NCBI GenBank assembly: GCA_022711355.1
Contig: JAKLFE010000006.1
Coordinates: forward strand, 1-64,000
Origin: Spirochaetota bacterium
GTDB lineage: Bacteria > Spirochaetota > Spirochaetia > Treponematales > Rectinemataceae
DNA length: 64,000 nt
Direction of reading: 5' to 3'
Under the pieces are notes generated by a model, which saw nothing but the letters and a program-made list of their open reading frames with translations, was not told the DNA's origin and did no database searches. Below, one piece after another: positions 1-64,000 of this stretch. Position numbers and translations under genes: made by a program. How positions within the stretch are numbered: the stretch's first letter is position 1; the number at the start of each line of letters is the position of its first letter.

Positions 1-1354
1 GGAGCTCGACAAGGCCAAGGCCGAGCTCGCGGTCTGCGCGGCCATCGCGCCGAAGGACGGCCGGCTCGCGGAGGAGACCGGCCTCTTCGAGACCGCCCTG
101 CTCAAGGCCCGGCAGGCCGAGAAGGCCCCTCCTCCCGCGCCCGAGCCCGCCGCCCCGGGGGCCGATCGGAAGACCGCGAGCGAGTACTACCGCAAGGCCC
201 TCGCCTACTCGGCCAAGGGCGACCAGTTCAGCGCCCACTGGTACGCCCAGCAGGCATCCCGCCTCGACCCGAGCCTGACCGAGGCCAAGCGGCTCGCCGC
301 GACCTCCTGGGAGGCCCTGGCCTCGCGCGGGGGCGAGGACCCCGAGGCCGCCGAGTTCTACGCCCGCAAGCTCGAGGGCTACGGCCTCCTCCGCTCCGGC
401 GACCCGGTCGGCGCCTACATCGTCTTCAAGGCCCTCGCCGCCCGGAATCCCGAGGACGCGGACGTCCGGCGCTACCTGGCCGAGAGCCTCGCCGAGGCGG
501 AGAAGGCGGCCTTCTTCCGGGACGAGTACGAGCGCGCCCTCGCCGGCGGGGAGCTCAGGCGGGTCTTCCTGAGCCTCCCGGCCGCGGGCGCGAAGCCGGG
601 CAGGAGCGCCTCGGCGGCCGCGGCGCCGGAGGCCGGCAAGGCGCGGATACTCGCGGCGGCGAGCGCCTCCTTCGCCGAGGGCGCCGCCTACTTCCGCGAG
701 CTGGAGTACCTCGAGGCCGGCCCCGGCGGGGCGAGCCTCGCCCTCGTCCGCGCCCCCTACGCCAAGCTCGCGGAGGGAAGGCTCCTCCTCCTCTGCGTCG
801 AGCGCGAGGGCTCGAGCCGGGTCTACCGCCCCTCCTGGTCCGGGCTACCGGCCCAGGGCCCCTCGAGCTACCTCCCCATCGACCTGAAGCCCGAGCTCGC
901 CTATCGCGTCCTCGCCGCCCGCTCCCGCCCCGCCTCCCTCGACCTCGTGTCGGCCTGGCGCGCCCTCCCCGAAGCAGCCGCCTACGGGGCCGATACGCGG
1001 CCGGCGGCCCGCGACTTCGCCGAGCGGACCGGAACCCCCTTCGCCCTCTTCGCGGCCGGCCTCCTGGGAGCCCTGGCCGGGGCACGCTTCCGCAGGCGCT
1101 CGGGCGGCCCGGGCAAGAGCTTCCCCCGGCGGCTCTACGCCCTCGTGCCCCTCATGGCGGCCGCGGGCCTGCCCGCCTACCTGGCCGCCCGCCGCGTCGA
1201 CGCCCTCCTCTCCGCCTGGGCAGCCGCCGCCCTGCCCGACCGCCGCGCGGCCTGGCTGGCCGGCCTCGTCAGGGCTGCCCTCCTGGTCGCCGCCCTCCTC
1301 GTCGTCGCGGGAGCGCGGGCCGACCGCGGACCCGCGCCCGACGAGGAGCGATGA
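1..1354 (+). CDS. TPR-like membrane protein, 3' part (start lies outside the window)
   Basis: The reading frame is open from base 2 to the TGA at 1352-1354, giving about 450 residues of a longer protein. The first ~230 residues are Ala/Glu/Arg-rich helices with TPR-like spacing (segments such as YYRKALAYSAKGD and AEFYARKLEGYG). The middle is a beta-rich region, and the C-terminus holds about three hydrophobic stretches (FALFAAGLLGALAGARF, YALVPLMAAAGLPAYLAA, LVRAALLVAALLVVAGA) separated by basic residues. This suggests a soluble repeat domain anchored in the inner membrane. Its stop overlaps the start of the J-domain gene (ATGA), so the two are probably translated together. The function is not recognised; a scaffold or envelope role would be inference only. 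Confidence 0.7.
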   Translation, partial: ELDKAKAELAVCAAIAPKDGRLAEETGLFETALLKARQAEKAPPPAPEPAAPGADRKTASEYYRKALAYSAKGDQFSAHWYAQQASRLDPSLTEAKRLAATSWEALASRGGEDPEAAEFYARKLEGYGLLRSGDPVGAYIVFKALAARNPEDADVRRYLAESLAEAEKAAFFRDEYERALAGGELRRVFLSLPAAGAKPGRSASAAAAPEAGKARILAAASASFAEGAAYFRELEYLEAGPGGASLALVRAPYAKLAEGRLLLLCVEREGSSRVYRPSWSGLPAQGPSSYLPIDLKPELAYRVLAARSRPASLDLVSAWRALPEAAAYGADTRPAARDFAERTGTPFALFAAGLLGALAGARFRRRSGGPGKSFPRRLYALVPLMAAAGLPAYLAARRVDALLSAWAAAALPDRRAAWLAGLVRAALLVAALLVVAGARADRGPAPDEER

Positions 1355-2292
1355 GGGCCGATCCGAGCGAGGCGGCCCGGCGGCTGGCCGCCCGCGTCCC
1401 CGAGCTCGCCCGGCGCCTCGCGTCCCGGGCCCTCGAGTTCGCCCGGCCCCGGGCCTGCGCCCTCGGCGGCGCCCTCCTCGGCCTCGCGGCCGACTGGTAC
1501 GGCTCCCTCGCGGGCCTGGTCATCGGCTCCATGCTCGACGAGGCCCGGGCCGAGGCCGCCGCGAGGTCGGCCATCGCCGCCTTCCTCCGCGATCCCGACC
1601 TACCCTTCCCGCCCGAACCCCTCGCCGGCCTCGCCGCCGCGGCGGCCCTCGCCCTCGACGGGAGCTGGCCGGGCTCGGCCGGCCCCGCCGAGGACTCGGG
1701 CCTCCTCGAGCGCCTCGCCCTGGCCCGCCTCGAGGGGCCCGCCCTCGGCGGCCGGCAGGGGCGCCTGGCCCGCCGGCGCTGCCTCGGGAGGATCATCGAC
1801 CTGGCCCCCCGGGCCCTGCCCGCCGCGCGGCCCGCCCTGGCCCGGGCCCTGGCGACCCGGGGCTCGGGGGAGGCCCGCTCCCTCCTGGCCGACTGCGCCT
1901 TCGGCATGGCCGCCCGCGCGGGCCGGCTCGGCCGCGAGGAGGAGCTGGCCATCCGCGCCGCCTTGGCCGACGCGGGCCTCGGGCCCGCCGAGCTGGCGGC
2001 GGCCCGCTCCCGGGCCTTCCCCGGCTACCGCGACCCCTGGGAGGTCCTCGGCCTCCCCCCCGGCTCCTCGCCCGCTGAAGTGCGGCGGGCCTACCGCCGC
2101 CGCTCGCGCGAGCTCCATCCCGACGCTCGCGTCGGGGCCGATGCTTGCATCGGGACCGACGCTCGCGTCGGGGCCGACGCCCGCGCCGGGGACGAGGAGG
2201 GGGCGGCCTTCCGCGAGCTGCGCGCGGCCTACGAGGAGCTCCGCGCGGGGCGCGGCGCAGCCGAGGGTCCTGCCGAGGGCCCAGCGCCGTGA
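1351..2292 (+). CDS. Membrane-anchored DnaJ-domain protein, DjlA-like layout
   Basis: This 313-residue protein ends in a J domain: DPWEVLGLPPGSSPAEVRRAY, then the HPD tripeptide (bases 2116-2124) and a last helix (FRELRAAYEEL). The HPD motif is what J proteins use to stimulate DnaK ATPase. Near residues 35-60 there is a glycine-rich hydrophobic segment (GALLGLAADWYGSLAGLVIGS), followed by a helical TerB-like region. A membrane segment, a TerB-like core and a C-terminal J domain is the order of DjlA. Immediately after HPD, four 6-residue repeats lengthen the loop before the last helix, which is unusual. The start overlaps the upstream stop and the gene's own stop overlaps the GTG of the kinase, so it sits in a coupled operon. 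Confidence 0.75.
   Translation: MRADPSEAARRLAARVPELARRLASRALEFARPRACALGGALLGLAADWYGSLAGLVIGSMLDEARAEAAARSAIAAFLRDPDLPFPPEPLAGLAAAAALALDGSWPGSAGPAEDSGLLERLALARLEGPALGGRQGRLARRRCLGRIIDLAPRALPAARPALARALATRGSGEARSLLADCAFGMAARAGRLGREEELAIRAALADAGLGPAELAAARSRAFPGYRDPWEVLGLPPGSSPAEVRRAYRRRSRELHPDARVGADACIGTDARVGADARAGDEEGAAFRELRAAYEELRAGRGAAEGPAEGPAP
2122..2193 (+). repeat. Four in-frame 18-bp repeats inside the J domain
   Basis: Units start at 2122, 2140, 2158 and 2176. Units 1 and 3 are identical; units 2 and 4 differ at a few positions. Each encodes a D-A-x-x-G-x hexapeptide (DARVGA, DACIGT, DARVGA, DARAGD). They begin at the Asp of the HPD motif and lengthen the loop between the HPD and the final helix. 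Because the unit is a multiple of three, copy number can change without a frameshift. Confidence 0.85.
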
Positions 2293-3590
2293 GCTCCGCG
2301 CCGCGCCTCCCCGTCCCGCCCCCCCTCCGGAGGCTCGGCCCGGCCGCCCTCGCCCACCTCCTCATCCTCGCCGCGACTTACCTCCTCGCCCTCGCCTTCT
2401 TCCCCTTCGTGGAGGGCCAGGTCGAGGCGCGCGCCTACTTCGCCGAGACCTACTTCGGCTGCCTCGGCGCCTCGGCGCTCGTCAGCCTCGTCGCCCTCTG
2501 GCTCAAGCCCGGCATGCGCCTCGGCTTCGCGCTCGGCCTGCGCTGCTACCTCCTCGTCGTGATGGGCTACAGCATGGGAAGCCTTCTCTCGGCGAAGCTC
2601 GTCCTCGGGATCGGCTTCATGGAGGAGCTCGGCGCCCTCCTGCCCTGGCCGGCGGGAGCCTTCGCCGCGGCGGCGGCCATCCTCGCCCTCGGGGGGGCCG
2701 AGGCCTGGCCCTTCTTCTTCGGCGCGAGCGCGATCGCCGAGCGACGGGCCCCCGCCGCCCCGGACCAGCTCGCGGCCTTCTGCCTCGTCCTCGCCCTCGC
2801 CGCCGCCGCCGCGCTGCGCCTGGCCCGCGCCGCGGCCCGGCAGAAGGAGCTCGGCGAGATCATCGTCATCCAGGAGCGCAACCTCGACACCCTCGCCGAC
2901 CTGAACCAGAGCCTCCAGGGCTACGCGCGCACCGTCGACGAGGAGTCGACCGAGCGCGAGCGGAACCGGATCAGCCGCGAGATCCACGACATCTCGGGCT
3001 ACATCCTCACGAACATCATCGCCCTCATGGACGCGGCCGGCAGCATGCCGCGCGAGAACCAGGCCGGCCTGGCCGACCTCATCGTGACGGCCCGCTCCCA
3101 GGCCCAGGAGGGGCTGCGCGAGACCCGCCTGGCCCTGCGCAAGCTGCGGAGCGAGAGCCTGGGGATCGCCGACAGCGCCGGCGCGATCCACAAGATCGTC
3201 GCCATCTTCCGCAAGACCGCCGGGATCGAGGTCGAGCTCAACCTCGGGAACCTCCCCCGCGCCCTCCCCCACGAGTTCAACCTCGCCCTCTACCGCACGG
3301 TGCAGGAGGCCCTCACGAACGCGATACGGCACGGCAAGGCGAGCAAGGTGCGGATCTCCTTCTGGGCCGAGGGCGGCCGGCTCAGGCTCACGATAGCCGA
3401 CAACGGCAAGGGCGCCCTCGAGGTGGTCAAGGGCATCGGCCTCGCGGGCATGGAGGAGCGGGTCGGCGCCCTGGGCGGCGAGCTCGAGATCGGCCGGGCC
3501 GCCGAGGGCGGCTTCGCCCTGGACATCAGGCTCCCCCTGGGCGCGGCGGGATCGCCCGGCGGGACGGGGCTGCCTTCGGGGCGGCCCTAG
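2289..3590 (+). CDS. NarL-family sensor histidine kinase with membrane-embedded sensor
   Basis: 433 residues from the GTG that overlaps the preceding stop (GTGA). The N-terminal ~190 residues hold about five hydrophobic segments (for example LAHLLILAATYLLALAFF) with no large periplasmic loop, so the signal is probably sensed in or at the membrane. A short coiled coil leads into a HisKA_3 dimerisation domain, RNRISREIHDISGY, with the phosphoacceptor His233. The HATPase_c domain shows an N box (EALTNAIRHG), DNGKG and GIGLAGMEERV. It is followed within 15 bp by its LuxR-type response regulator. The sugar importer and beta-galactosidase start 120 bp after that regulator and are plausible targets, but this is inference. 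Confidence 0.88.
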   Translation: MSSAPRLPVPPPLRRLGPAALAHLLILAATYLLALAFFPFVEGQVEARAYFAETYFGCLGASALVSLVALWLKPGMRLGFALGLRCYLLVVMGYSMGSLLSAKLVLGIGFMEELGALLPWPAGAFAAAAAILALGGAEAWPFFFGASAIAERRAPAAPDQLAAFCLVLALAAAAALRLARAAARQKELGEIIVIQERNLDTLADLNQSLQGYARTVDEESTERERNRISREIHDISGYILTNIIALMDAAGSMPRENQAGLADLIVTARSQAQEGLRETRLALRKLRSESLGIADSAGAIHKIVAIFRKTAGIEVELNLGNLPRALPHEFNLALYRTVQEALTNAIRHGKASKVRISFWAEGGRLRLTIADNGKGALEVVKGIGLAGMEERVGALGGELEIGRAAEGGFALDIRLPLGAAGSPGGTGLPSGRP

Positions 3591-3605
3591 GCTATGCTCG
3601 GCCCC

Positions 3606-4274
3606 ATGGAACGGATCAGGCTCCTCATCGCCGACGACCAGCGGCTCTTCCTCGAGGGACTCTCGACCTGCCTGCGGAACTACGCCGAGGACATCGACGT
3701 GGTCGGCCTCGCGGCGGACGGGGAAGAGGCCCTCAGGCTGGCCCGGGAGCTCCGGCCGGACGTCATCCTCATGGACGTGCACATGCCCCGGATGGACGGG
3801 GTCGAGGCGACGGGCGCCATCCTCGAGGCCCTGCCGGCGGTGAAGATCCTCGTCCTCTCCACCTACGACGAGGACGAGTACGTGCGCAGCGCCCTCGGCC
3901 GCGGCGCCTCCGGCTACCTCCTCAAGGACATCTCCCCCACCGAGCTCATCGCGAGCGTCCGCGCCCTCAAGGCGGGGGCCGTGCAGATCTCGCCCCAGGT
4001 GGTGGCCAAGCTCATGCGCAGCATCCTGGCCGAGGAGCCCAGCCCCGAGCGCGAGCTCGCCGAGCGGCTGGAGTGGTTCGGGAGCCTGACCCCGCGCGAG
4101 CGCGAGGTCTTCTCCCTGATCGCCCAGGGCTGCGACAACGCGCAGATAGCCGGGAAGCTCCGCCTCGCCGAGCACACGGTCCGCAACCTCGTGAGCGCCA
4201 TCTACTCCAAGCTCGGCGTGGAGGACCGCTTCCAGATCATCCAGATGGCCAACAAGATCCGCTACCAGGCCTAG
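3606..4274 (+). CDS. NarL/FixJ-type response regulator
   Basis: 222 residues. The receiver domain shows the acidic pair (IADDQ), the phosphoacceptor Asp57 in ILMDVHMPRMDG, the Thr/Ser switch (VLSTYD) and the conserved Lys (LLKDISP). The C-terminal LuxR-type helix-turn-helix is LTPREREVFSLIAQG ... NAQIAGKLRLAEHTVRNLVSAIYSKL. I chose ATG 3606 over the in-frame ATG at 3594 because the receiver fold begins right after it and a -10-like TATGCT (3593-3598) lies 7 bp before it. It forms a pair with the upstream kinase. Targets are unknown; the ABC/beta-galactosidase operon just downstream is the obvious candidate. Confidence 0.88.
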   Translation: MERIRLLIADDQRLFLEGLSTCLRNYAEDIDVVGLAADGEEALRLARELRPDVILMDVHMPRMDGVEATGAILEALPAVKILVLSTYDEDEYVRSALGRGASGYLLKDISPTELIASVRALKAGAVQISPQVVAKLMRSILAEEPSPERELAERLEWFGSLTPREREVFSLIAQGCDNAQIAGKLRLAEHTVRNLVSAIYSKLGVEDRFQIIQMANKIRYQA

Positions 4275-4342
4275 GCCGGGACAAATGTACCGGGAAAACG
4301 CGCGCCGCCGGTGATTCTTGTCTCTTGCGGGATCGGCATTCC

Positions 4343-4359
4343 GGCCCCACAGTGGGGCC
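4343..4359. promoter_or_regulatory. 8-bp perfect inverted repeat upstream of the sugar ABC operon
   Basis: GGCCCCAC-A-GTGGGGCC is a perfect dyad with a one-base centre, 39 bp before the start of the binding-protein gene and within the 123-bp gap after the response regulator. Its position suits an operator or a small 5' UTR hairpin. There is no T-run, so a terminator is less likely. Confidence 0.5.
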
Positions 4360-4397
4360 ATGCCCGTCGCGCGGCACGAATCCCAAGGAGGCGTATC

Positions 4398-5684
4398 ATG
4401 AGGAAAGTTCCGAAGCTCTTGCTGGCGCTCGCCCTGGCCCTGGCCCTCGCGCCCGGCCTGGCCGCGGCCCCCCAGAAGCTCACGGTCTGGTGCTGGGACC
4501 CGAACTTCAACGTCTACGCGATGAAGGAGGCCGCGAAGCTCTACAACAAGGCCCACCCCGAGGTCGCCGTCGAAGTCGTCGACATGGCCCAGGACATCGA
4601 AGCCAAGGTCATCTCCGGGCTCCAGGCCGGCGGCGCGGGCCTGCCCGACATCGCCCTCTTCCAGGACTTCCGCATCGAGCAGTTCCTCAGCGACTACCCC
4701 AAGGCCTTCGTCGACCTCAAGGCCCAAGGCGTGGACTACGCCAAGTTCGCCTCCTACAAGGTCGGCCCGATGAGCGTCGGCAAGTCCGTCTACGGAATCC
4801 CCTTCGACACCGGCTCGACGGGCCTCTGGCTCCGCACGGACTACATCAAGGCCGCCGGCCTCGATCCGGACGCCTACTACGGCAAGAGCCTGAAGTGGTC
4901 CGAGGTGATCAAGCTCGGCGAGACCGTCAAGGCCAAGACCGGCAAGCCCCTCCTCTCCTACCAGAGCGACAACTTCGACATGCTCCGCATCGTCGTGCAG
5001 TCCACCGGCGGGCAGTTCTTCAATCCCGACGGCTCGCTCAACCTCCGCTCCGAGGCCTTCAAGAAGTCCCTCGCCCTCTTCAAGGAGCTCAACGACAAGG
5101 GCCTGCTCTACCAGGTCGTCGGCTGGTCCGACTGGATCAACGCCATCAACTCGGACCAGGCCGCCGGCTTCCTCAACGCGATCTGGATGGTCGGCAGCGT
5201 GAAGTCCCGGCCCGAGAACAAGGGCAAGTACATGGTCATCCCCACGCCGCTCATCGAGGGAGTCAAGGGCGCGGCCAACGCCTCGAACAACGGCGGCTCG
5301 AGCTGGTACGTCTTCTCCTCGAGCAAGAACCAGAAGCTCGCCGTCGACTTCCTGAAGTCCGTCTGGGCCACCACGAACGAGGGCACGAAGGCCTTCTACA
5401 ACGAGATCCTCAAGGGCGCCGGCGCCATGGGCACCTACCTGCCCTGCCAGGGCGGCCCCAACTTCACCGCCAACGACGACTTCTTCTACAAGAGCCAGCC
5501 CCTGTACAAGGACTTCGCGGCCTGGATGGCCAAGGTCCCCGTCCTCACATACACGCCCAACTACCAGCCGATGCGCGACGCCGTCGCCCACGCCACGCTC
5601 AACTACTTCCAGGGCAAGATCAAGTCGATCGACGAGGCGATCGCCGCGGCCGAGGCCGAGTACAAGCAGGTGATGGGCCAGTAG
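4398..5684 (+). CDS. Sugar ABC transporter substrate-binding protein
   Basis: 428 residues. ATG 4398 follows a strong ribosome site (AAGGAGG, 4385-4391). The N-terminus is a Sec signal peptide (basic MRKVPK, an Ala/Leu core, cleavage near AAA). It lacks a lipobox Cys, so it should be a free periplasmic protein. The mature part matches family 1 carbohydrate-binding proteins (LTVWCWDPNFNVYAMKEAA, GLPDIALFQDF, VYGIPFDTGSTGLW). It heads an operon with two permeases and a beta-galactosidase, so a galactoside is the likely ligand. No ATPase gene is in the cluster; as with many such importers, a shared MsmX/UgpC-type ATPase is probably supplied from elsewhere. Confidence 0.9.
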   Translation: MRKVPKLLLALALALALAPGLAAAPQKLTVWCWDPNFNVYAMKEAAKLYNKAHPEVAVEVVDMAQDIEAKVISGLQAGGAGLPDIALFQDFRIEQFLSDYPKAFVDLKAQGVDYAKFASYKVGPMSVGKSVYGIPFDTGSTGLWLRTDYIKAAGLDPDAYYGKSLKWSEVIKLGETVKAKTGKPLLSYQSDNFDMLRIVVQSTGGQFFNPDGSLNLRSEAFKKSLALFKELNDKGLLYQVVGWSDWINAINSDQAAGFLNAIWMVGSVKSRPENKGKYMVIPTPLIEGVKGAANASNNGGSSWYVFSSSKNQKLAVDFLKSVWATTNEGTKAFYNEILKGAGAMGTYLPCQGGPNFTANDDFFYKSQPLYKDFAAWMAKVPVLTYTPNYQPMRDAVAHATLNYFQGKIKSIDEAIAAAEAEYKQVMGQ

Positions 5685-5789
5685 GAACCGCAGGCTGGGG
5701 GGCAGGCGAAGGAGGGAACCGGGAAGGGGAAGGCGCGCGTCCAGCTCCCCTTCCCCTCCTCCCTCTGCGCCCCTGCGCCTCTGCGGTTC
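5685..5789. repeat. ~105-bp palindromic intergenic element (REP/MITE-like)
   Basis: The element begins one base after the stop of the binding-protein gene. Its ends are perfect 9-bp inverted repeats: GAACCGCAG (5685-5693) and CTGCGGTTC (5781-5789). Inside, GGGAAGGGGA (5721-5730) pairs with TCCCCTTCCC (5746-5755) around a 15-nt loop, and the flanks between are imperfectly complementary. The right arm has an iterated CTCTGCG/CCTGCG pattern. In RNA this would form a long hairpin that could protect or terminate the binding-protein message and lower permease expression. It may equally be a non-autonomous repeat; other copies would need to be found in the genome. Confidence 0.7.
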
Positions 5790-5842
5790 AAATCCCTTTA
5801 GGGACGACCCAGCCCTTCCAGCCCGCGGCCCAGGAGCAGCAC

Positions 5843-10937
<5,095 letters not shown>

Positions 10938-10938
10938 G

Positions 10939-10958
10939 CCGGCGCCCCTCGGGGCCGG
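10939..10958. terminator. GC hairpin between convergent lacZ and murA
   Basis: CCGG-CG-CCCC (10939-10948) pairs with GGGGCCGG (10951-10958) with a 2-nt bulge and a 2-nt centre, exactly in the 21-bp gap between the two convergent stop codons. There is no T-run. It could act as a bidirectional barrier or be chance in GC-rich DNA. Confidence 0.35.
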
Positions 10959-12242
10959 TCAGCAGTCCTCGACCCGGTCGATCCGCGCGCCGAGGGAGCG
11001 CAGGCGGGCGCAGATGTCCTCGTAGCCGCGCTCGATCTGGTAGACGTTGTGGATGGTGCTCGTGCCCTCGGCGCAGAGGGCGGCGATCACCATGGCCATG
11101 CCGGCGCGGACGTCGGGCGAGGTCAGGGAGTCGCCGGACAGGCGCGCGGGGCCGGAGACCACGGCGCGGTGCGGGTCGCAGAGCACGATGCGCGCGCCCA
11201 TGCCGATGAGCTTGTCGACCCAGAACATGCGCGACTCGAACATCTTCTCGTGGATGAGGCTCGTGCCCTCGCACTGGGTCGCGACGACGGTCATGATGGA
11301 GGTCAGGTCCGGCGGGAAGCCCGGCCAGGGGGCGTCGTCGATCTTGGGGATCTGGCCCCCCAGGTCGGCGACGACCTTCATGCTCTGGCCCGAGGGCACG
11401 CGGAGGGTCCGGCCCTCGACGCTCCAGCCGATGCCCAGCCTGCCGAAGGCCACCTTGAGGGGCCGCAGGTCCTCGGGCTCGACCCCCTCGATCTCGAGCT
11501 CGCCCCGGGTCGCCGCGGTGAGGCCGACGAAGGAGCCGATCTCCATGTAGTCCGGGCCGATGGAGAAGTCCGCGCCCCCGAGCTCCCGCACCCCCTCGAT
11601 CCGGAGCACGTTGGAGCCGGCGCCCTCGATGCGCGCGCCCATGGCGGCGAGGAGGCGGCAGAGGTCCTGGACGTGGGGCTCGCTCGCCGCGTTGCGGATG
11701 ACGGTCCGGCCCTTCGCGAGGACGGCGGCCATGACCGCGTTCTCCGTCCCCGTGACCGAGGCCTCGTCGAGGAAGATGTCGGCGCCGGCGAGGCCGGGCG
11801 AGGAGAAGCGGAAGACCCCGTCGATCTCGATCCGGGCGCCGAGCTCCTCGAGGGCGAGGACGTGGGTATCGATGCGGCGGCGGCCGATGACGTCCCCCCC
11901 GGGGGGAGGGAGCTCGACCTCGCCGAAGCGGGCGAGGAGGGGGCCGGCGAAGAGGATGGAGGCCCGCACCTTGCGGGCGTGCTCGGCCGAGATGGCCGTG
12001 CGCGAGATGCCCGCGCTGTCGATCCTCCAGGCGTTCGGGCCGAGGCGCTCGACGGCCGCCCCGAGGGAGGAGAGGATGGCGAGCATGACCTGGACGTCCT
12101 CGATCTCCGGTACGTTCCGCAGGACGACCGGCTCGCCGGCCATGGCGGCCGCGGCGATGCAGGGCAGGGCCGCGTTCTTGTTCCCGCTCGCCCGCACCCG
12201 GCCCTTGAGGGGGAAGCCCCCCTCGATGACGTACTTGTGCAT
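10959..12242 (-). CDS. murA: UDP-N-acetylglucosamine 1-carboxyvinyltransferase (MurA), Asp variant
   Basis: 427 residues, the usual length. MurA transfers enolpyruvate from PEP to UDP-GlcNAc, the first committed step of peptidoglycan synthesis in the cytoplasm. Seen: SGNKNAALP with the substrate-binding Lys near residue 22, [12 protein letters not shown], and [13 protein letters not shown]. In the flexible loop the usual PEP-attacking Cys (GGCxIG in E. coli, Cys115) is Asp117 ([12 protein letters not shown]; codon at 11892-11894). Cys-to-Asp enzymes are active but intrinsically insensitive to fosfomycin, as known for Mycobacterium, Chlamydia and Borrelia. It is monocistronic with its own promoter directly abutting the start codon. 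Confidence 0.96.
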
Positions 12243-12248
12243 GGGCCC

Positions 12249-12277
12249 ACTCTATGCGACCGGCCCGGCTTCGTCAA
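12249..12277 (-). promoter_or_regulatory. murA promoter, leaderless arrangement
   Basis: On the minus strand TTGACG (12277-12272), a 17-bp spacer and TAGAGT (12254-12249) are followed by only six bases (gggccc) before the ATG at 12242. Transcription should start at or within a base of the ATG, so murA mRNA is probably leaderless. No ribosome-binding site is visible. Confidence 0.65.
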
Positions 12278-12350
12278 CGCGGCGGCGGCGGCGGGATTGC
12301 GGCGATTTCATGGCCTTTTCGCGGCGGCCGCGGCGCGGCTCAGAAGCGGG

Positions 12351-13706
12351 TCAGGGCCGAGGAGGCAGCCAGGCGCCCTGGGCCCGGAGCGCGTCGCGGA
12401 GCTCGCCCGGGTCGACCTCGGCGACGGGCAGGCCCCGGCCCGCGGCGATCGAAGCCGCCAGGCCGGCGGCCTGCCCCATCGCTCCAGCCGAGGGCGAGAG
12501 CCGGATCGAGGCCTGGGCGGCGAAGGTGGCCGAGGCGCAGCGGCCGGCGACGAGGAGGTTGCGCGAGAGGCGGGGTATCAGGCAGCGGTAGGGGATGTCG
12601 TAGTAGCGGCCCTCGGGCAGGAAGCGGCTGTCCGTCCCGCCGCCGGTCGAGCTGTGCATGTCGATCGGGTAGGCCGAGTGCGCGATCGCGTCCGGCATGG
12701 GCCGGGAGAGGAGGATGTCCTCGTCCGTGAGGCGGTACTCGCCCTCGACCTGGCGGGAGTTGCGGATGCCGATCTCCTCGCCGGAGGCGAGGAGCCTGGC
12801 CTTCGAGAAGCCGGGGATCCTCGCCGCGAGGAAGGCCGCGAGCTCGCGGACCTGGCTTCGGCCCTCGAGGGTCAGGCGCGAGAAGTCCTCGGGGTCGACG
12901 GGGTCGCGGACGAAGACGCGGCTCGTGTTCACGACCACCTCGCCCGGGAGGTTCGACTCGAAGAAGAGGAGGTCCTCGCGCTCCACCGAGTACTCGCCCG
13001 CGGCCTTCGCCCGCTTGAGCGTCTCGACGAAGCCGCTCAGGGCCAGGCGCGGCGCCGAGTCGGCCAGGCCGGGCCTGCCGGCGACCCGGGGGAACTCCTC
13101 CGGATGGGAGCGCATGTAGGCCTTTACGGCGGGGATGTCGACGCCGGCCATCTTGAACACCATCGTGGCCGGCTGGAAGCGCTCGGGCCGCGCGATGGGG
13201 AAGCCCGCGAAGGCCGAGAGCGCCGCGTCGCCCGTCGCGTCGACGTAGGCCCGCGCGGACAGCCTCATCTCGCCCGACCGGGCGGCCAGGGAGAGCTCCC
13301 GCAGCGCGCCGCCCTCCGCGCGGGCGCCGAAGAGGCAGGCGTCGTAGAGGATGTCGGCCCCGGCCTCGCGGACCATGGCCTCCAGCTCGAGCTTCATGCC
13401 CTCGGCGTCGAAGGGGGTCACCGAGTAGGTATAGCCCGAGCTGTCGGGCATGTGGCCGGGCGACCAGCCGCCGCGGACGAGCCGCTCGACGAGCTCCCCG
13501 GGCAGGCCCCGGATGATCTGCTCGCCCTTGCAGTGGAAGGTCATCATGGGACCGACCAGGCAGGACGAGAGGGTGCCGCCCAGGTGCCCGAGCCGCTCGA
13601 CGAGGAGGGTCCTCGCCCCGTGCCTCGCCGCCGCGCAGGCCGCGAGCGAGCCGGCGATGCCCCCGCCCAGCACCGCCACGTCGTACCGATCGCCTCGTTC
13701 GCCCAT
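12351..13706 (-). CDS. FAD-dependent oxidoreductase (FAD_oxidored family)
   Basis: 451 residues. The N-terminal dinucleotide-binding site is YDVAVLGGGIAGSLAACAAARHGARTLLVE-like (GGGIAGSLAA) and is followed by the LGHLGGTLSS stretch that binds FAD. A YVDATGDAALSAFAG motif and the C-terminal NLLVAGRCASATFAAQASIR are typical of this family, whose members act on diverse, mostly unknown substrates, often next to sugar-uptake genes. No signal peptide is present, so it is cytoplasmic. It is the last gene of the minus-strand sugar operon, 43 bp after the SIS gene. Oxidation of a sugar or aminosugar intermediate would fit but is inference. Confidence 0.8.
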   Translation of the reverse strand: MGERGDRYDVAVLGGGIAGSLAACAAARHGARTLLVERLGHLGGTLSSCLVGPMMTFHCKGEQIIRGLPGELVERLVRGGWSPGHMPDSSGYTYSVTPFDAEGMKLELEAMVREAGADILYDACLFGARAEGGALRELSLAARSGEMRLSARAYVDATGDAALSAFAGFPIARPERFQPATMVFKMAGVDIPAVKAYMRSHPEEFPRVAGRPGLADSAPRLALSGFVETLKRAKAAGEYSVEREDLLFFESNLPGEVVVNTSRVFVRDPVDPEDFSRLTLEGRSQVRELAAFLAARIPGFSKARLLASGEEIGIRNSRQVEGEYRLTDEDILLSRPMPDAIAHSAYPIDMHSSTGGGTDSRFLPEGRYYDIPYRCLIPRLSRNLLVAGRCASATFAAQASIRLSPSAGAMGQAAGLAASIAAGRGLPVAEVDPGELRDALRAQGAWLPPRP

Positions 13707-13749
13707 CGCGTCCTCCCTCGCTTCCCCGCCGCCTCGAACCGGCCCTCGG

Positions 13750-14784
13750 TCAGAGGACCGCGGTGATCTTGGTTCCCCAGCGGAATTTGCCGATCTCGAC
13801 CCCCCGGGCCTCGGCCAGGGCGTTGGCGAAGAGCTGCACCGCGCCGATATCCACGAGGGGCGTGAAGGCCTCCTCGACCCGGGGGTACTCGACCACGAGG
13901 ACCTTGGGATCGGAGAAGGAGGGGCGCCGGTCCGTGATGAACACGACCTTGCCGCCCCGGGCCGCGATATCCCTGGCCATCCGCTCGTTCGTCCCGTAGG
14001 CCGCGCCGTCGGGCGCGAGCATGAGGGCGCCGAAGCCCGGCTCCACCATCTCGAAGGGGCCGTGCCGGAATTCGTTCGTGTCCAGGCCGAAGGCCGGGTG
14101 CTTCGCGAGCTCGCTGTTGAACAGGGCCCCGGCGTGGACCGTGGCCAGCGAGTGCCCCTTGCCGAGCACGCAGACGAAGTGCGGCTCGGGGAGGAAGTCC
14201 CCCATGCGGCGGCCGAGCGCCTCGTGGTCGGCGAGGAAGGCTTCGAGGGCCTGCGCCGCCCCGGCGGCTCCGGCGAGGAAGCGCTCGCCGGAGCCTCCGG
14301 CGATCCCCCGCGCGAGGAGCCCGGCGAGCGTCCAGGACGAGAGGTAGGTGCGGGTCGAGACGGCCTCCTCGGCCGCGACCTTGAGGACGAAGGACGCGTC
14401 GGCGCGACGGCCGAGGGTGCTCGAGGGCACGTTGGTGATGCCGAAGACCCGGGTCTCCCGGGGGAGGGCCTCGCAGAGCCTAACGATCTCGCCGCTCTCG
14501 CCCGACTGGGACACGAGCACGACGAGGGTCCCCGCGTCGATCGAGGGGAGCTCGTAGTCGAGGAGCTGGCCCGCCGAGACGGTCCTGGCGGGCACGCCGC
14601 GCGAGTTCAGGTGCATGGCGGCGCCGATGCTGCAGTAGTTCGAGCTGCCCATGCCGGCGAAGAGCACGCGGTCGAAGCCGCGCCTGTCCGGCGCCTTGCC
14701 CGCGTAGCCCTCGGCCGCGTAGAAGGCCATGGCCGCCCGCAGGCTCGCGGGCTGCCCCAGTACGTCCTCGAGGTAACCGTTCAT
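13750..14784 (-). CDS. SIS-domain sugar-phosphate isomerase or deglycase (FrlB/AgaS/GlmS-like)
   Basis: 344 residues with two SIS domains. The first shows RVLFAGMGSSNYCS and VVLVSQSGESGEIVRL; the second HFVCVLGKGHS and ELAKHPAFGLDTNEFRHGPFEMVEPG. The ExxHGP pattern supplies catalytic residues in glucosamine-6-phosphate isomerase/deaminase and fructoselysine-6-phosphate deglycase (FrlB). Its start overlaps the stop of the PfkB kinase gene by 4 bp, so kinase then SIS enzyme probably act in sequence. Kinase + SIS + ABC importer + regulator is the composition of the frl operon for Amadori products, but an aminosugar pathway is equally possible. No gene symbol is given for that reason. Confidence 0.82.
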   Translation of the reverse strand: MNGYLEDVLGQPASLRAAMAFYAAEGYAGKAPDRRGFDRVLFAGMGSSNYCSIGAAMHLNSRGVPARTVSAGQLLDYELPSIDAGTLVVLVSQSGESGEIVRLCEALPRETRVFGITNVPSSTLGRRADASFVLKVAAEEAVSTRTYLSSWTLAGLLARGIAGGSGERFLAGAAGAAQALEAFLADHEALGRRMGDFLPEPHFVCVLGKGHSLATVHAGALFNSELAKHPAFGLDTNEFRHGPFEMVEPGFGALMLAPDGAAYGTNERMARDIAARGGKVVFITDRRPSFSDPKVLVVEYPRVEEAFTPLVDIGAVQLFANALAEARGVEIGKFRWGTKITAVL

Positions 14785-15932
14785 GCTCGTCGCTCCCTTC
14801 CGCCAGCCGCTTCACTCAGATAGGCCCCGAGCTCGTCGAAGGACGCGCAGCGGCCCTTGGATACGTAGTACGCCGCGGCGGCGTTGCCCACGCGGAGCGA
14901 GTCCTCGAGGCCGAGGCCGAGGGCCGCTGAGGCGAGGAAGCCGCCGTTGAAGTTGTCGCCGCCGCCCGTGGTCAGGACCGGGTGCGGGACGAAGATGCCC
15001 TCGATCTCCGCGCTGCCGCCGCGGTCGACGCCGACGGCGGACGAGACGGCGTGGACCTGGAGGAGATCGATACCGAGGCGCTCGTAGATCGACTCGCAGC
15101 CGCCGCGCAGGGCTCCGCCGCCCTTTTCGAGCGCGAGGTAGCGGCGCACGATGAGCGCCTCCTTCTCGTTGAGGCAGAGCGCCACGCGCGAGCGCTTCCC
15201 GATGGCGCGCATCGCGTCCACGAGCCGCTCGAAGTCCTCGCCGCTCCTGGCCGAGGGGTCGGCGATGTCGAAGGCCACCAGCTTCCGACGGAGCGTGTCC
15301 GCCGGTATCTCCGGCAGGACCTCGGCGACGATCCCCTCGAGGATCGAGTCGAGCCCGTGCATCGAGCTCCAGTTCACCACGCCGACGAGGTCGCTCTCGG
15401 CGAACCACCGGACGAAGGAATCGAGGCCGACCGACTCCTTCACGAGGCGCCAGTCGATGGAGTCCAGGCCGGGCGCGTTGCCGAACATCAGCTTGCCGTC
15501 GAGGAACTCGAAGGCGTGGGTGAAGCCGGGCTCGGCAATCGTCATGGGGCGGCAGCCCGCGGGCAGGCCCGCGAACAGGGGGTGGAGCTCGGGCAGGCCC
15601 ATGGCGCCGACGCAGACGACCGATGCCCCGAGGGAGGCGAGGCCGCAGGAGAGGAGGGGGCCGTTGCCGCCGATCCTCGCGCCGCTCGAGACGATCCGCA
15701 TGTCGGCGCTCTTGCCGGCCGCCGCCTCGATATGGCCGGCGAACTCGGAGATGGTCGCGAAGAACTCCGGCTCCCGGCCCGGCGAGGCGGCGCGCACGAC
15801 CCGCACCACGTCGTCGACGTAGCCGTCGAAGCCGACGAGGCATCGCGGGAGCCCGGCCCCGAGCCTCGCCGCCGCCAGCCTCTCCGCGAGGCCCGCGCCC
15901 CAACCAGGCGCCTGTTCGCCCATCGCCCCCAT
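14781..15932 (-). CDS. PfkB-family carbohydrate kinase
   Basis: 383 residues, longer than most PfkB kinases (~300). The C-terminal PfkB signature LTTGGGDNFNGGFLASAALG supplies the anion hole and the catalytic Asp (GGGDNFNGG). The N-terminal half shows GARIGGNGPLLSCGLASLG, the usual substrate-side glycine motif. It should phosphorylate an imported sugar or sugar derivative. It starts one base after the ROK gene stop (tag-g-ATG), and a second in-frame ATG lies 9 bp downstream, so the exact start is uncertain. It overlaps the SIS gene and is part of the same operon. Confidence 0.88.
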   Translation of the reverse strand: MGAMGEQAPGWGAGLAERLAAARLGAGLPRCLVGFDGYVDDVVRVVRAASPGREPEFFATISEFAGHIEAAAGKSADMRIVSSGARIGGNGPLLSCGLASLGASVVCVGAMGLPELHPLFAGLPAGCRPMTIAEPGFTHAFEFLDGKLMFGNAPGLDSIDWRLVKESVGLDSFVRWFAESDLVGVVNWSSMHGLDSILEGIVAEVLPEIPADTLRRKLVAFDIADPSARSGEDFERLVDAMRAIGKRSRVALCLNEKEALIVRRYLALEKGGGALRGGCESIYERLGIDLLQVHAVSSAVGVDRGGSAEIEGIFVPHPVLTTGGGDNFNGGFLASAALGLGLEDSLRVGNAAAAYYVSKGRCASFDELGAYLSEAAGGRERRA

Positions 15933-15933
15933 C

Positions 15934-17109
15934 CTACGGCCGCCATTCCCCGAGCACGAGCTCGCCGCAGCCCGCGACGATCATGGCCCGGTAGTCCCTG
16001 TCCGCCGCGAGCGAGATCCGCCTCTCGGCCCTGGCCACGATCCGCCTGTCTATCTCGGCCATGGCGGCCGGCCTGAGCTCGTCGAAGAGCTCCGCGACGA
16101 GGCCCCCGACGTAGACCCTCTCGGGATCGAAGATGTTCACGAGGACCGAGACGAGCTCGCCGAGCAGCCGGCCGTTCTCCTCGACCACCGCCGCCGCCGC
16201 GGCCTCGCCCGAGCGGAGGGCGGCGATGAAGCCGGCCCAGTCCTCCCCCGGCCCGCCGGGAGGCCCGCCGGCCGCCTCGGCCCGCTTGCGCAGAAAGCCG
16301 GCTCGCGTGAGCTCCTGCTCCACGCAGCCTGAATTGCCGCAATAGCATCGGTAGCCGCGGCGGCCGAGGGGCAGGTGCTCGATCTCGCCGCCGAGGCCGC
16401 GGCTCCCGGCGACGAGGACGCCGCCGCTGATCACGCCGACGCCGAGCCCCTCGTCGATGAACAGGTATACGACGTCGCGGAGCCGGGGGCCCCCGGCGGC
16501 CGGCAGGGCGGCGGCGGTCACGAGGAGGTTGGACTCCTTCTCGACGCAGGCCGGCAGGCCGAAGCGCTCGGAGAGCATGGCCGCGAGAGGCCGGCCCTCG
16601 AACAGCGCGTTGGTGGAATTCACGACGAGGCCGCTCAAGCGGTTGAAGATGCCCGGCGCCGCCGCGCCGACCCCGATGACCGACGAGGCGCCGATGCCGA
16701 GTCTCCCGAGCAGCCCCTCCGTCGCCGAGCCGAGCGCGTCGATCGCGTCCTCGAGGGACTCGCCGCCGCCCGCCGCCACCCCGGCCGAGCCGACTGGCTC
16801 CCCGCGCAGGCTCACGACGGAGACCTCGAAGCGCGATGGGCGAAGCAGGTCCAGGGCGACCACGAAGCGGCTCGAGCCGCCCAGCGCCAGGATAAGGGAG
16901 GACCGCCCCCCCCCGGAGCTCTCGGAGCCCCGCTGCTCCAGGATGCCCTGCGCCACGAGCTCGTTGCAGATCGTCGACACGGTCGGGTAGCTCAGGTCGA
17001 GCTCGCGCGCCAGGTCGCGCTTCGTCGCGGTATCGCGCGCGCGGAGGTGGCAGATAATCTTCTTGCGGTTGAAGCTGCGCAGCTCTGCCGTGTTCTGTAT
17101 TTCGCTCAT
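15934..17109 (-). CDS. ROK-family transcriptional regulator
   Basis: 391 residues. The N-terminus is a winged helix-turn-helix (RDLARELDLSYPTVSTICNELVAQGILEQ); the rest is a ROK domain with GVGAAAPG, ENxx-like region, GEIEHLPLG and the zinc motif CYCGNSGC. In ROK sugar kinases a catalytic Asp follows Asn (NDxN); here the equivalent stretch reads EKESN, so kinase activity is unlikely. The protein should bind a sugar or sugar phosphate and control the operon it lies in. A palindrome near the operon promoter (20263-20279) is a candidate operator. Confidence 0.9.
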   Translation of the reverse strand: MSEIQNTAELRSFNRKKIICHLRARDTATKRDLARELDLSYPTVSTICNELVAQGILEQRGSESSGGGRSSLILALGGSSRFVVALDLLRPSRFEVSVVSLRGEPVGSAGVAAGGGESLEDAIDALGSATEGLLGRLGIGASSVIGVGAAAPGIFNRLSGLVVNSTNALFEGRPLAAMLSERFGLPACVEKESNLLVTAAALPAAGGPRLRDVVYLFIDEGLGVGVISGGVLVAGSRGLGGEIEHLPLGRRGYRCYCGNSGCVEQELTRAGFLRKRAEAAGGPPGGPGEDWAGFIAALRSGEAAAAAVVEENGRLLGELVSVLVNIFDPERVYVGGLVAELFDELRPAAMAEIDRRIVARAERRISLAADRDYRAMIVAGCGELVLGEWRP

Positions 17110-17148
17110 CGCGTCCAGCCTTCGGATCGGACGACGCCCCGTCCGGGA

Positions 17149-17994
17149 TCAGCCTTTCATTCCTGAGAAGACCATCGCGTTGATTATCTTCCTTTGCGCG
17201 CAAACATAGAAGAGGAGGATCGGGATCACGGACACCGCCGTGGCCGCCATCTGGAGGTGCCAGACGGGCGAGCCGTAGGCGTCCCGGAAGTTGTTGAGCG
17301 AGAGGGGCAGCGTGAACTTGTTCAGGTCGTTGATGAAGATGAGTGGCTGGAGGAAGGAATTCCACGCGTCCAGCGCCGTCAGGATCGCGGTCGCGCTGAT
17401 CGCCGGCGTCGCCAGGGGCAGGATGATGCGCGCGAAGGTCGACAGGCGGCCCAGGCCGTCGATCCGGGCGGCCTCCTCGAGCTCCTTGGGCATGGAGAGG
17501 AAGTACTGGCGCATGACGAAGGCGGAGAAGGCGCCCTGGGCGCCGAAGACGCCGAGGATGACGAGCGGGACGTGCGTGTCGATGAGCCGCCACTGCTTCA
17601 TCATGAAGAAATTGGGGATGATCGTGACCTCGGCCGGCATCATCATCGAGGAGAGGAGGACGAGGAAGAGCGCGGAGCGGCCGCGGAACCTCACCCGGGC
17701 GAAGGCGTAGCCCGAGAGCGAGGCCAGGAGGATCGTCGCGGCGGTGACGACGGCCGCGATGCAGAGGCTATTGAGGTAGTGCCGGGCGAAGGGCTGGTAG
17801 CTGAAGATCTCGGCGAAGTTGTCCCAGCGGCATTTCGAGGGCAGGAGGGACAGCCGCCCGAAGACGTCGCCGGGCGACTTCACCGCGGAGGTGAGCATCC
17901 ACCAGAAGGGGAAGACGAAGGGGAGGCCCGCGACGGAGAGGGCCGCGACGGAGAGGCCCTTCCCGGCCGCGCGAAGCGCCTTGGCTCTGCTCAC
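17149..17994 (-). CDS. Sugar ABC transporter permease, MalG type
   Basis: 281 residues from a GTG start one base away from the stop of the preceding permease. FPFWWMLTSAVKSPGDVFGR after the first helix and the EAA loop EEAARIDGLGRLSTFARIILPL identify a MalG-type permease; DAWNSFLQPLIF is the conserved W-N segment. It pairs with the permease encoded just upstream. The C-terminal RKIINAMVFSGMKG is the usual ending of this family. Confidence 0.9.
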   Translation of the reverse strand: MSRAKALRAAGKGLSVAALSVAGLPFVFPFWWMLTSAVKSPGDVFGRLSLLPSKCRWDNFAEIFSYQPFARHYLNSLCIAAVVTAATILLASLSGYAFARVRFRGRSALFLVLLSSMMMPAEVTIIPNFFMMKQWRLIDTHVPLVILGVFGAQGAFSAFVMRQYFLSMPKELEEAARIDGLGRLSTFARIILPLATPAISATAILTALDAWNSFLQPLIFINDLNKFTLPLSLNNFRDAYGSPVWHLQMAATAVSVIPILLFYVCAQRKIINAMVFSGMKG

Positions 17995-17995
17995 C

Positions 17996-18892
17996 TTACT
18001 CCTCCTGGTAGCTCAGGCGCTTGCCCAGGCGCCACTGCGCGAAGGTCAGGCCGAGGACGATGGCGAAGAGGATGGTCGCCAGGGCGCTGGCGTAGCCCGT
18101 CCTGAAGACCTTGAAGCCCTGGAAGTAGATGTAGTACACGAGCACCATCGTCGCGTTGCTCGGCCCGCCCTGAGTCAGCAGCATGATGTGGTCAAAGACC
18201 TTGAGCGAGCCGATCATCGTGATGATGGAGATCATGATCGTCGTGGGCATGAGCAGGGGGAGCGTGAGCGTGCGGAAGCGCTGCGCCGCCGAGGCCCCGT
18301 CGATCCTCGCCGCCTCGTAGAGCTCGTGCGGCAGGTTGGTCACGGCCGCCAGGTAGATGACGATGTTCATGCCCAGGTTCTTGATGACCCGGGTCACGAT
18401 GACCGCGGCCATCGCCCCGGCGTCGTCGAGGAGCCAGTTCGGCCCCGCGATCCCGACCACGCCCAGGAGCTGGTTCACGACCCCCTGGTCGCCCTGGAGC
18501 AGGAACTTCCAGACGATCGCCCAGGCCGCCGCGGCCGTGACGACCGGCGCGAAGAACACCGTCCGGAAGAAGGAATTGACCCGGGACTCCCCCGCCAGGG
18601 CGAGGGAGAGGAGGAGCGAGGCCGCGACGTTGAGCGGCACGAGCCCGAGGGTGAAGACCAGCGTGTTCTTGAGCGACTTGAAGAAGAGCGGATCCCCGAG
18701 GAGGGCCCGGTAGTTCGCGAGGCCCGCGAAGGAGACCCTCCCCGTGAGGAGGTTCCTGCTCTGGAAGCCGTAGACGAAGACCATGACCAGGGGGCCGAGC
18801 ACGAAGAGGAGGAATCCGAGGAGCTGGGGGGCCACGCAGGCGTAGCCGAACAGCTCCTCGCGGATCGCGGATCGTCGCATCGTTCGTTTCAT
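17996..18892 (-). CDS. Sugar ABC transporter permease, MalF type
   Basis: 298 residues from ATG 18892, which has a GAGGA site about 8 bp upstream; the open frame extends further back but only with low-complexity residues. First helix YACVAPQLLGFLLFVLGPLVMVF, the EAA loop YEAARIDGASAAQRFRTLTLPLL and GGPSNATMVLVYYIYFQGF are standard for MalF-type sugar permeases. It lies 82 bp after the binding-protein gene in the same operon. Confidence 0.9.
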   Translation of the reverse strand: MKRTMRRSAIREELFGYACVAPQLLGFLLFVLGPLVMVFVYGFQSRNLLTGRVSFAGLANYRALLGDPLFFKSLKNTLVFTLGLVPLNVAASLLLSLALAGESRVNSFFRTVFFAPVVTAAAAWAIVWKFLLQGDQGVVNQLLGVVGIAGPNWLLDDAGAMAAVIVTRVIKNLGMNIVIYLAAVTNLPHELYEAARIDGASAAQRFRTLTLPLLMPTTIMISIITMIGSLKVFDHIMLLTQGGPSNATMVLVYYIYFQGFKVFRTGYASALATILFAIVLGLTFAQWRLGKRLSYQEE

Positions 18893-18974
18893 CGCTGTTC
18901 GTCCTCGCCGGCCGCGCGGCTTCTCGGAGGGCTGGGAGCGCCGCCGGGGCCCGGGCCCCGGCGGGCGCCCCGGA

Positions 18975-20225
18975 TCACTTGAGCAGGGGCGTGACGGCAC
19001 GGGCGGCCGCGGCCATGACGGACTTCACGTCGGCGTCGGGGCGCCAGAGCCTGTCGAAGCAGGCGCGGGCGGCGAGGTCGATCTCGGAGAAGTTCGGGTG
19101 GTTCGGGAGGATCTTGCCGACCTTGAGCGCGGCGCCGACCACGGAGGCCATGGCCTCGGGCGGGATGTTGGGATTCCCCTTCGTGAAGGACTCGGACTCG
19201 AGCACGGAGACGCGGGCGGGCGGGAAGAACCTGGTCATGACCGCCACGTTCTCCTTGCTCGTCATGAAGGCGGCGAAGTCGGCCGCGAGGGCGGCGTTCT
19301 TGCTGGCCTTGAAGGCGACGATGGCCGCCTGGCCGATGACCTGCGCGTCCCCGGCGGGCCCCTTGGGGAGCTTCGCGAGGCCCCACTGGAAGTCGGCGCC
19401 GACGAGCTTCGAGACGCGGCTGATCTGGCTCACGGTCATCGCGGCGTTGCCGGCGAAGAAGTCGGCCTGCTCCCCGGGCGGCACGACGCTCTTGTCCTTG
19501 TAGATCATCGCGTGGAGGAGGGTCACGGCCTTGACGGCCTCGGGCCGGTCGAGGGTGGAGACGCCCTTGCCGTTCCAGACCTCGCCGCCGTAGGCGCGGA
19601 TCATGGGGACGAGGGTGGCCCAGAGGTTGTCGCTGTAGCCGCTGCCGTCCATCGTCTGGAAGCCGTAGACGCCGGTCTTGGCCTTGACCGTCCTCGCCAG
19701 GTCGGCGAAGGCCTCCCAGGTCCACTGGCCCTTGGCCTCGAGCTCGGAGGGCGTCTTCGCGCCGGCGGCCGCGAGGAGCTTCTTGTTGTAGATGACCACC
19801 AGGGGCGAGGTGGAGAAGGGAAGCCCGTAGATCGCCGAGCCCTTGCGCCAGAGCTCGGTGGCCGAGGCGGAGAAGTCCTTGAGGTCGTAGGGGGCGGCGG
19901 CGGCCGTCAGGTCGGCCAGGTTGCCCGCGGCGACGAAGGCCGGGGCGTTGGCCTCGGAGATCCAGCCGGCGTCGGGCGGATTGGAGCCGGCGAGCTGGAG
20001 GACCAGCTTCTGGGGATAGTCGTCGTAGGGAATGGTGTCGAACTTCACGGTGACGCCGGGATGCGCGGCCGTATACTTCGCCGCGATGCCGTTGAGCATC
20101 TGGAGGTGGGCCTCGTTGCCGGTCCAGACCGTGAACCTGAGCTCGACGGGCGTTTTCGCGCCTCCCTGAGCGAACGCGGCCGTCGCCGCGCAGAGAGCCA
20201 GAAGAAGAATCAACACTCGTTTCAT
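18975..20225 (-). CDS. Sugar ABC transporter substrate-binding protein
   Basis: 416 residues from ATG 20225, with AAGGAG at 8 bp upstream. The signal peptide (MKRVLILLLALCAATAAFAQ) ends in an AFA-Q cleavage site and has no lipobox at the cleavage position, so it is probably secreted free into the periplasm. Mature motifs ELRFTVWTGNEAHLQML, YDDYPQKLVLQLAGSNPPDAGWI and IYGLPFSTSPLVVIYNKKLL are those of extracellular solute-binding family 1. It is the first gene of the seven-gene minus-strand operon. Its ligand is unknown; the downstream kinase and SIS enzyme favour an aminosugar or a sugar-amine adduct. Confidence 0.9.
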   Translation of the reverse strand: MKRVLILLLALCAATAAFAQGGAKTPVELRFTVWTGNEAHLQMLNGIAAKYTAAHPGVTVKFDTIPYDDYPQKLVLQLAGSNPPDAGWISEANAPAFVAAGNLADLTAAAAPYDLKDFSASATELWRKGSAIYGLPFSTSPLVVIYNKKLLAAAGAKTPSELEAKGQWTWEAFADLARTVKAKTGVYGFQTMDGSGYSDNLWATLVPMIRAYGGEVWNGKGVSTLDRPEAVKAVTLLHAMIYKDKSVVPPGEQADFFAGNAAMTVSQISRVSKLVGADFQWGLAKLPKGPAGDAQVIGQAAIVAFKASKNAALAADFAAFMTSKENVAVMTRFFPPARVSVLESESFTKGNPNIPPEAMASVVGAALKVGKILPNHPNFSEIDLAARACFDRLWRPDADVKSVMAAAARAVTPLLK

Positions 20226-20262
20226 GCCTGCTCCTTCCCCGAAGGGTCGCCGATTGAAGAGC

Positions 20263-20279
20263 GTCATAGTTATTATGAC
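20263..20279. promoter_or_regulatory. Palindromic operator candidate, GTCATA-N5-TATGAC
   Basis: A perfect 6-bp dyad with a 5-bp centre lies 9 bp downstream of the -10 box of the minus-strand sugar operon, where a repressor would cover the transcription start. The ROK regulator of the operon is the most likely ligand. Confidence 0.55.
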
Positions 20280-20287
20280 AGTTATAA

Positions 20288-20316
20288 TATGTATCATCAT
20301 ATTTACGTCCTGTCAA
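20288..20316 (-). promoter_or_regulatory. Promoter of the minus-strand sugar operon
   Basis: On the minus strand a consensus -35 TTGACA (20316-20311), a 17-bp spacer and a -10-like TACATA (20293-20288) lie in an AT-rich pocket unusual for this genome. The transcript would carry a 5' leader of about 55 nt including the operator palindrome and an AAGGAG site. Confidence 0.65.
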
Positions 20317-20374
20317 ACCCTAAAACAGCGAACCGGCAGAGTCCACCCGCTCGGGCCGCCGGCCGGCCCTGGAG

Positions 20375-20403
20375 TTGCGGCTCGGCGAAAAAGTAACTAT
20401 CAT
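20375..20403 (+). promoter_or_regulatory. Promoter of the small ORF/phosphatase genes
   Basis: TTGCGG (20375-20380), 17 bp, TATCAT (20398-20403), then 8 bases to the GTG at 20412. The close approach to the start codon matches the leaderless pattern of several other genes in the window. Confidence 0.45.
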
Positions 20404-20411
20404 CCATAACC

Positions 20412-20555
20412 GTGGATAGTTGCACGTACAAGCTCGATGGCGCTAAATTCCCCAGCCTCGAGGAGCTCGTCGAGGCCCTCTACCCCCTCTACGAGGACGA
20501 GATGACGATCGACGAGTTCCGCGCCTACGCCGAAGAGCGTGCGGAGAAGCAGTAG
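20412..20555 (+). CDS. Small acidic protein of unknown function (47 residues)
   Basis: The GTG-initiated frame encodes 47 residues, beginning MDSCTYKLDG and followed by two predicted helices (SLEELVEALYPLYEDEM and TIDEFRAYAEERAEKQ). It is acidic and not low-complexity, with codon use like its neighbours. It ends 3 bp before the ATG of the receiver/phosphatase gene (tag-gag-ATG), so the two are almost certainly co-translated. I do not recognise the family. A small binding partner or inhibitor of the phosphatase is a reasonable hypothesis from the arrangement alone. An in-frame stop at 20394 limits the 5' end. Confidence 0.6.
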   Translation: MDSCTYKLDGAKFPSLEELVEALYPLYEDEMTIDEFRAYAEERAEKQ

Positions 20556-20558
20556 GAG

Positions 20559-22238
20559 ATGGCAGGAGCCGACGAAGCCGGGAGCGTAGCCTCCTTCCGG
20601 GGAGCCCTCCGCTCCCGCCTCGACGGGCTCGTGGGCTACGCCGAGCTCCTCCGCGGGGACGCCGAGGAGGGAGGCCGGGCCGAGCTCGCCGGGGTCTTCG
20701 CCTCCATCGGGGCCTCGGCCCTCGCCCTCCGCGACCCCCTCCTCGGCGCCCTCGGCCCCGAGGAGGCCGCCGAGCCCGGCGCCGAGGGGGGCGGCTCCCC
20801 CCCCCGGATCCCGGAGGAATGGGCGGCGAGCGCCCGCGAGGCCTACGAGGTCCTCTACGAGCTCGTCGGCCTCGTCCAGGACGCCAAGGGACTCGCCGCC
20901 GGGACCGGGAGCCCGGGACTCGCCAAGGGCGTCTCCCGGCTGAGCGAGGCCGCGAACGCCGTCCTCGAGCTCGTCGAGTCCCTCGACGCGGCCGCCCCCG
21001 GGCAGGGCCGGGCGGCAGGCGCGGCCGGGCCCGGGCTCGCGGAGGGGAGGCTCGGCGGCGAGGAGCTCGCGCCCGCCCCGCGGCCCGGCCGCATCCTCGT
21101 CGTGGACGACGACCCCATCGACCGCGAGCTCCTGGCCCGCCACCTCGCCCGGCAGGGCCACGATATCCGGGTCGCCCCGGACGGGGAGACGGCCCTCGAG
21201 CTCCTCGGCTCCGAGGACTTCGACGTCATGATCCTCGACGTGATGATGCCGGGCATGCACGGCTACCAGCTCCTCGAGCTCGTGCGCCGCGAGGAGCGCC
21301 TGCGCGAGCTCCGGGTCATCGTGATCTCGGCCCTCGCCGACACCGAGAGCGTGGCCCGCTGCATCCAGCTCGGGGCCGAGGACTACCTGCCGCGGGAGTT
21401 CGAGCCCGTGGTCCTCAAGGCGAGGATCGAGTCCTGCCTCGAGCGCAAGCGCCTCGGGGAGGAGCGGGAGCTCTACGTCGCGGCCCTCCTCGAGGCCCAG
21501 GAGCGGCTCCGCGTCGAGCTGCGCCGCGGGGCCGCCTACGTGCGCAGCCTCCTGCCGCCCCGCCTCGACCTGCCCGGCATCCGCTCGGACTGGATGTTCA
21601 TCCCCTCGGCGGCCCTCGGCGGCGACGCCTTCGGCTACAACCGCGTCGGCGGGGGCAGGCTCGCCCTCTACCTCCTGGACGTCTCGGGCCACGGCATCGA
21701 GGCCGCCCTCTTCTCGGTCACCGTCCTCAACCTCCTCAAGGCCATGGCCCTGCCCGGGGCCGACTTCGCCGACCCCGCCTCGGTCCTCTCCCGGCTCAAC
21801 GAGTCCTTCCGCATGGAGGAGCAGAACAACCTCTACTTCACGGCCTGGTACGGGGTCTACGATCCCTCCGAGCGGCGCCTCGACTACGCGAGCGCCGGCA
21901 GCCCGCCGGCCGTCCTGGTCCTGCCGGGCGGCGGGGCGATCGAGCTCTCCTCCGGCGGCGCCATCGTCGGCATGGACCCGGAGACGCGGTACGCGAACCT
22001 GTCGAGCCCGGTGCCCCCGCGCTCGCGGCTCTACCTCTTCTCCGACGGGGCCTACGAGTTCCGCTCCCGCGCGGGGGGCATCCTCGGCCTCGAGCCCTTC
22101 GTAGGCCTCCTGTCCGCGCGGGCCGCGGCGGCCGAGGGCGAGCCGGCCCTGGACGGGATCCTCTCGGACGCCCAGGCCCTCGCCTCGGGCAAGCGCTTCG
22201 CCGACGACGTCTCGCTCGTGGAGTTCCTCTTTGACTAG
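20559..22238 (+). CDS. Receiver-PP2C (RsbU/SpoIIE) phosphatase with degenerate histidine-kinase helix
   Basis: 559 residues in three parts. Residues ~11-32 (SFRGALRSRLDGLVGYAELL) look like the phosphoacceptor helix of a histidine kinase but with Gly15 where His is expected. A receiver domain (about 178-300) has IDD-like ILVVDDDPIDRE, phosphoacceptor Asp227 in MILDVMMPGMHG, and a PRE in place of the usual KP motif. After a coiled coil, a PP2C domain shows GGDAFGYN, LDVSGHGIEAAL, YASAGSPPAVL and FSDGAYEF plus DDVSLVEF, the metal-binding Asp set of RsbU/SpoIIE phosphatases. It should dephosphorylate an anti-sigma-factor antagonist or similar target under receiver control. No STAS or anti-sigma gene is adjacent. 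Confidence 0.88.
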   Translation: MAGADEAGSVASFRGALRSRLDGLVGYAELLRGDAEEGGRAELAGVFASIGASALALRDPLLGALGPEEAAEPGAEGGGSPPRIPEEWAASAREAYEVLYELVGLVQDAKGLAAGTGSPGLAKGVSRLSEAANAVLELVESLDAAAPGQGRAAGAAGPGLAEGRLGGEELAPAPRPGRILVVDDDPIDRELLARHLARQGHDIRVAPDGETALELLGSEDFDVMILDVMMPGMHGYQLLELVRREERLRELRVIVISALADTESVARCIQLGAEDYLPREFEPVVLKARIESCLERKRLGEERELYVAALLEAQERLRVELRRGAAYVRSLLPPRLDLPGIRSDWMFIPSAALGGDAFGYNRVGGGRLALYLLDVSGHGIEAALFSVTVLNLLKAMALPGADFADPASVLSRLNESFRMEEQNNLYFTAWYGVYDPSERRLDYASAGSPPAVLVLPGGGAIELSSGGAIVGMDPETRYANLSSPVPPRSRLYLFSDGAYEFRSRAGGILGLEPFVGLLSARAAAAEGEPALDGILSDAQALASGKRFADDVSLVEFLFD

Positions 22239-23247
22239 CCGGCTGGCCCTGCCGAGGCCCGACGACCTCCACGCCCACCTGCGCCGCGGCCCGGCCATGC
22301 CGGCCTACGCCCGCCGCGAGGAGGCCTCCTTCGGCCGGGCCCTCGTCATGCCCAACACGCTGCCGCCCATCGCGTCGGCCCCGGCCCTCGAGGCCTACCG
22401 CCGCGAGATCGCGGCCGCGGCCCCGGGCCTCGAGCCCCTCATGGCCTTCAAGCTCGTCCCGGGCATGGGAAGGGAGGCCGTCCTCGGCTGCGCGGCCGCG
22501 GGGGCCGTCGCCGGCAAGTACTACCCCGCGGGCTCGACCACCAACGCGGCCGACGGGCCCCGCTGCCCGGAGGAGGTCGCGGGCGAGCTCGACGCGATGG
22601 AGGAGGCCGGCCTGGTCCTCTCGATCCACCCCGAGGATCCCGCCGCCCCCGTCCTCGAGCGCGAGGCCGCCTTCCTGCCGACGGTCGAGCTGATCCTCGG
22701 CCGCTGGCCCCGCCTGCGCGTCGTGCTCGAGCACCTCTCGACCCGGGCGGCCCTCGACTACCTCCTCGCCGGCCCGCCGCGGCTCGGGGCCAGCCTGACG
22801 GCCCACCACCTCGTCTCGAGCCTCGACGAGCTCCTCGGCGAGGCCCTCGACCCCCACCTCTTCTGCAAGCCGGTCCTCAAGCCGGCGGCCGACCGCGACG
22901 CGTTGCGCGACGCGGCCTTCCGCGGCGCGGCCCCCGGCCGCCTCTTCTTCGGCTCGGACTCCGCCCCCCACCCGCGCCAGGCCAAGGAGGGCCGCCGCGC
23001 CGCCTCGGGGGTCTACGCGGCCCCGAGCGCCCTCTGCGCCCTGGCGGGGCTCTTCGAGGAGGCGGGGGCCCTGGGGGCGCTCGGGGCCTTCGTCGCGGGA
23101 AGCGGCGCGGCCTTCTACGGCCTGCCGCCCCCCTCGGGATCGCTCGAGCTCGCGCGGGAGGAATGGACCGTGCCCGAGGAGCTCGACGGCTCCGTGCCCT
23201 TCCTCGCCGGGCGGCGCCTTCCCTGGCGCCTCGCCTCCCGGCGCTGA
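22231..23247 (+). CDS. pyrC: Dihydroorotase, class II
   Basis: 338 residues. It cyclises carbamoyl-aspartate to dihydroorotate in pyrimidine synthesis. The metal ligands of the amidohydrolase fold are visible: RPDDLHAHLR, the carboxylated Lys in GKYYPAGSTTN, His in SIHPED, LEHLST, and the catalytic Asp in FGSDSAPHP, in the order of the E. coli PyrC class. The start is a TTG at 22231 that overlaps the phosphatase stop; the conserved DDLHAHL lies 10 residues in, leaving no better start. GGAG (22219-22222) lies 8 bp upstream. Expression is therefore coupled to the phosphatase gene. Confidence 0.93.
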   Translation: MTSRLALPRPDDLHAHLRRGPAMPAYARREEASFGRALVMPNTLPPIASAPALEAYRREIAAAAPGLEPLMAFKLVPGMGREAVLGCAAAGAVAGKYYPAGSTTNAADGPRCPEEVAGELDAMEEAGLVLSIHPEDPAAPVLEREAAFLPTVELILGRWPRLRVVLEHLSTRAALDYLLAGPPRLGASLTAHHLVSSLDELLGEALDPHLFCKPVLKPAADRDALRDAAFRGAAPGRLFFGSDSAPHPRQAKEGRRAASGVYAAPSALCALAGLFEEAGALGALGAFVAGSGAAFYGLPPPSGSLELAREEWTVPEELDGSVPFLAGRRLPWRLASRR

Positions 23248-23275
23248 GATACAGCACCCCCCGAAAGGACGGATC

Positions 23276-23905
23276 ATGAGGACAGCGCTCTGCTTCGGAG
23301 ATTCCAACACCTGGGGCTACGTGCCCGCGAGCGGGGAGCGCTACGCCCCCGAGCTGCGCTGGACCGGCGTCCTGGCGGCCCGGCTCGGGCCTTCCTGGGC
23401 CGTGGTGGCCGAGGGCCTGAACGGCCGCACGACCGTCCTCGAGGATCCCCTCGGCGAGGGGCTGCGGGGCTCGGCCTACCTCGGCCCCTGCCTCCGCTCC
23501 CACAAGCCGATCGACCTCGCGATCCTCATGCTCGGCTCCAACGACCTGAAGAGCCGCTTCTCATTCGGCCCCTTCGAGATTGCCGAGGGGGTCGGCCGCC
23601 TCGTCGAGATCGTCCGGGCCTCGGGCGCCGGGCCGGGGGGTCAGGCCCCCGCCCTCCTCGTCGCCTGCCCGGCGCCCCTGCTCGAGGCGGCCGAGGGCTC
23701 GGGCTCCTTCGCGGGCGGCCGGGAAAAGTCCCTGGGCTTACGGCGGGAGTTCGCCCGCCTGGGGGCCGAGCGGGGAGTCCCGATCCTCTACGTCGAGGAC
23801 TGCGCCTCCTCCAGCCCGCGCGACGGCCTCCACCTCGAGGCAGAGGCCCACGCGGCCCTGGGCGCGGCCCTGGCCCGGGCCGTCCTCGGCCTCTTCCCCC
23901 GCTAG
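23276..23905 (+). CDS. SGNH/GDSL-family esterase, arylesterase type
   Basis: 209 residues with the SGNH blocks in order: block I FGDSNTWGY with the nucleophile Ser, block II Gly in GLNGRTT, block III LGSNDLKSRF with the catalytic Asn, and block V DGLHLEAEAH with Asp and His. The GDSNTWGY start and length match the bacterial arylesterase/acyltransferase group typified by the Mycobacterium smegmatis enzyme. There is no signal peptide, so it acts in the cytoplasm. It starts 28 bp after pyrC with an AAAGGA site and may be co-transcribed; substrate unknown. Confidence 0.85.
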   Translation: MRTALCFGDSNTWGYVPASGERYAPELRWTGVLAARLGPSWAVVAEGLNGRTTVLEDPLGEGLRGSAYLGPCLRSHKPIDLAILMLGSNDLKSRFSFGPFEIAEGVGRLVEIVRASGAGPGGQAPALLVACPAPLLEAAEGSGSFAGGREKSLGLRREFARLGAERGVPILYVEDCASSSPRDGLHLEAEAHAALGAALARAVLGLFPR

Positions 23906-23909
23906 GCGG

Positions 23910-23928
23910 CGGCGCCCGGCGGGCGCCG
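23910..23928. terminator. GC hairpin between convergent genes
   Basis: CGGCGCCC (23910-23917) and GGGCGCCG (23921-23928) form a perfect 8-bp stem with a 3-nt loop in the 55-bp gap between the convergent esterase and peptidase genes. No T-run is present, so a Rho-independent role is uncertain. Confidence 0.4.
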
Positions 23929-23960
23929 GCCGCTGGGTCCGGCCACCTCGGGCCGGCGGC

Positions 23961-25082
23961 CTACAGCCGCACGATCCGCGAGTGGGTGAGCCGCTCGCAG
24001 CCCGCGGCGGTCACCAGGTAGTCGTCCTCGAAGCGGATCCCGCCGAGCTCGGGATGGTAGAGCCCCGGCTCGATAGCCACGACCTGGCCCGCGGCGAAGG
24101 TATCCTCGTTGTCCGCGCGGCTGCGGATGGCCGGGGCCTCGTGGGCCTCGAGGCCTATCCCGTGGCCGAGGGCGTGGGGCATGGCCAGGCCGGCGGCGGC
24201 GAAGACCGCGTCGACGGCCAGGGCCGCGTCGCGGGTCCGTGCCCCCGGCTTGATCGCGGCCGCCGCCGCCTCGCGGGCCGCGAGGACGAGCTCGACCATG
24301 CGCTCCCGCTCGGGGCCGAGGCTCCCGCGCAGGAAGCTCATCGTCACGTCGGTGGTGTAGCCCTCGAGCTTGAGGCCGAAGTCGAGGATGGACATGCCCG
24401 CGGAGCCGAAGGGCCCCGGGCCCCAGGCGGGGAAGGCGTGGATGCCGAAGCTCCGCGCCGGGCCGGCGGCTATGGTCTCGAAGCCCGTGCCCTCGCAGCC
24501 CAGGGAGCGGCACTCCCGCTCGATGAGGAGGGCCAGGTCGGCCTCGGTCGCGGCCTTCCCGCCCCGGACCGCCGCCTCGATCGCGTCGATCAGGCGGTCG
24601 GTGAGCTCCGCCGCGCGGCGGTAGAGGGCGATCTCCCCGGCGTCCTTGACCGCCCGCATCCCGCGCAGGGCCTCGCCGGCCCCGCCCTCGCGGCAGACCA
24701 GGTCGTAGTCCGGCAGGCCCTCGACGTAGTCGACGTAGCGGGGGTAGGGCGTGGCGGCGGGCAGCTCCACGCGGGAGCCGCGGGGCAGGCCCAGGCCCGC
24801 GGCGATCTCGCCCAGGGCGCGGATCGGCTTGCGCTCGAAGTCCGAGTAGGCGCGGATCTCGTCGGCCTGGGCCAGCTCGCGCGCCATGTTGAGGTCCCAG
24901 GCGACGAGGACCGAGCGCCCGTCCGCGGCGATCACGAGGAGGGCGTCGCCGGGCTGGCCGGTCAGGTAGCGGATGCCCTGGTCGCGGCGGCCCTCGGTGT
25001 CCTCGAAGAGGGCCGCCGCGAGGCCCTCGGCCTCGAGGGCCTGGGCGACTCGCGCCCGCCTGACGGCGTGGGGCCGGCTCAC
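23961..25082 (-). CDS. M24-family Xaa-Pro peptidase
   Basis: 373 residues. The creatinase-like N-domain (ALFEDTEGRRDQGIRYLTG) is followed by the pita-bread fold with all metal ligands visible: Asp in LDFGLKLEGYTTDVTMSF, His in LGHGIGLEAHE, Glu in AIEPGLYHP and Glu in IRFEDDYLV. It should remove N-terminal residues preceding proline in the cytoplasm. The chosen GTG (25082) overlaps the stop of the HEAT-like gene (GTGA), indicating translational coupling; the open frame continues upstream only within that gene. Coupling of a peptidase with an exported repeat protein and a lipoprotein is unusual and unexplained. Confidence 0.88.
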   Translation of the reverse strand: MSRPHAVRRARVAQALEAEGLAAALFEDTEGRRDQGIRYLTGQPGDALLVIAADGRSVLVAWDLNMARELAQADEIRAYSDFERKPIRALGEIAAGLGLPRGSRVELPAATPYPRYVDYVEGLPDYDLVCREGGAGEALRGMRAVKDAGEIALYRRAAELTDRLIDAIEAAVRGGKAATEADLALLIERECRSLGCEGTGFETIAAGPARSFGIHAFPAWGPGPFGSAGMSILDFGLKLEGYTTDVTMSFLRGSLGPERERMVELVLAAREAAAAAIKPGARTRDAALAVDAVFAAAGLAMPHALGHGIGLEAHEAPAIRSRADNEDTFAAGQVVAIEPGLYHPELGGIRFEDDYLVTAAGCERLTHSRIVRL

Positions 25083-26245
25083 GGGATGGCCGCCTGGGCG
25101 GCCTTGGCGGCCGAGATGATGCCGCCCGACCATTTGTCGTTGTTGGCGACCAGGAGGAGGGCGGGCTTCACGATCCGGTTCTTGCTCGCTGCCGCGTTCT
25201 CGATGGCCGCCTTGGCCATGCGGTTGCGGGCCTCGCTGCCCAGGCCGGCGCGCTGCTCGTCGTTGAGCTTGAGGATGACGTCGCGCAGGACCGCGGCGGC
25301 CTCGTCGCCCCCGTTGGCGCCGAGGGCCTGGAGGGCGAGGAGCCGCTCCTCGTCGTCGTAGCCCGAGGCGTAGGAGGCGGCGCAGCCCTCGACCGGCCCG
25401 GGCCCCGAGGCCTTGTAGGCGACCAGGGAGCGGAGGGCGAGCTTGCGCAGCTCGAGGAGGGCGAGGGACTCGGCCTTGTCGCGGCCGGAGCGCTGGTGCC
25501 CCATCCGCAGGGCCTGGAGGGCGGCCTCGGACTTGCGCGGGACCGGGGCCTTCGAGGCGATCTCGGCCTTGAAGGCCCGCACCATCCGGGCGGGGGTCTC
25601 CGCGGCGAGGAGGGCGACGATCCGGTCGGTGGGGTCCTCGGCGATGTTCGGCAGGGAGCGCTCGGCCTGCTGGCGCACGCGCTGCGAGTACCAGCCCTCC
25701 GAGGCGAAGAAGACCGGGGCGAAGCCGCGCTCGTCGCGGAGCTTCTCGAGGGCGAGGATGGCGCCGAAGGCCAGCTTCTCGCCTGAGTCGGCGTCGGGGC
25801 TGGGCTGGAGGTTGAGGGACTCCAGGAGGAGGGCGATCCGCTCGGCGTAGGCCAGGGAGCGGGTCTTGCCCAGGGCGACGAGGGCCTCGGAGCGTGCGAG
25901 GGGATCGTCGAGCTGCTCGACCGCGGCCCAGAGCAGGGGGGCGGCCTCGGCGTACTTGTAGTCGCCCAGGGCGGCGGCGAGGTCCCGGGCCATGCGGCCG
26001 AGGAGCTCCTTCTCGGAGGCGGCCGTGTAGTTGGCCTCGTCGGCGAGGAGCTTGCCCAGGGCCTCGGCGAGGACGGGGGCGGTCTCCCGGTCCCCGAGGC
26101 GGACGAGGTCGAGGACGGCCGCCTGCTTCTGCCGCAGGCCCTCGGCCTCGAGGTAGATGCGGCGATAGACCTCGGTCGTCTCGTCGGCCCCGAGGCCGGC
26201 GGCGGCGAGGGCGATAAGGAGGGCGATCAGGGCGTGGCGCTTCAT
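25079..26245 (-). CDS. Exported HEAT-repeat-like protein
   Basis: 388 residues from ATG 26245 with GGGAG upstream; an alternative ATG at 26266 overlaps the stop of the lipoprotein gene. A short signal peptide (MKRHALIALLIALAAAGLGA) precedes a protein built almost entirely of paired helices with HEAT-like spacing (APVLAEALGKLL, RSEALVALGKTRS, EERLLALQALGANGGDEAAAVLRD). It is probably periplasmic and a binding scaffold. It lies between the lipoprotein gene and the M24 peptidase gene, overlapping the latter by 4 bp. No catalytic motif is visible. Confidence 0.75.
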   Translation of the reverse strand: MKRHALIALLIALAAAGLGADETTEVYRRIYLEAEGLRQKQAAVLDLVRLGDRETAPVLAEALGKLLADEANYTAASEKELLGRMARDLAAALGDYKYAEAAPLLWAAVEQLDDPLARSEALVALGKTRSLAYAERIALLLESLNLQPSPDADSGEKLAFGAILALEKLRDERGFAPVFFASEGWYSQRVRQQAERSLPNIAEDPTDRIVALLAAETPARMVRAFKAEIASKAPVPRKSEAALQALRMGHQRSGRDKAESLALLELRKLALRSLVAYKASGPGPVEGCAASYASGYDDEERLLALQALGANGGDEAAAVLRDVILKLNDEQRAGLGSEARNRMAKAAIENAAASKNRIVKPALLLVANNDKWSGGIISAAKAAQAAIP

Positions 26246-26262
26246 GGTTCTGGCTCCCTTGC

Positions 26263-27162
26263 TCATTCGTAGTAGGTCTCGGTCCTCGTCTCCTCGCGGA
26301 GCGCGTACTCGTAGCTCCGGGAATCGCGGACCGCGCCGCCGCCGTCGAGGGTGGCGCTCTTCAGGACGGCGCCGGCCTCGCCGTAGGTATAGCTCGTTTT
26401 CGAGGCGAGGGAGCCGTCGGCCCGCCTGGTCTCGATCGCCTCGGGGCCGGAGGCCTTGCCGTAGAGGTACAGCTCGACCTTCTGCGTCGAGCCGTCGGCG
26501 GCGAGGTAGGAGCGCTTGGCGACCCGACCGTCGGGCAGGCGCTCGAGGAGGATGGAGCCGGTCGCGGCCCCTCCCGAGCCGCGCATCTCGATGGCCTTCT
26601 CGGAATAGAGGGTGAGGGCCCGGAGGGCGCCCGAGCCGTCGAAGGCCCGCCACTCGGTCTTCTGGCCCGCGGCGTCGTAGGCGTAGCTCGAGGAGGACTG
26701 GGCCTGGCCCCGGGCGTCGAGGGCCCGCTCGGAGAGGAGCCGGCCCGCGGCGTCGTAGGCGAACTCGCGGCGGAGCTTGAGCTTGCCCTCGGCGTCGAAG
26801 ACGGACTCGGCGGACTTGCGGCCGTCCTTCCACTCGCAGGCGAGGCGCTCGATCGGCTCGGGCCGGGCCGCGTCGTAGGTCAGGGCCTCGAGGAGCCTGG
26901 TTTTGGAATCGTCGTATTTGTATACGATGTACTCGTCCAGGAGCCCGTCCGCGTAGAACGAGGATTCCTTGACGAGGACGGGGACCTTGACCGTGACGGT
27001 CCGCTGCTTGGCCACCTTGGCGGGGGCCTCGGCCGGCCAGTCCGACTCCGAGGCGGCGCTCGCGGCGTCGGCCTCGGCGGGGGGGGCCGCCGTCGCGCAG
27101 GACGAGAGGGCGAGGGCCGCCCCCGCGAGGAGGGCGCAGCCGCGGAGGAGGGAACGCTTCAT
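26263..27162 (-). CDS. Lipoprotein with YD/RHS-like repeats
   Basis: 299 residues. The signal peptide ends in a lipobox, ALSSC, and is followed by an Ala/Glu-rich linker. The rest contains repeated tyrosine-aspartate segments (REFAYDAAGRLLSERALDARG, SYAYDAAGQKTEWRAFDGSG, SYTYGEAGAVL) that resemble the YD repeats of RHS and MORN-like surface proteins. It should sit in a membrane facing the periplasm or surface. It is the first gene of a coupled set with the HEAT-like protein and the M24 peptidase, and has a good AGGAGG site at 27166-27171. Confidence 0.75.
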   Translation of the reverse strand: MKRSLLRGCALLAGAALALSSCATAAPPAEADAASAASESDWPAEAPAKVAKQRTVTVKVPVLVKESSFYADGLLDEYIVYKYDDSKTRLLEALTYDAARPEPIERLACEWKDGRKSAESVFDAEGKLKLRREFAYDAAGRLLSERALDARGQAQSSSSYAYDAAGQKTEWRAFDGSGALRALTLYSEKAIEMRGSGGAATGSILLERLPDGRVAKRSYLAADGSTQKVELYLYGKASGPEAIETRRADGSLASKTSYTYGEAGAVLKSATLDGGGAVRDSRSYEYALREETRTETYYE

Positions 27163-27200
27163 AGGGACCTCCTGGGGGATCGAAGGGGGAAACAGGGAAA

Positions 27201-27228
27201 ACTATAGCGGAAACGCGCGGAAGGTAAA
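27201..27228 (-). promoter_or_regulatory. Promoter of the lipoprotein/HEAT/peptidase operon
   Basis: Minus strand: TTTACC (27228-27223), 16-bp spacer, TATAGT (27206-27201), then about 38 bp of leader with an AGGAGG ribosome site before the start at 27162. Confidence 0.55.
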
Positions 27229-27266
27229 GGCCCTCCGCGCCGCTATCCCCCCACCCCGGGCCTCCC

Positions 27267-28916
27267 CTAGTCGGCCCGCGGGAGGCCCTCGATGGCCCGG
27301 CTCACCTGGGCGATGCTCCGGACGTTCTCCTTCCCGATGGACTCGAGCTCGCCGAAGCCCGCGGCGATCCGCTCGAAGGAGGCGAGGACCCGGTCGATGT
27401 CCTGGGCGTGCTCGCCCAGGGCCGCGCCGAGGGTGCCGAGCTTCTCGAGGCCCGCGCTGGAGCGTTCGGCGATGCCCTTGACCGCGGCCTCGATCTCCAC
27501 CGAGGCGTCGCGGATCCCGACGACCGCCTTCGTGATCTCGCCGACCCCGCCGCGGATCTCCGCGAGGGCGTTGAAGACCCCGCCCATGCCCTCCTCGACC
27601 TCCCGCGCCTCGACCGAGATGCGCCGGAAGGAGTCGCTCGCCCTGCGGTTGACCTCCCCCGCCTGGGCTATGTCCACGGCGATCTCCTTGAGGGTCCGGC
27701 TTATCTCGGCGGCGTTCCCGCTCGTCTGCTCGGCGAGGGCCCTGATCTCGTTGGCCACGACCGAGAATCCCTTGCCGTACTCGCCCGCGTGCGCCGCCTC
27801 GATGTTGGCGTTCATGGCCAGGAGGTTGGTCTGGCTCGAGATCTTCTGGATGATCTTGCCGATCTCGGTGATCGCGTTCGAGGAGCGCGCGATCTTCTCG
27901 ATGGAGGCGAGGGCCCGGCCCATCTCCTCCATCCCGCTCTCGGTCACGGAGCGGAGGCCGGACAGCCTCGCGCGCTTCTCCTCGGAGCCCGCGGAGACGT
28001 TGTCGATCGTCGCGTTGATCTCCTCGATGGCCGAGCTCGTCTCGAGGAGGTCGGAGGCATGGTCCCTCGTGCGGTCGAGGGCGGAGCGCCCGAAGGCCTC
28101 GATCTCCTCGTTGCCGGCCCGCGCCTCGCCCATGAGCTCGGAGAGCCGGGCGAAGCCGGCCTTGAGCCCCGCGAGCCTGGTCCCCGACTCGCCGACGCGG
28201 CCGCGGTTCTCGCCCGCGATCCCCAGGAGCTTGTCGCCGACGGCCATGCCCTCGCGGATCGAGCGGACGAGGCCGCCGAGCTCCTCGATCCGGGCGCGGT
28301 TTTTCTCGGCCTCGGCCCGGGCGAGGGCGACGAAGCGCTCGACGCTCTTGATGATGAGAGCCCCGATGAGGCCGGACATGGCGAAGAAGAGGAAGATGAA
28401 GAAGAGGGCCAGGGCGGCGCCCGCGCCGGGATCCCGGGGGCGGACGCGGAGGAGATAGAAGCCGAGGACGATGAGGAAGGAGGAGCCGGCGACGAAGCCG
28501 GGAAGGGCGGCCTTGAGCCCGATGAGGCAGGCCATGAGGACGGCGAACTCGAGGAGGAAGGCCAGGGAGTAGAGCTGGTAGTAGTGCCGATATTCCTGGA
28601 GGACCACGAGGCCGGTGAAGACGGCGAGGGTGGCCGCGAGGAGGAGGTTCGAGGCCAGGCGCTGGCGGCCGCCACGGAGGAAGAGGAGCACCAGGCCGAG
28701 GAGGAAGGCTGCGCCGAGGCGGAAGGCCGCCTCGAGGGCGCCGAGGCCCCGGATCGCCATGAGGATGGAGGGAATGAGGTCGGCGAGGAAGAGGATGCCC
28801 GCGAGGGCGAGGGTATAGGTCGCCTTGGAGCGGATCAGGATATCCGCCCCCTCGTAGCGCTTCAGGAATCGCTCCGTTACGGACGCCGCGAAGGGTGTCC
28901 GGCCAGCATCTGCCAT
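27267..28916 (-). CDS. Methyl-accepting chemotaxis protein with integral-membrane sensor
   Basis: 549 residues. About six hydrophobic segments lie in the first ~200 residues ([50 protein letters not shown]) with short loops only, so there is no classical periplasmic ligand domain. The cytoplasmic part is a long coiled coil with the signalling tip [40 protein letters not shown], shown here as consecutive pieces [16 protein letters not shown] and [16 protein letters not shown], which contacts CheA/CheW. No HAMP domain is obvious. The start at 28916 follows a GTGGAGG site. It stands alone between the lipoprotein operon and sdpR. Confidence 0.9.
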
Positions 28917-29014
28917 CGGGCTGCCTCCACAAGGTTGTTTTACTCCTAGTCTATGGAGGCGGCCGGGGAAATACAGGGTCTAGCCTCGATAAAGCGGCGC
29001 GATCCGGGCGGAAC

Positions 29015-29043
29015 TTGACGAAAGCCGGCCTTCTTGTTATTTT
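29015..29043 (+). promoter_or_regulatory. sdpR-sdpI promoter
   Basis: TTGACG (29015-29020), a 17-bp spacer and TATTTT (29038-29043) precede a ~35-nt leader with AAGGAGG. Between -10 and the ribosome site the repeated TCGAA/ATCGAAG motifs (29052-29073) could bind the ArsR-type repressor. Confidence 0.6.
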
Positions 29044-29083
29044 GATGTTTGTCGAAATATCGAAGCATCGAAGGAGGGGCTGC

Positions 29084-29386
29084 GTGAACGAGGTCTTCAA
29101 GGCCCTGTCCGACCCGACGAGGCGGAGGATCCTCGAGCTGCTCAAGGAGGGGAACCGCTCCGCCGGGCAGATCGCCGAGGCCTTCCCGATCGGGAAGCCG
29201 GCGGTGAGCCACCACCTCGCCCTCCTCAAGGCCGCCGACCTCGTCCAATCCGAGCGCGAGGGGCAGAGCATCATCTACTCGCTCAACACGACGGTCTTCC
29301 AGGAGCTCCTCTCCTGGGTCTACAAGCTTCGAGGCACTGAAGCAGAGCCCGGAAACGCCTTCGGAGGAACACATGAAACGCGATAG
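29084..29386 (+). CDS. ArsR/SdpR-family autorepressor
   Basis: 100 residues from a GTG preceded by AAGGAGGGG at 5 bp. The winged-helix core reads FKALSDPTRRRILELLKEGNRSAGQIAEAF, then the recognition helix GKPAVSHHLALLKAADLV, and EGQSIIYSLN in the wing; no ArsR metal-binding cysteines are present. The SdpR type is assigned because the next gene, overlapping by 14 bp, is an SdpI homologue. In Bacillus subtilis SdpR represses sdpRI and is sequestered by membrane SdpI when SdpI binds the SdpC toxin. No sdpC-like toxin gene is adjacent here. Confidence 0.85.
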   Translation: MNEVFKALSDPTRRRILELLKEGNRSAGQIAEAFPIGKPAVSHHLALLKAADLVQSEREGQSIIYSLNTTVFQELLSWVYKLRGTEAEPGNAFGGTHETR

Positions 29387-30011
29387 AGTGGGCATGGCGG
29401 CGGCGATCCTCTCCCTGGCCGGCACGATCGCCGCCTACCCCTTCCTCCCCGCGACCGTCCCCCTCCACTGGGACTTCGCGGGCAGGGTCGATTCCTGGGG
29501 GCCCCGCTGGAACATGCTCTGGCTCGGCGCCCTCCCCCTGGCGACCGCCCTACTCCTCCGCCTCCTCCCCCGCCTCGATCCCCGCCGCGCCTCGTACGAG
29601 CGCCACGCGCGGGCCTACGCGATCATCGGGCGCCTCATCGTCCTGGCCCTCGCGGCGATCGCCTGGGTCGCGATCCTCGCCGCCCTCGGCCTCGGCCTGG
29701 ATGTCGGGGTCCTGGTCCGCCTCCTCCTCGGCCTCCTCTTCGTGGGCCTGGGCAACTTCATGGGTACCCTCAAGCCCAACTACTTCGTCGGCATCAAGAC
29801 GCCCTGGGCCCTCGCCGACGACGAGGTCTGGCGCCTGACCCACCGCCGCGGCGCCCTCGTCTTCGTCGCCCTGGGCGCCCTCTTCATCCTCTCCCTGGCC
29901 ATCCCGGCGGGCCGTGCCCTCGAAGCCCTCGTCCTCGCCTCGACCCTGGGCGGCGTCGCCTACCTCTACCTCTACTCCTACCTCTGCTGGCGGCGGATCA
30001 GGCGAGCATGA
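29373..30011 (+). CDS. SdpI-family membrane immunity/signal protein
   Basis: 212 residues with about six membrane helices. It begins with a DUF1648-type segment (YPFLPATVPLHWDFAGRVDSWG), followed by the SdpI domain with LLLGLLFVGLGNFMGTLKPNYFVGIKTPWAL, here in pieces GLGNFMGTLKPNYFVGIKTP, the family hallmark. Its start lies inside the end of sdpR, so the two proteins are made together. In the known system SdpI both protects from a toxin and captures the repressor at the membrane. The 3' end overlaps the convergent racemase gene by 14 bp. Confidence 0.88.
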   Translation: MKRDRVGMAAAILSLAGTIAAYPFLPATVPLHWDFAGRVDSWGPRWNMLWLGALPLATALLLRLLPRLDPRRASYERHARAYAIIGRLIVLALAAIAWVAILAALGLGLDVGVLVRLLLGLLFVGLGNFMGTLKPNYFVGIKTPWALADDEVWRLTHRRGALVFVALGALFILSLAIPAGRALEALVLASTLGGVAYLYLYSYLCWRRIRRA

Positions 30012-30690
30012 AGCCGGCGGCGGCCCGGGCGTGGAGGGCGGTCGTGTCCCAGTAGGGCAGGTCGAGCTCCCCCTCCTTCATGGCCAGGGGCAGCTCCGTG
30101 CAGCCGAGGACGATCCCCTCGGCGCCGGCCGCCCCGAGGCCGGCCGCCACGCCGCGCAGGGCGGCCCGCGACTCCTCCGTGATGATCCCCCGGCAGAGCT
30201 CCTCGAAGATGATCCGGTTCACGAGCGCCCGCTCGGCGGGGGGAGGCACGATCGCCTCGATGCCGTGCCGCTCGCGGAGCCGGTCGCGGTAGAAGCCCCA
30301 CTCCATGGTGTAGCTCGTGCCCATGAGGCCGACCCGGCGGGCCCCGCGGGCCTTCGCGGCCTCGGCCGCGGCGTCGGCTATGTGGAGGAGGGGGATGCCA
30401 GCGGCCGCCTCGAGCTCGGCCGCGAAGCGGTGCATCGTGTTCGTCGCGACGAGGAGGGCCTCGGCCCCGCCCCGGGCGAGGCGGCGCGCCTCCCCGGCGA
30501 GGGCCTCGCCGATCTCCTCCCAGCGCCCCTCCCCCATGCGGGAGGCATACCAGGAGAAGTCCACCGAGGCCAGGAGGATCCGCGCCGAGGCAAGGCCCCC
30601 GAGCTTCCGGGCCACCTCCTCGTTCAGGATCCGGTAGTACTCGACCGTGGACTCCCAGCTCATGCCGCCCAGGATACCGATCAGCCGCAT
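29998..30690 (-). CDS. Aspartate/glutamate racemase-family protein, YgeA type
   Basis: 230 residues. IGILGGMSWESTVEYYRILNE, ARILLASVDFSWY, VGLMGTSYTMEWGFY and RIIFEELCRG closely follow E. coli YgeA. The two catalytic positions are a Thr in VATNTMH, where two-Cys racemases have CNT, and a Cys in VLGCTELPL. This Thr/Cys pair is the atypical site described for the E. coli L-Asp/Glu racemase, so the enzyme is probably active on L-amino acids. It may supply D-amino acids for the cell wall or their turnover. It is monocistronic, and its 3' end overlaps sdpI. Confidence 0.85.
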   Translation of the reverse strand: MRLIGILGGMSWESTVEYYRILNEEVARKLGGLASARILLASVDFSWYASRMGEGRWEEIGEALAGEARRLARGGAEALLVATNTMHRFAAELEAAAGIPLLHIADAAAEAAKARGARRVGLMGTSYTMEWGFYRDRLRERHGIEAIVPPPAERALVNRIIFEELCRGIITEESRAALRGVAAGLGAAGAEGIVLGCTELPLAMKEGELDLPYWDTTALHARAAAGFMLA

Positions 30691-30787
30691 CGTCGCCCCC
30701 TCGCCCCATGATCGCGGGAACTAGGCCCCGCCGCATCCCCATCGGATTGTAACACCTGTACATTTTCAACTACAGCTACAAAAGACA

Positions 30788-30796
30788 TGGTATAAT
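30788..30796 (+). promoter_or_regulatory. Extended -10 promoter of the diacid-sensor gene
   Basis: TGG-TATAAT is a consensus extended -10 element in an AT-rich stretch 44 bp before the start codon. No good -35 lies at 17 bp; TTCAAC at 30765 is 20 bp away, which suits an extended -10 promoter. Confidence 0.55.
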
Positions 30797-30840
30797 GTAT
30801 CCATAATACTTAAGTCCCCTCCTTGGTCGAAGGAAAGGAT

Positions 30841-31410
30841 ATGAGCGAGAGCTACCGCCTGAACACGGAACTGGCGCAGAAGATCGTCGCGAACATCATG
30901 ACCGCCTCCGGGGCCGGCGCCAACGTCATCGGCACGGACGGGGTGATCATCGCCTCCTACGATCCGACCCGGGTGGGGAGCTACCACGAGGGCGGGCACC
31001 GGATGATCATCCACGACCTGGACGAGCACGCCATCAGCGAGGAGATGGCGGCATCCATGGCCGGGACCAAGGCCGGCTACATCGGCTCGATCAGGCTCGG
31101 CTCCCAGCGCCTCGGCCTCATCGGCATACGGGGCGACCCCGAGAAGGTGAAGCCCCTCCAGAAGATGGCCGAGCTCGCCGCCCAGGAGGCCATCCTCCGG
31201 GACGCGAGCGCCCGGCGGGAGCGGGAGGAGATCCGGGCCATGGAGGAGGAGATCGTCGAGATAGCCGAGAACATGCGCATCCTCGCCATGAACGGCTCCA
31301 TCCAGGCGGCCAAGCTCGGCGAGCGGGGCCAGGCCTTCAAGGTCGTCGTCTCGGAGATGCGCAAGCTCAGCGAGCGGATCCAGCAGATCGTCGGCAGGCG
31401 CGGCGCCTAG
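30841..31410 (+). CDS. Short sugar-diacid-sensor/chemoreceptor-tip fusion protein
   Basis: 189 residues from ATG 30841 (GAAAGGA upstream). Residues 1-~105 match the CdaR-type sugar-diacid recognition domain (LAQKIVANIMTASGAGANVIGTDGVII, with IIHDLDEH and GYIGSIRLGSQRLGLIGIRGDP). The C-terminal ~70 residues are a coiled coil ending in a shortened chemoreceptor hairpin, IAENMRILAMNGSIQAAKLGE then AFKVVVSEMRKLSERI, comparable to QTNLLALNAxIEAARAGE...GFAVVAxEVRxLAE. There are no membrane segments. It may be a cytoplasmic signalling protein that docks to the chemosensory array or mimics a receptor tip. No glycerate or glucarate pathway genes are near. Confidence 0.75.
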   Translation: MSESYRLNTELAQKIVANIMTASGAGANVIGTDGVIIASYDPTRVGSYHEGGHRMIIHDLDEHAISEEMAASMAGTKAGYIGSIRLGSQRLGLIGIRGDPEKVKPLQKMAELAAQEAILRDASARREREEIRAMEEEIVEIAENMRILAMNGSIQAAKLGERGQAFKVVVSEMRKLSERIQQIVGRRGA

Positions 31411-31455
31411 GGCTGGGCGCCGGGCGCGGCCCGGGCGGCCCCCTGGCCGGCCCGC

Positions 31456-31485
31456 TTGAGCCCTCCCCCCCCCCTGGGCTAGACT
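31456..31485 (+). promoter_or_regulatory. Promoter candidate for the trpS leader
   Basis: TTGAGC (31456-31461), 18-bp spacer and TAGACT (31480-31485). The predicted transcription start (about 31492) lies just before the leader ORF ATG at 31496. Confidence 0.45.
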
Positions 31486-31495
31486 GATGGCCGTC

Positions 31496-31603
31496 ATGGA
31501 CGCGCTGGCCCGCCTTCACCTCGGACTCGGCATGCGCGGCGGCCCCCGCGGACGCCGCTGGTCCTGGCGCCGCGCCGTTCCGCCCGCCATCGATTTCGCC
31601 TAA
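31496..31603 (+). CDS. Putative Trp-containing leader peptide upstream of trpS
   Basis: A 35-residue frame (MDALARLHLGLGMRGGPRGR, then RWSWRRAVPPAIDFA) ends in TAA 109 bp before trpS. Trp is rare and needs TGG, yet two TGG codons occur two codons apart (31559-31561 and 31565-31567), flanked by Arg codons. No ribosome site precedes it; initiation would be near-leaderless at ATG 31496, or alternatively at ATG 31487. Downstream, several mutually exclusive hairpins precede trpS. Stalling at Trp codons when charged tRNA-Trp is scarce, raising TrpS synthesis, is a natural model, but expression of the ORF is unproven. Confidence 0.45.
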   Translation: MDALARLHLGLGMRGGPRGRRWSWRRAVPPAIDFA

Positions 31604-31604
31604 C

Positions 31605-31705
31605 GCGAGTCGAGGCGACTGGGGCTCGCGGGGCCCCGAAGGCGGAAACGGGCCGGCACTGCACCGCGCGCCGCCCCGTACGGGCGGCGCAGCCCTCCAT
31701 CGGAG
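31605..31705 (+). promoter_or_regulatory. Hairpins between the leader ORF and trpS (attenuator candidate)
   Basis: Right after the leader stop, AGTCG (31608-31612) pairs with CGACT (31616-31620), competing with GCGAG (31605-31609) pairing to CTCGC (31625-31629). A strong 9-bp stem GCGCCGCCC/GGGCGGCGC (31668-31676 with 31682-31690) follows, and CTCC (31695-31698) can pair with the trpS ribosome-site GGAG (31702-31705). There is no T-run, so translational sequestration or a Rho-dependent mechanism is likelier than intrinsic termination. Confidence 0.4.
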
Positions 31706-31712
31706 AAAGAGC

Positions 31713-32768
31713 ATGGAACGCAAGCGCATACTCACGGGCGACCGCCCCACCGGCAAGCTCCACCTGGGGCACTACGTCGGCTCGCTCAAGAACCGCGTCC
31801 GATTGCAGGACGAGTACGAGTGCTTCTTCATCGTCGCCGACCTCCACATGCTGACGACCAAGCCGGAGAAGGAGCACATCGAGGCCATCGCCGACAACGC
31901 CCGCGCGATCGTCCTCGACTACCTCGCCTGCGGCATCGATCCCGCCAAGAGCGTGATCTACCTCCAGTCCGCCGTGCCCGAGGTCTGCGAGCTCGCCCTC
32001 CTGTTCGGGAACCTCATCACCGTGCCCCGCCTGTCGCGCGTGCCCTCGCTCAAGGAGATGGCCCAGGGCGCCGGCATCGAGGAGATGCCCTTCGGCCTCC
32101 TGGGCTACCCCGTCCTCCAGGCCGCCGACATCCTCCTGCCCCGCTCCCACCTCGTGCCCGTGGGCAAGGACAACGAGGCCCACGTCGAGGTCACCCGCGA
32201 GATCGCGCGCCGCTTCAACCACCTCTACGGCGAGACCTTCCCCATCCCCGAGGTCATGGTGAGCGAGGTGGGCAGCCTCGTCGGCACCGACGGCAACGCC
32301 AAGATGTCCAAGTCCCTGGGCAACGCGATCTACCTCTCCGACGACGAGAAGACCGTCGTCAAGCGGGTCATGGGCATGTACACCGACCCCAAGCGGGTCT
32401 CGGCCGACGTGCCCGGCACCGTCGAGGGCAATCCCGTGTTCCAGTACCACGACGTCTTCAATCCCGACAAGGCCGAGGTCGAGGAGCTCAAGGCCCGCTA
32501 CCGGGCCGGCAAGGTGGGCGACGTCGAGGTCAAGGAGAAGCTCGCGAAGGCCCTCAACGCCTTCCTCGACCCCATCCGCGAGCGCCGCGCGAAGTACGAG
32601 TCCCAGTCGGGCCTGGCCGACGAGGTGGTCTACGACGGGACCATGAGGATGCGCGAGGAGGCCCGCGCGACCCTCTCCGCGGCGACGAAGGCGATGGGCC
32701 TCGCGGCGGTGTGGAACCGGGTGGCCAGGAAGGCCGAAGACGTGAAGAAGCGGCGCGCCAAGGCGTGA
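31713..32768 (+). CDS. trpS: Tryptophanyl-tRNA synthetase
   Basis: 351 residues, the normal length. It charges tRNA-Trp in the cytoplasm. Class I signatures are present: GDRPTGKLHLGHYVGSL contains the HIGH-type motif and NAKMSKSLGN the KMSKS loop; GLLGYPVLQAADILL and VPVGKDNEAHVEVTREIARRF contribute the Trp and ATP pockets. It begins with a GGAG site at 8 bp and is the only gene of its unit apart from the leader ORF. A clear intrinsic terminator follows 73 bp after its stop. Confidence 0.96.
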   Translation: MERKRILTGDRPTGKLHLGHYVGSLKNRVRLQDEYECFFIVADLHMLTTKPEKEHIEAIADNARAIVLDYLACGIDPAKSVIYLQSAVPEVCELALLFGNLITVPRLSRVPSLKEMAQGAGIEEMPFGLLGYPVLQAADILLPRSHLVPVGKDNEAHVEVTREIARRFNHLYGETFPIPEVMVSEVGSLVGTDGNAKMSKSLGNAIYLSDDEKTVVKRVMGMYTDPKRVSADVPGTVEGNPVFQYHDVFNPDKAEVEELKARYRAGKVGDVEVKEKLAKALNAFLDPIRERRAKYESQSGLADEVVYDGTMRMREEARATLSAATKAMGLAAVWNRVARKAEDVKKRRAKA

Positions 32769-32841
32769 AGCGACTTCCCTAAAGAGGCCGCGCCGCCGCA
32801 GACCTTCCAAGGACTGCCGGGGGCGGGTCCTGTCGCAAGAC

Positions 32842-32878
32842 AAAAGGGGCGCCCTCGAATACTCGGGCGTCCCTTTTT
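32842..32878 (+). terminator. Intrinsic terminator of trpS
   Basis: A 13-bp stem (32842-32854 with 32865-32877, one G-T pair) encloses the 10-nt loop TCGAATACTC and ends in a T-run. The left arm begins with A's, so it could work in both directions. The same 10-nt loop occurs in the terminator at 35204. Confidence 0.85.
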
Positions 32879-32927
32879 CATGCGACACCCGCCGCGCCCC
32901 CGGGCAGGCTCGGAGGGACGCGGTGTC

Positions 32928-32988
32928 CATCCCCCTCGCGCCAGGCTCGCCGGCCTTCGCCCCGCGACACCCGCCGCGGCGGCGCGCC
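32928..32988. repeat. 61-bp intergenic direct repeat, copy 1
   Basis: Identical over 61 bp to 35292-35352. It starts with CATCCCCCTCGCGCC, contains CCGCCGCGGCGG and ends in the GGCGCGCC palindrome. It lies 50 bp beyond the trpS terminator. No open frame is conserved across it. The surrounding 412-bp gap (32769-33180) otherwise holds the terminator and an AT-rich promoter region. Confidence 0.85.
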
Positions 32989-33091
32989 CATGGCCTTCCC
33001 CTCACGTCGGCGTCCGGCTCGGCAGGGGGCGGCGGTCCAGGCGAGTTATCATCCAATAATAAATAGATATTATTATAACTATAATTAAGTA

Positions 33092-33120
33092 TTGATACTT
33101 TTTACCAGAAAGAGTACTAC
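33092..33120 (+). promoter_or_regulatory. Promoter of the first FMN/FAD reductase
   Basis: TTGATA (33092-33097), 17 bp, TACTAC (33115-33120), within an AT-rich stretch (33050-33120) that stands out in this genome; a TATAAT at 33080 is an alternative. The other flavoprotein gene also has a TTGATA -35 box. Confidence 0.5.
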
Positions 33121-33180
33121 AGTGATCGCCGCCGCTCGTCACGGCGGGCACCACAACACCATGTTCCCAGGAGGAATCGC

Positions 33181-35118
33181 ATGAAGAAGTCCCTGCGGAT
33201 CCTGGCCCTCGCCCTGATCGCCGTCCTGGCAGTAGCCGGCTGCGAGCAGATGAAGGCCTCGACCAAGGCGACGCCCGCGGCCCAGCGCGCCGTGAGCCCG
33301 ATGAAGCCCGGCGTCTACACCCAGACGGTCAACGGCATGCACGACGGCCTGACCATCGAGGTGACCCTCTCCGCGACGCGGATCGAGAAGGTGACGGTCA
33401 AGGCCGCCAACGAGACGGCGGGCGTCTCCGACGTCGCCCTGGCCGAGATGCCCCAGCGGATCGTCGCGGCCCAGAGCGTCGCGGTCGACGCCGTCTCCGG
33501 CTCCACGCGCACGAGCGAGGGCATCCTCGAGGCGGTCGGCGCGGCCATCGTCGCCGCCGGCGGCAAGGTCGAGGACTTCCGGGTCGCCCCCGAGGCCCCC
33601 GCCGCCGAGGCCCCCAAGGCCAAGGCCGAGGCGGTCGCCGCCTCCGCGGAGCTGCCCTCGAAGTGGGACCTCTCCTACGACGTCGTCGTCGTGGGCGGCG
33701 GCTTCGCGGGCCTGTCGGCCTCGCACAGCGCCGCGACCCACGGCGCCAAGACCGTCCTCGTCGAGAAGATGCCCTTCGTGGGCGGGAACTCGCAGATCAA
33801 CGGCGGCGTCTACGCGGCCTATACCTCCAAGCTCGCGGCGGGCTTCCAGAAGAAGTTCAACCTCGAGCCGGACACCGCCGAGAAGCACATCGCCGACACC
33901 CTCAAGGGCGGCGACTACATGGGCGATCCCAAGCTCGTGCGCAACCTCGTCTACGGCTCGCCCTTCTACCTCGACCTCCTCCTGGACAACGGCCTCAAGG
34001 TCCGCGAGTCCCTGACCAGGCCGGGCGGGCACTACGGCTACCGCACCTACACCACCCAGAACGGCGTCGGCGCCGACATCGTCCAGGTGCAGAAGAAGAT
34101 GGTCAAGGAAGCCGGCGTCGAGGTGATGACCAGCGCCAAGATGGTGAAGATCTACCGCGAGGGCCGGCTCTCCGGCCGGGTCGTCGGCATCCGCGTCCAG
34201 ACCGCGGGCGGGACCAAGGACATCCAGGCCAAGAAGGGCCTCATCCTCGCCACCGGCGGCTTCTCCGCGAACGTCGAGATGCGCCAGAAGCAGGTGCCGA
34301 CCCTGACCGCCGACCTGCCGACCACCAACCACGTCGGCGCCACCGGCGAGGGCATCTCCCAGGCCCAGGAGATCGGGGCCAACACCATCCAGATGAGCTA
34401 CATCCAGCTCTACCCCTTCGCCGACCCGAACAACGGCGTCCTCGACGCCTTCGCGGTCATCCCCTTCTCCGGCCCGAGCGCGGGCATCGTCTACGTCGAC
34501 GTCAACGGCAAGCGCTACGTCAACGAGGGCGAGCGCCGCGACGTCTGCTCCAAGGCCGCCCAGGACTCCGCGGGCTTCCCGACCTTCTCCATCTTCGGCG
34601 AGGAGATCTACCGCAAGGGCGGCTTCATCACCGAGGGCCAGATGGCCGACGGCATCAAGGCCGACCGCATCTTTAAGGCCGACAGCCTCGAGCAGCTGGC
34701 CGCCGAGATCAACAAGCGCGCCTACAAGGGCGGCAAGATCGCCATGACCGGCGAGGCCCTCGCCGCGACCATCGCGAAGCACAACGAGTACGTCCGCAAC
34801 CTCAAGGACCCGGACTTCGGCAAGCGGATCGACAAGGGCGTCATGATGACCATCGAGAAGGGCCCCTACTACGCGATCCCGCAGTGGCCCTCGGTCCACC
34901 ACACGATGGGCGGCCTCGCGATCGACGAGAAGACCGAGGTCCAGGACGTCTGGGGCAAGGTCATCCCCGGCCTCTACGCCGCGGGCGAGGTGACCGGCGG
35001 GGTGCACGGCACGAACCGCCTGGGCTCGAACGCCATCCCCGACGCGGCCGTCCACGGCTACATCGCCGGGCAGATGTGCTCGACGGGGACCCTCCCGGCC
35101 TTCGTCCAGGGCAAGTAG
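33181..35118 (+). CDS. Periplasmic FMN/FAD fumarate-reductase-type lipoprotein
   Basis: 645 residues. A signal peptide with lipobox (AVAGC) is followed by an FMN_bind domain containing DAVSGSTRTSEGI, whose S-G-S-T matches the D-x-x-[ST]-G-[AS]-T site where FMN is attached to Thr by ApbE. The main part is a flavocytochrome-c-like FAD domain: VVVVGGGFAGLSASHSAA, LILATGGFSANVEM, NEGERRDV with the proton-donating Arg region, VHHTMGGLAID and HGTNRLGSNA, which carry the substrate-binding His and Arg of fumarate and urocanate reductases. It should be a membrane-tethered periplasmic reductase of fumarate or a related alpha,beta-unsaturated acid. It has no haem sites, so electrons must enter through FMN. 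Confidence 0.9.
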   Translation: MKKSLRILALALIAVLAVAGCEQMKASTKATPAAQRAVSPMKPGVYTQTVNGMHDGLTIEVTLSATRIEKVTVKAANETAGVSDVALAEMPQRIVAAQSVAVDAVSGSTRTSEGILEAVGAAIVAAGGKVEDFRVAPEAPAAEAPKAKAEAVAASAELPSKWDLSYDVVVVGGGFAGLSASHSAATHGAKTVLVEKMPFVGGNSQINGGVYAAYTSKLAAGFQKKFNLEPDTAEKHIADTLKGGDYMGDPKLVRNLVYGSPFYLDLLLDNGLKVRESLTRPGGHYGYRTYTTQNGVGADIVQVQKKMVKEAGVEVMTSAKMVKIYREGRLSGRVVGIRVQTAGGTKDIQAKKGLILATGGFSANVEMRQKQVPTLTADLPTTNHVGATGEGISQAQEIGANTIQMSYIQLYPFADPNNGVLDAFAVIPFSGPSAGIVYVDVNGKRYVNEGERRDVCSKAAQDSAGFPTFSIFGEEIYRKGGFITEGQMADGIKADRIFKADSLEQLAAEINKRAYKGGKIAMTGEALAATIAKHNEYVRNLKDPDFGKRIDKGVMMTIEKGPYYAIPQWPSVHHTMGGLAIDEKTEVQDVWGKVIPGLYAAGEVTGGVHGTNRLGSNAIPDAAVHGYIAGQMCSTGTLPAFVQGK

Positions 35119-35203
35119 GCTGCTAAGCTGGGCCTAACTCCACCCGAGAAAGGCCTGGCGCCTGCATTCAAAAGCGGCCCGGGGCAGGGCCTGGGCGAAT
35201 ACC

Positions 35204-35244
35204 AACGGCGATCCGCTCGAATACTCGCGGACCGCCGTTTTTTT
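35204..35244 (+). terminator. Intrinsic terminator after the FMN/FAD reductase
   Basis: A 13-bp stem with one A-C mismatch (35204-35216 with 35227-35239) encloses the loop TCGAATACTC (35217-35226) and runs into a T-run to 35244. The loop and stem length equal those of the trpS terminator. Confidence 0.85.
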
Positions 35245-35291
35245 CGCCCACCCGCCGCCCTATCTCGCGACGCGGCTCGTGGCGCCGGGTT

Positions 35292-35352
35292 CATCCCCCT
35301 CGCGCCAGGCTCGCCGGCCTTCGCCCCGCGACACCCGCCGCGGCGGCGCGCC
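35292..35352. repeat. 61-bp intergenic direct repeat, copy 2
   Basis: Identical to 32928-32988 and placed 48 bp after a terminator of the same design. Beyond it a GCGGCGGCGCGCC motif recurs once more near 35385. The 358-bp gap (35119-35476) contains this repeat, the terminator and little else recognisable. Confidence 0.85.
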
Positions 35353-35476
35353 TTCGGGGCCGCCTATCTCGGGGTCCTGCCCCTCGCGGCGGCGCGCCCC
35401 GGGGCAGCGCTTCCCCCATTCGGGCGATGGCCGCGGGGGACGGGGGAGGCTATCATGCCGCCTAAGGGGGCGCGGC

Positions 35477-36454
35477 ATGGGCGAGGACCAGGTCTACGAA
35501 GGCTTTTCAGGCACGATAACGCTCTGCGAGGGCGAGCGAGTCCTCGAGACCTTCTGCCAGGGCTACGCGGACTTCCCCAACCAGCGGCCGAACGGGCCCG
35601 ATACGGCCTTCGGCATGGCCTCGGGCTCGAAGATCTTCACGGCCGTCGCCGCCCTCAGGCTCGTCGAGCGGAGCCTCCTCGGCCTCGACGAGCCGGTGAA
35701 CCCCCGCATCGCCCCCTGGGCCGTCCACGAGGCGGCGAGCCTCCGCCACCTCCTGACCCATACCTCGGGTATCGCCGACTACTTCGACGAGGAGGCGGGC
35801 GAGGACTACGAGGCCCTGTGGCGGGAGCGGCCGAACTACCGGATGCGCTCGCCCGAGGACTTCCTCCCCCTCTTCGCCGGCCGCCCGGGCTCCTTCGCCC
35901 CCGGCGAGCGCTTCCGCTACTCCGACTCGGGCTTCGTCCTCGCGGCCTACCTCGTCGAGCGGGCCTCGGGCCGCGCCTTCCCCGACTACCTGCGCGAGAC
36001 GGTCTTCGAGCCCTGCGGCATGGGGAGGACGGGCTGCTTCCGGCTCGACATGCCCCCGCCCGACGCGGCGACGGGCTACATCGAGGAGGGCGGCTCGCTC
36101 CGCTCGAACCTCTACTCGATCCCCCTGGTCGGCGGGGGAGACGGGGGCTGCCTGACTACGGGGGCCGACATGGCCCGCTTCTGGACGGCCCTCGAGGAGG
36201 GGCGGCTGCTCAAGCCCGACACGGTCGAGTCCATGCTCTCGGTCCAGGTCCCCCGGACCGACGAGGACGACCGCTACGGCCTCGGGGTCTGGATCCTCGA
36301 GGACGACGACGAGGTGGCCTTCGTCCAGGGCTTCGACCCCGGGGTCCGCTTCCTCTCCTACTTCGACCGGAGGAGCGGACGCTCCCTGACTATTTCGGCT
36401 AACGTCGAGTGCCGGCTCGGGCCCCTGGTCCGGGCCTGGCTGCCTCGGCTGTGA
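35477..36454 (+). CDS. Beta-lactamase-fold serine hydrolase (class C/EstB-like)
   Basis: 325 residues from ATG 35477, which has AAGGGGG upstream. The family motifs are SxxK in ASGSKIFTAVAAL, YxN-like YSDSGFVLAAYLVE and the helix LLTHTSGIADYF; GGGDGGCLTT and GFDPGVRFLSY are in the region of the third motif, with no clear KTG. No signal peptide is visible, so a cytoplasmic esterase or peptidase is more likely than a beta-lactamase giving drug resistance. The methyltransferase gene follows at 14 bp, probably in the same transcript. Confidence 0.85.
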   Translation: MGEDQVYEGFSGTITLCEGERVLETFCQGYADFPNQRPNGPDTAFGMASGSKIFTAVAALRLVERSLLGLDEPVNPRIAPWAVHEAASLRHLLTHTSGIADYFDEEAGEDYEALWRERPNYRMRSPEDFLPLFAGRPGSFAPGERFRYSDSGFVLAAYLVERASGRAFPDYLRETVFEPCGMGRTGCFRLDMPPPDAATGYIEEGGSLRSNLYSIPLVGGGDGGCLTTGADMARFWTALEEGRLLKPDTVESMLSVQVPRTDEDDRYGLGVWILEDDDEVAFVQGFDPGVRFLSYFDRRSGRSLTISANVECRLGPLVRAWLPRL

Positions 36455-36468
36455 GAGGGAGGAACCGC

Positions 36469-37245
36469 ATGGACATCGTCGCGCACAACCGCGAGGCCTG
36501 GGCCCGCGAGGTCGCCGGGGGCAACAAGTGGACGGTCCCCGTGGAGCGCCCGGCCGTCGAGCGGGCTAGAAAGGGCGAGTGGAGCCTCGTGCTCACGCCC
36601 ACCATCCCCGTGCCCCGCGAGTGGTACGGGGGCCCGGTCGCGGGCAGGGAGGTCCTCTGCCTCGCCTCGGGCGGGGGCCAGCAGGGGCCCATCCTCGCGG
36701 CGGCCGGGGCCCGGGTCACGGTCTTCGACAACTGCCCCGAGCAGCTGGCCAAGGACCGCCTGGTCGCCGAGCGCGAGGGCCTCGAGATCGCCCTGGTCCA
36801 GGGCGACATGAAGGACCTCCGGGCCCTGGCCGACGCCTCCTTCGACCTGGTCTTCCACCCCGTGTCCAACTGCTTCGTCGACGCGGTGGAGCCGGTCTGG
36901 CGCGAGTGCGCGCGGGTCTTGCGGCCGGGCGGCCGCCTCCTCGCGGGCTTCTGCAACCCGATCACCTACATCTTCGACCTGGCGGCCTGGGACCGGGGCG
37001 AGGAGCTCCGCGTGCGCTACCGGGTCCCCTACGCGGATATCGCCCAGCTCCCGCCCGAGGAGCTCGAGGCCCGGATCAGGGACAAGGAGGTCCTCGAGTG
37101 GGGCCACTCCCTGGACTCGCAGATCGGGGGCCAGCTGGCCGCGGGCTTCTCGATCAGGGGCTTCTACGAGGACCTCTCCGGCTACGGGGAGCTCCTCGAC
37201 CCCTACATCAAGAGCTTCATCGCGACCCTGGCGGTCAAGGGCTAG
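36469..37245 (+). CDS. SAM-dependent methyltransferase, class I
   Basis: 258 residues from ATG 36469 (GAGGGAGG site). Motif I is EVLCLASGGGQQGPILAAAGARVTVFD, seen as VLCLASGGGQQG with the acidic end of beta-2 (VFDN); DMKDL and FDLVFHPVSNCFV are motifs II-III, and ARVLRPGGRLLAGFCNP is the post-motif. It belongs to the Methyltransf_11 group with unknown acceptor. It follows the serine hydrolase by 14 bp and converges on the second flavoprotein across a perfect palindrome. Confidence 0.87.
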   Translation: MDIVAHNREAWAREVAGGNKWTVPVERPAVERARKGEWSLVLTPTIPVPREWYGGPVAGREVLCLASGGGQQGPILAAAGARVTVFDNCPEQLAKDRLVAEREGLEIALVQGDMKDLRALADASFDLVFHPVSNCFVDAVEPVWRECARVLRPGGRLLAGFCNPITYIFDLAAWDRGEELRVRYRVPYADIAQLPPEELEARIRDKEVLEWGHSLDSQIGGQLAAGFSIRGFYEDLSGYGELLDPYIKSFIATLAVKG

Positions 37246-37283
37246 GGCCGCCCTCCGGGGAGCGGCCCGGCCGAGGGAGGCGG

Positions 37284-37309
37284 GGCGGGCGGGTGGCCAC
37301 CCGCCCGCC
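37284..37309. terminator. 26-bp perfect palindrome between convergent genes
   Basis: GGCGGGCGGGTGG (37284-37296) is immediately followed by its exact complement (37297-37309). It lies in the 70-bp gap between the convergent methyltransferase and flavoprotein genes. A bidirectional terminator or transcription barrier is likely; a true cruciform or protein site is possible. Confidence 0.5.
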
Positions 37310-37315
37310 TGGCCT

Positions 37316-39511
37316 TTACCGGAGCGCGGCCGCCGCGGCGTTCTCGCCCGCGATGCGGCCGGAGTTGTAGGCGTAGCCCTGGGAGACCCCGACGATCTCG
37401 TAGTAGGGGTAGCCGTACATCCCGCCGCCGTCCTGCCCCGCGACGAAGAGGCCGGGTATCGCGTTCCCCTCCTCGTCCAGGGCCTCGATCCGCTCGTTGA
37501 CCTTGATGCCGCCGATGGTGCCGAAGATGGCCGGCTCCATGCGGACCGCGTAGTAGGGCGCCTTCTCGATGGGCTTGAGCCAGAAGGGCTCCTTGTAGAA
37601 CTCGTCGTCCGCGCCCTTCGCGGCGGCCGCGCGGTAGCGCTCCACCGTGGCCACGAAGGCCCCCGGCGCGAAGCCGGCTGCCTTCTCGAGGCCGGCGATG
37701 TCGTCGGCCTTGAAGGCGACGCCGGCCGCGATCGCGTCGGCCATCTCCTGCTTGATCGTCTTGAAGGGCACGAGGGCGCGGGAGCGCCAGTTGATGCTCT
37801 TCATGAGCTCCTTGGTCTTCTCCGGGCCGAAGAGGCCCGGGAAGCCCTTGGCCTCGAGGGTGTCGAGGGTGGCCTGGTCGAGGACCACGAAGAAGGACTC
37901 GGCGGTGCGTATGGCGGTCGCGCCCTTGGCCAGGGGCTGGCTCGCGCAGAGGCTCTCGTCCATGAAGCGCTTGCCCTCGCGGTTCACCTGGAGGAGGCCG
38001 CCGTAGTTCATGTACTTCATGAAGTAGCTGTTGTAGTCCAGCACCGTGCTCGCGGCGAATTCGGTGAGCTGGGGAGAGAGCTCGGGGCTGAGGGCGGCCC
38101 CGGTGGCGAGGGCCATGGTGATGCCGTCGCCGGTGTTGGTCGCCAGCCCGGTGAGGTAGTACTTGTCGCTGTGCGTGTACCTCCGGAGCATCTCCTTGTT
38201 GCCCCCGAAGCCGCCGGTGGCGACGATCACCGCCTTGGCGCGGACGGTCACCCTGGTCCCGTCGTCGCCCCGGGCGAGCACGCCGACGACCTTGCCGCCC
38301 TCGGTGATGAGCCGCTCGGCGCGGGTGCTCAGCAGGAGCTTGCCCCCGGCCGGGAGGATGTACGTGTCGTAGAGGTTCTGGATCTTGGCGTTCCCCTTGC
38401 CCGTGTCGTGGGTGAAGGAGGCGTTCGCGATCGTCATCTTGTAGCCGTGGGCCGCGAGCCAGTCCGCGGTGCTCCCGGACTTCTCGAGGATGGCCTTGAC
38501 GAGGATGGGGTTCGCCGTCCAGTTGGTGTAGTCCATCATCTCCATGAACACGTCCTGGACGGTCTTGGCGTTGCCGGCCTTCTTGGCCTGCTCGCTCCCC
38601 ACGCCGATGAAGCCGGTCGAGCAGCCGCCCATGCCGCCGACCTGGCCGGTCTTCTCGAGGACGAGGACCTTGGCGCCCTTCTCGACGGCCGCGAGGGCGG
38701 CGGCCGAGCCCGAGGCGCCCGCGCCGATCACGACGACGTCCGCGGCGTACTCGACGGAGGCCTCTCGCTTCGGCTCCTTGACGGAGCTGAGCGCGAGGAT
38801 ATCCGCGCCGGCCTCTTCGAGCGCCAGCGTCGCGGCCGAGATGATGCCCCGGCTCGTCAGGGTGGAGCCGGTGACCGCGTCCACGCCCAGGCTCTGGCGC
38901 TCGACGATGGCGGCGGGGATCCGGGCGATGGCGGACTCCTTGAAGCCGGGGGTGTCGTCGCAGGAGAGGACCTTGACCTCGCGGATCCTCGCCGCGTCGA
39001 CGCTCACCTCGACCCGGATCGGCCTGATCACCGCCGGGGAGAGGAAGCGGCCGCCCTCGTTGCTGTCCTTGGGCCACTTGCCGTAGGCCTCCCCGTAGTA
39101 GGTGCCCGGCTTCATGGGCGCGCGGGGCCCGGCGGGGGCCTTGGAGGCGGCGAGGGCGCCCAGGTCGGCGCCGGCCATCTTCAGAGCCTCGGCCGCGGCC
39201 TTCTTGATGGCCTCGCTGGTCAGGGTGGCGCCCGAGATCGAGTCGACGGCCAGGCCCTGCTTCTTCACGATGGCCAGGGGGATCAGCTTGATGGCGTTGT
39301 CCGAGATGCCCGCGGTCTCCCGGTGCTCCTTGACGGAGACGCCGAGGATCGACCTCGCGTCGACCCTGACCTCGACGACGAGGGGGCCGTTGCGCCCCTC
39401 CGCGGAGCCGCTGTAGGTGCCGGGCTTGAACGAGGACTCCGATTCGACGCTGGCGCATCCCGCTGCCAGCAGGGCCAGGCAGACGCCGAGTACGATGCCT
39501 TTCAACCTCAT
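37316..39511 (-). CDS. Periplasmic flavoprotein with two FMN-binding domains and an FAD domain
   Basis: 731 residues. The signal peptide ends in lipobox LAAGC. Two FMN_bind domains follow in tandem, with attachment motifs DSISGATLTS (near residue 92) and DAVTGSTLTS (near 216). The FAD domain has VVVIGAGASGSAAALAA and VIVATGGFGGNKEML. At the positions where fumarate reductases have HHTMGG and GxNRLG, this protein reads FGTIGGIKVN and YPYYEIVGVSQGYAYN, so the substrate His and Arg are lost and the substrate is probably not a simple dicarboxylate. It is transcribed divergently from an AraC-type regulator, its likely activator. Confidence 0.88.
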   Translation of the reverse strand: MRLKGIVLGVCLALLAAGCASVESESSFKPGTYSGSAEGRNGPLVVEVRVDARSILGVSVKEHRETAGISDNAIKLIPLAIVKKQGLAVDSISGATLTSEAIKKAAAEALKMAGADLGALAASKAPAGPRAPMKPGTYYGEAYGKWPKDSNEGGRFLSPAVIRPIRVEVSVDAARIREVKVLSCDDTPGFKESAIARIPAAIVERQSLGVDAVTGSTLTSRGIISAATLALEEAGADILALSSVKEPKREASVEYAADVVVIGAGASGSAAALAAVEKGAKVLVLEKTGQVGGMGGCSTGFIGVGSEQAKKAGNAKTVQDVFMEMMDYTNWTANPILVKAILEKSGSTADWLAAHGYKMTIANASFTHDTGKGNAKIQNLYDTYILPAGGKLLLSTRAERLITEGGKVVGVLARGDDGTRVTVRAKAVIVATGGFGGNKEMLRRYTHSDKYYLTGLATNTGDGITMALATGAALSPELSPQLTEFAASTVLDYNSYFMKYMNYGGLLQVNREGKRFMDESLCASQPLAKGATAIRTAESFFVVLDQATLDTLEAKGFPGLFGPEKTKELMKSINWRSRALVPFKTIKQEMADAIAAGVAFKADDIAGLEKAAGFAPGAFVATVERYRAAAAKGADDEFYKEPFWLKPIEKAPYYAVRMEPAIFGTIGGIKVNERIEALDEEGNAIPGLFVAGQDGGGMYGYPYYEIVGVSQGYAYNSGRIAGENAAAAALR

Positions 39512-39576
39512 GGGATCACTCCAAACGTAGCGTTGCGATGACGCCGGGTCGATGTATCCCCGAAGGGGGACGGGGC

Positions 39577-39606
39577 AGTATATCAGGGAGAAAGTATCGA
39601 TATCAA
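39577..39606 (-). promoter_or_regulatory. Promoter of the two-FMN flavoprotein gene
   Basis: Minus strand: TTGATA (39606-39601), 18 bp, TATACT (39582-39577), in the 203-bp gap shared with the divergent AraC-type gene. The neighbouring ATCGATATCAAT dyad (39597-39608) overlaps the -35 box and could be a regulator site. Confidence 0.65.
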
Positions 39607-39714
39607 TAATCTTGCTCTATTTTTCATAATTTCTTGCTTCGCGTCGCCGCCGCCGCGGGCTCGCCCCGGATCGCCCTTTCGGTTACACTCGCCGGTACCG
39701 AGGAGGAGCCCGGG

Positions 39715-40584
39715 GTGCCGCCCATCGAGCTGGACCACATCGATACGCAGGTGAAGTTCACCTCGAAGAGCAGCCTCCCCTCGGAGGCCAAGCACCTCTT
39801 CCGAACGCCGCCCCTCCTGCACGAGGAGTACGAGCTCTTCTTCGTGGCCAGGGGGGATATCACCTTCCTCATCGAGGAGTCGGCCCACCTCATCGAGCCC
39901 GGCAGCCTCCTGGTCTTCAACAACCAGGAAGTCCACAAGCTCCACGTCCGCTCCGACGAGCGCTTCGACCGGATGCGGCTGCTCTTCGACGCCGGCTTCG
40001 CCCGGCAGTTCGGCTCCGAGGGCTACGATCCCCTCGAATGCTTCGCCGCGCGGCCCAAGGGCGAGGGGAACGTCATCCGCCTCTCGCGCGAGCAGCGGGC
40101 CGAGGCCATATCGCTTTTCGAGCGCATGGGGCAGGCGGCGGCGGGCTCCGGCCCCGAGGCGAGGCTCCAGAAGCTCGCGGCCTTCCTCGAGATCCTGGTC
40201 TTCGCGAACCGGGCCTACCGCTCCCAGCCCGAGCCGGGCGGCGGGGAGGAGCTGCCCGAGCGCCTGGCGGCGGTCCTCCGCTACATCGAGGGGAACCTGG
40301 GCGGGGACCTGTCCCTCGAGGCGATCGGCGCGGCCTGCGGCACGAGCGTCTTCCACATGAGCCGGCTGTTCAAGAAGTACACCGGGGGGACGCTCCACGA
40401 GCACATCCTCTACAAGCGCCTCTCCCTGGCCAAGCGCCTCCTGGCCGAGGGCTGGCCCCCGGCCGAGGTCGGCGCGATCTGCGGCTTCACGAGCGGGGCC
40501 GGCTTCGCGGCGGCCTTCCGCCGCGTCGTCGGGACGACGCCGGGCGCCTTCGCGAAGTCGGCCGGCCCGCCGCCGCGGGCCTAG
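39715..40584 (+). CDS. AraC-family transcriptional regulator
   Basis: 289 residues from GTG 39715 with AGGAGG (39701-39706); a TACACT -10-like box lies at 39684-39689. An N-terminal cupin sensor (HEEYELFFVARGDITFLIEE, seen in pieces, and PGSLLVFNNQEVHKL) precedes two helix-turn-helix units: LSLEAIGAACGTSVFHMSRLF and PPAEVGAICGFTSGAGFAAAF, ending in the typical GTTPGAFAK. It is divergent from the two-FMN flavoprotein gene and is probably its activator, responding to that enzyme's substrate. The flavoprotein-gene promoter lies 108 bp upstream. Confidence 0.88.
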   Translation: MPPIELDHIDTQVKFTSKSSLPSEAKHLFRTPPLLHEEYELFFVARGDITFLIEESAHLIEPGSLLVFNNQEVHKLHVRSDERFDRMRLLFDAGFARQFGSEGYDPLECFAARPKGEGNVIRLSREQRAEAISLFERMGQAAAGSGPEARLQKLAAFLEILVFANRAYRSQPEPGGGEELPERLAAVLRYIEGNLGGDLSLEAIGAACGTSVFHMSRLFKKYTGGTLHEHILYKRLSLAKRLLAEGWPPAEVGAICGFTSGAGFAAAFRRVVGTTPGAFAKSAGPPPRA

Positions 40585-40605
40585 GGAGCCTTGGAGGAGG
40601 GGGGC

Positions 40606-40644
40606 GCGGGGGGAGCGACCTTCGCCGAAGGTCGCGCCTCCCGC
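40606..40644. terminator. Long hairpin between convergent araC-type and FKBP genes
   Basis: GCGACCTTC (40615-40623) and GAAGGTCGC (40627-40635) form a perfect inner stem with loop gcc; after one mismatch the stem extends eight more pairs to 40606/40644. It occupies the gap between two convergent stops and has no T-run. Confidence 0.6.
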
Positions 40645-40651
40645 CCGGGCC

Positions 40652-41344
40652 TTACTTGGCCCCGATGGAGACGAGCTCGACGTCGAAGACGAGGACGGAG
40701 TTGGGCTCGATGTCGTCGCCGGCCCCCTCCTCGCCGTAGGCCAGCTCCGAGGGGAGGAAGATGCGGTACTTCGCGCCGACGCCCATGAGCTGGAGGGCCT
40801 CGGTCCAACCCTTGATGACCTGGTCGAGGGGGAAGGTGGCCGGCTCGCCCCGCTGGTAGGAGGAGTCGAAGACCTTGCCGCTGACGAGGCGGCCCTCGTA
40901 GTGGACGGTGACCGTGTCGGTCGCGGCGGGCTTGGCGCCGGCGCCGGGAGTCAAGACCTCGTACTGGAGGCCCGAGGCGGTGACCGTGACCCCGCTGCGC
41001 TTGGCGTTGCTCGCGAGGAAGCTCTTGCCCGCGGCGAGGTTGGCGGCGAGCTTCCGCTCCTGGGCGGCCTGGAAGGCGGCCTGGATGGCCTGGCCGGCCT
41101 CGGCCTGGCTCATGCGCGTAGGCTTGCCGGCGAAGGCCTCGCCGAGGCCGAGGTAGACCTGCTCGAGGTCGATGGGCAGGCCCGTGCTCTTGAGGTTGGC
41201 GGCGAGGATCATGCCGAAGGCGTAGTTGAGGTCGGCCTCGGAGGGCTCGGCCGGGGCCGCGGGAGCCGCCGGGGCCGCGGGGGCCTGGGCGACCAGGGCA
41301 GGGACCAGGCAGAGGGCGAGGCAGAGCGCGAGGGGTAGTTTCAT
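40652..41344 (-). CDS. FKBP-type peptidyl-prolyl isomerase, exported
   Basis: 230 residues from ATG 41344. Signal peptide MKLPLALCLALCLVPALVAQ, an Ala/Pro linker, an FkpA/Mip-type N-terminal dimerisation domain (LNYAFGMILAANLKSTGLPI, QAIQAAFQAAQERKLAANLA) and a C-terminal FKBP domain (VTVHYEGRLVSGKVFDSSYQ, seen in part as VHYEGRLVSGKVFDSS; FPLDQVIKGWTEAL; FLPSELAYGEEG). The aromatic and Asp residues lining the active site are present. It is a periplasmic folding helper. A -10 box TATACT lies 7 bp upstream of the ATG. Confidence 0.93.
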   Translation of the reverse strand: MKLPLALCLALCLVPALVAQAPAAPAAPAAPAEPSEADLNYAFGMILAANLKSTGLPIDLEQVYLGLGEAFAGKPTRMSQAEAGQAIQAAFQAAQERKLAANLAAGKSFLASNAKRSGVTVTASGLQYEVLTPGAGAKPAATDTVTVHYEGRLVSGKVFDSSYQRGEPATFPLDQVIKGWTEALQLMGVGAKYRIFLPSELAYGEEGAGDDIEPNSVLVFDVELVSIGAK

Positions 41345-41351
41345 GGGCGGG

Positions 41352-41357
41352 AGTATA
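41352..41357 (-). promoter_or_regulatory. -10 box of the FKBP gene, leaderless arrangement
   Basis: Minus-strand TATACT ends 7 bp before the ATG at 41344. No convincing -35 is seen at 17-18 bp. The Shine-Dalgarno position is inside the -10 region, so translation is probably leaderless. Confidence 0.5.
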
Positions 41358-41441
41358 GCGCGGCCGGGCGCCCCGAGCCTATCCGGCCCCGCTCCTGGCG
41401 CGGGCTCCGTCCCGCGATATAGTGTCCTCACAGGAGGATCT

Positions 41442-41804
41442 ATGAAAACGAAGTACGGCCTGCCCCTCGCGATCTTGGCCCTGGCCCTGGCGGCCCTGGT
41501 CGGGGGCTGCGATATTCCGGATTACCAGCTCGATTTCTCGGATATTCGTGTAGAAGAATACAATTCGCCAGTCGCTGAAGTTCACTACACGATCGAAAAC
41601 TATGGATCGAAAGACTTATCCAACGTGAAAATATTGATTGAGGTTATGGGGGCTGATGGCACCTATACGGCCTGGACGCCGAGCTACGACATCTCCTCGG
41701 GCAGTTCAGTCACAAGCTCGATAAATATCAACGTCGGGACCACATATTCGTTAGCTAGCGATTTGACCGCCTACGCGGTCAAGGCCGAGTGGGACGGCGA
41801 GTAA
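41442..41804 (+). CDS. Small AT-rich lipoprotein of unknown function
   Basis: 120 residues. ATG 41442 follows AGGAGG and a TATAGT -10-like box (41417-41422). The signal peptide ends in lipobox LVGGC. The mature part is beta-rich (VAEVHYTIENYGSKDLSNVKI, SSGSSVTSSININVGTTYS) and resembles a single immunoglobulin-like/CARDB or FxLyD-type domain. Its DNA between about 41515 and 41765 is far richer in A+T than its neighbours and uses TTA, ATA and AAT codons that are nearly absent elsewhere. This suggests recent acquisition or a surface protein under different selection. It is flanked by a strong downstream hairpin. Confidence 0.75.
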   Translation: MKTKYGLPLAILALALAALVGGCDIPDYQLDFSDIRVEEYNSPVAEVHYTIENYGSKDLSNVKILIEVMGADGTYTAWTPSYDISSGSSVTSSININVGTTYSLASDLTAYAVKAEWDGE

Positions 41805-41822
41805 GCCAGGCCCCCTCGCCCA

Positions 41823-41850
41823 GGCCGGCCCCCGAGCCCGGGGGCCGGCC
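41823..41850 (+). terminator. GC hairpin after the small lipoprotein gene
   Basis: A perfect 12-bp stem (41823-41834 with 41839-41850) with a 4-nt loop lies 18 bp after the stop codon. There is no T-run. Confidence 0.5.
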
Positions 41851-41902
41851 CGCCCGCCTGAGCCGGCCGCTGCGGCCCTCGCGCCGCGGGGCCCCGGGGC
41901 GC

Positions 41903-41908
41903 TAGAAT
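41903..41908 (+). promoter_or_regulatory. -10 box of the flavin-reductase gene, leaderless arrangement
   Basis: TAGAAT ends 7 bp before ATG 41916. This supports ATG 41916 over the in-frame ATG at 41907, which overlaps the box. Confidence 0.45.
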
Positions 41909-41915
41909 GGCTCCC

Positions 41916-42434
41916 ATGAACTACGAAGCAGTCCCCCTCGAAAAGGCCTACGAGCTCCTGAACGCCGGCGGCCTCGTCCTCGTCTGCACCCACTCCGACG
42001 ACGGCCGCTACGACCTGGCCCCGGTGGCCTGGAACTGCCCCCTGGACTACGAGCCGGAGTCCCGGGTCCTCTTCGTCTGCGACCCGGGGCACCGGAGCTA
42101 CGAGGACCTCCTGGAGTCGGGGGAGTTCGTCCTGGCCCTGCCCACCCCCGAGCAGCGCGAGCTCGTCGAGAGGACGGGCTCGGCCTCGGGCCGGGACCTG
42201 GACAAGTACGAGGCCTACGGCATCGCAGCCCATAAGGCCGAGGCGGTCGACGCCCTCGTGCCCGAGGGGGTGGGGGCCTGGCTCGAGTGCCGCCTCCTCC
42301 GCGTGGTCATCGAGGGGAGCTCGGCCATCGTCCTGGGCTCGGTCCTCCGCGCCATGGCGGCCCCCGAGGCCTGGAAGCGGCGGCTCCATTACGTCCGGGA
42401 GGGGCTCTACTACCGCCCCGGCGAGGCCCTCTAG
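41916..42434 (+). CDS. Flavin-reductase-like FMN-binding protein
   Basis: 172 residues. The split-barrel flavoprotein fold of the flavin reductase/DIM6 family is suggested by GGLVLVCTHSDDGRYDLAPVAWNCPLD (seen in part as YDLAPVAWNCPLDYEP), RSYEDLLESGEFVLALPT and the GSASGRDLDKYEAYGI loop. Such proteins bind FMN and reduce it or small substrates with NAD(P)H. No signal peptide is present. A -10 box directly abuts the start codon. It stands alone, followed by a palindrome and the GNAT gene with its own promoter. Confidence 0.75.
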   Translation: MNYEAVPLEKAYELLNAGGLVLVCTHSDDGRYDLAPVAWNCPLDYEPESRVLFVCDPGHRSYEDLLESGEFVLALPTPEQRELVERTGSASGRDLDKYEAYGIAAHKAEAVDALVPEGVGAWLECRLLRVVIEGSSAIVLGSVLRAMAAPEAWKRRLHYVREGLYYRPGEAL

Positions 42435-42477
42435 CTGCGCGGCCCGGGCCGCGGCGCGCGGGGCGGCGGGGCCGGCC

Positions 42478-42507
42478 TTGACCGGGCCGCGCCCGCGCCG
42501 CTACCCT
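42478..42507 (+). promoter_or_regulatory. Promoter of the YghO-like gene, leaderless arrangement
   Basis: TTGACC (42478-42483), 18-bp spacer, TACCCT (42502-42507), then 7 bp to ATG 42515. A 14-bp perfect palindrome (42439-42452) lies just upstream. Confidence 0.6.
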
Positions 42508-42514
42508 AGCTTCC

Positions 42515-43627
42515 ATGCCAGTCACCATCGAGAAGATCGAGCAGGGCCGCAGCCTGCGCGAGTTCGTGCAGCTGCCCTACGAGCTCTACCAGGGCGACGG
42601 GAACTGGGTCCCCCCCCTGCGCATGGACGAGAAGCGCAAGCTCGACCGCTCCAAGCATCCCTTCTGGCTCCACGCCGAGGGCGAGATCTACCTGGCCCGC
42701 CGCGAGGGCAGGGCCGTCGGCCGCATGGTGGCCCTGGTCGACCGCCAGTGGGAGAAGGCGAACAAGGAGAAGGCCGCGGCCTGGGGCTGGTTCGAGTGCG
42801 CGAATGATCCCGAAGCGGCCGCCGCCCTCTTCGAGTCGGCTAAGGCCTTCGGCCGGGCCCGGGGCTGCACCCGCCTCGTCGGGCCCATGAGCCCCAACCC
42901 CAGCGACCTCATCGGCACCCAGATCGCGGGCTTCGAGGGCTCGCCGGTCATCATGATGCCCTACAACCCGGCCTACCACGACGAGCTCATCCAGGGCTGC
43001 GGCAACCGCAAGTGGAAGGACCTCGTGGCCTGGCTCCTCCCCGACAACGAGCTCCCCGAGCGCCTCGCCAAGATCATGCCCCGGATCGAGGCCCGGGGCG
43101 GCTTCACGATCCGTAAGATCAACATGAAGGAATTCGACCGGGAGGTCGAGCGCTTCCAGGCGATCTACAACGACTTCGAGCGGGTCAACGAGCTCTACAC
43201 CGAGGCCACCGACGAGGAGGTCGTCCAGCTCGCCAAGGACCTCCGGCCCGCCGTCGACCCGGACATGATCTTCTTCGTCGAGGTCGAGGGCAAGGTCGTC
43301 GCGGCCTGCCTCTGCCTCCCGGACATGAACGTGGCCCTCAAGGCGGCCTACGGCCGGCTTTTCCCCTTCGGGATCTTCCGCATGCTCGCGGCGCGTAAAA
43401 ACATCCACCTGGCCCGGGTCCTCTCCATGGGCGTGAGCAAGGACTACCGCAACCGGGGCATCGACCTGGCCATGTACTACTACTGCTACAAGTACGCCGT
43501 CCAGAAAGGCTACTACGCCGGCGAGATGTCCTGGGTCGAGGAGGACAACGCCGCCATGACCAACACGGCCATCAAGCTCGGGGGCCAGCCCTACCGCAAG
43601 TACCGCGTCTACGAGCAAGAGCTGTAG
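42515..43627 (+). CDS. GNAT-fold protein, YghO-like
   Basis: 370 residues with two GNAT-like halves. LPYELYQGDGNWVPPLRMDEK and WFECANDPEAAAALFESAKAF lie in the first; GPMSPNPSDLIG, VEVEGKVVAACLCLPDMN and the acetyl-CoA-binding-type segment MGVSKDYRNRGIDLAMYYY are in the second. The overall length and the NWVPPL and GPMSP motifs match the E. coli YghO group of uncharacterised acetyltransferase-like proteins. No signal peptide. It has its own leaderless-type promoter. Substrate unknown. Confidence 0.78.
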   Translation: MPVTIEKIEQGRSLREFVQLPYELYQGDGNWVPPLRMDEKRKLDRSKHPFWLHAEGEIYLARREGRAVGRMVALVDRQWEKANKEKAAAWGWFECANDPEAAAALFESAKAFGRARGCTRLVGPMSPNPSDLIGTQIAGFEGSPVIMMPYNPAYHDELIQGCGNRKWKDLVAWLLPDNELPERLAKIMPRIEARGGFTIRKINMKEFDREVERFQAIYNDFERVNELYTEATDEEVVQLAKDLRPAVDPDMIFFVEVEGKVVAACLCLPDMNVALKAAYGRLFPFGIFRMLAARKNIHLARVLSMGVSKDYRNRGIDLAMYYYCYKYAVQKGYYAGEMSWVEEDNAAMTNTAIKLGGQPYRKYRVYEQEL

Positions 43628-43664
43628 GCCGGGCCGCGGCGGGAATTGGTCGTCGGTTTTCCGG

Positions 43665-43694
43665 TTGCCCCGCCGATCCCGGCCGCGCTACCTT
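43665..43694 (+). promoter_or_regulatory. ada promoter, leaderless arrangement
   Basis: TTGCCC (43665-43670), 18-bp spacer, TACCTT (43689-43694), then 6 bp to ATG 43701. The fit of both boxes and spacing to the GNAT gene promoter 1.2 kb upstream is close. Confidence 0.55.
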
Positions 43695-43700
43695 CGGCCC

Positions 43701-44771
43701 ATGGAAGGACGAGAGGACGAGTACTACCGGGCCCTGCTCGAGCGGGACCCGGGCTACGACGGGGTCGTGTTCTACGGCATCACCACGACGGGGATCTTCT
43801 GCCGCTCCGTGTGCCGGGCCCGCAAGCCGCGGCGCGAGCACGTGCGCTTCTTCCGCAGCGCCAAGGAGGCCTCGGACGCGGGCTTCCGGCCCTGCAAGCT
43901 CTGCGCCCCCCTCGACCCGCCCGGGGGCATGCCCGAGGCCTACCGCGAGCTCCTCGCGGCGGCGGCCGAGGGGGGCGAGCGGCTCCGCGACGCCGACCTG
44001 CGGGGCCGCGGCCTCGATCCCGAGGCCGTGCGGCGCTTCTGGAAGCGGCGCTACGGGCAGACCTACCAGGCCTTCTCCCGCTCGGCCCGGCTCGCCCGGG
44101 CCTTCGGCGCCATCCAGGCCGGCTCCACCGTGACCGAGGCGGCCTTCGCGGCGGGCTTCGACTCCCTGAGCGGCTTCGGCGGGGCAGCGAAGGCCGCCCT
44201 CGGCGCGAGCCCCTCCCGGGCGGCGCGCTCCCCCGCCCTCTGGGTGAGCCGCCTCGAGACCCCCCTGGGCACGATGGTCGCGGCCGAGCGCGGAGGCAGG
44301 CTCTGCCTCCTGGAGTTCGCCGACCGCCGCGCCCTGGAGACCGAGTTAGGCGATCTCGAGCGCCTCCTGGGCGCCGCGGCGGCGCCGGGCCGCCGCCCCC
44401 TCCACGGGGAGGTGGAAGCCCAGCTCGGCGAGTACTTCGCGGGGAGGCGGCGGGCCTTCGACCTCCCCCTCGAGCTGCCCGGCTCGGAGTTCCAGCGGGC
44501 GGTCTGGGAGCTCCTGCGCTCCATACCCTACGGCGAGACGCGCAGCTACCGGGACCAGGCCCGGGCCCTGGGCCGGCCCGAGGCCCTGCGCGCCGTGGCC
44601 CGGGCCAACGGCCAGAACCGCCTCGCGATCGTCGTGCCCTGCCACCGCGTGATCGGCGCGGACGGCTCCCTCGTCGGCTACGCGGGGGGCCTCCCGCGCA
44701 AGCGGGCCCTCCTCGAGCTCGAGGGGGCCCTGCCCTCCCGGGAGGCCGGGGCGCGGCGCGGCGCGGGCTAG
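43701..44771 (+). CDS. ada: Ada: bifunctional methyl-phosphotriester sensor and O6-methylguanine-DNA methyltransferase
   Basis: 356 residues, the length of E. coli Ada. The N-terminal zinc domain keeps all four Cys ([13 protein letters not shown] and FRPCKLC), the first of which accepts methyl groups from DNA phosphotriesters. An AraC-type helix-turn-helix follows ([20 protein letters not shown]). The C-terminal methyltransferase has [37 protein letters not shown] with the acceptor Cys, and [15 protein letters not shown]. It repairs alkylated DNA and, once methylated, activates its regulon. ATG 43701 was chosen because it follows the promoter directly and aligns with the Ada N-terminus. Its stop codon shares CTAG with the convergent chemoreceptor stop. 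Confidence 0.94.
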
Positions 44772-46825
44772 AGCTTGAAGCGCCCGATCCCCGCCTCGAG
44801 GCCCTGCACGGACTCGCGGTTGGCGGCGACCCCGCGGCTGACCGAGTCGAAGGAGCGGCGGAGGGACTCCACGCCCTCGGCCTGGCGGCGCGAGACCTCG
44901 GCCAGGGACTCGAGGCGGCGGAGCGTGGCCTCGAGGGCCTCGGACATGGCCCGGATGCGCTCCTCCTGCTCGGCCATGCGGCCGCGGATCGAGTGGGAGG
45001 CCTCGGCGACGAGGGAGACCGAGGAGGCGACCGCCCGGGTGCCCTCGGCCTCCTCGCCCATCGCCTGGGCCACCTCCCGCGAGATGCTCGCCGAGTCGGC
45101 CAGCCCCGTCGCGAGCCGGGCGAGCATCTCGCCCGAGGACTCGGAGCGGCGGACGCCCTCGGCCACCTTGACCGCCATGGCGGCGATCTGCTGCTTGATC
45201 GACGCGGTCTCGCGGGCGGCGTTGGACGCGAGCTTGCGCACCTCGTCGGCGACCACCGCGAAGCCCCGGCCCTGGTCGCCCGCGTGGGCCGCCTCGATGG
45301 AGGCGTTCATCGACAGGAGGTTGATGCTGCTCGAGATCTTGCCCAGGGCCCCCGTGGCCTGGAGGATGAGGGCCGAGGCCGCCTCGATCTCGCGGATGGC
45401 GGCCACCGTCTCGGCCGCGGCCCGGCCGCCCTCCTCGCCCTGGCCGGCGAGGGAGGTGGCGAGCTCCCCGGCCCGCCGGGTCATCTCCTCGACCGAGCCG
45501 ATGCTCGCCGCCATCTCCTCGATCGCGGCCGAGCTGTCGGCGACCGAGCCCTCCTGGGCCTCGGCGGCCTCGCTCACCTTGGCTGCGGCCCCGCGGAACT
45601 CGGCCAGGCTCTCCCGCAGGCATCGCGAGCGGGCGGCCTCGGCCTCGATCTCGTCCTTGAGGGCGACGAGGGCCCCGGCCGCGCCCCCGGCCTTCTCCAT
45701 GGCCTCGGCCACGACGAGGGCCGTCTCGTCGGCCCCCGCCCGGGTCCGCGAGACCTCGGCGGCGATGCGGCCGACGACGCGGGCGAACTCGTCCAGGAGG
45801 CGGTTGATGAGCTCGGTCAGCTCGCCGAAGTCGTCCATCGAGCGGAGGGCGAGGCGGCCGCGCAGGTCCCCCTCCCCCGCCACGACCTCGCGCAGCCGGT
45901 CGCGGATGGCGTCGATGCCCCGGCGCCGCTCGTGGGCGATCGCGAGCTGGGCCCCGGCCACCACGGCGCAGAGGAAGGCGAAGTAGAGGGCGAAGATCCC
46001 CTGCTGGACCGAGGCGAAGCTCCTGCCCCGCTCCCAGGGCAGGGGGATGGCCGCGGCATCGAGGCCCGGGCGGCCGGTGAGGGAGCCCAGGAGCCCGGCG
46101 AGGGCCTCGCGGTAGGCCCCGGCCGCCTCGTCCGGGGGCAGGGCCCCGGAGCGGATCGAGGCCAGGACGCCGAGCTCGGCCTCGTGGAAGTCGGAGAGGT
46201 CGCGGAGGTTGAACTGGAGGAAGGTCAGGACGTAGACGGCGCAGAGGATGCCGATCTCCACCTGGCGTCGGGTGCTCGTCGCCTCCCGCCGCCTGACCCC
46301 GATCTCCCGGATGCCCAGGCGGTCGCGCAGGGGGGCGAAGGCGACCCCGTCGAGGGCGGACTGGGCCGCGGCGTAGACGGCCCCGCCGGCGAGGTTGGAG
46401 ACCAGGATGACGAGCTTGTCGAGGCGGAGGAGGAGGGAGGCCTGGCCCCTCGACACGAGGAAGAGGACGTAGCCGGCGGCGAAGCCGACGAGGTTCATCG
46501 CGAGGACGACCTTGGCGAAGCCGAGGATGCGCTTGCGCGTCGCCTCGAGCTCCTCGGGGGGAAGCTCCTCCCCCGCGGCGAGCCTCGCCTCGACCCGCTG
46601 GAGGGGCAGGGCGAGGAAGTAGAGGATGGCCGCGAAGAAGAGGGTGGGCGGGAGGACGTTGGCGGCCATGAAGCCCAGGACCGCCCGCGGCAGGGCCGAG
46701 AAGCCGGCTATCCCGAAGAGGATGTTGTCCCGGAAGTAGCTCACGAACTGCATGACGAGGTAGACGGAGAAGATCATCGCGACCGAGTTCAGGGTCACCC
46801 GGAGGGCTAGTCTAGGCTTGCGCAT
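44768..46825 (-). CDS. Methyl-accepting chemotaxis protein
   Basis: 685 residues from ATG 46825. Five or six hydrophobic segments occur in the first ~300 residues ([80 protein letters not shown]), with a ~75-residue loop before the last. A HAMP-like segment ([20 protein letters not shown]) leads to a long coiled coil and the tip [20 protein letters not shown] then [18 protein letters not shown]. Its C-terminus lacks a CheR-docking pentapeptide. It is convergent with ada, sharing the CTAG stop tetranucleotide, and is transcribed from its own promoter. Confidence 0.9.
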
Positions 46826-46831
46826 CGGGTC

Positions 46832-46861
46832 ATGGTACCCGAGCCCGCCTGAGCGGGTAAA
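46832..46861 (-). promoter_or_regulatory. Chemoreceptor promoter, leaderless arrangement
   Basis: Minus strand: TTTACC (46861-46856), 18 bp, TACCAT (46837-46832), then 6 bp to ATG 46825. Confidence 0.55.
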
Positions 46862-46878
46862 GCCGCCGCCGCGCCGCG

Positions 46879-48264
<1,386 letters not shown>

Positions 48265-48340
48265 CCGCGTGCCTCGCCCCCATAATAGGCTCGCGGGCGG
48301 GGAAAGCAAGACGGCGCCGGCATCCTTGCGCGGCCCGGGC

Positions 48341-48346
48341 TATAAT
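48341..48346 (+). promoter_or_regulatory. -10 box of the CRP/HD-GYP gene, leaderless arrangement
   Basis: A consensus TATAAT ends 6 bp before ATG 48353. No -35 match was found at 17-18 bp, suggesting an activator-dependent promoter. Confidence 0.5.
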
Positions 48347-48352
48347 AATACC

Positions 48353-49438
48353 ATGGGGGAACGGCGGCCGACGCGGCGCGGAGGAGGTCCAGCCACGGGA
48401 CGGACAACCATCGATATGCTCAAGGAGATATCCTTCTTCGCGAGCATGGCCGAGAGCGATCTCCGCCGCATCGCGGAGATCATCACGGTGCGGGAATACG
48501 CCAAGGGCGCGGCGATCGTGGAGGAGCTCACCGAAGCCGAGCGCTTCTTCGTCATCTACCGGGGGAAGATCGAGATATCCAAGAAATTCGAGGGCTTCGA
48601 GGAGTTCATACTCTCCGTCCAGAGCGACGGCGACTTCTTCGGCGAGATGGCCCTCCTGGACGAAGGGCGCCGCTCCGCCACCGTCAAGGCGCTCGAGCCG
48701 ACCACCGTGCTCGAGATCTCGCGCCTGGATTTCGAGAACCTCCTGTACAAGGCGCCCGTGCTCGCGTACCGCATCATGAAGGAGCTCAGCTCCCGGCTCC
48801 GCGAGACGGGGGCCCTCCTCATATCGCACCTCAAGCAGGCCAACCGGCAGCTCTACCGCGCGTACATCGACACGACGACCATCGTCGTCAAGGCGATCGA
48901 GGAGAAGCATCCCCATATCGAGGGCCTGGATCGGCAGGTCACGAGCCTGGCGAAGGCGATCGGGCGGGAGATGGGCCTGGCCGAGGAGGAGCTCCTCGTC
49001 CTCGAGCTCGGGGCCCTCCTCCACGACCTCGGGATGCTCGAGCTGCCGGCGGAGCTCCTCGCGAAGAGGACGCCGCTTTCGCCGAGCGAGGCGGAGGCGA
49101 TCAGGAAGCATACGCGGGGCACGGCCTCGATGATCGAGGGCGTGCCCCTCCTCGGCAAGGTCATTCCCGCGATACGGAGCCACCACGAGCGATACGACGG
49201 CAAGGGCTACCCCGACGGGCTGTCCGGCGCGGGCATACCGCTGGAGAGCCGCATCCTCGCGCTGGCCGACGCGTTCATCGCCATGACGCATGACCGGCCG
49301 TACCGCGGACGGATGGCCCTCGAGGATGCCATCGCCGAGGTACGAAGGGAAGCGGGCGGGCAGTTCGATCCGGCGGTCGTGGACGCGTTCCTGCGGACCC
49401 GCGCCGGGGCGGGCGCCGAAGCCGACCCCATTTTGTAA
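48353..49438 (+). CDS. Cyclic-nucleotide-binding domain fused to HD-GYP domain
   Basis: 361 residues. After a basic N-terminus, a CRP-type cNMP-binding domain ([43 protein letters not shown]) spans about 25-150. The HD-GYP domain follows with HDLGMLELP and [16 protein letters not shown], the metal- and substrate-binding core of cyclic-di-GMP phosphodiesterases; the first His of the HD set (usually HSxRV) is replaced by LDRQV. There is no DNA-binding domain. It probably hydrolyses cyclic di-GMP under control of a nucleotide or other small ligand. It is divergent from the sigma-54 activator, and the acyl ligase follows 26 bp downstream. Confidence 0.9.
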
Positions 49439-49464
49439 AGCTCTCGAGGGCGGGAAGGGACAGC

Positions 49465-50940
49465 ATGAACACGAGCGACTATCTTCTTGAGGACGCCGAC
49501 GGCGGGCGCACGGCGCTCATAGAGGCCTCGGGAGCGAGGACCTACGGGGAGCTGCGCGCGGCGGCGGCCCGCATGGCCGGGGAGCTCCGCTCCCTCGGCC
49601 TCGCCCCCGGCGCCCGCGTCGGGCTGCTGGGCGCGAACTCGCTCTTCTGGGCGGCCTCCTACCTCGCGATCATGAAGCTGGGCTGCGTCGCCGTTCCCTT
49701 CTCCTCCATGCTCAAGCCCGAGGAGATGGCCAAGAACGCGGCCTGGGCCGGCTGCGAGGCCGTATGCATGGACCGGCGCATGCGGCGGCCCTTCGGATCG
49801 GCCTTCCCGCCGGCCCTGCGCGTCGTTTCAGACGAGGCGCTGGAGCTCCCCGGCCCCGCGGAATGGCCCTCGCCCTCGCTGAGCCCGGATACGGGCGACG
49901 CCGCGCTGATGTTCACCTCGGGAACGACCGCGAAGCCGAAGGCGGTGCGCATAACGCACGACAACATCCAGGCCAACACCGACTCGATCATCGAGTACCT
50001 CGGGCTCCGCGCCGACGACTGCATGCTCGTCATCCTGCCCTTCTTCTACTGCTTCGGCACCTCCCTCCTCCATACCCACCTGCGCGTCGGGGGCGCCCTC
50101 GCGCTCTGCAACAGCTTCACCTTCCCCGAGACCGCGCTCGACATGATGGAGAAGCAGGGCTGCACGGGCTTCGCTGGCGTCCCCTCCTCCTTCCAGCTCC
50201 TCCTGCGGATCAGCACCTTCCGCGCCCGGGCCCTCCCCAAGCTCCGCCTGATCCAGCAGGCGGGCGGGAACCTCCACCAGGTGCTCCTCAAGGAGCTCAT
50301 CGCCGCCAAGCCCGCCGCCCGGGTCTTCGTGATGTACGGCCAGACCGAGGCCACGGCCCGCCTCTCCTACCTCCCGCCGGAGAAGCTGGCCGACAAGCTC
50401 GGCTCCATCGGGCGGGGCGTCCCCGGGACCGAGCTGCGCGTCCTGGGCGAGGACGGCCGCCCCGTCGCCCCCGGCCAGGTCGGCGAGATCGTGGCGCGGG
50501 GGAGGAACATCTCCCCCGGCTACTACAACGACCCGGAGGCCAGCGCCGAGAAATTCCCCGGCGGCTCCCTCCGGACCGGCGACCTCGCCACGGTGGACGA
50601 GGAGGGCTACATCTTCGTCGTCGACCGCAAGGACGACTTCATCAAGTCCTGGGGCTACCGCGTCAGCAGCCAGGAGATCGAGTCCTGCGCCCTCGGCCTT
50701 CCCGAGGTCGTATCCGCCGCTGCGGTCGGCGTTCCCGACCTCCAGGCCGGCGAGGCCATCCACCTCTTCGTCGTGCTGCGCCCCGGCGCGCCCCTTGCGG
50801 CGGAGGACATAGCGTCCCATTGCCGCGGGGGCTTGGCGAAGCACATGGTCCCGTGTAAGGTGACGATCGTGGAAAGGATGCCCTTGAACGCGAACGGCAA
50901 GATCGTGAAGACCGAGCTTCGGAGGATGGCGGCGAAATGA
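49465..50940 (+). CDS. AMP-forming acyl-CoA/acyl-carrier ligase
   Basis: 491 residues. ATP-binding motif [34 protein letters not shown], the adenylate motif [23 protein letters not shown] and the catalytic Lys near the end ([11 protein letters not shown]) are all present. It activates a carboxylic acid as acyl-AMP and passes it to CoA or a carrier protein. Its stop overlaps the start of the SGNH lipoprotein gene. Acyl ligases of this type are found in exopolysaccharide loci, such as exosortase-associated clusters, and this one lies 0.9 kb from Wza. Acyl specificity cannot be told from sequence alone. Confidence 0.9.
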
Positions 50941-51779
50941 GGAAGCATACGCTGATCGCGGCCGCGCTGGCGGCCCTCGCGCTGGCGTCCTGCAAGGGAG
51001 AGGCGAACATGGAGCAAGAAACCTCGCGCGCGGCGCGGGAGCGGGCGGCGGCGGCGGGCATGGAGCGGCTCGCGAAGGCCCGGGTCTTCTTCGGGCATCA
51101 GTCGGTCGGCTACAACCTGCTCGACGGGATCGCCGAGCTCGCGGCCGCGAGGGGAGCGGAAGGGCCCCGCATCCTCGAGGGCAGGGATCCCGGGGCCGCG
51201 GCCTCGCCCCGCCTCCTCCACGCGGCGATCGGCCGGAATACCGAGCCGCTAGGCAAGATAGGCGACTTCGAGGGCCTCGTCCGCGGGGGGATCGGCGACT
51301 GGGCGGAGGTCGCCTTTATGAAGCTTTGCTACGTGGACGTCGGGAGGGACACAGACGTTCAGGCCTTGTTCGCCGCGTACAAGGAGGCCATGGCGCGTCT
51401 CGCGAAGGAGTATCCGCGGGTCGCCTTCATGCACCTGACCCTGCCCCTTACCTCCGAGGAACCGAGCCTCAAGGAAAGGCTCAAGGAGAGGCTCAAGGCC
51501 CTCCTCGGCAGATCGAGGCCCTCCGACAACCTCGCGCGGGAGCGCTACAACCGCCTGCTTCGCGCCGAGTACGGCCCCTCGGGCAGGCTCTTCGACCTGG
51601 CCCTCGCCGAGGCCACGGCCCCCGGCGCCTCGCCTGCGGCGCATCGGAGCGGCGGGGGCCTCTACTACTCCCTCCGCCCCGAGTACACGACCGACGGCGG
51701 GCACCTGAACGAGCTGGGCCGGCGGCGCGCCGCCGAGGAACTGCTGGCCGTCATCGCCTCCCTCGAGGCGAAGCCGTAG
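50937..51779 (+). CDS. SGNH-hydrolase-like lipoprotein
   Basis: 280 residues. Lipobox LALASC. The motifs VFFGHQSVGYNLLDGI near the mature N-terminus and DGGHLNELGRRRAAEELL at the C-terminus mark a group of SGNH-fold proteins in which the nucleophile block is altered (GHQS instead of GDS) but the Asp/His block V is recognisable. These often sit beside polysaccharide acylation genes. It starts inside the ligase stop (ATGA), so ligase and lipoprotein are co-translated. A role in adding or removing acyl groups on an envelope polymer is a fair inference. Confidence 0.72.
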   Translation: MRKHTLIAAALAALALASCKGEANMEQETSRAARERAAAAGMERLAKARVFFGHQSVGYNLLDGIAELAAARGAEGPRILEGRDPGAAASPRLLHAAIGRNTEPLGKIGDFEGLVRGGIGDWAEVAFMKLCYVDVGRDTDVQALFAAYKEAMARLAKEYPRVAFMHLTLPLTSEEPSLKERLKERLKALLGRSRPSDNLARERYNRLLRAEYGPSGRLFDLALAEATAPGASPAAHRSGGGLYYSLRPEYTTDGGHLNELGRRRAAEELLAVIASLEAKP

Positions 51780-51807
51780 GCGGAGGTTTACTCCCCCGCC
51801 TCACGGC

Positions 51808-53328
51808 TCAGAAGAAGAGCGCCACGACCAGCGAGACGACGCCGATAAAGGTGCCCGTGATCCCGGTCCAGATGGGGGCGCGCGTCATGAGCCGGTATTC
51901 TTGGCTATTGCTCGGGACGTAGACCTGGTCTCCCGGCTGGATCGGATCCGCGGCCTTGCGGCGCTTCCCGCGCGGATCGATGACCTGGTACTTGCCGTTG
52001 TCGTTCCTCGAGGGATCGATGCCGGCGGCCAAGCCGATGTAGTACCAGGCGAGCATCCCGGGCTGATAGGCATAGACGCCGGCGTTGTTGACGGCGCCGG
52101 TGACCGACACCGTCGAGATCAGCAAGGGTATGAATACCCGGTCGTTGGCCTCGAGCGGCAGGTCCGAGGCCTGCTCGGCGCCGGAGAGCAGGGCTTGGAG
52201 GTTCACGGGTATGGGAGCGGCCCGCCCCTGCCTGAGGAGGACCGCGGACGCGAGGTCGGCGTTAGGCGCGATGGAATCCCGGATCGAGACCAGGGCGTCG
52301 GAGAGCATCTCCCCCGCCGTCACGGGACAGGATATCCTTCGGCCGGCCGCTTCCCTATTCACGGCGCCGCCCTCGGCCCGAGCGCCCTCCTGAGCGCCGC
52401 CCGGCTCCGGCGCGGCCGGCTGCACGACCGCCCCCTCGAACCAGACGACCGGCCGATGCTTGTCGCGCGAGGATACCGTCACGGCGTCCCCGTACTGCAG
52501 GCTGAGGCTCGACGCGTAGGCCTCGGGCAGCGCCACGTAGTCGGACCTGGTCCCGCCCTCCGAGCCGTGGTCGATGCGCACCCTCGACAGCTCGGCCCGA
52601 TCGGTCAAGCCGCCGCCGAAGATATCGATGAGCTCGCGCAGCCCTTCCTCGGGGGCCAGCTCGTAGCTTCCCGGCTGCCAGACCTCTCCCGAGAGCGTCA
52701 CCAAGCGCATGACGCGGCGGAAGGCGATGGTCTCCCCCGGCTTGACCAAGGGGTCCTGGTCGGCGATGCCCAGGCGCGAGGCCCGCAGCAGGTCGTAGCG
52801 CCTCGTCTCGCCGTCCCGCCCGGTCACCTCGACGATCCGGACGGAGGCGTTGGGGCCGCGGGCCGCCTCCGCGACCTCGCTGAGCCGCGTAAGCCCCCAC
52901 GCGGTCGGGTACTCGCCGCGGAGGACCTCGCCGCGGACGGCGATGTGGAAGGCCCCGGTCGAGGTCAGGGTGAGGGAGGGGAGGCTCCTCGTGTAGCTTT
53001 CCACGACGAGGGATTCGACCCTCCGCTTGAGCTCGAAGAAGGTGAGCCCGGCCGCGTCGATCTTCCCGAAGAAGCCCAGGTCCACCGAATAGTCCCCGCT
53101 CACGACGAGCTCTCGAGTCAGCACCACCCCGGCGGATTGGTTATACGAAAGCTGGTAGATGTCGCCGGGCGTGACGGGATACTCGATGTTGGCGATGGCT
53201 ATCCGGACTCGCTCCTCGGCTATCGCGGCCCGGTCGGAGGCGGCGACGGCCGGCTCGACGGCCCCCTGCGCGGCGAGGCACGCGGACGCGAGGATCAAAA
53301 TGGTCGCCAGGATCGCCTTTCGCGGCAT
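51808..53328 (-). CDS. Polysaccharide export protein, Wza-like with SLBB domains
   Basis: 506 residues from ATG 53328 (AAAGGAGG). Signal peptide MPRKAILATILILASACLAAQ; a Cys is in the hydrophobic part but the lipobox is not clean. The Poly_export motif reads YPVTPGDIYQLSYNQS, followed by SLBB segments (VTLSGEVWQPGSYELAPEEG and VSVTGAVNNAGVYAYQPG) and a C-terminal membrane helix (WTGITGTFIGVVSLVVALFF). In Wza-type channels the C-terminal helix crosses the outer membrane. It should export the polymer built by this locus. It is divergent from acpS across a palindromic operator candidate. Confidence 0.88.
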   Translation of the reverse strand: MPRKAILATILILASACLAAQGAVEPAVAASDRAAIAEERVRIAIANIEYPVTPGDIYQLSYNQSAGVVLTRELVVSGDYSVDLGFFGKIDAAGLTFFELKRRVESLVVESYTRSLPSLTLTSTGAFHIAVRGEVLRGEYPTAWGLTRLSEVAEAARGPNASVRIVEVTGRDGETRRYDLLRASRLGIADQDPLVKPGETIAFRRVMRLVTLSGEVWQPGSYELAPEEGLRELIDIFGGGLTDRAELSRVRIDHGSEGGTRSDYVALPEAYASSLSLQYGDAVTVSSRDKHRPVVWFEGAVVQPAAPEPGGAQEGARAEGGAVNREAAGRRISCPVTAGEMLSDALVSIRDSIAPNADLASAVLLRQGRAAPIPVNLQALLSGAEQASDLPLEANDRVFIPLLISTVSVTGAVNNAGVYAYQPGMLAWYYIGLAAGIDPSRNDNGKYQVIDPRGKRRKAADPIQPGDQVYVPSNSQEYRLMTRAPIWTGITGTFIGVVSLVVALFF

Positions 53329-53344
53329 CGGGACCTCCTTTCCG

Positions 53345-53358
53345 ACGATGATCATCGT
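53345..53358. promoter_or_regulatory. 14-bp perfect palindrome between wza-like gene and acpS
   Basis: ACGATGATCATCGT is a perfect dyad just downstream of a minus-strand TATAAT (53370-53365) reading toward the export gene, and upstream of plus-strand TATACC (53377-53382) reading toward acpS. It sits where a repressor of the export gene would bind. Confidence 0.5.
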
Positions 53359-53401
53359 TTCGGCATTATATGCTAGTATACCCGCGCCGGGAGGAAGATG
53401 C

Positions 53402-53788
53402 ATGATCATCGGCACGGGGATCGATATAGTCGAGACCGAGCGCGTCCGCGCCCTCATCGACCGGGACGGCGAGCGCTTCCTCGGCCGCTGGTTCGGCGCG
53501 GAGGAGATCGCCTATTGCGGAGGGAAGGCCAAGCCCTACCTGCACTTCGCCTCGCGCCTGGCCGCCAAGGAAGCGGCGTTCAAGGCCTTGCGGCTCTCCA
53601 AGGGCGCGCCCATCTGCTGGAAGCACATCGTGGTCGTCCAGGACGAAGCCGGCGCTCCCCGATTGGCCTTGAGCGGGGAACCCCGCGCCGCGGCGGAGCG
53701 GCTCGGGGCGACCGGCCTCCACGTCAGCCTTTCCCATTGCGGCGCCTACGCCATCGCCGCGGTCACGGCCGAGGGGAGCGATCGATAG
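53402..53788 (+). CDS. acpS: Holo-[acyl-carrier-protein] synthase
   Basis: 128 residues, the normal AcpS size, with a GGAGG site. GTGIDIVETERVRALI holds the first Mg-binding Asp, and RLAAKEAAFKAL the Glu/Lys motif; LHVSLSHCGAYAIAAV is the C-terminal signature. It transfers 4'-phosphopantetheine from CoA to carrier proteins. It probably serves the fatty-acid carrier of the cell, but its place in an exopolysaccharide locus with a second phosphopantetheinyl transferase suggests that a dedicated carrier is also modified here. Confidence 0.93.
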   Translation: MIIGTGIDIVETERVRALIDRDGERFLGRWFGAEEIAYCGGKAKPYLHFASRLAAKEAAFKALRLSKGAPICWKHIVVVQDEAGAPRLALSGEPRAAAERLGATGLHVSLSHCGAYAIAAVTAEGSDR

Positions 53789-53807
53789 GGGGGCGGGCCT
53801 CCGGCAT

Positions 53808-54980
53808 TCAGCGCATCGCTTCCCTGGAGACCTTCGCCATGGGCAGGGCGACCGTGGCCTCGGGCTTCCCGCAGAGCTTATTGACGCCCGCTTCGAGGCA
53901 CATCCTCGCGATCGCGACCGGAGTCCGGAGGAGTATCGCCAGGTCCCCCAGCAAGGACATGTTCAGGCAGTACGCGATATCCAGCCTGACCATCTGCCGG
54001 AAGGTCAGCTTGTTCTTCCCGCTGACCTGCCAGAGGCCGGAAAGGCCGGGCAGGACGTCGAAGCGGTGCGTATGCCAGCGCAGGTACTCCTTGGCCTCGT
54101 AGGGGATGCAGGGACGCGGCCCCACCAGGCTCATGTCTCCCTTGAGCACGTTCCACAGCTGGGGGAGCTCGTCCATGCAGCTCTTCCTGATGACCCTGCC
54201 TCCGAGGATGATCCGAGGGTCGACGGAGTCGAGCTTCTCCATGGGGACATCGCCGTCGACGATGAAATTGTGCGCGTAGTTCCCGTGGAAGGCCTGGTTG
54301 TTGTCGCGCTTCATCGTGCGGAATTTCCAGAAATCGAAGGGCACGCCCTTGTACCCGACCCTGGTCTGCTTGAAGAAGACCGGCCCCGGCGAGACCAGCT
54401 TGATATGCAGGGCGAGCAGGAGGAACAGGGGGGAGCTGAGGATCAGGAGCCCCGAGGCGCCGCAGATATCCAGGACCCGCTTCCAGACGGGGATGCGCTC
54501 GACGAAGAGGAACTCGATGCTCTCCCGGATGGAATCGTAGCCCCGCTCGAGATCGTCCTGGCCGGCGCTCCGCTCCTTGTCCGAGTAGAGCCAGTTCTCG
54601 GGGTACTCGTAGACGTCGAAGCCGATGGAGCCGCATTCCGCCTTCCCCAGCTCGCCGACGACTTTCTTGCCGAATACCGCCGCTCCCTCCTTCAGCGTAT
54701 CGGGGAGGAGGACGGCGATCTGCCCTTCCTCGCCGACGCCGATGCAGTCGATCGACCGGGAGAAGAGGGACACTTGATGCATGATCTCCTCTTGATTCCT
54801 TGAGGTCTTTTCCTCCATGCGGAAGCTGACGATGGAGAATTTGCTCCCGTTCCGATCGGACCTCGTCCGCTCGTACTTGACGAGGGCCTTGAACTCCTCG
54901 AAGGAATAGACATTCGTTCCGGAAACCCCGGCCTTGCCATGCGGGCCGCGATTCAGTCGGAGCAGTCTCTTCTGTTTCAT
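53808..54980 (-). CDS. Polyprenyl-phosphate sugar transferase with GGDEF-like N-terminal remnant
   Basis: 390 residues. Residues ~170-370 are a bacterial sugar transferase (WcaJ/PglC type): one membrane-embedded helix (SGLLILSSPLFLLLALHI), PGPVFFKQTRVGYKG, FDFWKFRTM, IRKSCMDELPQLWNVLKGDMSLVGPRP-type motif (seen as DELPQLWNVLKGDMSLVGPR) and GLSGLWQVSGKN. It attaches the first sugar phosphate to undecaprenyl phosphate. Residues ~25-125 resemble a GGDEF domain in layout (YSFEEFKALVKYE near the start, IDCIGVGEEGQIAVLLPDT where IGGDEFAVLLPDT is expected), but the active-site GGDEF is lost. It lies 12 bp after the PilZ gene, so cyclic di-GMP control of chain initiation is likely. Confidence 0.9.
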   Translation of the reverse strand: MKQKRLLRLNRGPHGKAGVSGTNVYSFEEFKALVKYERTRSDRNGSKFSIVSFRMEEKTSRNQEEIMHQVSLFSRSIDCIGVGEEGQIAVLLPDTLKEGAAVFGKKVVGELGKAECGSIGFDVYEYPENWLYSDKERSAGQDDLERGYDSIRESIEFLFVERIPVWKRVLDICGASGLLILSSPLFLLLALHIKLVSPGPVFFKQTRVGYKGVPFDFWKFRTMKRDNNQAFHGNYAHNFIVDGDVPMEKLDSVDPRIILGGRVIRKSCMDELPQLWNVLKGDMSLVGPRPCIPYEAKEYLRWHTHRFDVLPGLSGLWQVSGKNKLTFRQMVRLDIAYCLNMSLLGDLAILLRTPVAIARMCLEAGVNKLCGKPEATVALPMAKVSREAMR

Positions 54981-54992
54981 AAATTACAGCCC

Positions 54993-55364
54993 TCACCTTC
55001 CGCCGCTCGGGGCGGTAGACGGATTCTTGAAATCGCCGGGAGCTACATCGTGCGGAAGGATCGAATAGCGATTGCCGAATCGCACGAAAACGCCATCTTG
55101 CAGGACGCGGGCGACCGAGCCGTCGACCTCGAGCGTGACCATGCTCGAGCAGCCGAAGAGCTCCTGCAGCTTCCCTATGGTCAGGGTGAGCTCCAGATGG
55201 ACGCTCTGCTGGGCCTCGAGCTGCGCGCCGCTCAGGTTGATGAAGACGCCCGCCGTCGAGATGTCTCGGCTCGACGCCTCGATCGCCGCAGGTGCTTTTT
55301 TATCTCCGAGCTTGATCCTGATGGGAACATCGAGCTCGTACCGTTCTTCTCGTCGCCTATCCAT
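54993..55364 (-). CDS. PilZ-domain cyclic-di-GMP-binding protein
   Basis: 123 residues, a single PilZ domain. The two ligand motifs are RRREER (RxxxR, at residues 3-8) and the D/NxSxxG-type SRDISTAGVFI, followed by the beta strands of the barrel. Such proteins change conformation on binding cyclic di-GMP. It is the first gene of a two-gene unit with the sugar transferase 12 bp downstream, and has promoter-like boxes TTGAGT/TATGGT upstream. It probably relays the signal to polymer synthesis. Confidence 0.88.
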   Translation of the reverse strand: MDRRREERYELDVPIRIKLGDKKAPAAIEASSRDISTAGVFINLSGAQLEAQQSVHLELTLTIGKLQELFGCSSMVTLEVDGSVARVLQDGVFVRFGNRYSILPHDVAPGDFKNPSTAPSGGR

Positions 55365-55382
55365 AGAAGCCAGCTATGGAGA

Positions 55383-55410
55383 ACCATACCGTACTTGCGC
55401 GGCAACTCAA
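55383..55410 (-). promoter_or_regulatory. Promoter candidate of the PilZ/sugar-transferase unit
   Basis: Minus strand: TTGAGT (55410-55405), 16-bp spacer, TATGGT (55388-55383), 19 bp before the ATG at 55364. Fit is moderate. Confidence 0.4.
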
Positions 55411-55506
55411 TCCGTAGAAAACATGAATTAAAGAGTCGATAATTGGCGAAGGGGAATGAGGAGCGGGCATACAAAAGTAGTAGTGATAATTCTCCGGTAT
55501 TAGTAC

Positions 55507-56178
55507 TTACAAATTCGCCGCGGCCCAGAGAGCCGCCTGAAGCCGGTTCTCGACATTGATCTTTTTGAAGATATTGTAGAGATGCGTCTTCACCGTGTTC
55601 GTGCTGATGCACATCCGGCTCGAGATCTCGTCGTTCGTGGAGCCCATGCTCACCAAGGTGAGGATCTCGATCTCCCGCGAGGTCAGCGAGGTCTTCTCCT
55701 CGATGGCGATCTGCTTCTCGTTGAAGCTCTCGAATACGCAGCGGAGGAGCGTCTTCCGAGAAACCCAAATTTCTCCATATAAAATGGCCCGAATTCCTTT
55801 GATGAAAACCTCGAAATGATCGTCTTTATAGAAAAAACCCCGTACGTTGCGCGCCAGGGCCTTCCGCTCCACCCCCGCGTTCTCGTTGAGATTGAACAGC
55901 GCGATGATGCACTGCGAGATATTGCCATTCGTCGCGATGCTCTTGAGGATCTCCTCGAAGCTCTGCAGCTCGGTATCGATAAGGATGAGGTTCTTGCCGC
56001 TCTCGGCGCAGGTAGCGCCATCCTCCGCCGGCGAGAAGGTATTGAGGTCGCGGTCAAACATCCTGCATCCAGAGCCGATCTCCTTGGTGATCACGTAGGA
56101 AAGGAATTCGTTCTGGAGCGTCAGGGGCCCGATTATTGAGATAATGGAGTTTTTAGCAAGATCGTCATCAAGATGCAT
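55507..56178 (-). CDS. CsgD/LuxR-type regulator with non-canonical receiver-like domain
   Basis: 223 residues. The N-terminal ~145 residues have a receiver-like alternation (SIISIIGPLTLQNEF, NLILIDTELQSFEEIL, GFFYKDDHFEVFIKGIRAIL), but there is no DD acidic pair and no standard phosphorylation pocket, as in CsgD. The C-terminal LuxR helix-turn-helix is complete: LTSREIEILTLVSMG then NDEISSRMCISTNTVKTHLYNIFKKI. It is lower in GC than most of the window. Its position in the middle of the exopolysaccharide locus suits a matrix master regulator. It has a TATAAT box and a 7-bp inverted repeat upstream. Confidence 0.85.
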   Translation of the reverse strand: MHLDDDLAKNSIISIIGPLTLQNEFLSYVITKEIGSGCRMFDRDLNTFSPAEDGATCAESGKNLILIDTELQSFEEILKSIATNGNISQCIIALFNLNENAGVERKALARNVRGFFYKDDHFEVFIKGIRAILYGEIWVSRKTLLRCVFESFNEKQIAIEEKTSLTSREIEILTLVSMGSTNDEISSRMCISTNTVKTHLYNIFKKINVENRLQAALWAAANL

Positions 56179-56210
56179 CCCGATTATCCCCGCACGAGAG
56201 CACGTACTTC

Positions 56211-56216
56211 ATTATA
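56211..56216 (-). promoter_or_regulatory. -10 box of the CsgD-like regulator gene
   Basis: Minus-strand TATAAT (56216-56211), 33 bp before the ATG at 56178, in AT-rich DNA. The -35 region (CCAAAA) is poor, suggesting activation. Confidence 0.45.
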
Positions 56217-56237
56217 GCATTATGCATCTATACTTTT

Positions 56238-56273
56238 GGAATAGTCATATAACAGAATCAGCTATGCTATTCC
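56238..56273. promoter_or_regulatory. Inverted repeat GGAATAG-N22-CTATTCC in a divergent promoter region
   Basis: Two 7-bp half-sites in inverted orientation, 29 bp centre to centre, lie between the divergent CsgD-like and phosphopantetheinyl-transferase genes. They overlap the expected -35 of the regulator gene. A dimeric or looping regulator could bind; autoregulation is possible. Confidence 0.45.
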
Positions 56274-56342
56274 AGCCATCCCGAACGCCGCGAGCGAGGG
56301 AAAAAGGCCGCAGAGTCACGCATTCAGGGATACTATCATCAA

Positions 56343-57119
56343 ATGGAATCGCCCGTAAACGGCGTGCGTCGCCGGCGGAGACCTGAAATGGAATTCAAAG
56401 ATCTGCGGCGTATAGACGAAGGCGCGACGGTCCTCCTACTACTCGAGCATGAGGCGGAGATCGATGACGCTAATCTCCTTCATGCCTATCCCTGGACTCG
56501 GGATGATGGCGAGCGGATCATGAGCTTCCTGGATCGAGGGGCGAGAACGACCTGGTGCATGAGCAGGCTGCTCCTGCGCGGCGCCCTTGCCCAGGCGGCC
56601 TCCGTGGATCCGGGGAAGCTGGCCATCGTGCCTGGCCCCTTCGGCAAGCCTCGGCTGGAGGATAGCGATATACGCTTCAACCTCTCGCACGCGCCGGGAT
56701 GCGTGATCCTGGCGCTTTCCCGAAGAGGCGAGGTGGGATGCGACATCGAGGACGCGCGCTCCCTCGGCCTCGGCTATCGCGATATAGCCCCTTCCTGCCT
56801 CCAGGAATGCGAGATGGAATACCTGGCGGCCGCCCCGGATCCCCGGGTCGGGAGGGACCGCTTCCTCGCCATGTTCGTGGAGAAGGAGGCCAGGCTGAAG
56901 GCGCTCGGCGCCGGGCTCGCGGTCCCCCCGGCGGGCATCCGCTCGGCGATGAAGGAGCCGCCGTTCCGGGAGGCTACCCTCGCCTGCTTCCGCTCCGGGG
57001 AAGGCGGCTCCCGCGTCATCGCGGTCTGCCTGCCCTCCGGGCTCGAGGCGCTGGAGCTGATCGCCTGCCGGTACGAGGGTGGAAGGATATCCCCGCTCGA
57101 AGGCCGATGCTACGAGTGA
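56343..57119 (+). CDS. 4'-Phosphopantetheinyl transferase, Sfp type
   Basis: 258 residues from ATG 56343, or 243 from ATG 56388. The first follows a -10-like TACTAT at 6 bp, like other leaderless genes here; the second has a GGAG site. Family motifs: FGKPRL, FNLSHAPGCVILALSR, VGCDIEDAR with the Mg-binding Asp, and FVEKEARLKALGAGL, equivalent to WxxKEAxxK. Sfp-type enzymes prime carrier domains of non-ribosomal peptide, polyketide or dedicated carrier proteins. Its presence in addition to AcpS implies a specialised carrier for this locus. Its 3' end overlaps the convergent NadE-like gene by 10 bp. Confidence 0.87.
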   Translation: MESPVNGVRRRRRPEMEFKDLRRIDEGATVLLLLEHEAEIDDANLLHAYPWTRDDGERIMSFLDRGARTTWCMSRLLLRGALAQAASVDPGKLAIVPGPFGKPRLEDSDIRFNLSHAPGCVILALSRRGEVGCDIEDARSLGLGYRDIAPSCLQECEMEYLAAAPDPRVGRDRFLAMFVEKEARLKALGAGLAVPPAGIRSAMKEPPFREATLACFRSGEGGSRVIAVCLPSGLEALELIACRYEGGRISPLEGRCYE

Positions 57120-58105
57120 GCCACCTCGGCCACCGCCGCCGCCAGCCGCGGGGCCGCGTGGAGGTACTCGGTGCTCCGCCGCTTCTGGTCGATGTCGCGG
57201 AAGACCCGCTCGACCTGCTCCGCGGAAAGGCCGGAGCCGGAGGCTATGTCGGCGATCGGCACGCCGTTGTTCTTCCCGTACAGGCAGAGGTCCATGAGCT
57301 GGTAGGGAAGGGAGAAGTAGAACTCCTCCTGCGACTGGGGCATCGAGTAGGTGTCGGTGGTCGGGGGGCGCTTCCGGATCTCCTCGGGCACGCCGAGGAA
57401 GGCCGCCATCCGGTAGACCTGCGACTTGTAGAGGTGGGCGATGGGCTTGAAGTCGGCGGCGCCGTCGCCGAGCTTCACGAAGAAGCCCTGGTCGTACTCG
57501 AGCCGGTTCGGCGTCCCGGACACGGCGTAGTTCAGGCGGTCGGCATGGTGGTACTCCATCATCTTGCGCACGCGCTGCTTGAAGTTGGTGGCGGCGACGA
57601 TGCCGAGGTAGGCCTCGGGGCTGAGCCGGCACTTCACTTCCTCGCCCTCGGCCGTGAGGATCACCACCGAGAAGAGCCGGAAGCTGTCCGTGTCCACGAC
57701 GCTCGGCAGGACGATCTTGGCCTTGTCGCTGTCCTTGAAGGCGGGATAGACGAGGCGGATGGCGTCGTTCCTGCGCCGGTAGCAGCCGGCCGCCTCGAGG
57801 AGGGGGGATATCTCCTCGACGGCGGAATCGATGCCCAGGGAATCCGAGAGCAGCCGGCTCAGCCTGAGCGTGTCCGAGGAGGATTCCCGCTCCGGCATGT
57901 GGAGGCCGAAGACCCGCTCCTTGCCCAGGGCGCGGACGCAGAGCGAGGCGACGACGCTCGAGTCGATCCCGCCCGACATGGCGACGACCGCCCCCTTGCG
58001 CCGGTACTTCGCGACGTACTCGCGGATGGAATCGCAGATCCGCTCCGCCTCCGCCGCGGCGTCGATCGCGAGAGCCTCGGGTCCGAAGCGCTTGGTTTCG
58101 CTCAT
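57110..58105 (-). CDS. NAD synthase-like ATP-dependent amidase/ligase (NadE family)
   Basis: 331 residues with no glutaminase domain. The PP-loop is AVVAMSGGIDSSVVASLCV; NAVSGTPNRLEYDQGFFVKLGDG matches the NadE deamido-NAD site (seen as SGTPNRLEYDQGFFVKLGDG), and PPTTDTYSMPQSQEEFYF the C-terminal signature. True NadE makes NAD from deamido-NAD and ammonia. This copy lies 16 bp downstream of an asparagine-synthase-like gene in an exopolysaccharide operon, so it may instead adenylate and amidate a carboxyl group of the polymer or its precursor. Whether it is the housekeeping NadE cannot be decided without seeing other copies. Confidence 0.85.
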   Translation of the reverse strand: MSETKRFGPEALAIDAAAEAERICDSIREYVAKYRRKGAVVAMSGGIDSSVVASLCVRALGKERVFGLHMPERESSSDTLRLSRLLSDSLGIDSAVEEISPLLEAAGCYRRRNDAIRLVYPAFKDSDKAKIVLPSVVDTDSFRLFSVVILTAEGEEVKCRLSPEAYLGIVAATNFKQRVRKMMEYHHADRLNYAVSGTPNRLEYDQGFFVKLGDGAADFKPIAHLYKSQVYRMAAFLGVPEEIRKRPPTTDTYSMPQSQEEFYFSLPYQLMDLCLYGKNNGVPIADIASGSGLSAEQVERVFRDIDQKRRSTEYLHAAPRLAAAVAEVAHS

Positions 58106-58121
58106 CGTCTGTCTTCCTTTC

Positions 58122-60107
58122 CTATCGCTTGAGCATGTCGAAGGCCTTGAGCGGCTCGGGAGCCGGCTTGGCCGCCGGGCCCGAGCCCTCGCCCGCGATG
58201 AAGTGCCGGTGCGCGAGCTGCGTCGAGACGACGGCCACCACCCGCATGTTGTCCGTGTTGCTCATGCCCCGCCCCCCGACGGCCGCGCACTTGGCGAAGA
58301 GCGCGGCCACGGGGACCGGGTCGAATACGCCCGCCTCGCGCAGGGCCCCCTCCGAGACGAGGCCGTCCAGCCACTCGGGGCGCCCGCCCTGGAAGAAGCT
58401 CGAGGCGTCGGGGGCGCGGTAGGGCTGCTTGGGCCTATGGAGAATGGACTCGGGCACGAGGTCCGCGAACTCGCGCTTGAGGACGTGCTTCTCGTCGAGC
58501 CCGAGGAGCTTGTGGCGCGAGGGGAAGGAGTTGGCCAGGTCCATCACCCCCGCGTCGAGGAAGGGGAAGCGGCCCTCCACCGAGTTGCCCATGAGCATGC
58601 GGTCGCCCTGGGCGGAGAGGATGTAGCCCGGCAGGAGGGTCGTGAACTCGAGCCACTGGGCGCGCGCGACCGGGTCCCAGGCCTCGCTCCCGGCCGGCAT
58701 CCGCGCGACGAGCTCCTCGTCGGGCCGGAGGGACTCGATGGCCGCTCGGAAGCCGGGGTCGAGCATGCGGCGCAGGGCCTCGGTCGAGTCCCAGCGCGGC
58801 CGGTGCGAGAGGGCGGGGTCCGAGGGGTCGAGGTTCTTGCCGAAGAAGGCGCGCGCGAAGGAAGGCGCCTTGCCCGGCGAGCGGAGCATCCACGGATAGA
58901 GGAGCTCGGCCGCGCGCGCGCGCATCGTCGATCCGGGATCCCGCGCGAGGAAGGCCCGCACCCGGGCCTCGCGGAAGATGTCGTAGCCCGCGAGGACCTC
59001 GTCGGAGCCCTCCCCCGTCACGACGACCTTGTAGCCCGATCGCCGGACGAGCCGCGACAGGAGGTACAGCGGCGCGGGCGCCGTCCGGAGGATGGGCTTC
59101 TCCCCGTGCCAGACGACCTCGGGGAAGACCCCGGCGATATCCGCCGCCGAGACCTCGACGCTGAGGTGCTCGGTGCCGAGCCGGCGCGCCATCTCCTCCT
59201 GGTAGGCGCCCTCGTCGAATTCGGCGTCGGCGAAGCGGAGGGAGAAGGTGCGGAGGGGCGCGCCCGTGTACTTCGCGATGACCGCGGCCGTCACCGAGGA
59301 GTCGATGCCGCCGGAGAGGTAGGCCCCCACCGGCACGTCGCTCCGCAGGAAGCGCAGGCGCGTCGCCTCGACGAGCTTCTCGCGGAGGCGCCTGCCGTTC
59401 TCGACGATGTCCTGCGACGGCTCCTCGCCCGCGGGCGGGAAGGAAGCCTGCCAGTAGGCCCGCTTCTCGAGGCCGCCGTTCCGCAGGACCGCCCAGTGGC
59501 CCGGCTCCAGCTCCTGGACGCCCGCGTAGGGAGTCCTCGGGGCGACGGGGCACCAGAAGGAGAAGAGCTCCGCCATGCCCGCCGGATCGAAGGAGCGGGG
59601 CACGGAAGGGTCGGCGAAGATGGCCTTCATCTCGGAGGCGAAGAGGAAGCGCTTCGGCGTCGAGCAGTAGTAGAGCGGGAGGATGCCCGAGGGGTCGCGG
59701 GACAGGGCGAGCTCTCCCCGGCCGCGGTCCCAGAGGGCGATGGCCCACTGGCCGTTGAAGCGGCGGAAGCACTCGGGCCCCCAGGCCTCCCAGGCGTGGA
59801 CGACGACCTCGGTGTCGGAAGCCGTCCTGAACCTATGGCCGCGGGCCTTCAGCTCCTCGGCCAGCTCAACGTAGTTGAAGATCTCGCCGTTGAAGCTGAT
59901 CCAGACGCGGCCGTCCTCGTTGGACAGGGGCTGGACGCCGCCGGCCGCGTCGATGATGGCGAGCCTCGTGTGGCCGAGGGCGGCTACCTCGTCGCGGTAG
60001 TAGCCGGAGCCGTCGGGGCCGCGGTGGGCGAGGCGCCCCATCATCCGCAGGACGAGATCAGCGTCGGGCTCCCCCGAGCGGGAGACGAAGCCGCAGATGC
60101 CGCACAT
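58122..60107 (-). CDS. Glutamine-hydrolysing asparagine synthase-like amidotransferase
   Basis: 661 residues. The N-terminal class II glutaminase starts with the nucleophile Cys2 (MCGICGFVSR) and has LAHRGPDGSGYY, FNGEIFNY and ASDTEVVVHAWE. The synthase domain has the PP-loop LSGGIDSSVTAAVI and VVVTGEGSDEVLAGYD, and GNSVEGRFPFLD. Enzymes of this type amidate free aspartate or, in polysaccharide and lasso-peptide loci, other carboxylates. The ATG directly follows the stop of the carrier-like gene (tag-ATG), and the NadE-like gene lies 16 bp downstream. It is probably a tailoring enzyme of the exopolymer. Confidence 0.92.
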   Translation of the reverse strand: MCGICGFVSRSGEPDADLVLRMMGRLAHRGPDGSGYYRDEVAALGHTRLAIIDAAGGVQPLSNEDGRVWISFNGEIFNYVELAEELKARGHRFRTASDTEVVVHAWEAWGPECFRRFNGQWAIALWDRGRGELALSRDPSGILPLYYCSTPKRFLFASEMKAIFADPSVPRSFDPAGMAELFSFWCPVAPRTPYAGVQELEPGHWAVLRNGGLEKRAYWQASFPPAGEEPSQDIVENGRRLREKLVEATRLRFLRSDVPVGAYLSGGIDSSVTAAVIAKYTGAPLRTFSLRFADAEFDEGAYQEEMARRLGTEHLSVEVSAADIAGVFPEVVWHGEKPILRTAPAPLYLLSRLVRRSGYKVVVTGEGSDEVLAGYDIFREARVRAFLARDPGSTMRARAAELLYPWMLRSPGKAPSFARAFFGKNLDPSDPALSHRPRWDSTEALRRMLDPGFRAAIESLRPDEELVARMPAGSEAWDPVARAQWLEFTTLLPGYILSAQGDRMLMGNSVEGRFPFLDAGVMDLANSFPSRHKLLGLDEKHVLKREFADLVPESILHRPKQPYRAPDASSFFQGGRPEWLDGLVSEGALREAGVFDPVPVAALFAKCAAVGGRGMSNTDNMRVVAVVSTQLAHRHFIAGEGSGPAAKPAPEPLKAFDMLKR

Positions 60108-60359
60108 CTATCGTTTCCCCGTCCGAGCTAATACGAAGCGCTCGAGGACGGCGGCCGATCCCAGGTTCCCGGCGCAGATGTCGGCGTCGGAGAGCTCGAT
60201 GCCGAAGGTCTGCTCGACGAAGAGGGCGGCCCCCACCAGGGCCAGCTCGGGGTCGGCGGCGCGGGAGGGCGAGGAGGAGAAATCCTTGAGCATGAGCATC
60301 TGTTCTTCTTTCCGCATTGGTATCCCCGATGCCGCGCAGGAGATCGCGAGGAGCCCCAT
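60108..60359 (-). CDS. Small carrier-protein-like polypeptide, possibly degenerate
   Basis: 83 residues from the ATG that overlaps the Wzz-like stop (TGATG); a shorter 69-residue product from ATG 60317 is possible. The C-terminal half (GAALFVEQTFGIELSDADI, NLGSAAVLERFVLAR) has the helix pattern of acyl-carrier proteins after the DSL site (as in ELVxFIEEEFGIEIxDEDI). The position of the phosphopantetheine Ser reads Pro-Glu, and no DSx motif is visible, so it may not be pantetheinylated. It lies between the Wzz-like and asparagine-synthase-like genes without gaps. A docking partner of the amidotransferase is one possibility; misassigned carrier kinship is another. Confidence 0.55.
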   Translation of the reverse strand: MGLLAISCAASGIPMRKEEQMLMLKDFSSSPSRAADPELALVGAALFVEQTFGIELSDADICAGNLGSAAVLERFVLARTGKR

Positions 60360-61561
60360 CAAGGGCCGCTCGGCGCGTCCCGCTGGGCTTTCTTGACGGC
60401 GAGCTCTTGTTTCCAAACCGAAAGCTGATGGAGGAAGAGCGCGAGCGCGATGCTCAGGGCGAAGCTCCCGCCGAAGGCCTTGATCACGAGCTCGGACCGC
60501 CTGGGGCCGGATTTCTCTTCGGGCACCTCGGCCATCTCGAAGACCTGGAAGATGGGCTCCGATTCGGGCGATAGCTTCGCGGCCTCGTATTGGGGCGAGA
60601 GGGTATTGTAGATGCGCTGCTGGATATCGAGCTCGTTCGTCAGGAAGGAGAACTCGGTGGCGACCTCGGCCACGCTGCGCGTCACCCCCTCATCGCCCGT
60701 GGCCGAGGGCAGCATCGTCTGGTTCTGGCTGATGAGGTCCTGCAGGTTCCTTAATTCCTCGTTGAGTTGCTCGAGATGGGGATCGTCGCTCCTGGAATAG
60801 GACGTGTAGTTCTTGATCTCGATCTCTTTCATGATCACTTGCGACCGCAGGTTAGCCAGCGCCGAGGCCTGGGAGACCCCCAGCTCCTGCGCGTTCAGCA
60901 CGCCATACTTGCGCTGCAGGTTCTTGAGCCGGTTCTGCAGCGTGCCGATCGAGGCGCGCACCTCGAGGAGCTTCTCTTCCAGGCTCTGCTTCGTCTTCTC
61001 CTTGGCGATGCCGCGGTTTTGCGAGAACCATTCGTTGAGCAGCTCGACCGTCCGGTTGACGAGGTCTCGCGCGAAAACGGGGTTGATATCACTGTAGGTG
61101 AGCCGGAGGCTCCCGGTATTCCGCGAATAGTTGAATGTAAGGTTCCGCAGTAAAAATTCTCTTGCCTTGGTCTTGGCCGCTTTTTCAAGCTGATATTTCT
61201 CTATAATATCAAATTCCGCCACTAAGCGGTCCAGAATCGTACGACTATGCAGTATCTCGAGCAGCATATCGCCGTTGCTGTAGCCGGTCACGGGCCGGTT
61301 CTGGGCGCCGATCCCGAGAGCATTTAGAATGGAGTCTGAGATATCGCTTTGGGTGTTCGTCGTGACGAAAAGCACGGCCTCGGCGGTGTAGGTATTTGGA
61401 AGCGGGCTCTGCTCGGGCGGAAGCTTGATGCTGATTATAGCGAAGGCCACCACCGCGAGCGTCACGAAACCCGGGATACCGACGATGAGCCATTTATAGC
61501 GCATGAGGATTCGGTAGTAGCGCAAGAACACTTCGAGTAAATTCGGCCCCGTATCTTCCAT
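60359..61561 (-). CDS. Wzz-family chain-length/polysaccharide co-polymerase protein
   Basis: 400 residues. The first membrane helix follows a short cytoplasmic N-terminus (RYKWLIVGIPGFVTLAVVAF); the long periplasmic part contains the Wzz beta-alpha start (PNTYTAEAVLFVTT) and a coiled coil (EKLLEVRASIGTLQNRLKNL); the second helix is ELVIKAFGGSFALSIALALF preceded by a Pro-rich EVPEEKSGPRR. There is no attached tyrosine-kinase domain. It sets chain length and links the inner-membrane machinery to Wza. Its stop overlaps the start of the carrier-like gene. Confidence 0.88.
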   Translation of the reverse strand: MEDTGPNLLEVFLRYYRILMRYKWLIVGIPGFVTLAVVAFAIISIKLPPEQSPLPNTYTAEAVLFVTTNTQSDISDSILNALGIGAQNRPVTGYSNGDMLLEILHSRTILDRLVAEFDIIEKYQLEKAAKTKAREFLLRNLTFNYSRNTGSLRLTYSDINPVFARDLVNRTVELLNEWFSQNRGIAKEKTKQSLEEKLLEVRASIGTLQNRLKNLQRKYGVLNAQELGVSQASALANLRSQVIMKEIEIKNYTSYSRSDDPHLEQLNEELRNLQDLISQNQTMLPSATGDEGVTRSVAEVATEFSFLTNELDIQQRIYNTLSPQYEAAKLSPESEPIFQVFEMAEVPEEKSGPRRSELVIKAFGGSFALSIALALFLHQLSVWKQELAVKKAQRDAPSGP

Positions 61562-61757
61562 TGAGATTCCCTCTTTCGCGACCTAGTCGTTCGAATATAG
61601 CCGCCGCACCAGGTCCAGTAAAGTAGTCACAAAGGCGATGCGCAGCCGAGCGATATACCGTGGTTACTGGAGACAACCGATGGAAACGGGTATCATGATC
61701 AGGAAGTAGCCGGGTAGGGACGAACAAAACGCCACAGATGGAGGCTTCGGAGGAGTC
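61562..61757. other. 196-bp divergent intergenic region
   Basis: Separates the Wzz-like gene (minus) and the WecG/TagA-like gene (plus), so it should contain two promoters. TATCAT near 61691 could serve the plus gene, which has a GGAGGAG ribosome site at 61749-61755; no -35 fits well. No ORF or palindrome stands out. Confidence 0.4.
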
Positions 61758-62528
61758 ATGCGAAGGATAAGGCTGGGATCGATACATGTCGATTACGTCA
61801 CGCAGGCGGAAGCAATCGACCTGATCATAGATCGAGCGGGATCCCGAAAGGGCGGATATATCGTCACGCCGAATGTCGATCATATCGTGATCGCGGAGAG
61901 CAACGAAAAGTTGCGTGCCGCGTATGCCGACGCGACGCTTTCGCTCGCCGACGGCATGCCCCTGATTTGGGCGAGCAAGCTCATGGGCCGCCCCTTGCCG
62001 GAAAAGGTTTCCGGCTCCGATCTCATCCGCCCCCTTCTCCAGGCCGCCGCAGGCGCAGGCATGCGCGTCTATCTCATGGGAGCAGCCCCCGGAATCGGCC
62101 TCGCGGCGGCGCAGCGGCTCGTTGAGGAGATGCCCGCCCTGGCGATCGTCGGGGCTGATTCGCCGCCGCTTGGCTTTGACGTCGATAAGGACCTGGAAAG
62201 GGCAGTGATAGACAAGATGGTGGCGGCTCGCCCCGACATCGCCCTGATAGCCTTGGGCTGCCCTAAGCAGGAAATACTGATGCATCGGTGGTATAGGGCG
62301 CGCATAGGGCCCGTCATGCTCGGCATCGGGGCGAGCCTCGATTTCATCGCGGGAAAGGTGAAGCGGGCGCCACCCTGGATGTCGGACCACGGCCTCGAGT
62401 GGGTCTTCAGGCTCATCCAGGATCCTAGACGCCTAGCGAAACGATATATAGTCAGAGACGCGCGCATCGTTGGAATCCTCGCACGGATGCTCCGCGAGCC
62501 GCGGAGCACGTGGTTTTTCGAATCATAG
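61758..62528 (+). CDS. WecG/TagA/CpsF-family glycosyltransferase
   Basis: 256 residues (GT26). Family motifs in order: IHVDYVTQAEAIDLI, VTPNVDHIVIAESNEKLRAAYADATLSLADGMPLIWASKL, given in pieces as TPNVDHIVIAE and LSLADGMPLIWASKLMGRPL, then SGSDLIRPLL, VYLMGAAPGIG, ALIALGCPKQEILMHRW and GIGASLDFIAGKVKRAPPWM. It transfers an amino-uronic or N-acetylmannosamine-type sugar onto a lipid-linked intermediate at the membrane. It uses the product of the sugar transferase at 53.8 kb as a plausible acceptor. GGAGGAG precedes the ATG at 4 bp. Confidence 0.92.
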   Translation: MRRIRLGSIHVDYVTQAEAIDLIIDRAGSRKGGYIVTPNVDHIVIAESNEKLRAAYADATLSLADGMPLIWASKLMGRPLPEKVSGSDLIRPLLQAAAGAGMRVYLMGAAPGIGLAAAQRLVEEMPALAIVGADSPPLGFDVDKDLERAVIDKMVAARPDIALIALGCPKQEILMHRWYRARIGPVMLGIGASLDFIAGKVKRAPPWMSDHGLEWVFRLIQDPRRLAKRYIVRDARIVGILARMLREPRSTWFFES

Positions 62529-62550
62529 CCATCGCCCGCCGAGGTCGACG

Positions 62551-64000
62551 CTACGCGCGCGGCGTGATTTCTCCTACCAGACATCCCAGCGACGCACAGC
62601 GAAGGTAGAGCAGTGGAGATTCGTGGGAAGCCGTCTCGCTGGAGATCAAGCTCATGCCCAGACTGCCGAGCAGCTCCGTCGATGAGGCGAACGCATCTCC
62701 AAAGAAGGCGCGATTGGCTCCATCGCGAGTATATCGATCCACGTACCAATCCATGTCGCCTCCTCCCTTGCCTCCCTTCTGCATCCACGCGGGCAAGCGC
62801 TTCAGCGCCTTCCGGCACAGCGCGCTCCGTAGATGCGCCAAGCGGTAGCCGACCACTCCCTGCGCCGGCCATCCGCCCGAACTCTCCTTGGGCACATGGG
62901 AGAGCTCCGGGAAGCGGCGCCGATAGAACGCGTTATAAAGACGGTCGCCGGCACGCAGTGCCTTCGAGATTCCCATGCATGCGGAAAACAGCTCTTCGTC
63001 ATAGAACGGGCAGAGAGTCTGCGTCTTGCGCAGGAACGCGACCGGCCCGCCGGAGGTGAAAAGCGAAGCTCGGAACCGGTACAGGATCATCTCCATTAAG
63101 TCGGCGTCGGTACGGCTGATCGGACGATACCGATCGATCAAGCGGACGAGACCGGCCTTGGCGGAAGACTCGACCTGCGAGGCGATCTCCTCGTGCAATC
63201 CGGTGATTTTCTTGCCGTATCCCGAGGACATTCGTCTCAAATAGGCCTCATCAGGGAGCGGGGGGCCGGAATAACGATCTTGGCCGGCGATGACGCCAAG
63301 CGGGGATTCGCCGCTCAGCTTCAACTTACAGTAGAACCCCCCGCCGACGACGACATCGCCGATGTGGCCATCGAGGATGAACGAGGGCGACTCCCTCCGT
63401 AGTTCTTCTAGATTGCCATAAATATGGCTGCTCTCCAGGGAATTCGCCGTCATCGTGCCATATAAAAAGTCGTCGGCGAAACGGGTAGGCGCCTCGGATG
63501 GAATGCGGAACACCTCGGTGCTGAGGCCGATCGCCTCAGCGGCGCGCTGGGCGAATCGGGCTTCGTTCGTCTGCGGGTTGTCGGAAGTCACGAGCCGCAT
63601 TCGCTTCTTCCTGCAATACGCGGCGATCAGGCGGGAGTCATAGCCCCCGCTGAGGCCCGCAGCCAGTGGTTCATCCCCAAGACGGCCGAAGAATGCCGAG
63701 AATAATCCGTCAAGGAGCTCGATCGCCTCGTTTTCATCGGTAATACGCGAGCTCAGCTCGGGATAAGAAGGCAAGCTTTCCTCGGAACATTCGAGCTTCT
63801 CAGGTTCATCAAGGGAGAGGGACAATACCTGTCCGGGGCCGACCCTCCCCACTTCGGGGAAAAGCGAGGACTGGAAGGGGAGATAGCCATAGGTCAGGTA
63901 CTCAGCGCAGGCAGGCAAGGAAGGCTTCGCTCCCTCGGCCACATCGAATTGGTTGATGCCGAGCAGCAACCCGCCTTGCAAGCCGCGATAGTAGAGCGGC
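62551..64000 (-). CDS. Asparagine-synthase-like protein, 5' end beyond the window
   Basis: At least 482 residues, open to the end of the window (the frame reads PLYYRGLQGGLLLGINQF at its upstream edge). The PP-loop is AAGLSGGYDSRLIAAYC; upstream segments (YLTYGYLPFQSSLFPEVGRVGPGQ) match the end of the glutaminase domain and the hinge of asparagine-synthase-like proteins. GGY instead of GGI/GGV/GGL in the loop and a long divergent C-terminus suggest a specialised amidotransferase or ligase, not housekeeping AsnB. It is convergent with the WecG-type gene, and its GC content is lower than the rest. Its substrate is presumably a polymer precursor. Confidence 0.82.
   Translation of the reverse strand, partial: PLYYRGLQGGLLLGINQFDVAEGAKPSLPACAEYLTYGYLPFQSSLFPEVGRVGPGQVLSLSLDEPEKLECSEESLPSYPELSSRITDENEAIELLDGLFSAFFGRLGDEPLAAGLSGGYDSRLIAAYCRKKRMRLVTSDNPQTNEARFAQRAAEAIGLSTEVFRIPSEAPTRFADDFLYGTMTANSLESSHIYGNLEELRRESPSFILDGHIGDVVVGGGFYCKLKLSGESPLGVIAGQDRYSGPPLPDEAYLRRMSSGYGKKITGLHEEIASQVESSAKAGLVRLIDRYRPISRTDADLMEMILYRFRASLFTSGGPVAFLRKTQTLCPFYDEELFSACMGISKALRAGDRLYNAFYRRRFPELSHVPKESSGGWPAQGVVGYRLAHLRSALCRKALKRLPAWMQKGGKGGGDMDWYVDRYTRDGANRAFFGDAFASSTELLGSLGMSLISSETASHESPLLYLRCASLGCLVGEITPRA

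Follow-up and report, generated by a model that had tools for sequence, protein, structure and literature searches.

A leader frame with two invariant tryptophan codons and a conserved three-way RNA junction precede trpS in spirochaetes and suggest ribosome-mediated attenuation

Upstream of the tryptophanyl-tRNA synthetase gene trpS of spirochaetes we identified a short ORF with two tryptophan codons, followed directly by a conserved three-way RNA junction, and we consider it probable (probability roughly 0.6, judged from sequence) that the two form a ribosome-mediated attenuator of trpS. Sequence comparison establishes the leader ORF, its Trp codons, the junction, the spacing between codons and junction, and the restriction of the element to trpS; on these grounds leader and junction together very probably constitute a sensor of tRNA-Trp. 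Stalling in the cell, the direction of control and an output through Rho are what we infer from this arrangement. The element was found in a window (the whole stretch of DNA analysed, 64,000 nt) that derives from a spirochaete genome assembly estimated to be 79% complete. The promoter, leader and target gene are arranged as follows:

31456-31461, + strand: -35 element TTGAGC, a consensus match only, with an 18-nt spacer to the -10 element
31480-31485, + strand: -10 element TAGACT, a consensus match; transcript start expected at about 31492
31496-31603, + strand: leader ORF, ATG at 31496, 35 codons plus TAA at 31601-31603, encoding MDALARLHLGLGMRGGPRGRRWSWRRAVPPAIDFA
31559-31567, + strand: putative regulatory codons TGG TCC TGG (W1, 31559-31561; W2, 31565-31567)
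31702-31705, + strand: Shine-Dalgarno sequence GGAG of trpS
31713-32768, + strand: trpS, tryptophan--tRNA ligase (TIGR00233, above the curated cut-off)

An earlier in-frame ATG at 31487, only 1 nt past the -10 element, is unlikely to be the leader start. A strict promoter scan gave the window promoter no score; nevertheless, a sigma70-like arrangement (TTG in the -35 element, 17-18 nt spacing and a TAnnnT -10 element, all consensus matches only) precedes 16/16 leaders, which bears out the original prediction of a 35-residue frame with W-S-W lying between a promoter-like sequence and trpS. In 9 of the 16 leaders the distance from the -10 element to the first in-frame ATG is 6-7 nt, which places this ATG where the transcript itself should begin. 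With only a few bases thus separating the expected transcript start from the leader ATG, translation of the leader probably begins at or very near the 5' end of the RNA.

Trp-x-Trp ORFs upstream of trpS were found as 16 leaders in 15 spirochaete genomes, belonging to 9 genera and 2 families. When the trpS upstream regions of relatives were aligned, as had been proposed, the frame and the two TGG codons, separated by a single codon, proved invariant in all 16, while the neighbouring codons vary: the codon in between is TCC, TCT, GCA or GCC, and the one after W2 is CGN, CCT, CTT or a stop. Leader L092 reads W-A-W, and the AT-rich L119 (genome G052) carries three Trp codons (W-A-W-P-W; MYNFLKGSWAWPWAGLCSLR). 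The Arg codons said to flank the Trp pair are accordingly not part of the conserved element, Pro, Leu or a stop following W2 in L119, L087 and L154, respectively. The layout that had been read from the window by itself, in which a ribosome stalled for lack of charged tRNA-Trp is sensed by RNA structure in front of trpS, thereby gains strong comparative support.

Directly after the Trp codons the RNA can fold into a closing helix (strands A and D) that encloses two hairpins:

31572-31653, + strand: three-way junction overall, with conserved hairpins; helix A:D encloses P1 and P2
31575-31584, + strand: strand A of the closing helix, with two more pairs from 31572-31573
31585-31617, + strand: hairpin P1, whose loop holds the leader stop codon
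31620-31638, + strand: hairpin P2
31641-31651, + strand: strand D of the closing helix, pairing with A; one A is bulged at 31646

When members were folded individually, the minimum-energy structure of most had the same shape, often with a one-base bulge in A:D. Across 15 sequences aligned under guidance of the structure, 94% of cells are paired, and 11 of the 18 pairs show two-sided changes (25 such changes altogether); the covariation score was 0.315, against 0.140 after shuffling (reached in 0/500 shuffles) and at most 0.09 with the partners slid, bearing in mind that this alignment was fitted to the structure and that covariation counts cells of related sequences. A MAFFT alignment of ten sequences gave the same picture of the junction. 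A model built from these ten, with the window excluded (R1), returned a single match in the genome that contains the window, namely the window copy itself (E 0.011). Strong R1 matches in other genomes all lie before trpS, the contig of genome G087 ending before that gene is reached. Weak matches elsewhere were considered as possible copies at other genes and rejected, as they appear to fall in coding or unrelated sequence. Among 395 sampled genomes of the class, searched with strict filters, only the already known leaders were found. No Rfam family matches the leader RNA, the T-box covariance model included, in keeping with the original observation that no T-box is present. In the free RNA, the Trp codons were found to have no conserved pairing.

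The position of the junction relative to the codons is what connects it to translation. When W1 occupies the A site, the ribosome covers about 12-13 nt counted from the first base of this codon, and strand A starts about 13-16 nt past that base, where a ribosome waiting at W1 would end. With the RNA hidden up to W1+12, the predicted D-A pairing was 0.48-1.0 in 13/15 members; with the RNA hidden up to W1+18 it fell below 0.1 in 10/15. For the window the decrease is limited, the predicted pairing being 0.90 with the ribosome at W1 and still 0.61 with it at W2, and in L006 and L119 even the stalled state is predicted to be weakly paired (0.06 and 0.21). Because A:D pairing depends on the length of RNA that is hidden, the junction would report whether a ribosome is waiting at W1, which is the sensing half of attenuation.

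We propose that under a shortage of charged tRNA-Trp the ribosome would wait with W1 in its A site and its leading edge just short of strand A, so that A could pair with D and the junction A-P1-P2-D would form or stay formed. When tRNA-Trp is plentiful, both Trp codons would be read, A:D would be opened and the ribosome would end at the stop codon (located in P1 in most members), so that D and the C-rich stretch behind it would be exposed. Rho might then load on exposed D and linker and end transcription before trpS; in the starved state the junction would withhold D, and trpS would be switched on by the shortage of Trp-tRNA.

How the sensor is converted into an output is less clear-cut. No intrinsic terminator is present in the trpS leader of the window, and inspection by eye of the other members' leaders revealed no GC hairpin followed by a U run. 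A conserved downstream partner of D was tried as a candidate and rejected, being strong in L005, L007 and L091, absent in others and in no excess over shuffles. With neither a terminator nor such a partner, nothing conserved shows the OFF state. The region between the junction and trpS contains:

31654-31701, + strand: linker from D to the Shine-Dalgarno sequence, a candidate Rho-loading stretch; C exceeds G across the group, weakly in the window
31668-31690, + strand: 9-bp hairpin, strong, particular to the window and not conserved

One alternative output is translational attenuation, in which the leader RNA would mask the trpS Shine-Dalgarno sequence once fully read and a stalled ribosome would free it. 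The window offers material for such masking, as GGAG can be paired by a CCTCC immediately 5' of it, which in turn is preceded by a strong hairpin. However, the predicted cost of opening the Shine-Dalgarno sequence is nearly equal whether the RNA is free or a ribosome stands at W1, at W2 or at the stop codon (2.3, 2.5, 2.5 and 1.8 kcal/mol, in this order, in the window), and across the 15 members access shows no common direction with ribosome position. Competing hairpins after the leader, one of them masking the ribosome site, had been part of the original prediction: hairpins do exist, the conserved ones being those of the three-way junction, whereas the downstream hairpin near the Shine-Dalgarno sequence is not conserved and the masking itself finds no support. 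We therefore rate this reading as unlikely, although it is the best placed of the alternatives.

Termination by Rho is, in our analysis, the likeliest output, if a tentative one, and is suggested by the C-rich linker, by the rho gene encoded in the genome and by the precedent of mgtL (PMC5021804). C exceeds G in the linker of 15/15 members, a bias that extends from roughly strand D up to the start of trpS and is clear in most relatives; the excess is 0.197, against 0.050 in the upstream regions of other genes (Mann-Whitney p 2.7e-5, the rows not being independent), while that of the window is weak (0.07 versus a background mean of 0.05).

A different role is conceivable for the same parts: the stalled ribosome and the junction could block attack by RNases at the 5' end of the transcript and so stabilise trpS mRNA in starvation. 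A leaderless leader with compact structure near its 5' end would suit this purpose, but protection alone does not explain the narrow spacing between A and W1, and the idea ranks next, likewise as unlikely.

Could the peptide, rather than the codons, be what matters? A TnaC-like arrest peptide, responding to free tryptophan instead of counting tRNA-Trp, would account for the Trp residues and for the R-x-A-G/V-S shared by several leader peptides. Yet the leader stops directly after WSWR in L005, L007 and L011 and after WSW in L154, and elsewhere continues with other residues for some codons, L087 being exceptional in that its frame runs 156 nt from W1 with no stop near W2. What lies past the Trp codons follows the RNA helix and not a peptide motif, which makes an arrest peptide quite improbable. 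The confinement of the conserved fold to trpS would also be expected if the junction were a binding site for TrpRS (autoregulation) or another protein, with the Trp codons incidental. We give this very little weight, as the loops and the junction hold no sequence conserved among members, no CCA anticodon mimic was seen in the P1 and P2 loops, and it is in the frame set by the promoter-proximal ATG that the Trp codons are conserved. Taken alone, the complete window leader is unremarkable, its folding being no more stable than that of shuffled sequences (z = -1.0), and only comparison shows the element to be real; a chance ORF with hairpins in GC-rich DNA, where TGGNNNTGG has a frequency of about 0.4 per kb and strand, is on sequence grounds already refuted by conservation across 15 genomes, compensatory changes included, and by the blind detection of the element by a model.

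The attenuator that we favour shares its logic with several known systems. In the attenuator of the E. coli trp operon the pairing strand starts just outside the ribosome stalled on the Trp codons, and the spirochaete leader has the same feature; it differs in having no 3:4 terminator and no U tract, and in targeting trpS only. Thus a leader ORF between promoter and gene, conserved Trp codons and pairing just outside the stalled ribosome were all found, as in trp-type attenuators, but the intrinsic terminator with a U tract that competes with an antiterminator in the classical form is missing. Leader ORFs with Trp codons likewise precede tryptophanyl-tRNA synthetase genes in Streptomyces: a Trp-codon attenuator is known for trpS2 of S. 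avermitilis (PMC1262725), and another for the auxiliary TrpRS gene of Streptomyces (Vecchione and Sello 2010, as cited in PMC4787780). These are described as classical, with antiterminator and terminator hairpins, whereas in the spirochaete element a three-way junction is present and a terminator is absent. As summarised in PMC5021804, the mgtL leader of Salmonella mgtA, in which full translation is the exposing state, comes closest in proposed logic; mgtL uses Pro codons and serves Mg2+ transport, while the spirochaete element uses Trp codons before trpS, with Rho as a hypothesis. The leader peptides of mycobacterial cys operons also combine amino-acid-specific codons in a small upstream ORF with the lack of an intrinsic terminator, and Rho has been suggested for them (PMC1262725, PMC4633059). 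Their codons are for Cys and no conserved terminator-like hairpin has been reported there, in contrast to the conserved junction before spirochaete trpS.

Leaders are distributed unevenly among relatives. Genomes G006 and G009 have none, the -10 element standing directly before trpS, and the trpS tree requires at least 6 changes of leader presence, several of the genomes being incomplete assemblies. As leader-less genomes are common in the same families, the control is dispensable. The trpS region of genome G058 (L009, which is also L113) represents a sensor deletion that occurred in nature: hairpin P2 and strand D remain, but strand A and the Trp codons have been lost. A link to loss of the trp operon was considered and rejected: trpE and trpC are absent from 13/15 genomes with a leader and from 16/21 without, which is no association (both genes are absent from the assembly containing the window, which is 79% complete).

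No Trp-codon leader precedes trpE in G006 and G009, where palindromes, possibly a repressor operator, are conserved just upstream of this gene (GTTACTacttataGTAAC and GTTACgtcacacaGTAAC; L158 and L160). Three readable leuS upstream regions (L172, L173 and L176) contained no analogous leaders; in L172 and L173, perfect GC-rich hairpins (GGCGG...CCGCC; GAAGGGCGCC/GGCGCCCTTC) stand shortly before leuS without a Leu leader ORF.

Around the window element, the gene 5' of the leader (30823-31410) encodes a sugar-diacid recognition domain (PF05651) fused to a partial MCP signalling domain (PF00015). A bidirectional intrinsic terminator follows trpS at 32844-32880 (GGGGCGCCCTCGAATACTCGGGCGTCCCTTTTT), suggesting that the organism uses U-tract terminators even though the trpS leader is without one. 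Further downstream, a patch at 33045-33115, sharply AT-rich against the GC-rich remainder of the genome and containing a promoter-like match, precedes a flavocytochrome c-like gene (33181-35118).

Taken furthest, our reading is that the junction at the leading edge of the ribosome is itself the output, by withholding the Rho-loading strand or by another route, and that the element represents a leaderless, terminator-less class of Trp attenuator, hitherto undescribed and restricted to trpS in two families of spirochaetes; we hold this at somewhat less than even odds. A limited literature search found no report of a codon-counting attenuator in spirochaetes. The element would be such an attenuator and, in addition, a conserved RNA family without an Rfam match. 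It would keep the sensing half of classical attenuation while the terminator half is absent, so that gene control by ribosome position without a terminator or a masked start becomes testable. It also predicts which genomes would raise TrpRS at a shortage of tRNA-Trp, several without a detected trp operon among them.
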